NCBI GenBank assembly: GCA_021324075.1
Contig: JAJPJW010000079.1
Coordinates: 1 to 40,236 of the forward strand
DNA length: 40,236 bases
From: Pseudomonadota bacterium
GTDB taxonomy: Bacteria; Oederibacteriota; Muellerivitia; Muellerivitales; Muellerivitaceae
Reading direction: 5' to 3'
The position numbers and the translations under genes are program-made. Every line of letters starts with the position of its first letter. Within the stretch, counting starts at the first letter, position 1. A model generated the notes under the pieces. It saw nothing but the letters and a program-made list of their open reading frames with translations. It made no database searches and had not been told where the DNA came from. Shown here piece after piece: positions 1 to 40,236 of this stretch.

Positions 1-1803
1 CATGTTGGTTCCCCCGCCCGAAAGGCTGTAGGTGAACAAGTCGCCCTGGGAATCCACGATGTAAAGTTGGTGGTTCATCCAGTCGCAGGCGATGTCGATC
101 ACCGTGGAGGGGAGCGTCACCACGTTGCTCCAGGTAGCGCCGTGGTTCGTGGAGGTCACCACCGCCGGGCCGTTCCCCCCGTAGAGCTCATGGTTTCCCG
201 AGGGGTCCGAATTATAGGTGAATACACCGGCGCAATTGCCCATGACCAGCCAGCTGCTGCCCCCGTTGGTGGTGCGGTACTGGTCCCAAAAGGCCACGCT
301 GGCCGAGACCGGGTCCCCGCAAACCGCCTGGGTGCTGTTGCCGATGAGCCCCGTGCTGGTGAAGCTGCCCCCGCCGTTGGTGGAAACCATGAGGGTGGCG
401 GGCGCGTACCAGGAGGCGGCGTTGCCCGAGACCAGCACGCTGGGGCTCACGGCATAACCCGCATAGGTATACCCGCCCCAGCCCTGGCCCGAGGCATACA
501 AGTCTTGCCAGGTGACCGAGGCGTTGGTCACCCCCGCCGTAAAGGCCGCGTCGTAATCCTGGCTGGTCACCACCAACAGGTTGGGGCTCTGGGGGTTGAA
601 ATTGAAGTAGCCCGTGCAGGTGAAGTCGTTGTAGCCGTTGGCCGACCAGGAAAAATGGGCGCCCCCGTCGGTGGACTGGCTGATGAAGTCCCCGCCGCAG
701 GCCCAGACCTGGCCTGCGGTCGTCGGGCTCCAGGCGAAAAGCCATTCCCGGGGGTTCATGGGGATGAAGCTTTGGCTGGAATTCAACGAACAGGCCGACC
801 AGCTGGCCCCGCCGTTGGTCGAATAATAGTAGCTTTGCTGGTCGTAAACCCCGTGGTCGGCGTCGATGAGCATGTCACCGGGGTTGAGGGGGCTCACCTT
901 GAGATTTCGCAGGCCCGGGGCATAAGTGGTGGGGAGGCCCGTATTGGCCGGCGGGGTGAAGCTGGCGCCCGAATTGGTGGAGACGTAGACGCCGTTGCTC
1001 TCATTAATGTAGACGTTGTTGGGCTGGCTGGCGACGACGTCCAATCCCAGTACCGGCAGCGCGACCACCTGAAGGAAGGTGCTTCCGCCGTTGGTGCTCC
1101 GGTAAAACCCGTTGGCCGTGGCCAGGTAAACCGTTCCGTTGGAGGGGTTCACCTTCACGATACCGTCGGAGAAGGCGCTTTGGATTTGGCTCCAGCTTTG
1201 CCCTCCGTTGGTGGATTTCCACAAGCCCCCGCCGCCGCCCGAATAATTCACCCAGTAGGCCACCGCGCTGAAGGTCACCCCGCCCGAAACCGTCACGCTG
1301 GAAGCGTCAAAGGCTACCGAATCATGGTAGGTCCCCGAACCTTGGAAGTTCTTCGTCAACGCCGCGCTCCAGGAGCCTCCCTGGTTGGTGGAAAGCCACA
1401 AGCCGTTCCAGGATTGGGCCCCCGAATTACAGCCCACCGCCAGCACCCTCTGGTTGTTGTTGGGGTCGACGGCGAAGGCACAGCCTCCCCGCGGCGCGTA
1501 ACCCACGTCCGCAGGCTGCCAATTTTTTCCCCCGTCCAGGCTCCGGAAGATGCCGCCCACGTCCGTGCCCATCAGCAGGAATTGGCCCGTGGAATCGATG
1601 GCCAGGTTCTGGATCACCTGGCAGCCTTCGCCGCCGCTGTTGCCCGCGGAAAGGCTGGCCTGGGTGATGAGGGGAAGGGCCTGCCAAAGGGAAACGGCGC
1701 CCGAAGAAGGGGACGGGGCCAGGACACCGGAAAGGAAAATCCAAAGGGCGGCAAAGGGAAAAATTCTAGAAAGCGTGGGTTGGGGTGGGGGCATCCGGTT
1801 CAT
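1..1803 (-). CDS. Secreted BNR/GH74-like beta-propeller protein, C-terminus cut by window edge
   Basis: The minus-strand frame is open from an ATG at 1803 to the window edge, giving 601 residues without a stop. It begins with a basic stretch and a hydrophobic signal-peptide core, then many Asp-box/BNR units of the type STNGGxSW and RSLDGGKNW, with GTDVGGIFRS near residue 75. It aligns along its whole length with the protein at 3419-5485, sharing blocks such as QNLAIDSTGQFLLMGT and NGLWLSTNQ; by that comparison about 90 residues are missing beyond the edge. Such propellers occur in GH74 xyloglucanases, sialidases and sortilin-like proteins. I see no safe catalytic assignment, so enzymatic activity is unproven and a binding or structural extracellular role is equally possible. 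It is probably a tandem duplicate of the downstream paralogue, now separated by a STAS gene and a pseudogene. Confidence 0.85.
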   Translation of the reverse strand, partial: MNRMPPPQPTLSRIFPFAALWIFLSGVLAPSPSSGAVSLWQALPLITQASLSAGNSGGEGCQVIQNLAIDSTGQFLLMGTDVGGIFRSLDGGKNWQPADVGYAPRGGCAFAVDPNNNQRVLAVGCNSGAQSWNGLWLSTNQGGSWSAALTKNFQGSGTYHDSVAFDASSVTVSGGVTFSAVAYWVNYSGGGGGLWKSTNGGQSWSQIQSAFSDGIVKVNPSNGTVYLATANGFYRSTNGGSTFLQVVALPVLGLDVVASQPNNVYINESNGVYVSTNSGASFTPPANTGLPTTYAPGLRNLKVSPLNPGDMLIDADHGVYDQQSYYYSTNGGASWSACSLNSSQSFIPMNPREWLFAWSPTTAGQVWACGGDFISQSTDGGAHFSWSANGYNDFTCTGYFNFNPQSPNLLVVTSQDYDAAFTAGVTNASVTWQDLYASGQGWGGYTYAGYAVSPSVLVSGNAASWYAPATLMVSTNGGGSFTSTGLIGNSTQAVCGDPVSASVAFWDQYRTTNGGSSWLVMGNCAGVFTYNSDPSGNHELYGGNGPAVVTSTNHGATWSNVVTLPSTVIDIACDWMNHQLYIVDSQGDLFTYSLSGGGTNM

Positions 1804-2105
1804 GAGGCTTCCAAAATAATAGGGGTCCAGGGGTTCGGTGGTTTCAGGATAAAGGCGCGGACGGCAATCCGCGGGTCAAACTTACCGCAAAAATTTGATA
1901 ATAGAGCATAAATCCTTTGAAATTCGGGGAAAACGTGGGCCAAACCTCGGTCCCTTGCCCAGATTAAATCGGCGTTACCCAACCCCGGGATTTTTTCTCC
2001 TGGATCAATCTCCACTTACACCGGCCTTTACCTCGAACTTTTCAAGAAATTCGCCCATTACCCAGTTGAAGGACAATTCCAAAAACCACGAAAACCTGCT
2101 GGGGC
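1804..2105. other. Intergenic stretch without a recognisable gene
   Basis: About 300 bases upstream of the left BNR gene. No reading frame here looks like a protein. The part nearest 1803 should hold that gene's promoter and leader, but I could not identify convincing -35/-10 boxes. The right end merges into the methyltransferase remnant. Confidence 0.5.
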
Positions 2106-2348
2106 GGTTCCAGCATCCCCCAGGAGGATGGGACTTTGGACGTGGTTTACAAAAACCAGTTGATGGAGCACACCCGTTCCGAAGACGCCACGGAACGGCT
2201 CAAAAGCATCCTCCGGGTCCTGAAAAAGGGCGGCACCTCATCTGTGCATCACTCACCAGCCGCCTTTCGGCCCGATGACATCTCGCGGAATTTCAACGAC
2301 GGGGCCACCAGTTTCCACCTGAAGGAGTACAGGGTCCATGAACGGTAA
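2106..2348 (+). pseudogene. Remnant of a SAM-dependent methyltransferase (C-terminal motifs only)
   Basis: The plus-strand frame reads GSSIPQEDGTLDVVYKNQLM, then EH and further residues, resembling the motif II region of class I SAM methyltransferases (typically D-x-x-x-x-L-M-E-H). Later come a VLKKGG-like segment and FHLKEY. Between GG and DDIS the zero frame is nonsense, but one shifted frame reads LICASLTSRLS, which resembles the expected 'YICITPSRLSGP' strand. This implies two compensating frameshifts. The SAM-binding N-terminus (GxGxG) is not visible upstream, and the frame stops at 2346-2348. It is therefore a truncated, frameshifted fossil rather than a working gene. The family assignment is by memory of motifs. 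Confidence 0.65.
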
Positions 2349-3034
2349 TACCCTTTTCTGAAGGTGGTTTTTTTCAGGGCCTAACTAAGGGTGGGTTACG
2401 GCTTCTCTATTTCCTTTCCCGGTTTCCTTCGCCTTGCTCCTGGAATCCATCCTGAAAAACTCTTTCGCGGAATCGCCAAAATGGCAGGGCGGTTTCCCCT
2501 GTTCGAATCCTGGTCATCGATGGGTCTTTCGGGGGTCAATTCGACCAAAAATAAATGGGTTTCTACAAATTTGTGCTGCTTTGATCTGGTTTTTCCTTAA
2601 AGCCTTTCGCCGTTTTTGAGAAATCAGCCGCACAAACTACTCGTAGTGTTCATTTTTTAACCTGAAAATGTTTTTTGTTTTTCCTTTTTCCAATTCCCTC
2701 TCCAAAATTTACCGGGACCCCGTTGTTCCCCAATTGGTACGGCATATGCTTGTCTCATATTTCAACCGGTTGATTTTTTCGGGGCCCGTTTGGAAAAGAA
2801 AAGGCGAGAATGGTTCGGTTACCGGACATTAACAAAGCAGTTAAGGGGAATTTAAAGTAAGCTGTTAACCTTAGCCATTCTGAAATATCCCGGAAACACC
2901 TCCTGCCCGCCCTTCCGGGAACCTCGCCCTCGGAAAACGAAGCTGCCTGACGGTGGTTGATCCGTTCCTTTTTTTCCGTCATCCAAAGGACCGGCAACCG
3001 ATGCGGGGCTGTCCCCCCACACGGAGGAAATCTT
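2349..3034. other. AT-richer intergenic stretch, no gene seen
   Basis: Nearly 700 bases between the methyltransferase remnant and the STAS gene. Open frames here are short and unlike proteins. T-rich runs occur around 2655-2700. A short tRNA-like TTCGAATCC string occurs near 2503 but no tRNA fold surrounds it. The last ~100 bases should contain the promoter and leader of the STAS gene. Confidence 0.5.
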
Positions 3035-3418
3035 ATGATGGAACTCAACGCCCATATCGAAGTGGACAAGTCCGCGCCTGAAAGCGTCGTCCTCCACATC
3101 CAGGGGCGCCTCTATATGGCGACCCTCCCGGCATTGGAGGAACAATTCGATGCCGTCCTTCCCCAATGCGCCAATAGGAAAGTGGTGCTGGACCTCTCCG
3201 GGACCACTTATGTCAGCAGCAATTGCTGGAGCGTCTTCTTGATCAACGCCCGGCGGGTCAAATCGGTCGGCGGGATTCTCCTTCTGGCGGGAATGAAGGG
3301 GGAGGTCCTGAACGCCTATGAGCTGCTGGAATTGCACCTCTTCATCCAAAAACTCCCCGACCTCTCCGCGGCCCTGACCCTCTCGTCCCTCCGGCCGGCG
3401 CCCAAGGTCAAGGCCTGA
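3035..3418 (+). CDS. STAS-domain protein (anti-sigma-factor antagonist-like)
   Basis: A 127-residue single-domain protein. The start at 3035 (or 3038; the first two codons are ATGATG) is supported by GGAGG at about 3023-3027. The fold signature is the STAS/SpoIIAA pattern: a beta strand with VVLHIQGRLYM, then VVLDLSGTTYVSSNCWSVF and a C-terminal helix/strand region around LLLAGMKGEVLNAYEL. Family members bind anti-sigma kinases and are switched by serine phosphorylation. The canonical D-S-S-G loop here reads V-S-S-N, keeping a possible phospho-Ser but losing the preceding Asp and following Gly. No anti-sigma kinase or phosphatase gene is adjacent, so the partner is unknown. Its stop abuts the stop of the convergent BNR gene with no spacer. 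Confidence 0.85.
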   Translation: MMELNAHIEVDKSAPESVVLHIQGRLYMATLPALEEQFDAVLPQCANRKVVLDLSGTTYVSSNCWSVFLINARRVKSVGGILLLAGMKGEVLNAYELLELHLFIQKLPDLSAALTLSSLRPAPKVKA

Positions 3419-5485
3419 TCATTTGGGTGTGGAAGGCGGGGGATAGCGCCAAAGCCCGAAGCAGCTCCCCGCCGAATAAAGCCACCGGGTTTGCGGGTCA
3501 ACCCTCACCCATTCGGATTCCAGCCCCCCGTCCAAACCCTTGTCCCCCGGCTGGGGGGTGAGGCTTTTCCAGGTCTCCCCCCCGTCCAGGGACCGCCTGA
3601 CGCTTTGGCTGCTCAAGTAGCGGTTGCCATGCCAGGCGGCGTAAACCACGTTGGGTTTGGCCGGGTCCACCGCCACCGAGATGGCTTTTTGGCTTCCCTG
3701 GTTGTCCTTCCCGAGGTGGTAGGAAAGGTTCTTCACCATTCCGGAGGATGGGTCAAATTGGTAGAGCGACCCCGTGGCGACGTAAATTTTCCGGCCCTTC
3801 CAATCATAGGCCAGGTCCAGGACCTTCTCTTCCATGCGGACGACCGGTTTCCAAGTGGCGCCATGGTCGCCGGATTGGACGACCGCCGTGCCCTTCGCGC
3901 CATAGAGTTCCCCGCCGCCCTTGGGATCGGAGTTGTAGGTGAAAACCCCGTCGCAGTCCGGCATGGCCTGCCAGGTTTTTCCCCCGTCTGTGGTGCGGTA
4001 CTGGTCCCAGAAGGCCACCGCGGGATCCCTGGGGTCACCGCAGGAGGCTTGGGTGGAATTGCCCACCAGCCCCGTGTCCTTCCAGCGGCTTCCCCCGTTC
4101 GTGGAAACCATCAAGGTGGCGGGCCCGTCCCATTCGGCGGAGTTGCCGGCGAACATCACCTCGGGGTCCAAGGCGTAACCCCCGTAGTTGAAGCCGCCCC
4201 AGCCCTTGCCCGAAACCTCGAGGTATTGCCAGGTCGCGGGGGAGGCGCCGGCGTTTTCGGTGAAAGTGGAGTTGGTGTCCTGGCTGGTCAGGAGCAGGAA
4301 ACCCGGGTGGTGGGGGTTGAAGTTGAAGAGCCCGGCGCAGGTCAGGCCGTTGAAGCCGTTGTTGGCCCAGGCGAAATGGGCCCCGCCGTCCGTCGTCTGG
4401 GTCACATAGCCCCCGCCGCAGCTCCAGGCCGTCCCCGCCTTCACCGGGCTCCAGGCGAAAAGCCAGGGCCGGTCGTTGGTGGGGATGAAACTCATGGAAT
4501 CGTCCAGCTTGCAAGTGGACCAGCTCTTGCCGCCGTCGGCCGAATAGTAATGGCCTTGTTTGTAGTAGGTCCCCTGGTCGTCGTTGATCAACAGTTGGGC
4601 GGGGTTCGCCGGGCTCACCTTGAGGTTCTTGAGGCCGGGCTGGTCGGTGGCGGGAAGGCCTTCATTGCCCGTGGAAGTGAAGGTCTTGCCGGAGTCGGTG
4701 GAAAGATAGGCGCCGTCGGCTTTGTTGACATAAACGTTTTGTGGACGGGTGGCGATGACGTCCAGCCCCAGGACGGGCCCCTCTAAAACCTGCGTGAAGT
4801 TTTCCCCGTGGTCCGTGCTGCGGAAAAAGCCCTTGGCCGTGGCCACATAGACCGTCCCATCCGCGGGATGGACCTTCACGATGCCGTCCGCGAAAGGGGT
4901 CTGGATTTTGCGCCAGCTCTTTCCCCCGTCGGCGGACTTCCACAGTCCCCCGCCCGCGTCCGAATAGGCCACCCAATAGGCCAGGGCGCTGAAGGGCCCT
5001 CCCGGGCCCTGCCTTTTGCTGGAGGCGTCGAAGGCCACCGAGTCGTGGTAGGTTTCGGCGGCCTTGGTGGCTTGGAGCAACACCGGCTTCCAGGAGGAAG
5101 CCTGGTCCGTGGAAAGCCAAAGCCCGTTGACCGGGGACTTGCCTGAATTGGCCCCCACGGCCAGGGCCCGCCGGGGGTTGTTGGGGTCGATGGCCAGGGC
5201 CGCGCCGCCGCGGGGGGAAAAACCGATATTGGCGGGCTCCCAGGTGGTCCCGCCGTTCAAGCTGCGGTAAAGCCCGCCCACATTGGTGGCCATCAGGAGG
5301 AATTGGCCCGTGGAATCGACGGCGAAATTTTGGATTGTCTGGCAGCCTTCCCCGCCCCTATTGCCAGCCTTCAAACTTTCGCCCGTCACCATGGGAACGG
5401 CCTGCCAGGTGGAAATTCCGGCCCAGGCCGGGGCCAGGGCAAAGAGGACAAGCCCGAGAGATTGGAATATTTTTTGGAATTTCAT
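3419..5485 (-). CDS. Secreted BNR/GH74-like beta-propeller protein, complete
   Basis: 688 residues from ATG 5485, preceded by AAGGGAAAG. A signal peptide is visible (basic KFQK, hydrophobic SLGLVLFALAPAWA, cleavage near AWA). The mature protein has repeated Asp-box units such as SLNGGTTW, STDSGKTF, SADGGKSW, TTDGGKTW and SLDGGETW, spaced as in a multi-bladed propeller. The N-terminal NVGGLYRSLNGG segment resembles GH74/sortilin-type proteins. The protein is almost certainly exported and extracytoplasmic. It is the full-length paralogue of the gene cut at the left edge, and both read in the same direction. The C-terminus has no sorting domain that I recognise. Carbohydrate binding or hydrolysis is plausible given the adjacent polysaccharide locus but is inference. 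Confidence 0.9.
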   Translation of the reverse strand: MKFQKIFQSLGLVLFALAPAWAGISTWQAVPMVTGESLKAGNRGGEGCQTIQNFAVDSTGQFLLMATNVGGLYRSLNGGTTWEPANIGFSPRGGAALAIDPNNPRRALAVGANSGKSPVNGLWLSTDQASSWKPVLLQATKAAETYHDSVAFDASSKRQGPGGPFSALAYWVAYSDAGGGLWKSADGGKSWRKIQTPFADGIVKVHPADGTVYVATAKGFFRSTDHGENFTQVLEGPVLGLDVIATRPQNVYVNKADGAYLSTDSGKTFTSTGNEGLPATDQPGLKNLKVSPANPAQLLINDDQGTYYKQGHYYSADGGKSWSTCKLDDSMSFIPTNDRPWLFAWSPVKAGTAWSCGGGYVTQTTDGGAHFAWANNGFNGLTCAGLFNFNPHHPGFLLLTSQDTNSTFTENAGASPATWQYLEVSGKGWGGFNYGGYALDPEVMFAGNSAEWDGPATLMVSTNGGSRWKDTGLVGNSTQASCGDPRDPAVAFWDQYRTTDGGKTWQAMPDCDGVFTYNSDPKGGGELYGAKGTAVVQSGDHGATWKPVVRMEEKVLDLAYDWKGRKIYVATGSLYQFDPSSGMVKNLSYHLGKDNQGSQKAISVAVDPAKPNVVYAAWHGNRYLSSQSVRRSLDGGETWKSLTPQPGDKGLDGGLESEWVRVDPQTRWLYSAGSCFGLWRYPPPSTPK

Positions 5486-5561
5486 AGCCGCTTTCCCTTG
5501 AGGATTTAGTTTCGGACACTGCTGATCTTCATAATCGCCTCAGGCATTGGTTAAAAAATAA

Positions 5562-5653
5562 CCTCCCCCTCTGAAAGAGGGGGATTGAGGGGGAGTTAGT
5601 CTCTTTGAGTCCCTTTGGCGACTGCTAATACCCCTCCTTTTTCAAAGGGGGGG
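5562..5653. repeat. Two adjacent GC-rich hairpins, dispersed-repeat-like
   Basis: The first hairpin at 5565-5583 has arms CCCCCTCT and AGAGGGGG around a 3-base loop. The second at 5631-5653 pairs CCCCTCCTTT with AAAGGGGGGG around a 3-base loop, with one G:T pair. Such C-run/G-run hairpins are typical intergenic REP-like repeats. They sit downstream of the GT4 stop at 5684 and upstream of the BNR start at 5485, so one may also end GT4 transcription. Confidence 0.6.
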
Positions 5654-5683
5654 AACAGGGTTTTACTAAATTTACAGTTTCGT

Positions 5684-6895
5684 TTAATTTTTCCCCAGGG
5701 CTTCCTGGTAGATCTTCAGCAGCCCCTCATAGTGCCGCTCCAGGGAAAATTCCGCCAGGGCCCATTCCCTGGCCTTCCGGCAAAGGACGGAATAATCGTC
5801 CTTGGAAAGGGCCTGCATCCGCTTCACCTTGGCTTTCAAATCCTCCGCGTCAAAGGGGGTGAAAAGGAAGCCGCTTTCCCCGTCCCGCATCAGTTCGGGG
5901 ATGCCCCCGATCCGGGCTGCGATGACCGGCTTGGCGTAGCCCAGGGGCTCGATGACCGCCAGGGGCGCGTTCTCGTACCATTCGGACGGCACCACGCAGG
6001 CCCGGGCGCCCTGGTAGAGGGCTTCCAGGTCCTTGCCGGTCTGGTATCCCACCAGTTGGATGTTGGAAGCCCCTTCCGCCATCTTCCGGCACTCGGCTTC
6101 CAGGGGGCCCGTACCCGCGATCTTGAGCGGGAGGCCCAGGTCCTTGAAGGCCGTAATCAGGGTGAAGACGCCCTTTTCCTTCGACAAGCGGCCCGTGAAA
6201 AGGTAATAACCGCCGTCCTGGAATTGCGGGCGATAGGCTGTCAAGTCCGCCGGGTTGTTCAGGACGGTCAATTGGTTCTGCGGGAAGCGGTGGGCAAGCT
6301 TGGACTGGATGAAGGCGCTGGGGCAGACGAATTTTTTGACCGAATCGTATTTCCCCAGCCAGGCGTTGAAATAGCTCTCGGCCGTGTAAACGGCCGAGGC
6401 CATCCGGTCTTCTTTGTGGCAACTGGTCAGGAAGCAGTGCAGGTAGTTGCCGTCGATGCATTTCTCGCAGATCTTGCCGTGGTCCAGCATCATGTAGGAG
6501 GGACAGACCAGCTTGTAGTCGTGGGCCGTCAGCACCGCGGGCACGCCCCTTTTCTTGGCCGCGTCCAGGACCGCCGAGGAAAGCTGGGCGTAGACGTTGT
6601 GGGCGTGGATGAGGTCGGGCTTGAAGGCGTCGATCACCTCGCCGAACTTGCGCAGGGCCTCCAGGGAATAGACGATCTTGACCGCGGCCTTGGCCTTGTG
6701 CAGCAGGGGGGCGTTGAAATAGTTCTCCTCTTCCACGAAATGGCCGGCGAAGGGGGAGGGTTGGTTTTGGGGGTGCCGCGAGGCGAAGACGGCCACCTCG
6801 TGGCCGCGCGCCTTCATCAGTTCCATCTCGGTGAAGAGCACCCGCTCGCAGCCGCCCTTCAGGTAGTAGTATTTGTTGGCGTAAAGGATCCTCAT
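5684..6895 (-). CDS. Glycosyltransferase family 4 (GT-B)
   Basis: 403 residues. The N-terminal acceptor half starts MRILYANKYYYLKGGCERVL, the usual glycine-rich GT4 start. A Cys-rich insert (CEKCIDGNYLHC..SCHK) lies near residues 145-160, seen in a subset of GT4 enzymes. The C-terminal nucleotide-sugar half carries LFTGRLSKEKGV and the E-x7-E motif in ENAPLAVIE, followed by GIPELMRDGESGFLF. Members transfer a sugar from an activated donor with retention, here presumably to the lipid-linked repeat unit on the inner face of the cytoplasmic membrane. Donor and linkage cannot be read. Its ATG overlaps the upstream GT4 stop as ATGA, so the two are co-translated. It is the last gene of the polysaccharide locus in the direction of transcription. 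Confidence 0.93.
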   Translation of the reverse strand: MRILYANKYYYLKGGCERVLFTEMELMKARGHEVAVFASRHPQNQPSPFAGHFVEEENYFNAPLLHKAKAAVKIVYSLEALRKFGEVIDAFKPDLIHAHNVYAQLSSAVLDAAKKRGVPAVLTAHDYKLVCPSYMMLDHGKICEKCIDGNYLHCFLTSCHKEDRMASAVYTAESYFNAWLGKYDSVKKFVCPSAFIQSKLAHRFPQNQLTVLNNPADLTAYRPQFQDGGYYLFTGRLSKEKGVFTLITAFKDLGLPLKIAGTGPLEAECRKMAEGASNIQLVGYQTGKDLEALYQGARACVVPSEWYENAPLAVIEPLGYAKPVIAARIGGIPELMRDGESGFLFTPFDAEDLKAKVKRMQALSKDDYSVLCRKAREWALAEFSLERHYEGLLKIYQEALGKN

Positions 6896-8010
6896 GACGC
6901 CTTTTTCCTTCCCTTGGCCATGTCCAGGTAAAGCTGGTGGAACTGCCCGGCGATTTTATCCCAATGGAACGATTCCAAAAGGCCCTGGGGCGCCAGGGTC
7001 CTCAGCCGGTCCGTCTCCGGCGGGTTGCTTGCCAGTTCCTCCATCTGGACCGCCAGGTCCTGCGCATCCCCCACCTTGAAGGTCCTTCCCCGCCCGCCCA
7101 GGGCTTCCAGGTTTTCCGCGATGTCGCTGGCCAGGCAGCAATTGCCGTAGCTCATGGCTTCCAACAGCACCGTGGGCAGGCCTTCCAACTCCGAAGGCAG
7201 GAGGAAGGCATAGGCGTTGGACATGAGCTCGGCGTAGGGCTTGCCGGTGACGTAGCCCGTGAAAAGGATGTCGGGATTGCCCGCGGCCAGGGCCTGGAGC
7301 CGTTCGAAATACTTCTTTTCGTGCCCTGCATCGCCCGCAATGACCAGTTTAAGGCCTTGGGGCTTCAAGGCCTGGTAGGCTTCGATCAAGGTGTGGAGCC
7401 CTTTTTCCGGCACCAGCCTTCCCGCTGAAAGGAAATAGTCCCTTCCCTTCAAGCCCCACGAGCGGGTGATTTCGGAAGGATCTTCCCGTTTGGGGGGATT
7501 GATGCCGGTGGGGATATAGACGCTGTCCTTCCCGTACTTTTCCTTCAAGTAGGCCTGTTGCACCCGGGAGACAACGCTTAGGGTGTCAGCCGAATGCACC
7601 ATGATCCACTCGCTCATTTTTAGGAAGGCCTTCCCCGACGGGCTCCATCGGGACCTCTTCCATTCCAATCCGTGGCCTTGGACCAACACCGGGATACCGA
7701 ACCAACGCGGGAGAAAGGTGGTCTGCTGGGTGAAGGAATGGAAGTGACCCACATCCGGTTTTTCTTTGAAGCAGACGTCCAGGGTAGCCAGGAAAGACGA
7801 GGTGATCTTTTCCCCCGCCTTGGTGGGCAGGGCGGCGAGGGTCTTGATACGCATGCCCTTGTAGTCGGCCGGAGGAGTGCCGTAATGGCGCATGGTGTAA
7901 ACCACCACTTCGTGGCCCTTTTGCACAAGGCGGGGCCCGATCTCCTCAATGTACTTCTCGATGCCGCCACCGTAGGGCATTGTTTTTAGGATGATATGGG
8001 CGATCTTCAT
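6892..8010 (-). CDS. Glycosyltransferase family 4 (GT-B)
   Basis: 372 residues from the ATG at 8010 (MKIAHIILKTMPYGGGIEKY). The frame stays open to a TTG at 8031, but the ATG gives the standard GT4 N-terminus. The N-terminal half contains the GGGIEKYIEEIG loop. The C-terminal half has SAGRLVPEKGLHTLIEAY, LFTGYVTGKPYAELM and the E-x7-E motif EGLPTVLLE. It is a cytoplasmic or membrane-peripheral enzyme. Its stop overlaps the start of the following GT4 (ATGA, 6892-6895), making a two-gene unit. About 320 bases separate it from the pyruvyl transferase, so it may have its own promoter. Confidence 0.93.
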   Translation of the reverse strand: MKIAHIILKTMPYGGGIEKYIEEIGPRLVQKGHEVVVYTMRHYGTPPADYKGMRIKTLAALPTKAGEKITSSFLATLDVCFKEKPDVGHFHSFTQQTTFLPRWFGIPVLVQGHGLEWKRSRWSPSGKAFLKMSEWIMVHSADTLSVVSRVQQAYLKEKYGKDSVYIPTGINPPKREDPSEITRSWGLKGRDYFLSAGRLVPEKGLHTLIEAYQALKPQGLKLVIAGDAGHEKKYFERLQALAAGNPDILFTGYVTGKPYAELMSNAYAFLLPSELEGLPTVLLEAMSYGNCCLASDIAENLEALGGRGRTFKVGDAQDLAVQMEELASNPPETDRLRTLAPQGLLESFHWDKIAGQFHQLYLDMAKGRKKAS

Positions 8011-8333
8011 TGGGCGCTTTCTAAAACTCAAAGGGCGGAATCCAGCGGTAAAAGGGTGAGACTGTTGGAAAGCCTTGGAATCTTATTCCAGGGACAAAAA
8101 GCTACCATGCAACAGTCTCGACCCCAAAGATTTCCGCAGGAAATCGTGGGGTTACCTTGAAGGTGCCGTTGAAAAGCCCACCGCGGATGGGTTTTTCAAC
8201 GCTCTTAAAGTGCCTTGTTTTAACCGGAACGGTGCCGGGAATCAAATCATTTGCGGTGATTTCGGGGTTATATCGGGATTAAGGGCTTATGAAGTTACGG
8301 CTTAAAGGCCCCGCGGGAATCATTTTGTGGACT
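8011..8333. other. Intergenic stretch with one strong hairpin; no gene supported
   Basis: About 320 bases between two minus-strand genes. A plus-strand open frame of 76 codons crosses it but has no Shine-Dalgarno, no family resemblance and runs through a palindrome, so I do not call it. It presumably holds the terminator of the pyruvyl transferase operon and the promoter of the GT4 pair. Confidence 0.5.
8168..8200. terminator. 13-bp stem hairpin, candidate terminator
   Basis: GTTGAAAAGCCCA and TGGGTTTTTCAAC pair over 13 positions with one G:T pair and a 7-base loop. It lies about 135 bases beyond the stop of the pyruvyl transferase gene in its direction of transcription. No clear U-tract follows on the minus strand, so it may be an imperfect terminator or a repeat. 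Confidence 0.45.
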
Positions 8334-9614
8334 TTAGGACAGGAATAAATCCATCTTTTGAAGGGCCTGGTCCAGGGATTCTTTCTTGCCGTCGATGGCC
8401 TTGCGGATGACCCCGGCCCAATGGTCCCTGTCGTTCCACATCTTCTCGAAGGCGGGCAGCAAGGCCTCGGCGTGGAATTCATCGATGTCCACCGCGAATT
8501 CGGCCAGGCCGAGGGATTCCATGTATTCCTTCAGCTTGAAAAGATAGTTGATCGAAAGGGTGGGGATGCCAGCCCCCGTGGAAAGAATGCAAGCATGCAT
8601 GCGCGTGACGATGTTAACCCGCATGCAGGAGAGCAGCCCCTTGAACTCGCCGGGGGGCGTCAACCGGTCGATGATGAAAGCCGCCTCCGGGTGTTTCATC
8701 TTTTCCATCACTTCCCGGCAAACCTCCACATCGTCTTCCCTGCAGCCGTGGACAGGGTAATTGGTGGGGAAGAAAGCGATCTGGATCCCGTGCCGCTCCA
8801 CCAACTGATCCGCCAGTTTCGCCGTTTCCTGGAGGTAGGACGGGTAGTTGCTGAAAGGGGTTGCTTTGCTGGCGCGGTAGGTCCATTTCAAGGCGCTGAT
8901 CCCTACGAGGGGCGTATCGGGGGCCAGGGTCCTTCCCCGGAAGGAGGACAAAAGGGCCCAAGACTTCTCAGGCTTCTCCTGGGCCTGGCATACGGCGACA
9001 TCTGAGGTCTCAATGACCCTTTCCGGGTCCAATTTCAGTTCCTCCAGGCAGGCTTTTGTGGATTGCCGGTCCCGAGTATAGACCAGGTTAAGTCGCCTCA
9101 GTGCCCCGGCAGCCAGGGCGCGGGTGGGTGCGTGCAGGAAAGGCCCGACCGTCGAGGGGAAAAAAACCACCCTTTTCCCCAGGGCCTTAAGCAGCCTCAG
9201 GTTCAAGGCCGAAAAGAAGAGGCTGCTGACGAACTTGTCGTTGAGCCGTTCGGCACCCACGCTGACCGCCAGGTCCGCCCATTGGAAGTGCCGGACCTTT
9301 TCCCGGAAAAGGGGAAAGGGCGCGGACTTCAGGAAAAAGGCCTGGAGGAAGGCCAGGGTAAGCCAGAGAAGGGTCTTGGAGAGCCAAAGCACCTGGACCC
9401 ACCGCGGCTTCCGGTAGGGGAAATCATAAGCGTCGGGCACGGACTCCACGCCCTCGTAATGGAAAGCCTCCGGGTAATGGGCCATGATGCGGATTCTGCA
9501 ACCCGGGTATTTGGCCTTGAGGAGCTTCACCGTATTTTCCACCAGCGCGCCGGAGCCGATATTGGCGTCCGTGTAGGCTTCAAAGATCAGGATGTTCCTG
9601 GGGATAAAGGTCAT
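8334..9614 (-). CDS. Polysaccharide pyruvyl transferase family protein (CsaB/WcaK-like)
   Basis: 426 residues. The N-terminus reads ILIFEAYTDANIGSGALVEN, matching the G-N/S-x-G-D/A start of the PS_pyruv_trans family. The C-terminal half has the GVSALKW-type segment, IDRLTPPGEFKGLLSCM and the hallmark TRMHACILSTGAGIPTLSI, where the family usually shows R-x-H-x-x-I-x-x-x-x-x-x-P. Family enzymes transfer pyruvate from phosphoenolpyruvate to hexoses as a ketal, giving negative charge to exopolysaccharides or cell-wall polymers. The start overlaps the stop of the upstream Wzy-like gene (ATGA, 9611-9614). The neighbours support a role in decorating the exopolysaccharide repeat unit. The acceptor sugar is unknown. 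Confidence 0.88.
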   Translation of the reverse strand: MTFIPRNILIFEAYTDANIGSGALVENTVKLLKAKYPGCRIRIMAHYPEAFHYEGVESVPDAYDFPYRKPRWVQVLWLSKTLLWLTLAFLQAFFLKSAPFPLFREKVRHFQWADLAVSVGAERLNDKFVSSLFFSALNLRLLKALGKRVVFFPSTVGPFLHAPTRALAAGALRRLNLVYTRDRQSTKACLEELKLDPERVIETSDVAVCQAQEKPEKSWALLSSFRGRTLAPDTPLVGISALKWTYRASKATPFSNYPSYLQETAKLADQLVERHGIQIAFFPTNYPVHGCREDDVEVCREVMEKMKHPEAAFIIDRLTPPGEFKGLLSCMRVNIVTRMHACILSTGAGIPTLSINYLFKLKEYMESLGLAEFAVDIDEFHAEALLPAFEKMWNDRDHWAGVIRKAIDGKKESLDQALQKMDLFLS

Positions 9615-10894
9615 GGGATCCGGGGGGCGAGACTGGGATCGGCCAGGGGGATTTCCTCATCCCCAGCCCAGGCGGCTTCCCTCTGCCGCCTTTTTTCCAA
9701 CACCTCCGTCCCCAGGTAGTAACCCAGGGAAATCCCGAACCAAGCCGTGTCGAAGGAGTAGAGGGTGATGGAATAGACGCTCGATAGGAAAAAAATGGCA
9801 TAGGAATAGGCGAACTGGGGGCCCCAGGAGGCGCGGCTCCGGATGGCCCGGAGGAGGCGGGCCACCAGCCAAAGGTGGATGCAGGCGAGGATCGAGACGC
9901 CCAGGATGCCCTGGTCGTAAAGGGTTTCCAGCCAGTCGCTGTGGGCGGGGATGGCGTTCTCGTAATAGAGCCCCAGCATGGGCATGACCTGGAAAAAACC
10001 CGCACCGATGAACTTCTTGATCCCGACGAAGCCCTCCCAGTGGTCAAGCACGATCTGGTAGAAGATCCCGCGCCCCGAGCCCAGGGACTTGTCCCCCCCA
10101 ATGTCGTCCATCCGGGCCAGGATATGGTCCTTGAAAAGCAGGAAGGCCCCCCCGGCCATCGCCAGGACCAGGCAGGCCCGGAAAAGGTCCCAGGCCAGTC
10201 GGCTTTTGCCCTCTCGGGGCACGCGGCGGTCCAAAACGTAATAGGCCAGGAAGCCCAGGATCAGGCCCATGAGGGCTCCCCGCTTGAAGGCCGCCACCAT
10301 GGCAAAGAAAACCGTCAGCACCACGGGAAAACGGTATTTGGACTCGAAGGTCAGGTACAGGGGTACCAGCCAGACCAGGCTGTAGCCCAGGTTGTTGATG
10401 ACCCCGTCGTTGTCGAAACCATTGCCTTCCGAATCCATGACGTGGGCGCCGACCCAAAGCCCCAGCAGCTTGTAGGCCAGGATGCGGAAGCAGACCCAGC
10501 CGAAGTTGAAAAGGACCATCCGGTAGAGCAGCGCCTCATCCAGGCAATCGGCCTGCCTTAGGAAATAAACGGACAGGCCGGCCAGGACCCAGAAGATCAT
10601 CCGGGCCAGGTCCGTGGGGTTCACGACGTCGTCGGCATACAAGATTGAAACGGTCATGTCGCCGATCAGGAGGAACAGGAGCCAGAAGAAGGGGTCGATC
10701 CTCACGGCCCTGACCCTTTGGCCCAGGAAATAAAGGATTACCACCAGCATCAGGGCTACCTGCAGGCTCTTGAAGGCATAGGGCACCAGGCGGACCGTGA
10801 AGTTGCCGCGCTCAAAGGAAAAGAAAGTGTCGACGAAGATGTTGAGACCCAGGAGCAGGATCAGGGCCGATCCGACCCGTCTTAAGGAAATCAT
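9611..10894 (-). CDS. O-antigen polymerase/ligase-like membrane protein (Wzy/WaaL type)
   Basis: 427 residues with about ten to twelve hydrophobic segments, for example ALMLVVILYFLGQ, FWLLFLLIGDM, VVLTVFFAMVAAFKRGALMG and ACLVLAMAGGAFLLF. A large loop around residues 270-320 carries DKSLGSGRGIFYQIVLDHW and then AHSDWLETLYDQGILG, closely matching the periplasmic loop of the O-antigen ligase family (PAHNxxLexxxexGixG). Such proteins polymerise or ligate undecaprenyl-linked glycans on the periplasmic face. The two flippases and the Wza/Wzc pair upstream make Wzy-type polymerase the likelier role. Polymerase and ligase cannot be separated by sequence alone. GGAG is found about 12 bases before the ATG, a long spacing. 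Confidence 0.85.
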   Translation of the reverse strand: MISLRRVGSALILLLGLNIFVDTFFSFERGNFTVRLVPYAFKSLQVALMLVVILYFLGQRVRAVRIDPFFWLLFLLIGDMTVSILYADDVVNPTDLARMIFWVLAGLSVYFLRQADCLDEALLYRMVLFNFGWVCFRILAYKLLGLWVGAHVMDSEGNGFDNDGVINNLGYSLVWLVPLYLTFESKYRFPVVLTVFFAMVAAFKRGALMGLILGFLAYYVLDRRVPREGKSRLAWDLFRACLVLAMAGGAFLLFKDHILARMDDIGGDKSLGSGRGIFYQIVLDHWEGFVGIKKFIGAGFFQVMPMLGLYYENAIPAHSDWLETLYDQGILGVSILACIHLWLVARLLRAIRSRASWGPQFAYSYAIFFLSSVYSITLYSFDTAWFGISLGYYLGTEVLEKRRQREAAWAGDEEIPLADPSLAPRIP

Positions 10895-10926
10895 TTTTTA
10901 TTTAATCTCCAGCCAAAACAAATTGA

Positions 10927-11018
10927 ACCACAGAGTTCACGGAGTACACAGAGTAGGACAAGAAATTTGTTGGTTTAAACAAATGATTTTACTCTGTGAC
11001 CTCTGTGTACTCTGTGGT
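10927..11018. repeat. Long imperfect inverted repeat of the CACAGAG type
   Basis: The left arm begins ACCACAGAGTTCACGGAGTA and continues CACAGAGTA. The right arm, reverse complemented, begins ACCACAGAGTACACAGAGGT. About 30 bases pair with only a few mismatches around a roughly 30-base AT-rich centre. CACAGAG-rich elements of this kind recur between genes in many environmental bacterial genomes. Here it fills the whole gap between the Wzy-like gene and the GT2 stop. Confidence 0.75.
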
Positions 11019-11027
11019 GAAAAGCCG

Positions 11028-11978
11028 TTAACCTTTTGAAAAAAATCCGCCGGTCAAGAACCACCGGGCGGATTTTACGCCGGGCTGTAGCATTTTCCAA
11101 AGGGATTGGGGGAAAAAGGCGAGTCCCAGGAGATAGGCCGTATAGAGCGGAAACCGGGTCTTGGGGCATCTGTCCAGGAGCCGGAAGGCCTGTTCCCGCC
11201 AACCGTTGGCGATCATCTTGCGGATTTGCAAGAGTGTGGCCCAAACGGTGAATTTTTCAGCCTCCGATGACAGTTGACCCGCCTTTTTGAGCCTTTGGCC
11301 CATGGCCAGCCAGTCGAAATGGTTCATGGGCCCGAAGTAGACGCCCTTCCCCTCGGGTTTGCCCAGGAAATAGGTCGAATGAGGTTCCTTCAAATAGGCC
11401 GTCTCGTGCCTCAGGGCCACCTGGAACCAGACAAGAATGTCCTCCCCCGCCTTGAGGTTGTCCACGAAGGGGTTCTGGCGGGCGGCACTTAAGGGCAGGA
11501 CCACCGAACTGGCGCAAAAAGGGGGGCGGCCGTAATACATCCAGTCGAAAAAATATCGCTTGCGGCCCCGCCAACCCGCCGGGAGCCTTAGGGGATTCAC
11601 CCATTTTTCCTTTCCATCGTCGATCCAATAGTTGGTGCCGTAAAGCCCCGCCCCCGGAAAATCCCGGATCAGTTGTTTCAGGATGGAAAGATAGGAAGCT
11701 TCCCATTCGTCGCCGCTATCCAGGAAGGCGACGTATTTCCCCTGGGCGGATGCCACACCCGTATTGCGGGCGGCCGAAAGGCCGCTGCCCTTGGAAGAAA
11801 CCCGCCGGATGCGCTTGTCCTTCGGGAGCCGCAGCTCCCGGTTTTTCCCTTCCTCCACGGCGATCAATTCCCAATCCCCTTCCCTCTGGGCCAAAACCGA
11901 ATCGATTGATTTTTGAAGCCGGGCCCGGGGGGCCCGCAGGGGCAGGAGGATGGAGAAAAAGGGTTGTTTTTTCTTCAT
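11028..11978 (-). CDS. Glycosyltransferase family 2, divergent active site
   Basis: 316 residues from ATG 11978, whose first bases overlap the upstream GT2 stop (ATGA). The GT-A core reads PFFSILLPLRAPRARLQKSI, SVLAQREGDWELIAVEEG, SAARNTGVASAQGKYVAFLD and SGDEWEASYLSIL. The usual VVDDGS nucleotide-binding motif is VEEGK here, and the DSDD metal motif is DSGD. The C-terminal half (KAGEDILVWF, QIRKMIANGW, RCPKTRFPLYTAYLLG) matches the upstream GT2, so the two are tandem paralogues. The substitutions suggest altered metal or nucleotide binding, but the fold is intact. It probably acts on the membrane-bound repeat unit. Donor sugar is unknown. Confidence 0.88.
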   Translation of the reverse strand: MKKKQPFFSILLPLRAPRARLQKSIDSVLAQREGDWELIAVEEGKNRELRLPKDKRIRRVSSKGSGLSAARNTGVASAQGKYVAFLDSGDEWEASYLSILKQLIRDFPGAGLYGTNYWIDDGKEKWVNPLRLPAGWRGRKRYFFDWMYYGRPPFCASSVVLPLSAARQNPFVDNLKAGEDILVWFQVALRHETAYLKEPHSTYFLGKPEGKGVYFGPMNHFDWLAMGQRLKKAGQLSSEAEKFTVWATLLQIRKMIANGWREQAFRLLDRCPKTRFPLYTAYLLGLAFFPQSLWKMLQPGVKSARWFLTGGFFSKG

Positions 11979-12943
11979 GAGGATGTTTTCCCCGTTTTGG
12001 GGCGTCGCAACAGCCCCCGTAATTTCTGGGGGGCTTTCGCCGGAAGGGCCAGGGCCGCCAGCAGGGCCGCCTGGTAGAGCGGAAAAAGGGTCTTGGGACA
12101 GCGGGCCCATTTCGCCAGGGCTTCGGCCCGGTAACCGTTGGCGATCATTTTTCGGATTTGGATCAGGGTGGCCCAGACCACGTATTTGCGGGCCGCCGGG
12201 TTGAGGAACCCGTCTTTCCTGACTTGTTCGCCCACCTCCAGCCAGTCCAGGTGGTACTGGGACCCGAAATAAGTGGCGTGGGTATTGTCGCTCACGGCCA
12301 CGTAATAGGTGCCGAAGGGCTTGTTCCAAAAAACCGTCTCGCGCCCGAGGGAGGCCTTGAACCAGACCAGCAGGTCCTCCCCCGCCTTGATGCCGGTGGG
12401 AAAGGGGATGGATTTGGCCAGGGCCGAGGGCAGGCAGACCGAATTGGTGGAAAAGGGGGGACGGCCGTGGTAGCTGAGCTCGTAATAATCCTTCATCCTG
12501 CCCCTCCAGCCCGGGGGCAGGGGGATGGGGTTGTCCACCCGGGTCACGCCGTTGTCTACCCGGTAATTGGTGCCGTAAAGGCCCGCGCCCGGGAATTCTT
12601 CGATCAGCCCCTTCAGGGCCTCCAGGTATCCCTTGTCCCAATCATCGTCCGAATCCAGGAAAGTAATGTATTGCCCGCGGGCGGCCGCGACGCCCCGGTT
12701 GCGGGCCGCCGAAACCCCGGCGTTTTTCTGCACGATCAGCTGGATGCGCCGGTCCTTGAAGGCCTTGACGGCCGCGGGGCTCCTATCCTTGGAGCCGTCG
12801 TCCACCACGATGAGTTCGAAATCACGGAAGCTCTGGCCCAGGACCGACCCCAAGGACCGTTTCAGGTAGTCCTTCTTGTTGTAGACCGGCACGATGACGG
12901 AGAAGAGAGGCTTCCTGGCGTTGCTGGTCGGTTTCTTTTTCAT
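11975..12943 (-). CDS. Glycosyltransferase family 2 (GT-A)
   Basis: 322 residues from ATG 12943, chosen because GAGG lies 8 bases before it and the protein then begins with a standard GT2 N-terminus. An upstream in-frame ATG at 13012 would add 23 residues unlike the family. Motifs are FSVIVPVYNKKDYLKRSLGS, FELIVVDDGSKD, SAARNRGVAAARGQYITFLD and SDDDWDKGYL, giving canonical VDDGS and DSDD. The C-terminal part, with KAGEDLLVWF and TLIQIRKMIANGYR, is shared with the following GT2. It is coupled to that gene by ATGA overlap at 11975-11978. It is probably an inverting sugar transferase of the exopolysaccharide pathway. Confidence 0.92.
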   Translation of the reverse strand: MKKKPTSNARKPLFSVIVPVYNKKDYLKRSLGSVLGQSFRDFELIVVDDGSKDRSPAAVKAFKDRRIQLIVQKNAGVSAARNRGVAAARGQYITFLDSDDDWDKGYLEALKGLIEEFPGAGLYGTNYRVDNGVTRVDNPIPLPPGWRGRMKDYYELSYHGRPPFSTNSVCLPSALAKSIPFPTGIKAGEDLLVWFKASLGRETVFWNKPFGTYYVAVSDNTHATYFGSQYHLDWLEVGEQVRKDGFLNPAARKYVVWATLIQIRKMIANGYRAEALAKWARCPKTLFPLYQAALLAALALPAKAPQKLRGLLRRPKTGKTSS

Positions 12944-13089
12944 TTGAGGGGCCTCTTCGGGTAAATCAAGGCGGACAGTATATAGTTCACCGCCTAGCCG
13001 GGGGTGTTCCATCTTTTTAAAAAGAATATGCTAAATGGGAGGTGGGGTGAGTACCCCATGTGTTCCGGAATGAATTTAGCCTATGAGGC

Positions 13090-16000
13090 TCAATGAAGGA
13101 GGATAACCTTGCCGGTCCGAATCTCCTGGGCGGAGCCTTCCCCGATTTGCAGGACATAGACATAGAGCCCGCTGGCGGCGGCCGAACCGTTGTTGTTTTG
13201 AAGGTTCCACAGCAACGTATTCAACCCCTGGCTTCCCTCGATTTGGGTGCTGTAAACCTGTTCCCCGCTCAAGGAGAAGAGTTTCACTTGGATGGAGCCC
13301 GGCTGGTCCAGGTTCACCAGGAAACGGACGGGCTGCCCGCCCGCGGAGAGGTTGGGAACGGCCACAACTTGGAATGTCCCATCCCGCGGCACGGACGACG
13401 GACTGGGGGTGACGGTGGGTGTGGCCGTAATCGTAGCCGTGGACGAGAAAAGTTCCGAAGTAACCCGCAACGGACGGGCGCTTCCCGGCGGCGGCGTGGG
13501 GGTCGGGGTCAAGGTGGGCGGTGGGGTCGGGGGGGCGTACCAATCGTCGTTGAAGGTTTGTTGGTCGTTCCATCCGTCGAATATCCATACCTGGTTGTTA
13601 AAGACCAGCCCGGTGATGGCGCTGCGCACGCCGAAGGGCGCGGCATAGGTGGAAACCGTCCAATTCGTCCCGTCCGGTGAATGGTAGACGTCGTTGTAGT
13701 AGGTATAGTCCGAGTTCGACTGGGCCCAGCCCCCGGCGACGACCAATTGGCCGTTATAGGACAGGCAGGCCATCTGGGTCCGAGCCGGCCAATAGGGGGT
13801 GGTGGACTGCGTCCAGTTCACCCCGTCGCTGGAGCTCCAAACATCGTTGAAGGTAGTACCGAAGCCGTCTTCCCCCCCGAGGACCCAAATTTTGCCGTTG
13901 AACACGGCACATCCGGGATAGGCGCGGGCGGCGAAGGGTGCGGTAGCCGTCGCCTCGGTCCAACTCGCCCCGTCGGAAGAACTCCAGACGTCCCCCAGGG
14001 CGGTCTCGCTGCTGTCATAGCCGCCGATGATCCAGATCTTGTTGTTGAAAACCACACAGCCTTGGCCGCTGCGGGCGGTCCAGGGCATGGTACCGGAGGT
14101 CTGGGTCCAGGTGACACCGTCCGAGGAGGACCAGACATCGTTGGAGGCCGAATAATTGACTTCATTCCCGCCCCCGATCACCCAAAGCTTGCTGTTGAAG
14201 GCCACCGCCCCCATGCTGTCGCGGGCCGAAAAGGCGGCTGAGGCCGTTGCTTCGGTCCAACTCGTTCCGTTGGTGGAATACCAGACGTCGTTGGTGTCCT
14301 CGAACTGGTTGGCGTTGAAATCGTAATTGTAGCCGCCGATCATCCACATTTTTCCGCCAAGGGTCACGGCCCCGTAATTCACCCTCTGTCCGAAATTGGT
14401 GTCTTTCGAAGCCCGGGTCCATTCCGAATACAGGTCGTTGGAGGGCGTAAAGGTGCTGGTGGGAGTTGAGGTGGGTGTCTTGGTGGGCGTGCTGGTCTTG
14501 GTGGAGGTCGCGGTCTTAGTGGGTGTACCGGTCTTGGTTGAGGTGGGAGTTTTGGTGAAGGTTTGGGTGATGGTGGCCGTGGGCGTGAGGGTGGCGGTCA
14601 AAGTAGGCGTTGATGAGGGTGAAGCCGTGGCGGTAAAGGTGGGTGTTGGAGTAGGCGTACTCGTCGTCGTATACGTCGCCGTGGGGCTGGGCGTGAAGGT
14701 GGCGGTAGACGTTGGAGTATTCGTGGTCGTAGAAGTAGAAGTATAAGTCGGGCTATTCGTGGGCGTTGGTGAAGGCGTATCCGTCGGGGTGGAAGTCGGG
14801 GTTAAGGTCGCTGTCAGGCTGGGCGTGGAAGTAGCCGTGGAAGTGGGGGTATCGGTGGCCGAGGAGGTGACCGTATTTGTGGAGGTAAAAGAAGGCGTAT
14901 TCGTTGGGGAGGACGTGGGCGTGAAGTTGTTGACGAGTAGTCCCCATAGCGAAAAATGGTTAACAACCGCGGTCAGGAGGTGGTTCGACGTGTCTACTGT
15001 CGCGGGAACAGTGTTCCAATTCGTCCCATCGTAGTATTCCACCTGCAACTGATTGGCCGTCTCGCCTGAAGGTATCTGGCTTGGGTCGTAGGGGAAAACA
15101 AGCGTTACCGTACTGCTCCCGAAATTACTGATGGGGCCGCCCGGCCCCATCGCATTGAAAGTGTAAAGGTTCCCTAAAACCGAATAGCCGCCTGGTGGCG
15201 TCGCGGCCGAGGGGCTAAATTCGCTAACCGTCACCGTTGTCCCCTGGTCCAGGACATTCGGGCCAATTTCCACGCCGGTTCCGTTTGGCAACGAGACATC
15301 CACTCCGTTAGTCCCCACGGTGGCTTGGGCGGTGGGCAGGGCGGTGGGGGTGTTGGTAAAGGAAGGCGTAAAGGTCGGAGTATTGGTGTTGGTGGATGTC
15401 GGGGTAAGGGTGGGCGTGGGGGTGAAGGTGAAAGTCGAAGTCGGCGTATAGGTGGGGCTCAAAGGTTGGGTGAAATACCAAACGCCGTCGGCGCCGATAA
15501 GCCAAAGGGTCGTCGTCGTGGCGGCCAGGGGGCCTACATCGGGAGCGTCCGAATTGACCTTGCTCCAATTGGCCCCATCCATTGAATTCCAAATCGAGGG
15601 GTTAGCGACACCGCAATTGTCGCAATCATCCAATGGAACAATGGCGCCGGTCATCATCCACTCGGTGTTGTTGTAGGTGACCGGTGGTTCCGTGAACAAA
15701 GGTTGGCCGGAAGCGATGACATCCGCGCCGGGCATGGTCGTGGCGGCTTCCGTCCAACTGGTGCCGTTTGAGGTTGCCCATATATCCGTGAGCTGGGTTC
15801 CTCCGTTGAATGACCCGTTAAATGCGTTCCCCCCCATGATGAACATTTGATTGTTGAATGGATAGAGGTTCGCCCCCACCCGCGCGGGCCAAGGGGCGAC
15901 CGTGAGGGAACCAGGCAGATTCGCTCCGTTGGGGAACAGCAAAACCCTGTTTCCACCCCCAAATGCGCCTCCTGCCAACATCACATTGAAGCCAAAACCG

Positions 16001-17991
16001 TTGACCGCCACTTGGCCCAAATCATTATTCGCGGAACTGTTAAGATCAAACGCAGTATTGGCCCAAGCTGATCCATCGATTGAATTCCACAACTCGTACC
16101 AAAAACCGCCTTGCGTATCGCCCTTATCAAGGAAAACCCACATCTTGTCATTGAAAAGAAAAACATCATCAATCTCGGCGGTAACTATGGTTCCCCCAAA
16201 AGTTACTGAGTTTGTGCCGTAAAAACCTGGAAATGACGTCACTAGAGACCAATTGGCCCCGTCACTAGAAGACTTGATACTAACGTCGTTGTCCTCTCCC
16301 AAGTGGTATCCCTCTGCCGAAAAAACATAAACCTTATCATGGTAACCCAATACGAAAGGATCACCATTGCCAACAGGTGGCGTGGGTCCCGCGAAACACC
16401 AGCCGTTTGAACAGGTTGGGGTTGGAGTGATGGTTGGAGTATCGGTGATCGTTGAGGTTGGCGTTAACGTCGGGGTTGGGGATGGCCCGACAATGGAAAT
16501 GGCATAGTGACCGTCCCATCCCGGCGTGTAGTTGTACCAAGTAGAAGGGCCGGATGATAAGGACAATGTCGCGGGCATGGCAGGATTGGCATCGAGTGTC
16601 ACTGCGGAGGCGATGGCGGGGTTGGCAGAACTCGAAGGTGTCGGGGCTATGTAAATGCTGACTCCTTGCCCTGTGATGCTGATGGGACAGGTGGCAAGTC
16701 CACTTGGAACAATAAAGGAGCCTTCCCAGTCGGGTAATTCATCTCTCGAAAAAGCTTCCCAAGCCCCACTAGCCGTAACTGCGCTTAACCCGTTACCCAC
16801 TACCACCTGTAAATTCTGTCGAGTGTCTATGGATTCATTCGTAAAAATATCAATAACTGCTGTCGTACCGGCATTTAAAGTTTCATCAAGAACAGTGATA
16901 GGAGTTCGGGAATCCGGCTGGTCACTGAAAACGATGTGTTGAATGGTTTTTACCATTGCGCCTTCCGCCGGTGAATCGTCCCACTGGAATGAATATCTCA
17001 AATTTTGGTCCGAGGAACTGTCATCCTGGAAAACATCAACAGCTCGCACCACAGGCGGATTCACTGCGTAGTAATAATTGAGTATTCCCTGATAGTTCCA
17101 GCCCGGCGTGGATTGGGCCAGATTATTTGCTCCGTCTTGGCTTAAGCCTAAACCACCTACAGTTACAATGCCCTGGCCGACATCATCGGTATCGCGACGT
17201 TTTAAATATGCAGGGAAATTCCATTTGCTTGGATCTGCGTTATAAAAAATCTCATCGTTCGAGTTACCATCAAAGCCATTTCCATATCCCGCAATAATTA
17301 CTTGATCCGAGCCAGTTACAGCCCCGCTTTCAGAAATTCCGCTGTTAGTGCGGTCGAAAGAGTAAATGGCCTGGCCAGCGGTTAAAGTAGTCGCTTGTCC
17401 CGCGATCCCATCGTTGCCTTCGTCGTCGCCATCCCAGCCAGCAAGCGATGGCACATAAGAAATAAAAACTTGGTCGTCAGTATTTCCGATGGTGTCATAG
17501 TTATATACCTGTCCGCTAGTCGCAGTGACAGGCACTTCCGCTTTGTATGGAACGGCGAATCCGACTGCGTATGACCTAGCCGCCACCGCCTCAGTTTTGA
17601 AGACCTCTAATTGATTCCAAGTGGGAAAAGTCTCAGCCCGCACTACGCCTTTAACATAGGTTTCAAAGGGCATCTGTAGAATCACTGTAACAGGCGGCCC
17701 CCCTGGAGACGGCGCTCCGTTAATTGTAAGAGCCTGCATTTGAGTCACAAGAACATCCATGTCTGGATAAATAAGTGAAACGCCGGAGCTGTTCCCATAT
17801 GTGTTTTTGATAAGGTCAGAAACCGGATAAGAATTTGTATCGGTATTAAATTTAAAGTTGGCGGGGTCTACAACACCTACTGTGATAGATGTGGGCAAAG
17901 AAAAAGGCGATGAGTTCGCTTGGGAAAAAGCAACCGAAGTCACGGACAAAACAAAAAACAGAAGAAAATAAAATCTTAGTTTTTGATCCAT
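13090..17991 (-). CDS. Giant secreted protein: SpoIID-like domain, kelch-like repeats, TPT linkers, FlgD-like C-terminus
   Basis: 1633 residues with a signal peptide (hydrophobic FYFLLFFVLSVTSVAFS). Residues ~35-310 form a SpoIID-like domain with MPFETYVKGVVRAETFP (conserved Glu) and KTEAVAARSYAVG; the later GHGVG-type motif reads VGGLGLSQDGA, lacking the His. A Thr/Pro linker (~501-527) leads to kelch-like units (~530-840) with forms such as WSLVTSFPGFYG and NNTEWMMTG. After a second linker (~845-895) comes a ZU5-like or autotransport-like beta domain (~900-1015) ending VNHFSLWGLLV. A long Thr/Pro/Ser stretch (~1018-1187) precedes five or six WxIGG kelch units (~1190-1500). The FlgD-like end (~1535-1633) has GLYVYVLQIGEG and a final GKVILLH. 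The start overlaps the propeller gene by 16 bp. An extracellular or cell-surface role is likely; peptidoglycan binding or cleavage by the SpoIID part is inference. Confidence 0.85.
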   Translation of the reverse strand: MDQKLRFYFLLFFVLSVTSVAFSQANSSPFSLPTSITVGVVDPANFKFNTDTNSYPVSDLIKNTYGNSSGVSLIYPDMDVLVTQMQALTINGAPSPGGPPVTVILQMPFETYVKGVVRAETFPTWNQLEVFKTEAVAARSYAVGFAVPYKAEVPVTATSGQVYNYDTIGNTDDQVFISYVPSLAGWDGDDEGNDGIAGQATTLTAGQAIYSFDRTNSGISESGAVTGSDQVIIAGYGNGFDGNSNDEIFYNADPSKWNFPAYLKRRDTDDVGQGIVTVGGLGLSQDGANNLAQSTPGWNYQGILNYYYAVNPPVVRAVDVFQDDSSSDQNLRYSFQWDDSPAEGAMVKTIQHIVFSDQPDSRTPITVLDETLNAGTTAVIDIFTNESIDTRQNLQVVVGNGLSAVTASGAWEAFSRDELPDWEGSFIVPSGLATCPISITGQGVSIYIAPTPSSSANPAIASAVTLDANPAMPATLSLSSGPSTWYNYTPGWDGHYAISIVGPSPTPTLTPTSTITDTPTITPTPTCSNGWCFAGPTPPVGNGDPFVLGYHDKVYVFSAEGYHLGEDNDVSIKSSSDGANWSLVTSFPGFYGTNSVTFGGTIVTAEIDDVFLFNDKMWVFLDKGDTQGGFWYELWNSIDGSAWANTAFDLNSSANNDLGQVAVNGFGFNVMLAGGAFGGGNRVLLFPNGANLPGSLTVAPWPARVGANLYPFNNQMFIMGGNAFNGSFNGGTQLTDIWATSNGTSWTEAATTMPGADVIASGQPLFTEPPVTYNNTEWMMTGAIVPLDDCDNCGVANPSIWNSMDGANWSKVNSDAPDVGPLAATTTTLWLIGADGVWYFTQPLSPTYTPTSTFTFTPTPTLTPTSTNTNTPTFTPSFTNTPTALPTAQATVGTNGVDVSLPNGTGVEIGPNVLDQGTTVTVSEFSPSAATPPGGYSVLGNLYTFNAMGPGGPISNFGSSTVTLVFPYDPSQIPSGETANQLQVEYYDGTNWNTVPATVDTSNHLLTAVVNHFSLWGLLVNNFTPTSSPTNTPSFTSTNTVTSSATDTPTSTATSTPSLTATLTPTSTPTDTPSPTPTNSPTYTSTSTTTNTPTSTATFTPSPTATYTTTSTPTPTPTFTATASPSSTPTLTATLTPTATITQTFTKTPTSTKTGTPTKTATSTKTSTPTKTPTSTPTSTFTPSNDLYSEWTRASKDTNFGQRVNYGAVTLGGKMWMIGGYNYDFNANQFEDTNDVWYSTNGTSWTEATASAAFSARDSMGAVAFNSKLWVIGGGNEVNYSASNDVWSSSDGVTWTQTSGTMPWTARSGQGCVVFNNKIWIIGGYDSSETALGDVWSSSDGASWTEATATAPFAARAYPGCAVFNGKIWVLGGEDGFGTTFNDVWSSSDGVNWTQSTTPYWPARTQMACLSYNGQLVVAGGWAQSNSDYTYYNDVYHSPDGTNWTVSTYAAPFGVRSAITGLVFNNQVWIFDGWNDQQTFNDDWYAPPTPPPTLTPTPTPPPGSARPLRVTSELFSSTATITATPTVTPSPSSVPRDGTFQVVAVPNLSAGGQPVRFLVNLDQPGSIQVKLFSLSGEQVYSTQIEGSQGLNTLLWNLQNNNGSAAASGLYVYVLQIGEGSAQEIRTGKVILLH
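14430..14935. repeat. Low-complexity (Thr/Pro/Ser codon) tandem repeat DNA
   Basis: About 500 bases of degenerate short repeats of the form GTNGGNGT on the plus strand, encoding the longest Thr/Pro/Ser linker of the giant protein. Shorter versions lie near 15310-15460 and 16425-16490. On the plus strand this gives spurious Val/Gly-rich open frames. The repetitive DNA could change length by slippage. Confidence 0.8.
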
Positions 17992-19049
17992 TGGAAAATA
18001 TGCAGCCCTTCTTCAGATGCCCACATTTGAAAAATATTTCCATGAATGTCGATCGCCAATTCGTTACCGTCAATCCGTTTGTCAAAAACATCTAAATCAA
18101 CAGGGATTTCAACAAGTTTTTGACCAGCAGGGGTATAAAGCATTACCGAGGCTTTGTTAAATGGGTCTTCATAAAAATTTCCAGAAAAATATTTGCACAA
18201 AAAATAAGAATTGCCGCTGTCATCAATACCGATTAGATCGGTCCACCCTAAACCTTTATCGCCTTCAATTTTTATTTGAATTTTATCTCGATCAATATGA
18301 CCGCCTATTTTCTTTAAATGTTCATTGATTTTTTTCGAATAAATAATAAAAGAATTGAAGCCCGTTCTACCAAAATCAAGTTTTGCGGGTTTGAATCTGG
18401 ATTTGGGCCGGGAAAACAATTTCGGAGGAAGTTTTTCCGGTTTATCACCATTGTCTCTTATAGTCATAGCTTGGTCGTTGACATCATAAACAACGCCATT
18501 TTCCTCATGCCCAAGATTGAAATTTTTATAGTCAACTTGGGTCCCATCAGGCTTTATGAGGAAAAAACCAACCGAACTATCCTTCCTGTGATAGGGGGCA
18601 TAAATGGATCCATCGCCATCAACCTGCCATAAGCCGCCTACATTTTCGCCGTCAATTTTTTTTACCGCCCCGTTGGATGAAAGAACGTAAATTTGATTTG
18701 TCTGTCCCCAAAAATAGATATTTCCGTTGCCATCGATTCTTAAATATCTCGGCCAGCTAATTGACGTTGTCTCTACCGTCTCAACCTCTTTGTTCGTTCC
18801 TTTTTCAACCTTCGCATGACGCTCTTGAATCTTACTCAGCTTTACTTCGTTTTCTCCAGCACCCCATTTGAAAAAACCAACTTCCTTTTTGGTGAAGCTA
18901 ATCGGTGCATCCGATTGGGCAAATATGACCGGTGGGGAGAAGGTGAGGAAAGATGCGATGAAAAGCAAAAAGCAAAAAGAGAAGTCAACCCAGCTCTTTC
19001 TACTTTTCCACAATCCGCATCCGAAACGGGTGTTGTTCTCTTGTCTCAT
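17976..19049 (-). CDS. Secreted propeller-like protein, cassette copy 1
   Basis: 357 residues. ATG 19049 was chosen because GGGGAGGATGGG lies directly before it; an upstream in-frame ATG at 19085 lacks such a site. A signal peptide (VDFSFCFLLFIASFLTF, cleavage after FAQ) is followed by SDAPISFTKKEVGFFKWG. The mature chain has recurring G-N-G-N-I-Y-F / D-G-S-I-Y / D-x-G-N-S-Y-F units, typical of NHL- or six-bladed propeller blades, and ends DIHGNIFQMWASEEGLHIFQ, WIKN. I do not recognise a named family. The homologue at 19648-20706 shares signal peptide, N-terminus and C-terminus. Its stop codon lies inside the start of the SpoIID giant (16-bp overlap), so the two products are probably made together. 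The region is clearly AT-richer than the flanking polysaccharide genes. Confidence 0.85.
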   Translation of the reverse strand: MRQENNTRFGCGLWKSRKSWVDFSFCFLLFIASFLTFSPPVIFAQSDAPISFTKKEVGFFKWGAGENEVKLSKIQERHAKVEKGTNKEVETVETTSISWPRYLRIDGNGNIYFWGQTNQIYVLSSNGAVKKIDGENVGGLWQVDGDGSIYAPYHRKDSSVGFFLIKPDGTQVDYKNFNLGHEENGVVYDVNDQAMTIRDNGDKPEKLPPKLFSRPKSRFKPAKLDFGRTGFNSFIIYSKKINEHLKKIGGHIDRDKIQIKIEGDKGLGWTDLIGIDDSGNSYFLCKYFSGNFYEDPFNKASVMLYTPAGQKLVEIPVDLDVFDKRIDGNELAIDIHGNIFQMWASEEGLHIFQWIKN

Positions 19050-19070
19050 CCCATCCTCCCCTTGCTTCCC

Positions 19071-19215
19071 CCACTTTTTGACCAATCCTTGTCTCGTTGC
19101 CCGACCATCCTATCCTGCGTTTCAGGTTATGCCTAGAAAATTTGGCGTTAATGAACCGTGGTTTTTAAAAGATACTGGTGATACTGTAATGCCCGATAAA
19201 TTTTGGGAGGCTCTT
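19071..19215. repeat. Duplicated upstream/divergent promoter region, copy A
   Basis: This stretch matches 20731-20876 at an offset of 1661 bases. Bases 19115-19174 are identical to 20776-20835 (60 of 60). It contains a GGTT..GCC/GGC..AACC nested inverted repeat (19125-19156 approx.) and a direct repeat GATACTG-GT-GATACTG. Downstream on the plus strand it keeps GGGAGG but has lost the ATG seen in copy B, so no gene follows. It must contain the promoter of the minus-strand propeller gene. Confidence 0.8.
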
Positions 19216-19234
19216 GAACAAAGGGGTCAGGCTG

Positions 19235-19663
19235 TCATTTGACACGAGAAAAACCATAAGGGATTTGCTCGCCGGCAGCAAAACACCTAGCGGCGACCGC
19301 CTCGGCTTTGGAAGCTTCTGTAAGTGCTGAATCTAACTCGGTTCTAACAACCCCTTGAATGTAAGTTTCAAAAGGCATTTGAACGAAAATTTCAGGTTCA
19401 CTACTTGGGTTGCTTATTAATTCATCATAAAGATCAGAGACAGGTTCCGAAGGATAGATGAGAGAAATTCCTTCAACAGACACGCTCTCATTCAATAGAT
19501 CGATAATTGGAATATGCCCAGCCGAATTGGCAGAAACACTCGCACTATCTACAACGTCAACCGCAATAGTTCCGGGAGGCAATGGGATTGATTGGGCATC
19601 AGCGATCGAAAATATACCCCAGCCCAAAAACAGGATAAGTAAAGTTTTTAATTTTTGGCCCAT
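19235..19663 (-). pseudogene. Truncated SpoIID-domain protein, cassette copy 2
   Basis: 142 residues with a signal peptide (LKTLLILFLGWGIFSIADA) followed by IAVDVVDSASV, LIYPSEPVSDLYDEL, VQMPFETYIQGVVRTELDS and KAEAVAARCFAAGEQIPYG. It matches the first ~150 residues of the 1633-residue giant, including the conserved Glu-containing segment. It stops at 19235 where the duplicated promoter region begins, so the second half of the SpoIID domain, including the GxGxSQ motif, is missing. It is probably a stub created by the duplication breakpoint rather than a complete enzyme, although it is open, has a start overlapping the upstream gene by 16 bp, and could still be expressed. Confidence 0.75.
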
Positions 19664-20706
19664 TTATAAATATGTATCCCGTCTTGAAATGCCACCATTT
19701 CAAAAATGTTTCCATGAATATCGATATCAGTGGGGCCGCATTGACCATCGAAATAATTTTTCTCGATTGGAACTTCGGCCAGCTTTAGGCTTCTTGAGGA
19801 ATAAATGGCCACATAAGCGGCTTTACAAGGTGTATAAATTGCTGTTGATTCATGAGTGCAGATTTTAAAATAAAAATTTTCATCATCATCAACTCCCATG
19901 AAGTTTTGATCGTTATTAAATCCGAGTTTTATTTGGACTTTTTCATTATCAATTCTTTTATTTATTTTCTCTAAATGTTTATTGATTTTTGCGGTGTCAA
20001 AAGTAAAAGTTCCAGTCACAAAATCTTTTTCAAAGTCGGCTTCCGTTTGGTTTGAAGTTAACTTCGGAAATAGAAGCGGCGGTTTTTTCTCAGGCGTATT
20101 ATTGTTATTAAATATCGTTACAGCCCTGTCACCTTTTTCTTTTTTTTCATATGCAATGCCGTTTTCTACGTGTCCAAGATCGAAATCCGCGTAATTTTCT
20201 TGTGTTCCATCTGGCCTTGTGAGAATAAAACCAAGCGGTTCCCCCTTTTTGTGAAAAAATGAATACACATTGCCCATTTCGTCCACCGTAGAAAAACCAC
20301 CAGTCTTTTCAATACTGATTGTTTTGATCGAGTTCCCATCCGGCGAAACGACAAAGATAAATCCATTTCCACCGTTGAAATATAGGTTGTCATTGCCGTC
20401 CATTCTGAAAGTATTCGCCCATCTATATTGGTTCAAAACCGTTTTTTCCGGCTTCGAATTTTTTTTCGCTCTTTGACTAATACCACCTGTGCTCAATTTC
20501 ACCTCTGTTTCACTTGTTCCCCATTTGAAAAATGCAATTTCTTCTTTGGTGAAACTAATTGGTGCGTCCGATTGGGCGAATATAATCGATGGAAAAATAG
20601 CAAGAAAAGATGCGATGAAAAACAAAAAACAAAATGAGAAGTCAAACCTCCACTTTCCACTTTTTCCCCATCCCAATCCAAAACGTTTTTTGTTCTCTCG
20701 CGCCAT
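19648..20706 (-). CDS. Secreted propeller-like protein, cassette copy 2
   Basis: 352 residues from ATG 20706, preceded by GGAGGATGAA. A further in-frame ATG at 20769 lacks a ribosome site. The signal peptide (FDFSFCFLFFIASFLAIF, then IIFAQ) and following SDAPISFTKEEIAFFKWG closely match copy 1. The middle has diverged strongly, but blade-like units remain (RMDGNDNLYFNGG, VDEMGNVYSFF, VDDDENFYFKI), as does the C-terminus DIHGNIFEMVAFQDGIHIYK, WAKN. It is followed by the SpoIID stub with the same 16-bp overlap as copy 1. Two Cys residues near residues ~285 and ~295 are not in copy 1. Function is unknown; extracytoplasmic location is well supported. Confidence 0.85.
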   Translation of the reverse strand: MARENKKRFGLGWGKSGKWRFDFSFCFLFFIASFLAIFPSIIFAQSDAPISFTKEEIAFFKWGTSETEVKLSTGGISQRAKKNSKPEKTVLNQYRWANTFRMDGNDNLYFNGGNGFIFVVSPDGNSIKTISIEKTGGFSTVDEMGNVYSFFHKKGEPLGFILTRPDGTQENYADFDLGHVENGIAYEKKEKGDRAVTIFNNNNTPEKKPPLLFPKLTSNQTEADFEKDFVTGTFTFDTAKINKHLEKINKRIDNEKVQIKLGFNNDQNFMGVDDDENFYFKICTHESTAIYTPCKAAYVAIYSSRSLKLAEVPIEKNYFDGQCGPTDIDIHGNIFEMVAFQDGIHIYKWAKN

Positions 20707-20730
20707 TTCATCCTCCACTAGCTTCTTCCT

Positions 20731-20876
20731 ATGTTTCTTTTGACCAATCGTTGTCCTTCGCCCGACCATCCTATTCTGCGTTTCAGGTTATGCCTAGAAA
20801 ATTTGGCGTTAATGAACCGTGGTTTTTAAAAGATAGTGGTGATAGTGTAATGTTCGATAAAACTTGGGAGGTTCTT
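20731..20876. promoter_or_regulatory. Divergent upstream region, copy B, with conserved 60-nt core
   Basis: It lies between the minus-strand propeller gene (start 20706) and the plus-strand small gene (start 20877), so it must serve both. It repeats 19071-19215 almost base for base, with an identical core at 20776-20835. A TTGACC hexamer at 20740-20745 is shared by both copies but has no well-spaced -10. The direct repeat here reads GATAGTG-GT-GATAGTG. The conserved hairpin could act as operator DNA or as RNA in the leader of the small gene. Confidence 0.6.
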
Positions 20877-21227
20877 ATGAGGTTGTCAGCTTTTTCCATG
20901 GTTTTGGCCGTTTCCTTGGCTTCAAGCTTTCCCCTCGAAGCCGCCCCTTCTTCTACGGTTCAAAGCGCCACCCCCTTGGTTCACCAATTCAACACCCGTT
21001 TGAAAAATCAATTGATGCTGATCCAGGCGGGGCTTAAGTCCGGCAAACTGACCAACGACCAGGCCGCCGCCTTGAGGACCTCTCTGGCATCCGCCCGCCA
21101 ACAAGAAATAGCTTTCTTCCAGCAGAACGGAAGCAACAACTTAACGACGGCCCAGCAGGCCAAGTTGAACGTCCTGTTGAACCAAAATTCCGCCACTCTT
21201 AATGAGCCCGCTTCTGCGGTCAAATAG
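20877..21227 (+). CDS. Small secreted helical protein
   Basis: 116 residues from ATG 20877 with GGGAGG five bases upstream. A signal peptide (RLSAFSMVLAVSLASSFPLEA) precedes a mature chain of about 90 residues: LKNQLMLIQAGLKSGKLTND, QAAALRTSL, ARQQEIAFFQQNG, and LTTAQQAKLNVLLNQNSATL. The pattern 'QxxI..G..SGxLTxxEAxxL' with a second LTxxQ turn is one I recall from small periplasmic helical-hairpin proteins of unknown function. It is the only plus-strand gene in the central region. It starts from the conserved divergent region and ends at a strong terminator, so it forms a single-gene transcript. The duplicated copy A upstream region lacks its counterpart. Confidence 0.8.
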   Translation: MRLSAFSMVLAVSLASSFPLEAAPSSTVQSATPLVHQFNTRLKNQLMLIQAGLKSGKLTNDQAAALRTSLASARQQEIAFFQQNGSNNLTTAQQAKLNVLLNQNSATLNEPASAVK

Positions 21228-21246
21228 TTTCAATCTCAACTGAAAT

Positions 21247-21280
21247 AAAAAAAGCCTCTGCCTTTGGCAGGGGCTTTTTT
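21247..21280 (+). terminator. Rho-independent terminator of the small secreted-protein gene
   Basis: AAAAAAGCC-TCTGCC and GGCAG-GGGCTTTTTT form a GC-rich stem with a TTT loop, followed by a T-run, 20 bases after the stop at 21227. The A-run on the other side could also make it work toward the minus strand. Confidence 0.92.
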
Positions 21281-21320
21281 GTTCTGAAATTATCCAAATT
21301 AGCAAACCTTGTTTAAATTA

Positions 21321-21355
21321 CCCCTCACCCTACCCTCTCCCTCAAAGGGCGAGGG
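21321..21355. repeat. CCCTC-rich hairpin repeat overlapping the GT2 stop
   Basis: CCCTCTCCCT and AGGGCGAGGG pair around CAA (21333-21355) with one mismatch, preceded by CCCCTCACCC. It resembles the hairpins at 5562-5653. The minus-strand GT2 stop (21342-21344) lies in its loop, so the last residues of that protein are repeat-encoded. Confidence 0.6.
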
Positions 21356-22340
21356 TTTTGGAGTGTTTGCCAACCGGATGGTGCGGTTTTGAAGCCGGGG
21401 CCAAGGCCATGAACCTTTGGTATTCCCTGGGATGCAGGTACCGGGCGAACCGCTTGGAAAAATAATTGTGAAGGAAATAAGCGGGGCTCAACAGGCAAAT
21501 CAAGGATAAAAGAAAATAGTTCACCGGCTTGCTGGACCTGCGCCATTTCTCCAGGAAAAGGCGGTTGACGATCCTCCAGCGCAGGGGGGCCGGCGGCCGG
21601 AAGGATCGGGGAGGCCCCAGTTCCCGGCCATGCCGCATCCTTTGGAGCAGCAGCTGGCGCGCCTCCCGGACCGCCAGGACCTGCTGGATGCGGTTGCGGG
21701 AGGAAATGCCCTGGGGGTTCAGGGTCATATCCACCAGGAATTCGTCCACCACATGGGCCTTCCCCCTCTCCATCATCCGGAGGAAAAAATCGTAATCCTC
21801 CGCCGGATAAGCGGCCTCCCGGTAGGCCAGGCCCTGGGGGTTACGGTACATCGTGGTGGTGTGTTGGAGAACGCAACCAAAGTGGAAAAAGGCCTTCCGG
21901 ATCTCTCCGTCTTCCACGGGATAGCGGGATTTCATCACTTCCGCCCCTTCCGGGTTTACCCACCGCACCTGGCTTCCCAGTACCACGCAATCGGGGTGGC
22001 GCCGCAGGTATTGGAACTGCCGCTCCAGCCTTTCGGGCCGGCTGAAATCGTCGCTGTCGAACCGGGCGATCACCGGCGAGCGGGCCGCCTTCAGGCCCCG
22101 GTTGAGCGAAGGGACCAGGCCCAGGTTGCGGGGGTTGCGCAGGGTCCGGATGCGCCGGTCCTTGCGGGCATAAGCCCCGAGAATCTTGGGGGATCCGTCG
22201 GTGGAGCCGTCGTCCACGATGAGGAATTCGAAGCCCCGGAATGTTTGGGAGAGGATGCTGCGCAGGGCCCTTTCCAGGAATTTTTCCCCGTTGTAGACGG
22301 GCATGAGGACGGTCAATAGCGGTTTGCGCCCGGTGGCCAT
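21342..22340 (-). CDS. Glycosyltransferase family 2 with C-terminal hydrophobic segment
   Basis: 332 residues from ATG 22340. The GT-A core contains LLTVLMPVYNGEKFLERALR, FEFLIVDDGSTDGS, VPSLNRGLKAARSPVIARFD and SDDFSRPERL, so the VDDGS and DSDD motifs are intact. Later EDYDFFLRMMERG is the usual (E/D)DxxxxxR acceptor region. A hydrophobic stretch NYFLLSLICLLSPAYFL near residue 270 suggests membrane association. The ATG shares one base with the stop of the upstream flippase (TGATG), indicating translational coupling. It is the last gene of the right-hand half of the polysaccharide operon; the terminator-like structures at 21247-21355 follow. Confidence 0.92.
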   Translation of the reverse strand: MATGRKPLLTVLMPVYNGEKFLERALRSILSQTFRGFEFLIVDDGSTDGSPKILGAYARKDRRIRTLRNPRNLGLVPSLNRGLKAARSPVIARFDSDDFSRPERLERQFQYLRRHPDCVVLGSQVRWVNPEGAEVMKSRYPVEDGEIRKAFFHFGCVLQHTTTMYRNPQGLAYREAAYPAEDYDFFLRMMERGKAHVVDEFLVDMTLNPQGISSRNRIQQVLAVREARQLLLQRMRHGRELGPPRSFRPPAPLRWRIVNRLFLEKWRRSSKPVNYFLLSLICLLSPAYFLHNYFSKRFARYLHPREYQRFMALAPASKPHHPVGKHSKTLAL

Positions 22341-23635
22341 CAGGCCCTTCCCTTGCTTGAAACCTTCCGGTAACGCGCCACCGACAGCCAAAGGAAGAGC
22401 CCCAGGATGAGCAGTTCGCTGGCGAGGTTGGTCAGGGAGGCCCCCATCATGCCGAACCGGGGGATCAGGAAGAGGTTGCAGCCCAGCGAGAAAACCGCGG
22501 TGGCGACGGTGGCCAGGCAGACCTTGTGGTCGAAGCAGTGGTCGGTGAGAAGTCCCCAACCGTAGACGCCGCTGACCAGCACCACGATCTTGGAGGTCAC
22601 CAGGAGGACGCAGGGCAGGCCTGCGGATTCGAAGCCCGGCCCGAAAACGAAGGGGTAGCAGGCCGGGATCACCAGGAAACCCAGGGCGGCCGCCGCCGCG
22701 CCGCCGATCCCGAAGAGCCCCAGGAGTCTCCCCTGGTGTTTCCACAGGACCTTCTCCCCTTCCTTGCGCCACTCGATGAACCGGGGAAACAGGAGCACGG
22801 GGATGAGGGTCAAGGTGGCGTTGACGGCGTCGGTCACGCGCACCGCGGTGCGGTAACGGCCCAGTTCCTCGATGGGCCGAAGCCATCCGAGGAAAGGCTG
22901 CTCCAGCAGGGTATAGACGTAGATCGCCAGCATGGAGAGGAATAGCCAGCGGGATTTCACCGCCAGGGCCCAGGCTTCCCCCAGGTTTTGGAAGGAACAG
23001 AAACTTCCCTGAAAAGGGGTCAGGCGGTAAACCGCAACCCAATAGGCCGTTGTCACCACGGTGGTGACGGCAGTGATCACCAACAGGTCCGCCCCGGCCG
23101 ACATGCCCGGCCTTATCAAGCCGAAATAAAAGAGGGCGGTGAGGAGGGGTTGGAAGAGGGCCAGGAGGGACTGGAACTGCTGCTTCTCTGCGGCCTGGAA
23201 GATCCAGGCGGGTTGCAGCGAAAGGAGGAGGAGGTTGGGCAGGAAGAGCCAGCCGACCCGCTGGTAATCGGGCGGAACCAGGTGGAGGACGAGGATGGGA
23301 ACGGCCGCCAGGCATAATCCGACGGCTGTCAGCAGGCGAAAACCGTAGGTCGTCCGGATGAGGCGGTTTCGCGCCCCTTCGTCGGGGGAGTGCTTGTATT
23401 CCCGCACGAGCAGTGTGGGGGAAAGGGCCGCGAACAAAACCGCGGCCTGGAAGACCAGGTTTTGCACCATGCCCGAGAGGCCCAGGTTTTTGGGGCCCAG
23501 GCAACGGGCGACCCAGACGGCCCCGGCCGCGCCGGAGGCCATTCCCAGGACGCGGGAGGCGGTCATCCAGGCGGCCTTGTGGACAAGGCCGGGTTTCGGG
23601 AGGAGTTTTTTTCCTTTTCGTTGGGGCTTCGGCAT
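22340..23635 (-). CDS. Wzx-like polysaccharide flippase (second of two)
   Basis: 431 residues with about twelve to fourteen hydrophobic segments, starting after a basic N-terminus (KPQRKGKKLLPKPG). The first helices read SRVLGMASGAAGAVWVARCL and GPKNLGLSGMVQNLVFQ, the standard N-terminus of the MOP-superfamily polysaccharide flippases. It would move undecaprenyl-linked repeat units to the periplasmic face. It shares long blocks with the upstream flippase, such as IFQAAEKQQFQS, IRPGMSAG, KSRWLFL, RFIEWRK and DHCFDHK/DHNYDKK, so it is a tandem paralogue. It starts 7 bases after the stop of that gene and is coupled to the GT2 behind it. Confidence 0.92.
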   Translation of the reverse strand: MPKPQRKGKKLLPKPGLVHKAAWMTASRVLGMASGAAGAVWVARCLGPKNLGLSGMVQNLVFQAAVLFAALSPTLLVREYKHSPDEGARNRLIRTTYGFRLLTAVGLCLAAVPILVLHLVPPDYQRVGWLFLPNLLLLSLQPAWIFQAAEKQQFQSLLALFQPLLTALFYFGLIRPGMSAGADLLVITAVTTVVTTAYWVAVYRLTPFQGSFCSFQNLGEAWALAVKSRWLFLSMLAIYVYTLLEQPFLGWLRPIEELGRYRTAVRVTDAVNATLTLIPVLLFPRFIEWRKEGEKVLWKHQGRLLGLFGIGGAAAAALGFLVIPACYPFVFGPGFESAGLPCVLLVTSKIVVLVSGVYGWGLLTDHCFDHKVCLATVATAVFSLGCNLFLIPRFGMMGASLTNLASELLILGLFLWLSVARYRKVSSKGRA

Positions 23636-23642
23636 GGGTTCT

Positions 23643-24962
23643 TCAGCGGGACCTGGGATTTTTTTTGCGCAGGCCGTCCAGCCGCCGCCAGGACAACCCG
23701 AAGCAAAAGGCCAGCATCAAGGTTTCGGAAAGGAGGTTGACGCAGGCGGCCGTGGTCATGCCGAACTTCGGGATGAAAAGGAGGTTCGACCCCAGGGAAA
23801 CGGTCGCGGTGAGGACGCCCGCCGCCAGGACCTTCTTGTCGTAGTTGTGGTCGGTCATGAGCCCCAGGGAGTAGACCTGCCCCAGGCAGTCCACGATCTT
23901 GGCCGAAAGCAGGATCGCGCAGGGGAAGGCCGCCTGGGCATAGGCGGACCCGAAGACCGGGGTATAGGCGGAAGGAATGATGAGGAAGGCCAGGGCGGCC
24001 GTCACCGCGCCCAGGAGGGCGCCGCCGGCCAGGAGCTTGGTTTGCCGCCCCCAGAAGAACTCCTCCCCCTTTTTGCGCCACTCGATGAACCGGGGGAAAA
24101 AGATGCTGGGCAGGATGGTCAGGAAGCCCTGGGCCGCGTCCGTCACCCGCACCGCCGTGCGGTACTTTCCCTGTTCTTCCAGGGAGGAGAGCCAGCCCAA
24201 AAGGGGCTGGTCCAGGTTGTTGTAGACGTAGGTGCAAAGGAAGAAAAGGAAGAGCCAGCGGGACTTGACGACCAGTTCCCCCATTTCCCGCCAGCCGTCC
24301 CAGGCGAAAAAGGAATCCTGAAAATGGGTCAGCTTGAAAACCGCCCTCCAGTAAATGAAGGTCACGGCGGCGGTGACCAGGGTGATGCCCAAAAGATCCC
24401 AGCCCGCCGACATGCCCGGCCGGATGACCACGGCGTAGTAAAGGGCCACCAGCGCCGGCTGCAGGACGGCCAGCATGGACTGGAATTGCTGCTTCTCCGC
24501 GGCCTGGAAGATCCAGGTGGGCTGCAGGGCGGTCAGGAAAAGGATGGGGAGGAAGAACCAGCCCGCGAAATGGAAGGAAGGGGGTTCCAGCCTGAGGGCC
24601 ATCACTCCCGCCGCGAGGACGCAGAAGAGGAGCGCCACGGCCAGCCGGAAGCTGTTGGTGACCTGGATGAGGCGGTTCCTCTTCTTGTCGCTTTCCAGGT
24701 TCTTGTAATCGCGCACCAGCACCGGGGGGTAGATGACGGCCAGGAAGGCGCCGGAAAAAAGGGCCAGGCTTTGCACCATGCCCGAGATGCCGAAGTTAAG
24801 GGGCCCCAGGCAGCGCGCCGCCCAAACCGAACCCAGGGCCGCGAAGCCCAGTCCCAATCCCCGGGCTCCCACCATGATGGCGGCTTTGTTGAGGAGTTGG
24901 GGACGGTTCTTGAGTTTTCCGAAAAGGCTGTTTGGGGGAGGAAGGGATGTCGGGGACGGCAT
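23643..24962 (-). CDS. Wzx-like polysaccharide flippase (first of two)
   Basis: 439 residues with about twelve to fourteen hydrophobic segments (FLAVIYPPVLV, LAVALLFCVLAAGVMAL, WLFLFFLCTYVY, and others). The N-terminal motif ARCLGPLNFGISGMVQSLAL is that of MOP-superfamily flippases. Paralogous to the following gene along the full length. The start ATG at 24962 follows AAGGGATTCCC. It lies 25 bases after the Wzc-like gene, in the same operon. Which of the two flippases serves the main repeat unit cannot be decided from sequence. Confidence 0.92.
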   Translation of the reverse strand: MPSPTSLPPPNSLFGKLKNRPQLLNKAAIMVGARGLGLGFAALGSVWAARCLGPLNFGISGMVQSLALFSGAFLAVIYPPVLVRDYKNLESDKKRNRLIQVTNSFRLAVALLFCVLAAGVMALRLEPPSFHFAGWFFLPILFLTALQPTWIFQAAEKQQFQSMLAVLQPALVALYYAVVIRPGMSAGWDLLGITLVTAAVTFIYWRAVFKLTHFQDSFFAWDGWREMGELVVKSRWLFLFFLCTYVYNNLDQPLLGWLSSLEEQGKYRTAVRVTDAAQGFLTILPSIFFPRFIEWRKKGEEFFWGRQTKLLAGGALLGAVTAALAFLIIPSAYTPVFGSAYAQAAFPCAILLSAKIVDCLGQVYSLGLMTDHNYDKKVLAAGVLTATVSLGSNLLFIPKFGMTTAACVNLLSETLMLAFCFGLSWRRLDGLRKKNPRSR

Positions 24963-24987
24963 GGGAATCCCTTGGGTCCGGGCGGTC

Positions 24988-26631
24988 TTAGGCTGGAAGG
25001 CCCGCGGCTTTGGATGAGGTTTGCGTTTTTTTCAAGGCTTTCCGTTCGGGAAGCCCCAAATCCCACAGGGGGCCCGCTTCCTTCTTCACCCCGTTGAGGA
25101 CCGTTCCCCAGATGGACACGTGGGCCGCCTGGAGCTGCTGCACGGCTTCCTGGAAATCCCGGCGCCGGGTGGAACCCCAACGGGCCAGGAGCAGGACCCC
25201 ATCCAGGGCGGCGCAGGGCACCACGGCATCGGGAGAGGCCATCAGGGGCGCCCCGTCGAAAACCAGGAAATCGAACTTGGACTTGGCCTCGCCCACCCAT
25301 TTCTTGAGGGCGGCGGGATTGAGCGCGCCGGAAAAATCGGACGAGCCCGCCGGAGCGGGCAGGAGGGTGAGGTTGGGGACGCCCGAGGGTTTGGTGGCCT
25401 CCTTCAAACCGGCCTGGCCGGAGAGGAGTCCCGAAAGGCCGGGCGTTCCAGGGGTTTCCAGCTTGAAGAGCCTGTCCAAACCGGGGTTTTCCAGGTCGGC
25501 GTCGATGAGCAGCACCTTCTTGCCGGCCTGGGCCAGGTTGAGGGCCAATTGGGCGGCCGTCAGGGTCCTTCCTTCGCCGCGGCGGGGGGAAAGGACGCCC
25601 ACGGCCTGGGGGCCGGACTCGGGCCGGGCAAGCAAAAGATGGGCCCGGAGGGACTTGAGGCTTTGGGCGAAATCCGGGTCCGTGGTCTTCGCTTGTGGCA
25701 GGGCTTGGCCCGGGTCCTTGAGCAAGGGTACGGAGGCCCAGAGGTCGGCCCGGACGGCTTGGGCCAGGTCCATCTCTTCGTAAACCTTATCTTCCATCCT
25801 TTCGAGGGTGAAGGCCGCCGCCACTCCCAGGAAAAGACCGGCCAGGAGCCCCAGGATGACCGAAACGCCCTTCTTGGGCGAGACCGCCTTGTCCGGGACG
25901 GTGGCGGGGTCCACCACCACGATGCCGCTGTCCTCGTTGTTGGACCGGATGCGGCTTTCCTGTTCCTGCTCCAGGAGGGACTTGTAGATGACCTGGTCCG
26001 CCTCGGCTTCGTTGGACTGGTTGAGGTAGTTCTGCTTGTTGGATTGGTCCGCGTCCAGCTTGGCGCGGATGGAATTGAGCTGGCTGTGCAGGAATTTGTA
26101 GCGGGCTTCCTCGCTCTCCTGGTTCAAGTCCTGGTTGACTTCGATGAAGCTTTGGGCCCAGGCATTGGCCAGGTCGGCCGATTCCTGGGCGGTCTTGGCG
26201 CGGGCCGCGATGGACAGCAGGTTGGAGCGCTTGACGTTGTCCACCTTGACCTGGTGCTGGAGATACCAGATGAGCTTGAACTGGTCCATCTTCTTGTACT
26301 CGGAGTTGTTCAGCAGGTTGAGCTTTTGGATGACCCCCGCCGCCACCTTGTCGGCCATGGCGATCTGCATGGAGGTTTCGATGGGGTCGCCCGCGGAGGT
26401 CAGGAAAGCCATGCTCTGCATCGCGTTGGCGCCGGCCTGGGCGGAGGAGTCGGGGACCTTGACCGTAGTGACGGTTTGGTAGGTCTTGGGCCAAAGGAAG
26501 CCGTAAAGGCCCGCCGCCACCACACAGGCCAGCGTGACCTTTTGGACGACGCCGCGGCGGCGCCAGAGCACCTTAGCGAGTTTGCGCAGGTCCATCAGGG
26601 GTTCTTCGGCCGGATTGATCGGGTTTGGCAT
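24988..26631 (-). CDS. Wzc/CpsD-like chain-length regulator with degenerate BY-kinase domain
   Basis: 547 residues. A Wzz-type N-terminus (LRKLAKVLWRRRG, then TM helix VTLACVVAAGLYGFLW) leads to a periplasmic helical region rich in Gln/Asn/Asp (~residues 60-240). A second TM segment follows VVVDPATVPDKAVSPKK. The cytoplasmic part (~from residue 300) resembles BY-kinase/ParA-type ATPases: Walker A-like SPRRGEGRT with Arg replacing the usual Lys, A'-like VLLIDADLENPG, and Walker B-like FDFLVFDGAP, then TVLNGVKKE. The C-terminus (ERKALKKTQTSSKAAGLPA) lacks the tyrosine cluster that BY-kinases autophosphorylate. It probably partners the Wza-like protein encoded just downstream of the operon start, controlling polymer length and export. 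Catalytic activity is doubtful. Confidence 0.88.
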   Translation of the reverse strand: MPNPINPAEEPLMDLRKLAKVLWRRRGVVQKVTLACVVAAGLYGFLWPKTYQTVTTVKVPDSSAQAGANAMQSMAFLTSAGDPIETSMQIAMADKVAAGVIQKLNLLNNSEYKKMDQFKLIWYLQHQVKVDNVKRSNLLSIAARAKTAQESADLANAWAQSFIEVNQDLNQESEEARYKFLHSQLNSIRAKLDADQSNKQNYLNQSNEAEADQVIYKSLLEQEQESRIRSNNEDSGIVVVDPATVPDKAVSPKKGVSVILGLLAGLFLGVAAAFTLERMEDKVYEEMDLAQAVRADLWASVPLLKDPGQALPQAKTTDPDFAQSLKSLRAHLLLARPESGPQAVGVLSPRRGEGRTLTAAQLALNLAQAGKKVLLIDADLENPGLDRLFKLETPGTPGLSGLLSGQAGLKEATKPSGVPNLTLLPAPAGSSDFSGALNPAALKKWVGEAKSKFDFLVFDGAPLMASPDAVVPCAALDGVLLLARWGSTRRRDFQEAVQQLQAAHVSIWGTVLNGVKKEAGPLWDLGLPERKALKKTQTSSKAAGLPA

Positions 26632-26647
26632 GGCTTTTCTTCCGTCC

Positions 26648-27469
26648 TTACTTGATCTGGGTGGCGATGATGGCGCCGCTGGCGACGATGCTGGCGATGA
26701 TGGCCCAATCGCCGGAGCTGAGCCCTTCGCTCTTGGGGATCATGAGGATGTCGCCGGGATAAAGGACGGGCGGTTTGTCCTGGGAGCCCTTGTCCGTCAG
26801 GTAATGGTTCAGGTTGATGCTGTCCTTCTTGTAAGTGTCGCCGTGGATGATGATGGCCCCGCCCAGGTTGGCGTCCGGCATGGTTCCTCCGGCATCCGCC
26901 AGGAGGGAGAAGATCGAGGGCTCGCCGCGGATAAGGAACTTGCCCGGATGGCTCACGTCGCCCAGCACCGAGACGTTGTAGTAGTTCGACGACCGCACCA
27001 GGACGGTCACCTGGGGGTTGTTGATGTAATCCCGCAGTTTGAGCCGCAGCAGTTCGGCCGCGTTGATCTGGGTCAGGCCCTTCAACTGGATCTTGCCCAG
27101 GAAGGGAAAGAGGACCATGCCGTCCGAATCCACCATGTAATCGGTGGGGAGCTGGCTTTTCCCGCCCCCTTCGCCCGCCGCCCCGGAGGTATAGCCGTTG
27201 CCCGAGGAGAAATTGACGACGTAAATTTCCAATTCATCCCCCGGGCCGATGAGCAGGGAGGGATAGGTGCTGACCGTTTTATCCGGGGCCGGGGTCCCCT
27301 CGATGGCATCGGCGGGCGCGGAGGCGGCGGGGGCCTTCGTTTTTTTCGAGTGGGAAGCGGCGAAGGCCGGCGCCAGGGGCGACAAGGTGAGGCAGGCCGC
27401 CAAAATCAGGCTCATGCGGGCGAAACCGGGCCGCTTCGGCGTTTTTCTTTTAACTGGGTCCATCGTCAT
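26648..27469 (-). CDS. Wza-like outer-membrane polysaccharide export protein
   Basis: 273 residues from ATG 27469 (an alternative ATG lies at 27463); upstream in-frame codons to 27634 have no protein character. An export signal is visible: basic PVKRKTPKRPGFAR, then MSLILAACLTLSPLAPAFA. An LAAC string inside it could be a lipobox, as Wza is a lipoprotein, but cleavage after AFA is equally possible. The Poly_export domain starts at STYPSLLIGPGDELEIYVVN and includes DSDGMVLFPFLGKIQLKGLT and ELLRLKLRDYINNPQVTVLV. An SLBB-like part follows (VSVLGDVSHPGKFLIRG, SLLADAGGTMPDA). The C-terminal hydrophobic stretch DWAIIASIVASGAIIATQIK resembles the membrane-spanning helix of Wza. It is placed between the phosphoglycosyl transferase and the Wzc-like gene. 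Confidence 0.9.
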   Translation of the reverse strand: MTMDPVKRKTPKRPGFARMSLILAACLTLSPLAPAFAASHSKKTKAPAASAPADAIEGTPAPDKTVSTYPSLLIGPGDELEIYVVNFSSGNGYTSGAAGEGGGKSQLPTDYMVDSDGMVLFPFLGKIQLKGLTQINAAELLRLKLRDYINNPQVTVLVRSSNYYNVSVLGDVSHPGKFLIRGEPSIFSLLADAGGTMPDANLGGAIIIHGDTYKKDSINLNHYLTDKGSQDKPPVLYPGDILMIPKSEGLSSGDWAIIASIVASGAIIATQIK

Positions 27470-27649
27470 GGGCAAAATCCTTAGGTGCCGTGGCCAAAGT
27501 TCCCTCGGCGAGGGACATCCCCACGGAAAGGCGGTGATTATAACAACCCCTTGGGCCCATGGGAATCCGATGTTTTTGACGCGCTGGGAAAAGGGATGGG
27601 CCGGGCTGGAACCCGGGACCGGCCGGGAAAACACCGGTTTTAGCCTGCC

Positions 27650-29311
27650 TTAATTGCTGCTGGCATTGACGCCGTTGGCGCCCTTGCTGCCGTAACGGCG
27701 CCTTAAAAGGCTGGACCGGACCTTGGCATGGGACAAATTCTTGATTTCCACGTGGGAAGGGTCGGAAGCCGGGGTGTCCAGTTCACGGAGCCGGCGGAGG
27801 ATGTCCTTCATGAAACTGCTCACCAGCACCCTATATTCCACGTCCAGTTCGCTTTCCCCCGCGATGGGCTCGAAGATCCAATAGGCTTCGATTCCCTCGT
27901 CTTCCAGCGCGGTGCGTTCGCGGAAGACCTCGAAGTTGCCCGTGTTGATGTCGGTTTTCATGAATTGCAGGTGCTCCCTTTGGATGTCGTGGGGCCTCTC
28001 CCAGAAATAAAGGAGGCCGCCCTTTCCGTCGGCGTCGGCGTCGGCCTTGATCCAAAAACCCTGCACGCCGAATTCGGCGCAGGTTTGGCTGGCCAGGGCC
28101 AGGGCTTCCTCCCGGTCCGCCACCAGGTCCAGCTTGGCGCGCTGCATGTCCAGGAACTTGTGGGCCATCAGGTAGTAGGGCCTCTTGCCCGCCAGGGAGC
28201 CCGCGTCCGCGAAGTCGAAGAAGCCCATGCGGGGCATCAGGATGGTCAGGATCACGACCACCGGCAGGAAACAGAAAACCGCCAGGGCCTTGTCCCCGGA
28301 CATGGCGAGCAAGGCTGCCGCCGTCAGGAGCAGGTTGAAGGAAGCCCCCACCGCCGAAATACGCAGCGGACCCCAGCCTAATTTGAGGAGCCGGTGGTGG
28401 ATATGCTCCTTTTCCGACCATTCCATGGAACGCCCGAAATAGAACCGTTTGATCCCCCGGCGGATGGTGGAAAGGAAGACTTCCAGGAATGGATAACCCA
28501 CGATCAAGGTGGCGAGGATGGCTTGGAAATGGAAGGGCATGGGATTCGCCTTGGCGCTCACCGACCCGAAAAGCATGGGGCCGGACTGCCCGAGGGAGAC
28601 CAGGCCCGCCGCCGCCCCGAAACCCAGGGCATTGGCTCCGGCGTCGCCCAGGTAGATCTTGGCCGGGGGCCGGTTGTAGGCCAGGAAAACCACCAGGCTT
28701 CCCAGGGCCGCCGCCGCGAAAAGGCACAAGCTCGGGTCGGACTGGAGGTAGCCCGCCACTCCCAACCCAAGGAAAACGACGACCGATACCGTTCCCGCCA
28801 GTCCGTCCACACCGTCCATGAAATTGAACCCGTTCATCAAGGCCATGATCCAAAAAGCCGTGAAAGGCAGGCTGAAAAAAGCGAGGGGAACGGGCGGGAA
28901 ACCGGGGATATGGAGGAAGTCGAACCGGTAGCCGAGGAAGGCGAAAGAACCGGCCAGGATGGCTTGGAGCCCGAACTTCCAGGAGGGCCTCAAGTCCACA
29001 AGGTCGTCGGCCAGTCCCAGGAACCCCGCCACAAGGGTCCCGGCCAGGACCATGAAGGCTTTGGTCCACTGGCTCTCAAAGCCGGGCAGGAAATGGCCGG
29101 CAGGGAAAAAAATTCCGACCACCACGGCCGCCAATAGGGAAAGAAGGAAAAGGAGGCCTCCCACGCGCGGGATGGGGGTGCTGTGGATCTTCCGCCCACC
29201 CGGCTTGTCGACTAGGCCGAACCGGGAAGCCAAACGGACGATCACAGGTTTGGCAAGAAGGCTCACCGCGGCGGCGGTTGAAAAGACAAAAAGCAAAATT
29301 TGAAAATCCAT
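27650..29311 (-). CDS. WecA/MraY-like undecaprenyl-phosphate phosphoglycosyl transferase with C-terminal extension
   Basis: 553 residues from ATG 29311, chosen because the membrane domain starts there; an upstream ATG at 29431 would add 40 residues without family character. The PNPT core has FGLVDKPGGRKIHSTPIPRV (~32-51), ADDLVDLRP (~101-109), NGFNFMDGVDGLAG (~160-173), YLGDAGANALGF (~220-231) and EHIHHRLLKLGWG (~302-314), all hallmark motifs. It would transfer a sugar-1-phosphate to undecaprenyl phosphate, starting the repeat unit. About 11 hydrophobic segments end near residue 375. A soluble tail of about 175 residues follows (LASQTCAEFGVQGFWIK, RVLVSSFMKDILRRLREL), which I do not recognise as a named domain. 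It is the first gene of the operon. Confidence 0.9.
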   Translation of the reverse strand: MDFQILLFVFSTAAAVSLLAKPVIVRLASRFGLVDKPGGRKIHSTPIPRVGGLLFLLSLLAAVVVGIFFPAGHFLPGFESQWTKAFMVLAGTLVAGFLGLADDLVDLRPSWKFGLQAILAGSFAFLGYRFDFLHIPGFPPVPLAFFSLPFTAFWIMALMNGFNFMDGVDGLAGTVSVVVFLGLGVAGYLQSDPSLCLFAAAALGSLVVFLAYNRPPAKIYLGDAGANALGFGAAAGLVSLGQSGPMLFGSVSAKANPMPFHFQAILATLIVGYPFLEVFLSTIRRGIKRFYFGRSMEWSEKEHIHHRLLKLGWGPLRISAVGASFNLLLTAAALLAMSGDKALAVFCFLPVVVILTILMPRMGFFDFADAGSLAGKRPYYLMAHKFLDMQRAKLDLVADREEALALASQTCAEFGVQGFWIKADADADGKGGLLYFWERPHDIQREHLQFMKTDINTGNFEVFRERTALEDEGIEAYWIFEPIAGESELDVEYRVLVSSFMKDILRRLRELDTPASDPSHVEIKNLSHAKVRSSLLRRRYGSKGANGVNASSN

Positions 29312-29471
29312 AAATACATCCGATCCGAAAATAATTCTGGCGTCTCTGGAATGGGCAAAAAATTTCCGGGGGGTGGAAAGCGGAGTGCCTGCAGGATGGC
29401 CCGCCAGGCGGCTTTTCGGAAACTTCGACATTTCGATTCAGAATTTTGGCCAATATAACCCAAAGTCGGGC

Positions 29472-29494
29472 TTAACAAAAAAAGTTTTTGTTAA
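29472..29494. promoter_or_regulatory. Perfect palindrome, candidate operator
   Basis: TTAACAAAAA and TTTTTGTTAA are exact inverted repeats around AAG. All pairs except two are A:T, so an RNA terminator is unlikely. Position about 160 bases upstream of the operon's first ATG fits a regulator binding site. Confidence 0.45.
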
Positions 29495-29625
29495 ATTAGT
29501 GTCTGCTTTGTCAAAGCGACATTGTTGTGGGCCATAAGAGTTCGTTCTTAAGCGGAAATGAGCGAATCCGTCTTCAAAACCTGAATTTTGACGAAAAAGC
29601 TGAATAGGTTTGGTTTAAAAACGAT

Positions 29626-29669
29626 TTCTTACGGCCTCTCAGTAAAAAAACCGTAAGAAGTTTTACTGA
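29626..29669. promoter_or_regulatory. Interleaved inverted repeats, candidate switch
   Basis: TTCTTACGG (29626-29634) pairs with CCGTAAGAA (29651-29659), while TCAGTAAAA (29639-29647) pairs with TTTTACTGA (29661-29669). All four 9-base arms match perfectly. Their order is A-B-A'-B', so as simple hairpins they exclude each other. About 315-360 bases upstream of the operon start. Confidence 0.55.
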
Positions 29670-29829
29670 TTAACCTTTCGTGGAAGAGTTTTTGGACCGG
29701 TTTCACCCTGGAAGGCTAAGGAGGGTCGAGGGAGGGCCGGATGGGATAACATCGATGTCGGTGAAAGGAAGGCACGCAGGGCCTCTTTCGTCCTCCGCGG
29801 GATTCCACCCGCAGAGGACGGTTCGGCCT

Positions 29830-30195
29830 TTATTTTTTGAAGGTCCCGGCGATCACCAGGGCCGCGCCCATCAAACTGGTATCCTTGAAAAAGCTCATCA
29901 TGGCCATCATTTTCATTTGGGGGTTCGACATTCCCGGCAGGTGGATGGTCACGATGAAGATGAGCAGCATCACCGCCAGGCCGAAACAGGCGTTGCGCCC
30001 CTGTTTGCCCGTAATGATGGCCAAGGCCGCCAGGATCATGGCCACACCGGTGAAGTAAATCCAGAAGACACCGCCGGGGATATAGGAAGGGACCATCCCC
30101 CCCATTTGTCCGGCGTTCATCATGTGCCCGAGGCCGAAACCCAGAAACGGCAAGGCGTAAAGCACCCGCCCCACGAAACCTGTGAGCTTATCCAT
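29830..30195 (-). CDS. DoxX-like small membrane protein
   Basis: 121 residues from ATG 30195, preceded by GGGAGGATTT, a strong ribosome site. Four hydrophobic segments are visible: VGRVLYALPFLGFGLGHMM, GGVFWIYFTGVAMILAALAI, NACFGLAVMLLIFIVTIHL and a C-terminal MGAALVIAG. The first helix with its GLGHM and the overall four-helix layout fit the DoxX family, membrane proteins of varied and mostly unclear function. The Met-rich loop QMKMMAMMSFF is notable. It appears to be transcribed alone; the gap to the next gene upstream (30312) is about 115 bases. Confidence 0.75.
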   Translation of the reverse strand: MDKLTGFVGRVLYALPFLGFGLGHMMNAGQMGGMVPSYIPGGVFWIYFTGVAMILAALAIITGKQGRNACFGLAVMLLIFIVTIHLPGMSNPQMKMMAMMSFFKDTSLMGAALVIAGTFKK

Positions 30196-30311
30196 AAATC
30201 CTCCCTGATCTTTGGTCTGGACGGCTTGAACCTATTTTAACGGGACCCTTGGCCTGGAATCCGGGCGGGGAATGGATTTTGGGTTAACCCTTTTAAGCCT
30301 TTGGACGGGCC

Positions 30312-30818
30312 CTACCCGCCCCAGGAAAAACGGAACGCCGCCAGCTTCCAGTCGAACCAGCCGTTTCTCTGGAACAAAAGGGACATTTTATTGTCGGGGG
30401 TCTGGACCTGGCTCAAGTAGATGTCGATGGCGTAAACTTCCGTCGATTCGTAATGCCGGTCGATGGGAAAAGGCGAGGGCCCTTCCGGCACCTTGTCCGG
30501 CGGGGGACTCCCCGGTTCCATCCGGACGCCCTTCATCATCAGGACCACCGTGTCGGGCGTCACGAAGGAATCGGCGATGGCCTGGATCTGGTCGGGGGAA
30601 AGGTTGGCGGAAGGATTGTCCGTGCGGTTGTAACGCAGCTTGGCGTAATCCGACACGTTTTTCTTGAGGGAAGGAATATCCATGAAGGGCTGGAGGGCTT
30701 CGGGCTTGCCGCCGTCCACCGCCGCCTGGAATTGGTCAAGAAAGGGGTTCACACAATAGCCGTACCAGCCGGCCAGGCCGGCGGCACAAAGGACGATGAG
30801 GGCAAGGAACCATTTCAT
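30312..30818 (-). CDS. DUF2939-like exported or membrane-anchored protein
   Basis: 168 residues. An N-terminal hydrophobic anchor (FLALIVLCAAGLAGWYGYCV) is followed by NPFLDQFQAAVDGGKPEALQ, PFMDIPSLKKNVSDY, and a C-terminal NKMSLLFQRNGWFDWKLAAF. The pattern 'Y..L..A...GD...L...VDFP.LR..L' and the ending 'F...G..WKL..I' is what I recall for DUF2939 proteins, which have no known function. A proline-rich loop (PGSPPPDKVPEGPSPFP) sits in the middle. Neighbouring genes give no functional clue. Confidence 0.7.
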   Translation of the reverse strand: MKWFLALIVLCAAGLAGWYGYCVNPFLDQFQAAVDGGKPEALQPFMDIPSLKKNVSDYAKLRYNRTDNPSANLSPDQIQAIADSFVTPDTVVLMMKGVRMEPGSPPPDKVPEGPSPFPIDRHYESTEVYAIDIYLSQVQTPDNKMSLLFQRNGWFDWKLAAFRFSWGG

Positions 30819-30859
30819 GGGAGGACCGCCTTTGAAAAATCAACCCGTCCGGTGAGGCC

Positions 30860-31708
30860 TTAAAAATCCTCGGCGACGACCTTCACGCTGATGGTGGGTT
30901 CGGTCTTCTTGCGGGTGTAAACCACTTCTTCCGTGTCTTCCAGCACCGACACGATGGCGTTGCCCGTGCCGATCAGGCTCAAATGAGCCGACTTGAGGGT
31001 TCCCGGATAGCTGTGGAGCCCGGCGAAATGCTTGGAGGACTGGTGGATGTAGGTATAACCCTGGGGATCGTAGCGGCAGGCCGATTCGATGACGGGCTTC
31101 TGGTCGTCCTTGTTGAGCGCCTTGGTGAGCATCAGCTCCAGGCTGTCCTCGTCGAGCTTCCGGTCCTGGATGTCGAAAAAGACCGCCGACACGCAGTAGT
31201 TCTCATCCGGGGCGAAACGCAGTTTGCTGGCGGCCTTCTTGACCGAATGGAACAGCTTGTCCGGCTCTTCTTTCAGGGCGATTTCCTTGCCCACGATCTC
31301 GTTCAAGGTGACGGTCTTGGCGGGTTTTTTGAGGAGCTTGTTGGTCTTCTCGAACATCAGCTGCCCGTCTTTTTCCGGGCTGCAGGTATAAAGCTCGTCG
31401 ATGAGGCGCTTGCTCTTCGGGTCGTAGATCATCACCCGGTGGGACTCGGAAAGGATCCAGGAATACTTCAGCACCTCGTCGGGCTTCACGTTGCCCAGGC
31501 CCGGATAGGGCACGAAATCCAGGATGTTGAAGTCGTTGGCTAAAAGGGTCTCATTGCCGAGGTCCAGGAGGGCCAGGCAGCGCTTCTTGGGTTCGACCGG
31601 AAGATCGACCTTTTCATAGATGGAGAAAATCCCCGTGCCCCTGGCGTACTTGGAGTCATCGAGGACTTCAGGCGTCGGCTTTTGTGGCTCAACCGTAAGC
31701 ATCTTCAT
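30860..31708 (-). CDS. Hypothetical cytoplasmic protein
   Basis: 282 residues from ATG 31708; a second Met two codons later (31702) has the better spacing to AAAGG. There is no signal peptide or membrane segment. The chain is rich in Lys, Glu and Asp and contains RCLALLDLGNETLLANDFNI, SESHRVMIYDPKSKRLIDEL, ENYCVSAVFFDIQDRK and YPGTLKSAHLSLIGTGNAIV. I do not recognise a family. Codon usage and a well-filled frame make it a real gene. It diverges from the plus-strand gene at 31827 across an AT-rich 118-base gap that should hold both promoters. Confidence 0.75.
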   Translation of the reverse strand: MKMLTVEPQKPTPEVLDDSKYARGTGIFSIYEKVDLPVEPKKRCLALLDLGNETLLANDFNILDFVPYPGLGNVKPDEVLKYSWILSESHRVMIYDPKSKRLIDELYTCSPEKDGQLMFEKTNKLLKKPAKTVTLNEIVGKEIALKEEPDKLFHSVKKAASKLRFAPDENYCVSAVFFDIQDRKLDEDSLELMLTKALNKDDQKPVIESACRYDPQGYTYIHQSSKHFAGLHSYPGTLKSAHLSLIGTGNAIVSVLEDTEEVVYTRKKTEPTISVKVVAEDF

Positions 31709-31826
31709 TGCCTTTCATTTTAGGTAAAAGAATAAAAAAAGCATGGAAAATTTTCAAAAAACACGTTTTTTACCGCCCTGTGACGAAGCGCTTCCGGGTT
31801 AAAATACAAAAAAATTTGGGGGCACC

Positions 31827-32150
31827 ATGTCCGAAAAAGATTACATCAAACTGACGGGGAATTTTTACTTCGATCCCGTTAAAAAACATATTTTGAGGAA
31901 ACTGGGTTCGGCTTTCTCTTTCGTGCGGCATGACCGCCGGTTTTCCCACCGGCCCGTCTCCAAGGACCGCCGGGACAAGTTTGACGCCATGCCCATCCAC
32001 CTGAAACCCATTGCCCAGGGCCTTTTTTGGGACGCCGAAGCCAAGAATGTCTATAAGCAGATTAAAGGGAATTTCGTGCTTTATTCCAAGGACCGGCGCA
32101 AGTCCCCTGGTCCAAGCCCCACGGGTGCCGAACGCCGGCAGTCCCACTGA
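31827..32150 (+). CDS. Small basic hypothetical protein
   Basis: 107 residues from ATG 31827 with GGGGG seven to eight bases upstream. It is rich in Lys, Arg and aromatic residues: GNFYFDPVKKHILRKLGSAF, FVRHDRRFSHRPVSKDRRDK, LFWDAEAKNVYKQIKGNFVL. There is no signal peptide or membrane segment. The net positive charge would fit nucleic-acid binding, but this is only a guess. Its stop abuts the stop of the convergent 58-residue gene. Confidence 0.6.
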   Translation: MSEKDYIKLTGNFYFDPVKKHILRKLGSAFSFVRHDRRFSHRPVSKDRRDKFDAMPIHLKPIAQGLFWDAEAKNVYKQIKGNFVLYSKDRRKSPGPSPTGAERRQSH

Positions 32151-32327
32151 TCATTTCTTTTTATAAACGTTCAATCCCACCTTTTCATCCCGGTCCGGAA
32201 CCGAGATATTCCCCTCCGTCGAGGCGACAATCGTGGTTTTCCCCGAGGAAGAAGGCCCGAATTCCTTCGACAAGTCCACCTTGATGGTCAGGATGTTGCC
32301 CTCCACCTTCATTTCGACGTTTTTCAT
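32151..32327 (-). CDS. Conserved 58-residue protein, third gene of the RNB operon
   Basis: 58 residues from ATG 32327, chosen because GAGGAGG lies seven bases upstream; an upstream ATG at 32342 overlaps that site. Sequence features are VEGNILTIKVDLSKEFGPSS, SGKTTIVASTEGNISVP and GLNVYKKK. I recall a small widespread family of this form without known function. The SGKT string is too short and isolated to be a P-loop domain. It follows the zinc-ribbon gene by about 17 bases, so it is probably in one transcript with it and the RNB gene. Confidence 0.75.
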   Translation of the reverse strand: MKNVEMKVEGNILTIKVDLSKEFGPSSSGKTTIVASTEGNISVPDRDEKVGLNVYKKK

Positions 32328-32344
32328 TTTTAGCCTCCTCAAAA

Positions 32345-32638
32345 TTACTTAAACAAATTCTTCCATTTTTGGTCCATATCGTCCGGGGGGCGATTTTCAC
32401 CGCCGCCCCCTGTGCCCTTTTCCGAAAACTCGAACTCGTCGCAGAAATTCCGTTTCTCCTTGTCCTTCACATATTCGGTGGTGGAACTGCGGCACTCGTG
32501 ATGGGCCGAGGGGTCGTAGTGGCGGCAATTGCGGCAGCAATGAAGGTCGGCGCCGCACTTGGTGCAGGCCTCGCCGCGCCCCGGCTGGCTGCCCGGCGTT
32601 CCTTCCCAAGCCGCCCCGCAGGCATGGCATTTTTTCAT
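32345..32638 (-). CDS. Zinc-ribbon protein, second gene of the RNB operon
   Basis: 97 residues. Cys pairs occur as KKCHACGAAW, ACTKCGADLHCCRNCRHYD and NFCDEFEF, with AHHECRSS between, giving two likely zinc sites. The block LHCCRNCRHYDPSAHHECR is, to my recollection, well conserved in a family of small uncharacterised bacterial proteins. The tail is Gly/Asp-rich and disordered. The ATG lies one base after the RNB stop, with GAGGGGG inside the RNB 3' end serving as ribosome site, so translation is coupled. An RNA-related role is inferred only from the operon. Confidence 0.82.
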   Translation of the reverse strand: MKKCHACGAAWEGTPGSQPGRGEACTKCGADLHCCRNCRHYDPSAHHECRSSTTEYVKDKEKRNFCDEFEFSEKGTGGGGENRPPDDMDQKWKNLFK

Positions 32639-32639
32639 T

Positions 32640-34097
32640 TCATGCCCCCTCGTGCCGCCCGGCGTTGACGAAATCGATCCACCCTTGCTCCACGTTGACC
32701 TCGATCAATTTCACCCGTAGGCGGTCGCCTACATCCAGGCCGTGGGCCCCTTGGACCACCTTGCCTTCGACGGCGGGCTTCAGGACCCGGACCCAGGTGC
32801 CTTTCTCCGAAGCGCCGGTCACGATGGCTTCAAAATAGTCTCCGATGCGTTTGGAAAGGAACAAGGCGCTGGCGGATTTTCGCACCTGCCGTTCCACCTT
32901 GTCCGCCGCGTCTTCCTGTTCCGTGCAATGGGCCGCCAGGGAGGAAAGCTCCCCCCGGCTGTAAGGCGCAGGGCCCTTGGCCAGGGCCGCCTTGAGCAGG
33001 CGGTGGGTGATCAGGTCCGGGAAGCGGCGGTTGGGCGCGGTGGAATGGTTGTAGTCCCTCACGGCCAGGCCGAAATGGCCCAGGGGTTTCTCGCCCGGGG
33101 CTTCGGGCGTGTATTCCCCCCGTCCCAGCAGCTTGACCACGGTCAAGGACAGGTCGGGAAACCTCAAGGGGTCCCTTTTTCGCTGGCCCGCCAGGAAATC
33201 GTTGAGCGCCTTGGAATCGGGTTCCGCCGGAAGTTTCTCCCCCAGCCCTTCGGCCACCGAGACGATCTTGTCCCACCGTTTGGGAATGCGCACCACCCGG
33301 CGCAGGGTGGGGAAGCCGGCCTGGGAGAGGAACCGGGCGGTCACGCCGTTGGCGGCGATCATGAAATCCTCGATCAGTTCCCCGGCGCGGTTCTTGAACT
33401 CCAGGGCCAGGTCCACCACTTCCCCGTCCTTCGTGACGGGGCGGGGTTGGAGCGTTTCCAATTCCAGCGCCCCTTGCTCGTGGCGCAGGCAGCGCAGGGC
33501 CTGGGCGGCCCCGTCCTGCAGTTTGAGCTGGGCGTCCATGCCCGGCACGCGGGCCGCCGCTGGGGGCAGGGGGCCCTTGCCTTCCAGCCAGGCCCCCACG
33601 GCGTTGTAGGTCAGCTGGGCCTTGTTCGTCACCCAGGCCCCATAAACGGCCGACTCGCCGACCTTGCCTTGCCCGTCCACCGCCATTTCTACCACCAGGG
33701 CGGCCCGTTTTTGGTTTTCATTGAGGGAAGTGAGGTCGGTCGAGAGTTTTTCGGGCAGCATGGGAAAGGTCTTGATGCCCGTATAGACCGAGGTGGTGTT
33801 CTTTTGGGCGTGGCGGTCCAGGGGCGTGTCCCGAACCACCAAGGCGTCCACGTCGGCCACCGCTACGTAGACTTTCACCCGGCCGTCGGGCAGTTTTTCC
33901 CCGACCGAGAGTTGGTCCAAATCCCTCGAGTCGTCGTTGTCGATGGAGCACCAAAGGAGCGCGGTGAGGTCCTTCAGCGGTCCCGCTTCCGCCGGTCCGC
34001 GGATCCCTCCCAACTGGGCCAGGGCGTCAGGCGGAAAGTCCGGCTCAAAACCGCGGTCTTTCATGGCTTTGACCGCGATCTCCAGAAGGGTCGTCAT
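32640..34097 (-). CDS. RNase II/R-family exoribonuclease (RNB domain) without N-terminal cold-shock domains
   Basis: 485 residues from ATG 34097, with GGAGGAG eight bases upstream. The RNB domain starts almost at once: CSIDNDDSRDLDQ (~50-62) holds the metal-binding aspartates. HAQKNTTSVYTGIKTFPMLP, EKLSTDLTSLNENQKRAALV, ELIEDFMIAANGVTARFL and HFGLAVRDYNHSTAPNRRFP, DLITHRLL follow in the family order. A C-terminal S1-like barrel (residues ~400-480: FEAIVTGASEKGTWVRVLKP, LDVGDRLRVKLIEVN) ends the protein. It would degrade RNA 3'-5'. It lacks the two N-terminal cold-shock domains of E. coli RNase II/R. It is followed by a zinc-ribbon gene and a 58-residue gene, likely a three-gene operon. Confidence 0.93.
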   Translation of the reverse strand: MTTLLEIAVKAMKDRGFEPDFPPDALAQLGGIRGPAEAGPLKDLTALLWCSIDNDDSRDLDQLSVGEKLPDGRVKVYVAVADVDALVVRDTPLDRHAQKNTTSVYTGIKTFPMLPEKLSTDLTSLNENQKRAALVVEMAVDGQGKVGESAVYGAWVTNKAQLTYNAVGAWLEGKGPLPPAAARVPGMDAQLKLQDGAAQALRCLRHEQGALELETLQPRPVTKDGEVVDLALEFKNRAGELIEDFMIAANGVTARFLSQAGFPTLRRVVRIPKRWDKIVSVAEGLGEKLPAEPDSKALNDFLAGQRKRDPLRFPDLSLTVVKLLGRGEYTPEAPGEKPLGHFGLAVRDYNHSTAPNRRFPDLITHRLLKAALAKGPAPYSRGELSSLAAHCTEQEDAADKVERQVRKSASALFLSKRIGDYFEAIVTGASEKGTWVRVLKPAVEGKVVQGAHGLDVGDRLRVKLIEVNVEQGWIDFVNAGRHEGA

Positions 34098-34248
34098 AAG
34101 ATCTCCTCCAAGTTGGGTGCAGCGACTTATCCACTATATCACCGGGAAATTGTGTTACTTCCTGGTAAAAAAGTCACATCCCCGTCCACTCCCACCCGCG
34201 CTTCAGCATAATAGGCCCCTCATTTCCCCCACCCCTGAGGAGTTGAAA

Positions 34249-35184
34249 ATGATCCAGAAAAGTTTCCTGAACAAGTTCGTCGTGAAGCCCGGCAAGGAAG
34301 TCCACCTGCGGGACCTGGACCCGGGTTGGGCCTCCCATAAGGACCTCTTGGACAAATTCGGTGAAGAGCGGGTCATGAAGCTGGCTAAGAAGATCCTCAA
34401 GCGCAACCTGGAAAACCTGGCCGAGGCCCAGAACCTGTTGTGGGCCTCCGACACCTACGGCGTCTTGGTGATCCTCCAGGCCATGGACGCCGCCGGCAAG
34501 GACGGCATCATCCGCCACGTCATGTCGGGCCTCAACCCCCAGGCCTGCCAGGTGCACAACTTCAAGAAGCCCACCAACGACGAGCTGGACCACAACTTCC
34601 TTTGGCGCTACATGAAGAACCTCCCCCAGCGGGGGCGCATCGGCATCTTCAACCGTTCCTACTACGAGGATGTGCTGGTGGTGAAGGTCCATCCGGAGTA
34701 TTTGGACACCCAGAAACTGCCGCCCGGGATCAAGGGCGAGAACATCTGGCGGCACCGCTACAGCGACATCAACCATTTCGAGAAGCACCTGACGCGCAAC
34801 GGCATCATCGTGCTGAAGTTCTACCTGCATATGTCCAAGGAGGAGCAGCGCAAGAGGCTCCTGGCGCGGCTCAACAACCCCGCCAAGCACTGGAAGTTCT
34901 CCGATTCGGACCTGCCCGAGCGGGCCTATTGGGACGATTACATGAAGGCTTATGAGGACGCCCTGACCGCTACTTCCACCGAATGGGCGCCCTGGTACAT
35001 CATCCCTTCCAACCACAAATGGGCTTCCCGCACCCTGGTAGCGGACATCCTGACCGGCACCATCTGCAACCTCGGCCTGGAATTCCCAAAGATCACCGCC
35101 GACCGCAAGAAGCGTCTGGAAGCGGCGCGGATCCAGTTGGAAAACGAGGTTGAGGACCTGGCCGAAGGCACGATGACGGCCTAG
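34249..35184 (+). CDS. ppk2: PPK2-family polyphosphate:nucleotide phosphotransferase
   Basis: 311 residues from ATG 34249, preceded by GAGGAG. The P-loop-like AMDAAGKDG is at residues 78-86, the Walker B-like region GRIGIFNRSYYEDVLV at ~129-144, and the lid ENIWRHRYSDINHFEKHLT at ~160-178. WYIIPSNHKWASR near residue 250 is a further family hallmark. PPK2 enzymes use polyphosphate to phosphorylate nucleoside mono- or diphosphates. The one-domain length matches class I/III members; AMP versus ADP preference cannot be read reliably. It diverges from the RNB operon across a 150-base region. Confidence 0.95.
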   Translation: MIQKSFLNKFVVKPGKEVHLRDLDPGWASHKDLLDKFGEERVMKLAKKILKRNLENLAEAQNLLWASDTYGVLVILQAMDAAGKDGIIRHVMSGLNPQACQVHNFKKPTNDELDHNFLWRYMKNLPQRGRIGIFNRSYYEDVLVVKVHPEYLDTQKLPPGIKGENIWRHRYSDINHFEKHLTRNGIIVLKFYLHMSKEEQRKRLLARLNNPAKHWKFSDSDLPERAYWDDYMKAYEDALTATSTEWAPWYIIPSNHKWASRTLVADILTGTICNLGLEFPKITADRKKRLEAARIQLENEVEDLAEGTMTA

Positions 35185-35222
35185 GCCGGGCCCTTCAACC
35201 CGGGTCCATGCTCATAGGATTT

Positions 35223-35774
35223 TCACTGGGATGCGGACGTTTCGTCGAATTTCAAGGAATGAAACGTGGCTTTGAGAAGGTCTTCCGTTCCCTTCGGATC
35301 GTTGAAAAGAAAAAAGATGTAGGCTTGTCCGCTGTCCTTCCGATGGATCGCCAGGAAGACGCAGTTTTTATAACCCCTCCCGAATTCCGAGTCCATCCCG
35401 TCGATCGTCGCGGAGAGGGCTTCGTCGGCCCCAAATTCGGTTTCGGCATCCTGTGGATCGAACCTTTTGGCGCTTTCAAGGTTTCCCGTACCGGCGATAT
35501 CCATGCCCATGACCGGCACGAAGGTCGCCAACCCTACATGGCCATCAGGCATCAACAGGTAACGGATTTCAAAGGAAGGGGATTCGGATTTGACCGCGTA
35601 ATCATATTTGAGGTCTTTGTTGGGGGTGACGGGGATTTCTTTGAACCGATCCGGCATGGTGAAAACAAGATGGTACTGCCCCACTTCGGTCAGGAAAGGG
35701 CCGGAGTCGGCGTAAAGGGGTGAGATCGCCGCCATGAAAAGGATGAAGGCGGCCTTACTCAAAATGGACGTCAT
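35223..35774 (-). CDS. Secreted hypothetical protein
   Basis: 183 residues from ATG 35774, preceded by GGGGAGGGG. Signal peptide SKAAFILFMAAISPLYA is clear, with cleavage likely after YA. The mature chain contains VGQYHLVFTMPDRFKEIPVT, SFEIRYLLMPDG, VFLAIHRKDSGQAYIFFLFN and ends in FHSLKFDE. No family recognised. It lies 54 bases after the TPR/barrel gene and converges with ppk2. It may belong to the minus-strand group of envelope genes at 35.8-38.0 kb. Confidence 0.75.
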   Translation of the reverse strand: MTSILSKAAFILFMAAISPLYADSGPFLTEVGQYHLVFTMPDRFKEIPVTPNKDLKYDYAVKSESPSFEIRYLLMPDGHVGLATFVPVMGMDIAGTGNLESAKRFDPQDAETEFGADEALSATIDGMDSEFGRGYKNCVFLAIHRKDSGQAYIFFLFNDPKGTEDLLKATFHSLKFDETSASQ

Positions 35775-35828
35775 CTTGCCCCTCCCCGCTTCAACCCTGC
35801 GACGGGCTTTCAGGCCTTTTCCGAAAAA

Positions 35829-36620
35829 TCAAAAATAGAACCGGCTTCCCAGGTTCGCGTAAATCTGCAGGCTGGCTCCACCCGTGCCGATCCAAAGGGT
35901 CGGCACCACTTCCACGAAAAGGTCGATCGGCGCGGATTTCTTTTGGAAAAGATAAGTGATGCCCACGGGCACGCAACCCGCCACCGCGGCGCCGCCGCCC
36001 CCCAGGGCCAAATCCCCCCCGACTCCCACGTAAAAGGGGAAAGCCCCCTGGGCCGGGTGGATCAAGTCGTAATCATGCCACAGGTATTGAAGCTGGAGGA
36101 TCGTTCCCCCGCCCGCCAGTTTGACGGCGCCTTGGAAAGCATCCTTGTCGTCCATCCAGTATTTTCCGGTGGCTCCCCAGTCCCCCGGTCCCCCGACCAC
36201 CAGGCCCAAACCGAAATTTCCGCCGCCCACCACGGGGGAAGCGGGGCTGTTTTCCGCCGGGGCGGAGGAACCCCGTGAATTCGCCAACAGGTTTTCGTCG
36301 AATTTTGCCAATGGGGTGTTGTCGGGGTGGATCCTCAAGGATTGGTCGAAGGACTTCTCGGCCCCCGGACGGTCGCCCTGCGCGTATTGGCACATGCCCA
36401 GCCCTTGGTAGGCCTGCCAATTATTGGGGTCTTGCTGGACGGCGGCCTGGAAATAACGCTCGGCGTCGCCGTACTCGTGCTGGTTGTAAAGCCGCATGCC
36501 GGCCTGGTAATACTCCCAGGAGGTTGCCGCCAGGGCCGTTGAAGCGGCAAAAAAAAGGATCGGCAAGGCGGCCATCAGGGCCTTGCCCAGGCTTTCCGCC
36601 TTAAACCACGGGGGGTTCAA
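35829..36620 (-). CDS. TPR-repeat protein fused to an outer-membrane beta-barrel-like domain
   Basis: 263 residues. The frame begins with TTG at 36620 behind AAGGGCAAGG; the first ATG (36575) would leave a signal sequence without basic residues, so TTG is favoured. Signal core: LMAALPILFFAASTALA. Two to three TPR units follow (EYYQAGMRLYNQHEYGDAER, NWQAYQGLGMCQYAQGDRPG), then a linker rich in Ser/Pro/Gly. The second half alternates hydrophobic residues in beta-barrel fashion (LGLVVGGPGDWGATGKYWMD, LQLQYLWHDYDL, FYVGVGGDLALG, IDLFVEVVPTLWIG, LQIYANLGSRFYF). The terminal Phe is the usual BAM signal. It starts 11 bases after the preceding gene's stop, so it is likely co-transcribed. Confidence 0.8.
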   Translation of the reverse strand: MNPPWFKAESLGKALMAALPILFFAASTALAATSWEYYQAGMRLYNQHEYGDAERYFQAAVQQDPNNWQAYQGLGMCQYAQGDRPGAEKSFDQSLRIHPDNTPLAKFDENLLANSRGSSAPAENSPASPVVGGGNFGLGLVVGGPGDWGATGKYWMDDKDAFQGAVKLAGGGTILQLQYLWHDYDLIHPAQGAFPFYVGVGGDLALGGGGAAVAGCVPVGITYLFQKKSAPIDLFVEVVPTLWIGTGGASLQIYANLGSRFYF

Positions 36621-36631
36621 GCCTTGCCCTT

Positions 36632-37990
36632 TCAGGTCCCGTCTCCCGGGGGTGGAGGGTTGTAAGACCCATTACCGCCCTGGGCGGCCTGGTCGGCGTC
36701 GTAATTGCCCGGGCCGTAGGAATTGCCGTCGTCGTCGAACATGTCGAAGGTCCCGTCGTTGAGCTTCAGGACGATCTCCAGGGGCCTGCCGTTGCTGGGG
36801 TCGGAAAACATCACCTGCTCCACGCCCGAGGCCAGGTAAACCGGCTGCTGGGCGTTGGGGTCGTCGGTGTCGTAGAGGAAGGCGTCCTGGGTGTCGGACA
36901 TGACCTTGATCTGGCAGGAATTGTCCGGCGCGTTATAGACCTGGTAGGTCTGGTCGGCCGGGGTGGTCACGACCTCCTGGTCGTTGGCCGAATTGCAGGG
37001 AACGTAATTATCGTCGTTGTAGCAGTAAAGGTCACCCACGTGGTAGGGGTCCTGCCACCACCAGAAACCGTCGTTCCAGAAGCACCAGCGGTCGAAATCG
37101 TTGTCATACCACCACCAGCGCCCCGCGTAATAGCGGTTCCAGAAAAAGTTGTCGCCGACGTACCATCCCCACCAGTGGTAGCCCTGGTTGTCGATGTAAT
37201 GGCAGTAGTTGAAGCTGTTGTCCGCGTGCCAATAGTAATGGTTGCGCTCGACTTCGGCGGCGTTGAAATGGGTGACACGGTCGTGCCAATCCGCGCTGTC
37301 CACCAGGGCCATATGGTCCCGCACGATGGGGTCGTTGAAGTGCCGGGGGGAGATGGCCGTGGCGGCGAGGGGCGCCTTACCCGGCCCGTGCTGGGGAAAG
37401 CGGATGGTGGAATATTGCCGCGAGGTATGGATGATTTCCGACCGGTCGGTGATGAGGCCGGGCTCGTTGGTCACGCCGATCTTTTGCAGCTTCTTGCGCA
37501 CATAGCCCTGCGTATAAGGGTGGTGGTGGACGGCCACGGCGGCCTTCAGGCCCGGGGCCGCATAGGACTGGGGATTACTGGGCCGGGCTTGGATCGTAAA
37601 ACCCGTCCTTTCGGTGCGGTTGAAGCTTTGCGCCTGGACCTGGGGTTGGGCCTTCGGTTGGGGACGGCTTGGGGCTGGCGCGTTCCAATTCAAGCGGCCG
37701 TAGGAGGGTTGGGCATGGGTTTGAGGCTGGGGCCGGGCGGCCGGTTGGGGGGCCGACTGCTGGGAAGGAAAATTCTGGTTATGTCCGCCACTCGAGGGAC
37801 GGCTCATATTAATAATGACCGGTTGCCGGGCCGGGGCAGGACGGGAAGCCGGCGCGGGGCGGGCCGGACTGGATGCAGCCGAACCCCTGGAGGGCTTGGA
37901 ATTGTCGTTATTTTCGTCGTTGGGTCTGGCCAGCGCCGGAAGCACAGGTACGAAAAGGACGGCCAGCAAAAAGGCGGTGAGTCGTTTCAT
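36632..37990 (-). CDS. Secreted Trp/Tyr-rich protein with Pro/Ala/Gln-rich N-terminal half
   Basis: 452 residues. Signal peptide RLTAFLLAVLFVPVLPALA. Residues ~25-125 are disordered, rich in Pro, Ala, Gln and Ser. A middle part (~150-240) has VRKKLQKIGVTNEP, RQYSTIRFPQHGPG and VERNHYYWHAD. Then comes an aromatic-rich block (~245-335: YHWWGWYVGDNFFWNRYY, RWWWYDNDFDRWCFWNDG, FWWWQDPYH). The C-terminal part (~340-430) has YQVYNAPDNSCQIKVMSDTQ and KLNDGTFDMFDDDG. I have no named family. The aromatic block would fit stacking against sugars or a compact surface domain, which is inference. It is the first gene of the pair with the TPR/barrel protein. Confidence 0.8.
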   Translation of the reverse strand: MKRLTAFLLAVLFVPVLPALARPNDENNDNSKPSRGSAASSPARPAPASRPAPARQPVIINMSRPSSGGHNQNFPSQQSAPQPAARPQPQTHAQPSYGRLNWNAPAPSRPQPKAQPQVQAQSFNRTERTGFTIQARPSNPQSYAAPGLKAAVAVHHHPYTQGYVRKKLQKIGVTNEPGLITDRSEIIHTSRQYSTIRFPQHGPGKAPLAATAISPRHFNDPIVRDHMALVDSADWHDRVTHFNAAEVERNHYYWHADNSFNYCHYIDNQGYHWWGWYVGDNFFWNRYYAGRWWWYDNDFDRWCFWNDGFWWWQDPYHVGDLYCYNDDNYVPCNSANDQEVVTTPADQTYQVYNAPDNSCQIKVMSDTQDAFLYDTDDPNAQQPVYLASGVEQVMFSDPSNGRPLEIVLKLNDGTFDMFDDDGNSYGPGNYDADQAAQGGNGSYNPPPPGDGT

Positions 37991-38168
37991 AAAAGCCCCC
38001 TTTGATAAGGTCCAGAGTGTCGTTTCGATTCTACCCTAATTAGACGAACCGCGGCCTTACAAGGGTTCCTTTTCCAGGCTTATTCTTTCATTGGATTTGG
38101 TTGGATTTCCACTAGTCCAAGCGAAATGGGAAGAATTCGCTTTATTCATCGCGCCGGAGGAGTTGGTT

Positions 38169-39263
38169 TTAATGGACGCTGCAAGGGGCCGCATCCCCGG
38201 TGACGCCGTCCCTCAGGCCGTAGCCCAGCATGCCGGCGGTGCCGAAGTTGACGCAGAGATAAGGTGGAACCAAAGGAGTGAAGGAATCAGCTGCCCCAAC
38301 TATGCTTTCCAAAAGATGGGGTTTGGTTTGGACTTTTATCCCGCCGCTGGACCGGACGGCTCCTTCCGAAGCCAAAGATCCGTCGCTGTTGAAATAAAGG
38401 AAATCTCCCCAATAAACATCTCCAGTGACACCCCGGTCGTCGCAAGTATTGCTTCCAGGATTTTCAAAGGGCGACAATTCCAGGATGAAGGTCCCTCCAA
38501 TCAATGTTTGATCACAAGTGGGATTAGCAAAAGAGGTATCAAAGGCATACCAGGCATAAACCGCCTGGTTATTGGGAGGACTATTAAGCCCCAGGACCCC
38601 CAAATCGTTCACCTGATAGAAAAGGAAAGTCACTTGACGGCTGGACCCGGAGGAATCCGTGAAGGATTTAACCACGGTGCAAGCTGCCGGGTAAACCGAC
38701 GGCTGGTCCCAGGCAAATTCCAAGCCGTTGGGATTAGGGTAGGGTACGGGAAGGGGAGCGGGCTGCCCCGAGGCAATAACCATCGTGTGGTTCGGCAGGG
38801 CAATGGAGGCAGAATCCAAGGGAACAGTTAGGTTCACTTGTTGCAAAAAATAGATGGCTGGCATATTGGGATTCGGCAAATAAGTCAATTTATTAAGGTC
38901 GTAACCGTTCAACTCGCCTGTGCCAAAAGGAAGATTCCACTGGCTACCTTCACAAATAATCACAACGCCCCCGGGTTGGTTGACCTGAAGCCCGGTATTA
39001 AGGTTGCCGACCAGGTTGATCACCTGGTAAGCGTTGCAATTGGGAGTTGGGGTGGCGGTGGGAGGTGTTCCGGTCACCGTAGGGGTGGAGGTTGTGGTCG
39101 AGGTCGGGGTATTCGTAGTGGTGCCGGTGGGTGTGGAACCATTGGGGTTTCCCCCAGAGGGGGCTGACGGAGGGACGGTCACGCCACGGTTACAGGCCGC
39201 TGAAAGAAAGACAAGGGATAGAACTGCCGTCAATAAAGCCAAGCCCGCTGGAATTTTCTTCAT
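38169..39263 (-). CDS. Lipoprotein with Thr/Pro linker, function unknown
   Basis: 364 residues from ATG 39263, with GGAG upstream; an ATG five codons earlier (39278) overlaps that site. Basic KK is followed by a hydrophobic core and lipobox LSAAC, so a lipid-anchored mature protein beginning at Cys is likely. A Ser/Gly/Thr/Pro linker (SGGNPNGSTPTGTTTNTPTS and more) precedes a beta-rich domain with VGNLNTGLQVNQPGGVVII, RQVTFLFYQVNDLG, GTFILELSPFENPGS and CVNFGTAGMLGYGLRDG. No family recognised. The linker style is that of the giant protein at 13090-17991. About 165 bases separate it from gcvPB. Confidence 0.8.
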   Translation of the reverse strand: MKKIPAGLALLTAVLSLVFLSAACNRGVTVPPSAPSGGNPNGSTPTGTTTNTPTSTTTSTPTVTGTPPTATPTPNCNAYQVINLVGNLNTGLQVNQPGGVVIICEGSQWNLPFGTGELNGYDLNKLTYLPNPNMPAIYFLQQVNLTVPLDSASIALPNHTMVIASGQPAPLPVPYPNPNGLEFAWDQPSVYPAACTVVKSFTDSSGSSRQVTFLFYQVNDLGVLGLNSPPNNQAVYAWYAFDTSFANPTCDQTLIGGTFILELSPFENPGSNTCDDRGVTGDVYWGDFLYFNSDGSLASEGAVRSSGGIKVQTKPHLLESIVGAADSFTPLVPPYLCVNFGTAGMLGYGLRDGVTGDAAPCSVH

Positions 39264-39444
39264 ATACGTCTCCGTCATAGACCGGCTAAAAATAAGGCCT
39301 AATTTAAATAAACGGCTCTATCAGAAGCCCTAACGGTCGAAACCAAAGGTTCTTGAGAGAAAAACCAATTTAGGGTTTCTTTGATTTGTTGAATGGCGGA
39401 GGGAACAACCCTGCGGACGGAAAACAACTGGAGGCTGGAAAAGC

Positions 39445-40236
39445 CTACTTCTTCACCAACTTGGGTTCTTTGACGGCCTTGACCTCATCCAATCGGGAGA
39501 CCGGCGAGGAATAGGGCGCGTTCTTGAAGACGTCCGGGTTGGTTTCCATTTCGGTGCGAATCTGGAGCATCACGTCCACGAAACCGTCCAGGGTTTTCTT
39601 GGTCTCGGTCTCGGTGGGTTCCACCATGATGGATTCGGGCACCACCAACGGGAAATAGATGGTGGGCGGATGGTAGTTGAAGTCGATCAGGCGCTTGGCG
39701 ATATCCAGCGCCGAGATGCCGTATTTTTTCTTCAAAGGCTCAGCGGTCAGCACGAACTCATGCTTGCAGATGCGGTCATAGGCCACCGGATAGTGATTCT
39801 TCACCCGCGCCAGGATGTAATTGGCGTTCAAGGTGGCGATGCGGCCCACCTTCTCCAACCCTTCCTTGCCGTTGCGCTTGCAATAGGCCAGCGCCCGCAA
39901 CAGCACCCCGAAATTCCCCACGTTCCCCTTCATTCGCCCGATGGACTGAGGCGATCCCCCCTTAAGGTAATACCGGTTCCCTTCCTTAGAAACCCTCGGC
40001 TCGGGCAGGTAAGGCGTAAGCGCCTTCGTGCAGCCCACCGGCCCCGATCCCGGACCGCCGCCCCCATGCGGCGTGGAAAAGGTCTTGTGAAGGTTCAGGT
40101 GCACCAGGTCGAACCCCATATCCGCCGGACGGCAGATCCCCACAATGGCGTTCATGTTGGCGCCGTCGTAATAAAGAAGGCCGCCGGCCTCGTGCACCAG
40201 TTTGGCCACTTCCAAAATATGTTCCTCGAAGAGCCC
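39445..40236 (-). CDS. gcvPB: Glycine dehydrogenase (decarboxylating) subunit 2, N-terminus beyond window
   Basis: The frame is open to the window edge (GLFEEHI before [12 protein letters not shown]), giving 263 residues of the C-terminal part. [10 protein letters not shown] precedes the PLP-lysine motif [20 protein letters not shown], and [20 protein letters not shown] and [16 protein letters not shown] are typical of the family. It is the P-protein subunit of the glycine cleavage system, which decarboxylates glycine and passes the aminomethyl group to lipoyl-H protein. Its C-terminal layout and the [14 protein letters not shown] motif indicate the split two-subunit form; gcvPA would be expected just outside the window. 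Confidence 0.95.

Follow-up and report, generated by a model that had tools for sequence, protein, structure and literature searches.

Why should a 60-nt non-coding stretch be kept letter for letter in front of two genes whose products have drifted far apart? The window analyzed here (40,236 nt) is the entire contig C46 of a draft genome of 3.57 Mb in 228 contigs. On its minus strand lie, in order, R-P2-S2' and R-P1-S1, in which each copy of a repeat, R, precedes the gene for a secreted protein of ∼355 aa (P), followed by that for a SpoIID-domain protein (S) (Table 1). The initial annotation had reported that the 60-nt stretch is present identically in both cassettes, and alignment bore out the exact match (60/60 bases), which is maximal, with mismatches flanking it at 19114 and 19175. 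Around this tract the annotation had estimated ∼90% identity over ∼140 bases; we measured 93% over 117 nt, or 91% over 131 nt. The R copies differ at 8 positions which, if placed at random, would leave a run of at least 60 identical bases in about 2% of trials. The GC content of the region holding the P genes and the S N-termini (17800–21000) is 35–47%, and that of the modules 36–45%, compared with 57% for the window.

Table 1. Features of the duplicated region (window coordinates)
Feature	Position	Strand	Basis or remark
60-nt tract, copy 1	19115..19174	.	direct comparison with 20776–20835
60-nt tract, copy 2	20776..20835	.	direct comparison
Repeat R, copy 1	19099..19215	.	upstream of P1; 93% over 117 nt
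Repeat R, copy 2	20760..20876	.	most of the divergent intergenic DNA between gene X (+) and P2 (-)
P1, secreted protein, 357 aa	17976..19049	-	followed by S1
P2, secreted protein, 352 aa, 47% identical to P1	19648..20706	-	followed by S2'
S1, 1633 aa: SpoIID domain, Thr/Pro-rich linkers, kelch repeats, weak CHU_C/FlgD-like C-terminus	13090..17991	-	Pfam
S2', N-terminal 142 aa of an S protein, cut within the SpoIID domain	19235..19663	-	Pfam
Gene X, small protein with signal peptide, divergent from P2	20877..21227	+	ribosome-binding site TTGGGAGG within R
P1 leader motif	19076..19113	-	conserved in all 3 cassettes, c2 with a 1-nt gap; candidate operator/leader
Candidate P1 promoter TAGGCA-17-TAGGAT	19107..19135	-	inference, by eye
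Junction S2' / R copy 1	19216..19250	.	19-nt near-match to sequence abutting IS3-type ends, C168/C151

The coding neighbors of R are strongly diverged, as the annotation had judged by eye. P1 and P2 share 47% of their amino acids, with a proportion of synonymous differences (pS) of 0.67 overall and 0.87 in codons 40–80, which lie only 130–250 nt downstream of the tract; the S1 and S2' N-termini share 39–41% (pS 0.69). Given saturation at synonymous sites and a dN/dS of about 0.25–0.33 for the diverged P/S copies, this divergence is old and has accumulated mostly under purifying selection, and R (93%; 100% in the tract) is far too alike for its surroundings. The same values refute the simple form of a recent tandem duplication whose genes then diverged very fast under positive selection; its tandem order and truncated S2' would suit a duplication junction, but we give this explanation almost no credence, the genes being old paralogues. 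The annotation had coupled a very recent duplication with an element occurring nowhere else, and here the two part company: the full element does occur nowhere else, but a simple recent duplication is excluded. Its description of P as a propeller protein could not be established, as Pfam returned only a sub-threshold SBBP repeat and the AlphaFold model, built from two sequences (pLDDT 42), was too poor for use.

The search of the genome and its relatives proposed in the annotation found the full element in the two window copies only. There was no occurrence in the rest of the genome, in 44 other genomes of the phylum, in wider relatives or in viruses, phages and plasmids; these searches may omit near-identical records, hence other strains of the species could be unseen, and with the same proviso no second strain was found. 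P is absent from the same-genus genomes, and the genome_contigs scan gave no confirmed P relatives. Weak DNA matches in relatives (for example L024 and G001) were inspected and judged to be chance, and an apparent paralogue on contig C214 was spurious, lying within a ribosomal-protein operon. R matched no viral, phage or plasmid sequence that would point to such an origin. R was considered as a transposon terminus and rejected, as it is found at P loci only. The AAAGGGGTCAGGCT..ATTTGACA pattern suggested a REP/RAYT remnant; this too was rejected, the genome having no Y1_Tnp gene, the pattern being absent from relatives and from genome_contigs, and the junction 25-mer likewise being absent from genome_contigs.

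A third locus of the family, P3-S3, lies on contig C164 with the same domain order, and a comparison of the three upstream regions (c1 and c2 in the window, c3 on C164) yields a mosaic. The c3 region matches the R region at 78% over 67 nt, mainly in the P leader, and contains little of the 60-nt core. Along the informative sites, 27 consecutive positions in R group c1 with c2, the following sites (leader to about codon 20) mostly group c1 with c3, and c1 then again groups with c2. Copy 1 is thus a mosaic, its tract and body resembling copy 2 while its 5' leader and first ∼20 codons resemble C164. In a permutation test the maximal descent of 13 was reached in 0/20,000 permutations (p<5e-5). S1 and S3 behave similarly: codons 1–480 are 18–32% identical in amino acids, codons ∼600–1000 mostly 74–94% with low dS (0.15–0.76), and beyond codon 1047 dS is again mostly saturated (CUSUM 0/5000), although neither this test nor that on c1/c2/c3 fully separates recombination from rate differences. 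Codons 600–1000 have only a weak match (∼25%) to their counterpart in the related genus G005, and recency therefore explains this patch better than constraint does. Both R and the S1/S3 patch are therefore sharp blocks of identity between paralogues amid saturated surroundings, and in both comparisons relationships conflict along the alignment beyond chance, as expected of recombination tracts. P and S types are linked: P1 and P2 go with S1 and S2', and P3 and S3 are of the type seen in the G005 pair. At a position that is Trp in S1, S3 has an in-frame TAG (L082:5208-5210, G000:C164), which splits it into frames of 728 and 994 aa and reflects either a nonsense mutation or an error in sequencing.

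The upstream end of R gives a further indication of its age. Homology of copy 1 stops at 19215, exactly at the position matching the start codon of gene X in copy 2, and copy 1 keeps the gene X ribosome-binding site though it lacks gene X itself, which argues that R copy 1 is recent. The arrangement of X and P-S is old, since the same order, with X and P-S diverging, is found in G005; the syntenic intergenic DNA of G005 is not alignable with R and lacks the element. Gene X belongs to a multi-copy family of small exported proteins in this bacterial family, with 12 matches in G001 and no Pfam assignment.

On balance, we favor the view that the 60-mer is the core of a divergent promoter region (X / P-S) in tandem modules, kept or again made alike by recombination at a time when the bodies of P and S had long been distinct. 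The tract is present twice because the complete operon R-P1-S1 is preceded in tandem by another divergent module, R-P2-S2'. DNA would then have been exchanged at the R flank, either by gene conversion or by a crossover joining two divergent alleles with a common R; the partners would be copies or strain alleles recombining at flanks that still match. Like exchange may have occurred elsewhere in the family, between c1 and c3 in the 5' leader and between S1 and S3 in the S linker. The outcome would be a hypervariable cassette of P and the SpoIID N-terminus between homogenized flanks, the 60-mer marking where one such flank is most alike, over the presumed divergent promoter. Of the three candidates put forward in the annotation (shared operator, structured leader RNA, site of gene conversion), the last, taken as conversion or recombination, is the best supported, as three separate homogenized tracts are present among three cassette copies. 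Several points weigh against it: there are only three copies, all from one strain; a quicker change of the c2 leader could mimic part of the mosaic; the 60-mer alone would be a short conversion tract, with 83% identity left on one side; and the peak of identity sits on the presumed promoter, whose core may be strongly constrained.

The last point leads to the main rival, constraint alone, whereby R would be a promoter/operator common to both cassettes and served by one regulator, with purifying selection having fixed the 60 positions. R is placed between divergent genes, its identical core is flanked by two weak candidate promoters identified by eye, and the adjacent leader is common to all three cassettes. 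A direct repeat of 9-nt period (19171–19186 and 20832–20847) is altered alike in both units (GATACTG..GATACTG versus GATAGTG..GATAGTG), as paired binding sites might change in step. However, 60 fixed positions out of 60 exceed the normal need of a promoter; c1 and c2 are only about 73% alike in the leader, which is functional too; c3 has little of the core, and neither another genomic site nor the syntenic G005 region has it. Constraint alone also does not explain why copy 1 retains its gene-X-side end, nor the leader patch that c1 shares with c3, and we regard it as unlikely to be the whole cause, while promoter constraint probably helps to keep R alike under the recombination reading.

If an operator is sought, the leader at 19076–19113, as the best-conserved sequence of the three copies, is a better candidate than the 60-mer. 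It is conserved although identity among the downstream proteins falls to as little as 22%, and a scan of the window with the motif returned one zero-mismatch match where 0 were expected. The candidate P1 promoter agrees with the consensus at 8/12 positions, which is below the scanner threshold, and is absent from the scanner output. The shared operator of the annotation is compatible with these findings as a candidate, but the best three-copy conservation belongs to the adjacent leader, and neither the G005 locus nor any other genome searched has the element. Recurrence upstream of other genes in the genome, as in a regulon, was not seen beyond the two window copies and the partial C164 match, and the 60-mer does not in itself constitute evidence of a new regulatory element. 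More generally, what looks like ultraconserved non-coding DNA between paralogues that have diverged can be the footprint of recombination.

A structured leader RNA or riboswitch was the remaining candidate. The nested inverted repeat can be read in the sequence as annotated, and the plus strand of the 60-mer folds somewhat better than its shuffles (z -1.8; 10/200 shuffles). The fold is weak, however, with z -0.5 on the minus strand and z of about 0 to +1.6 in longer stretches (about +1 for the minus strand, which holds the P leader). An Rfam search of the tract gave no match, c3 is without the inverted repeat, and the copies offer no variation for covariation. With neither a known family nor a fold signal in longer windows, we consider such an RNA very improbable. 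The annotation rightly held that the stretch is not conserved as protein: every plus-frame codon touched by a difference is changed (P/S, T/S, T/S, P/F, F/T and A/V). A 37-aa plus-strand frame was dismissed, as all of its altered codons are non-synonymous and Pfam returned nothing.

Conserved 5' ends with divergent bodies are also a feature of the sap genes of Campylobacter fetus. Multiple surface-protein copies with recombinants are likewise found among the sap genes (PMC4943207). The present locus differs in having no recognized invertible promoter element or S-layer function. The locus is somewhat like the rhs/CDI orphan modules in the features described in Koskiniemi et al. 2014 (PMC3967940), where a displaced variable-module fragment lies in tandem beside a full-length gene and common sequence is usable for homologous recombination. 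Compared with that description, the variable part is here 5' (P and the SpoIID domain), the orphan has its own promoter region and no toxin/immunity pair was recognized. Mosaic tracts between paralogous cassettes for secreted or surface proteins also recall the silent cassettes and segmental gene conversion of Borrelia vls, as outlined in PMC2632889 and PMC11499132; vls is there an array of ∼90% identical cassettes, whereas one orphan and two full loci are present here, and with P/S bodies only 22–47% identical, conversion would be confined to the flanks. We do not claim membership of the rhs or vls type. In horizontal regulatory transfer, in which intergenic regions pass between alleles (for example PMC5890482 and PMC9944727), upstream non-coding DNA is likewise exchanged separately from the gene; here the exchange would be between copies inside one genome. 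The locus points to a modular, fast-diverging pair of secreted P and SpoIID-kelch genes in a little-studied lineage. We tentatively raise the possibility that P and the SpoIID N-terminal segment form a cartridge that can be exchanged within a diversity-generating surface system. R/leader and the S linker would then serve as recombination arms, and R-P2-S2' would be a stored orphan that could be swapped into the expressed operon; any benefit of such swapping is hypothetical.

Finally, the tandem order could be an assembly artefact in which alleles of two strains were joined. The assembly is a draft, the tract length is near common k-mer sizes, and S2' breaks off abruptly at a junction where a 19-mer resembles an IS end. 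Against this, 8 differences separate the R copies, the junction falls beyond the identical tract, estimated contamination is low (1.4%), and a separate contig (C164) also gives the mosaic pattern; we consider an artefact improbable. The near-match at the junction, with an E-value of about 0.2 that is not significant alone, may mark how S2' came to be cut. Contigs C168 and C151 of this genome (G000) both begin in one IS3-type right end (first ∼107 bases), and their flanks share AAGGGGCCAGGC, which is like window positions 19216–19234.
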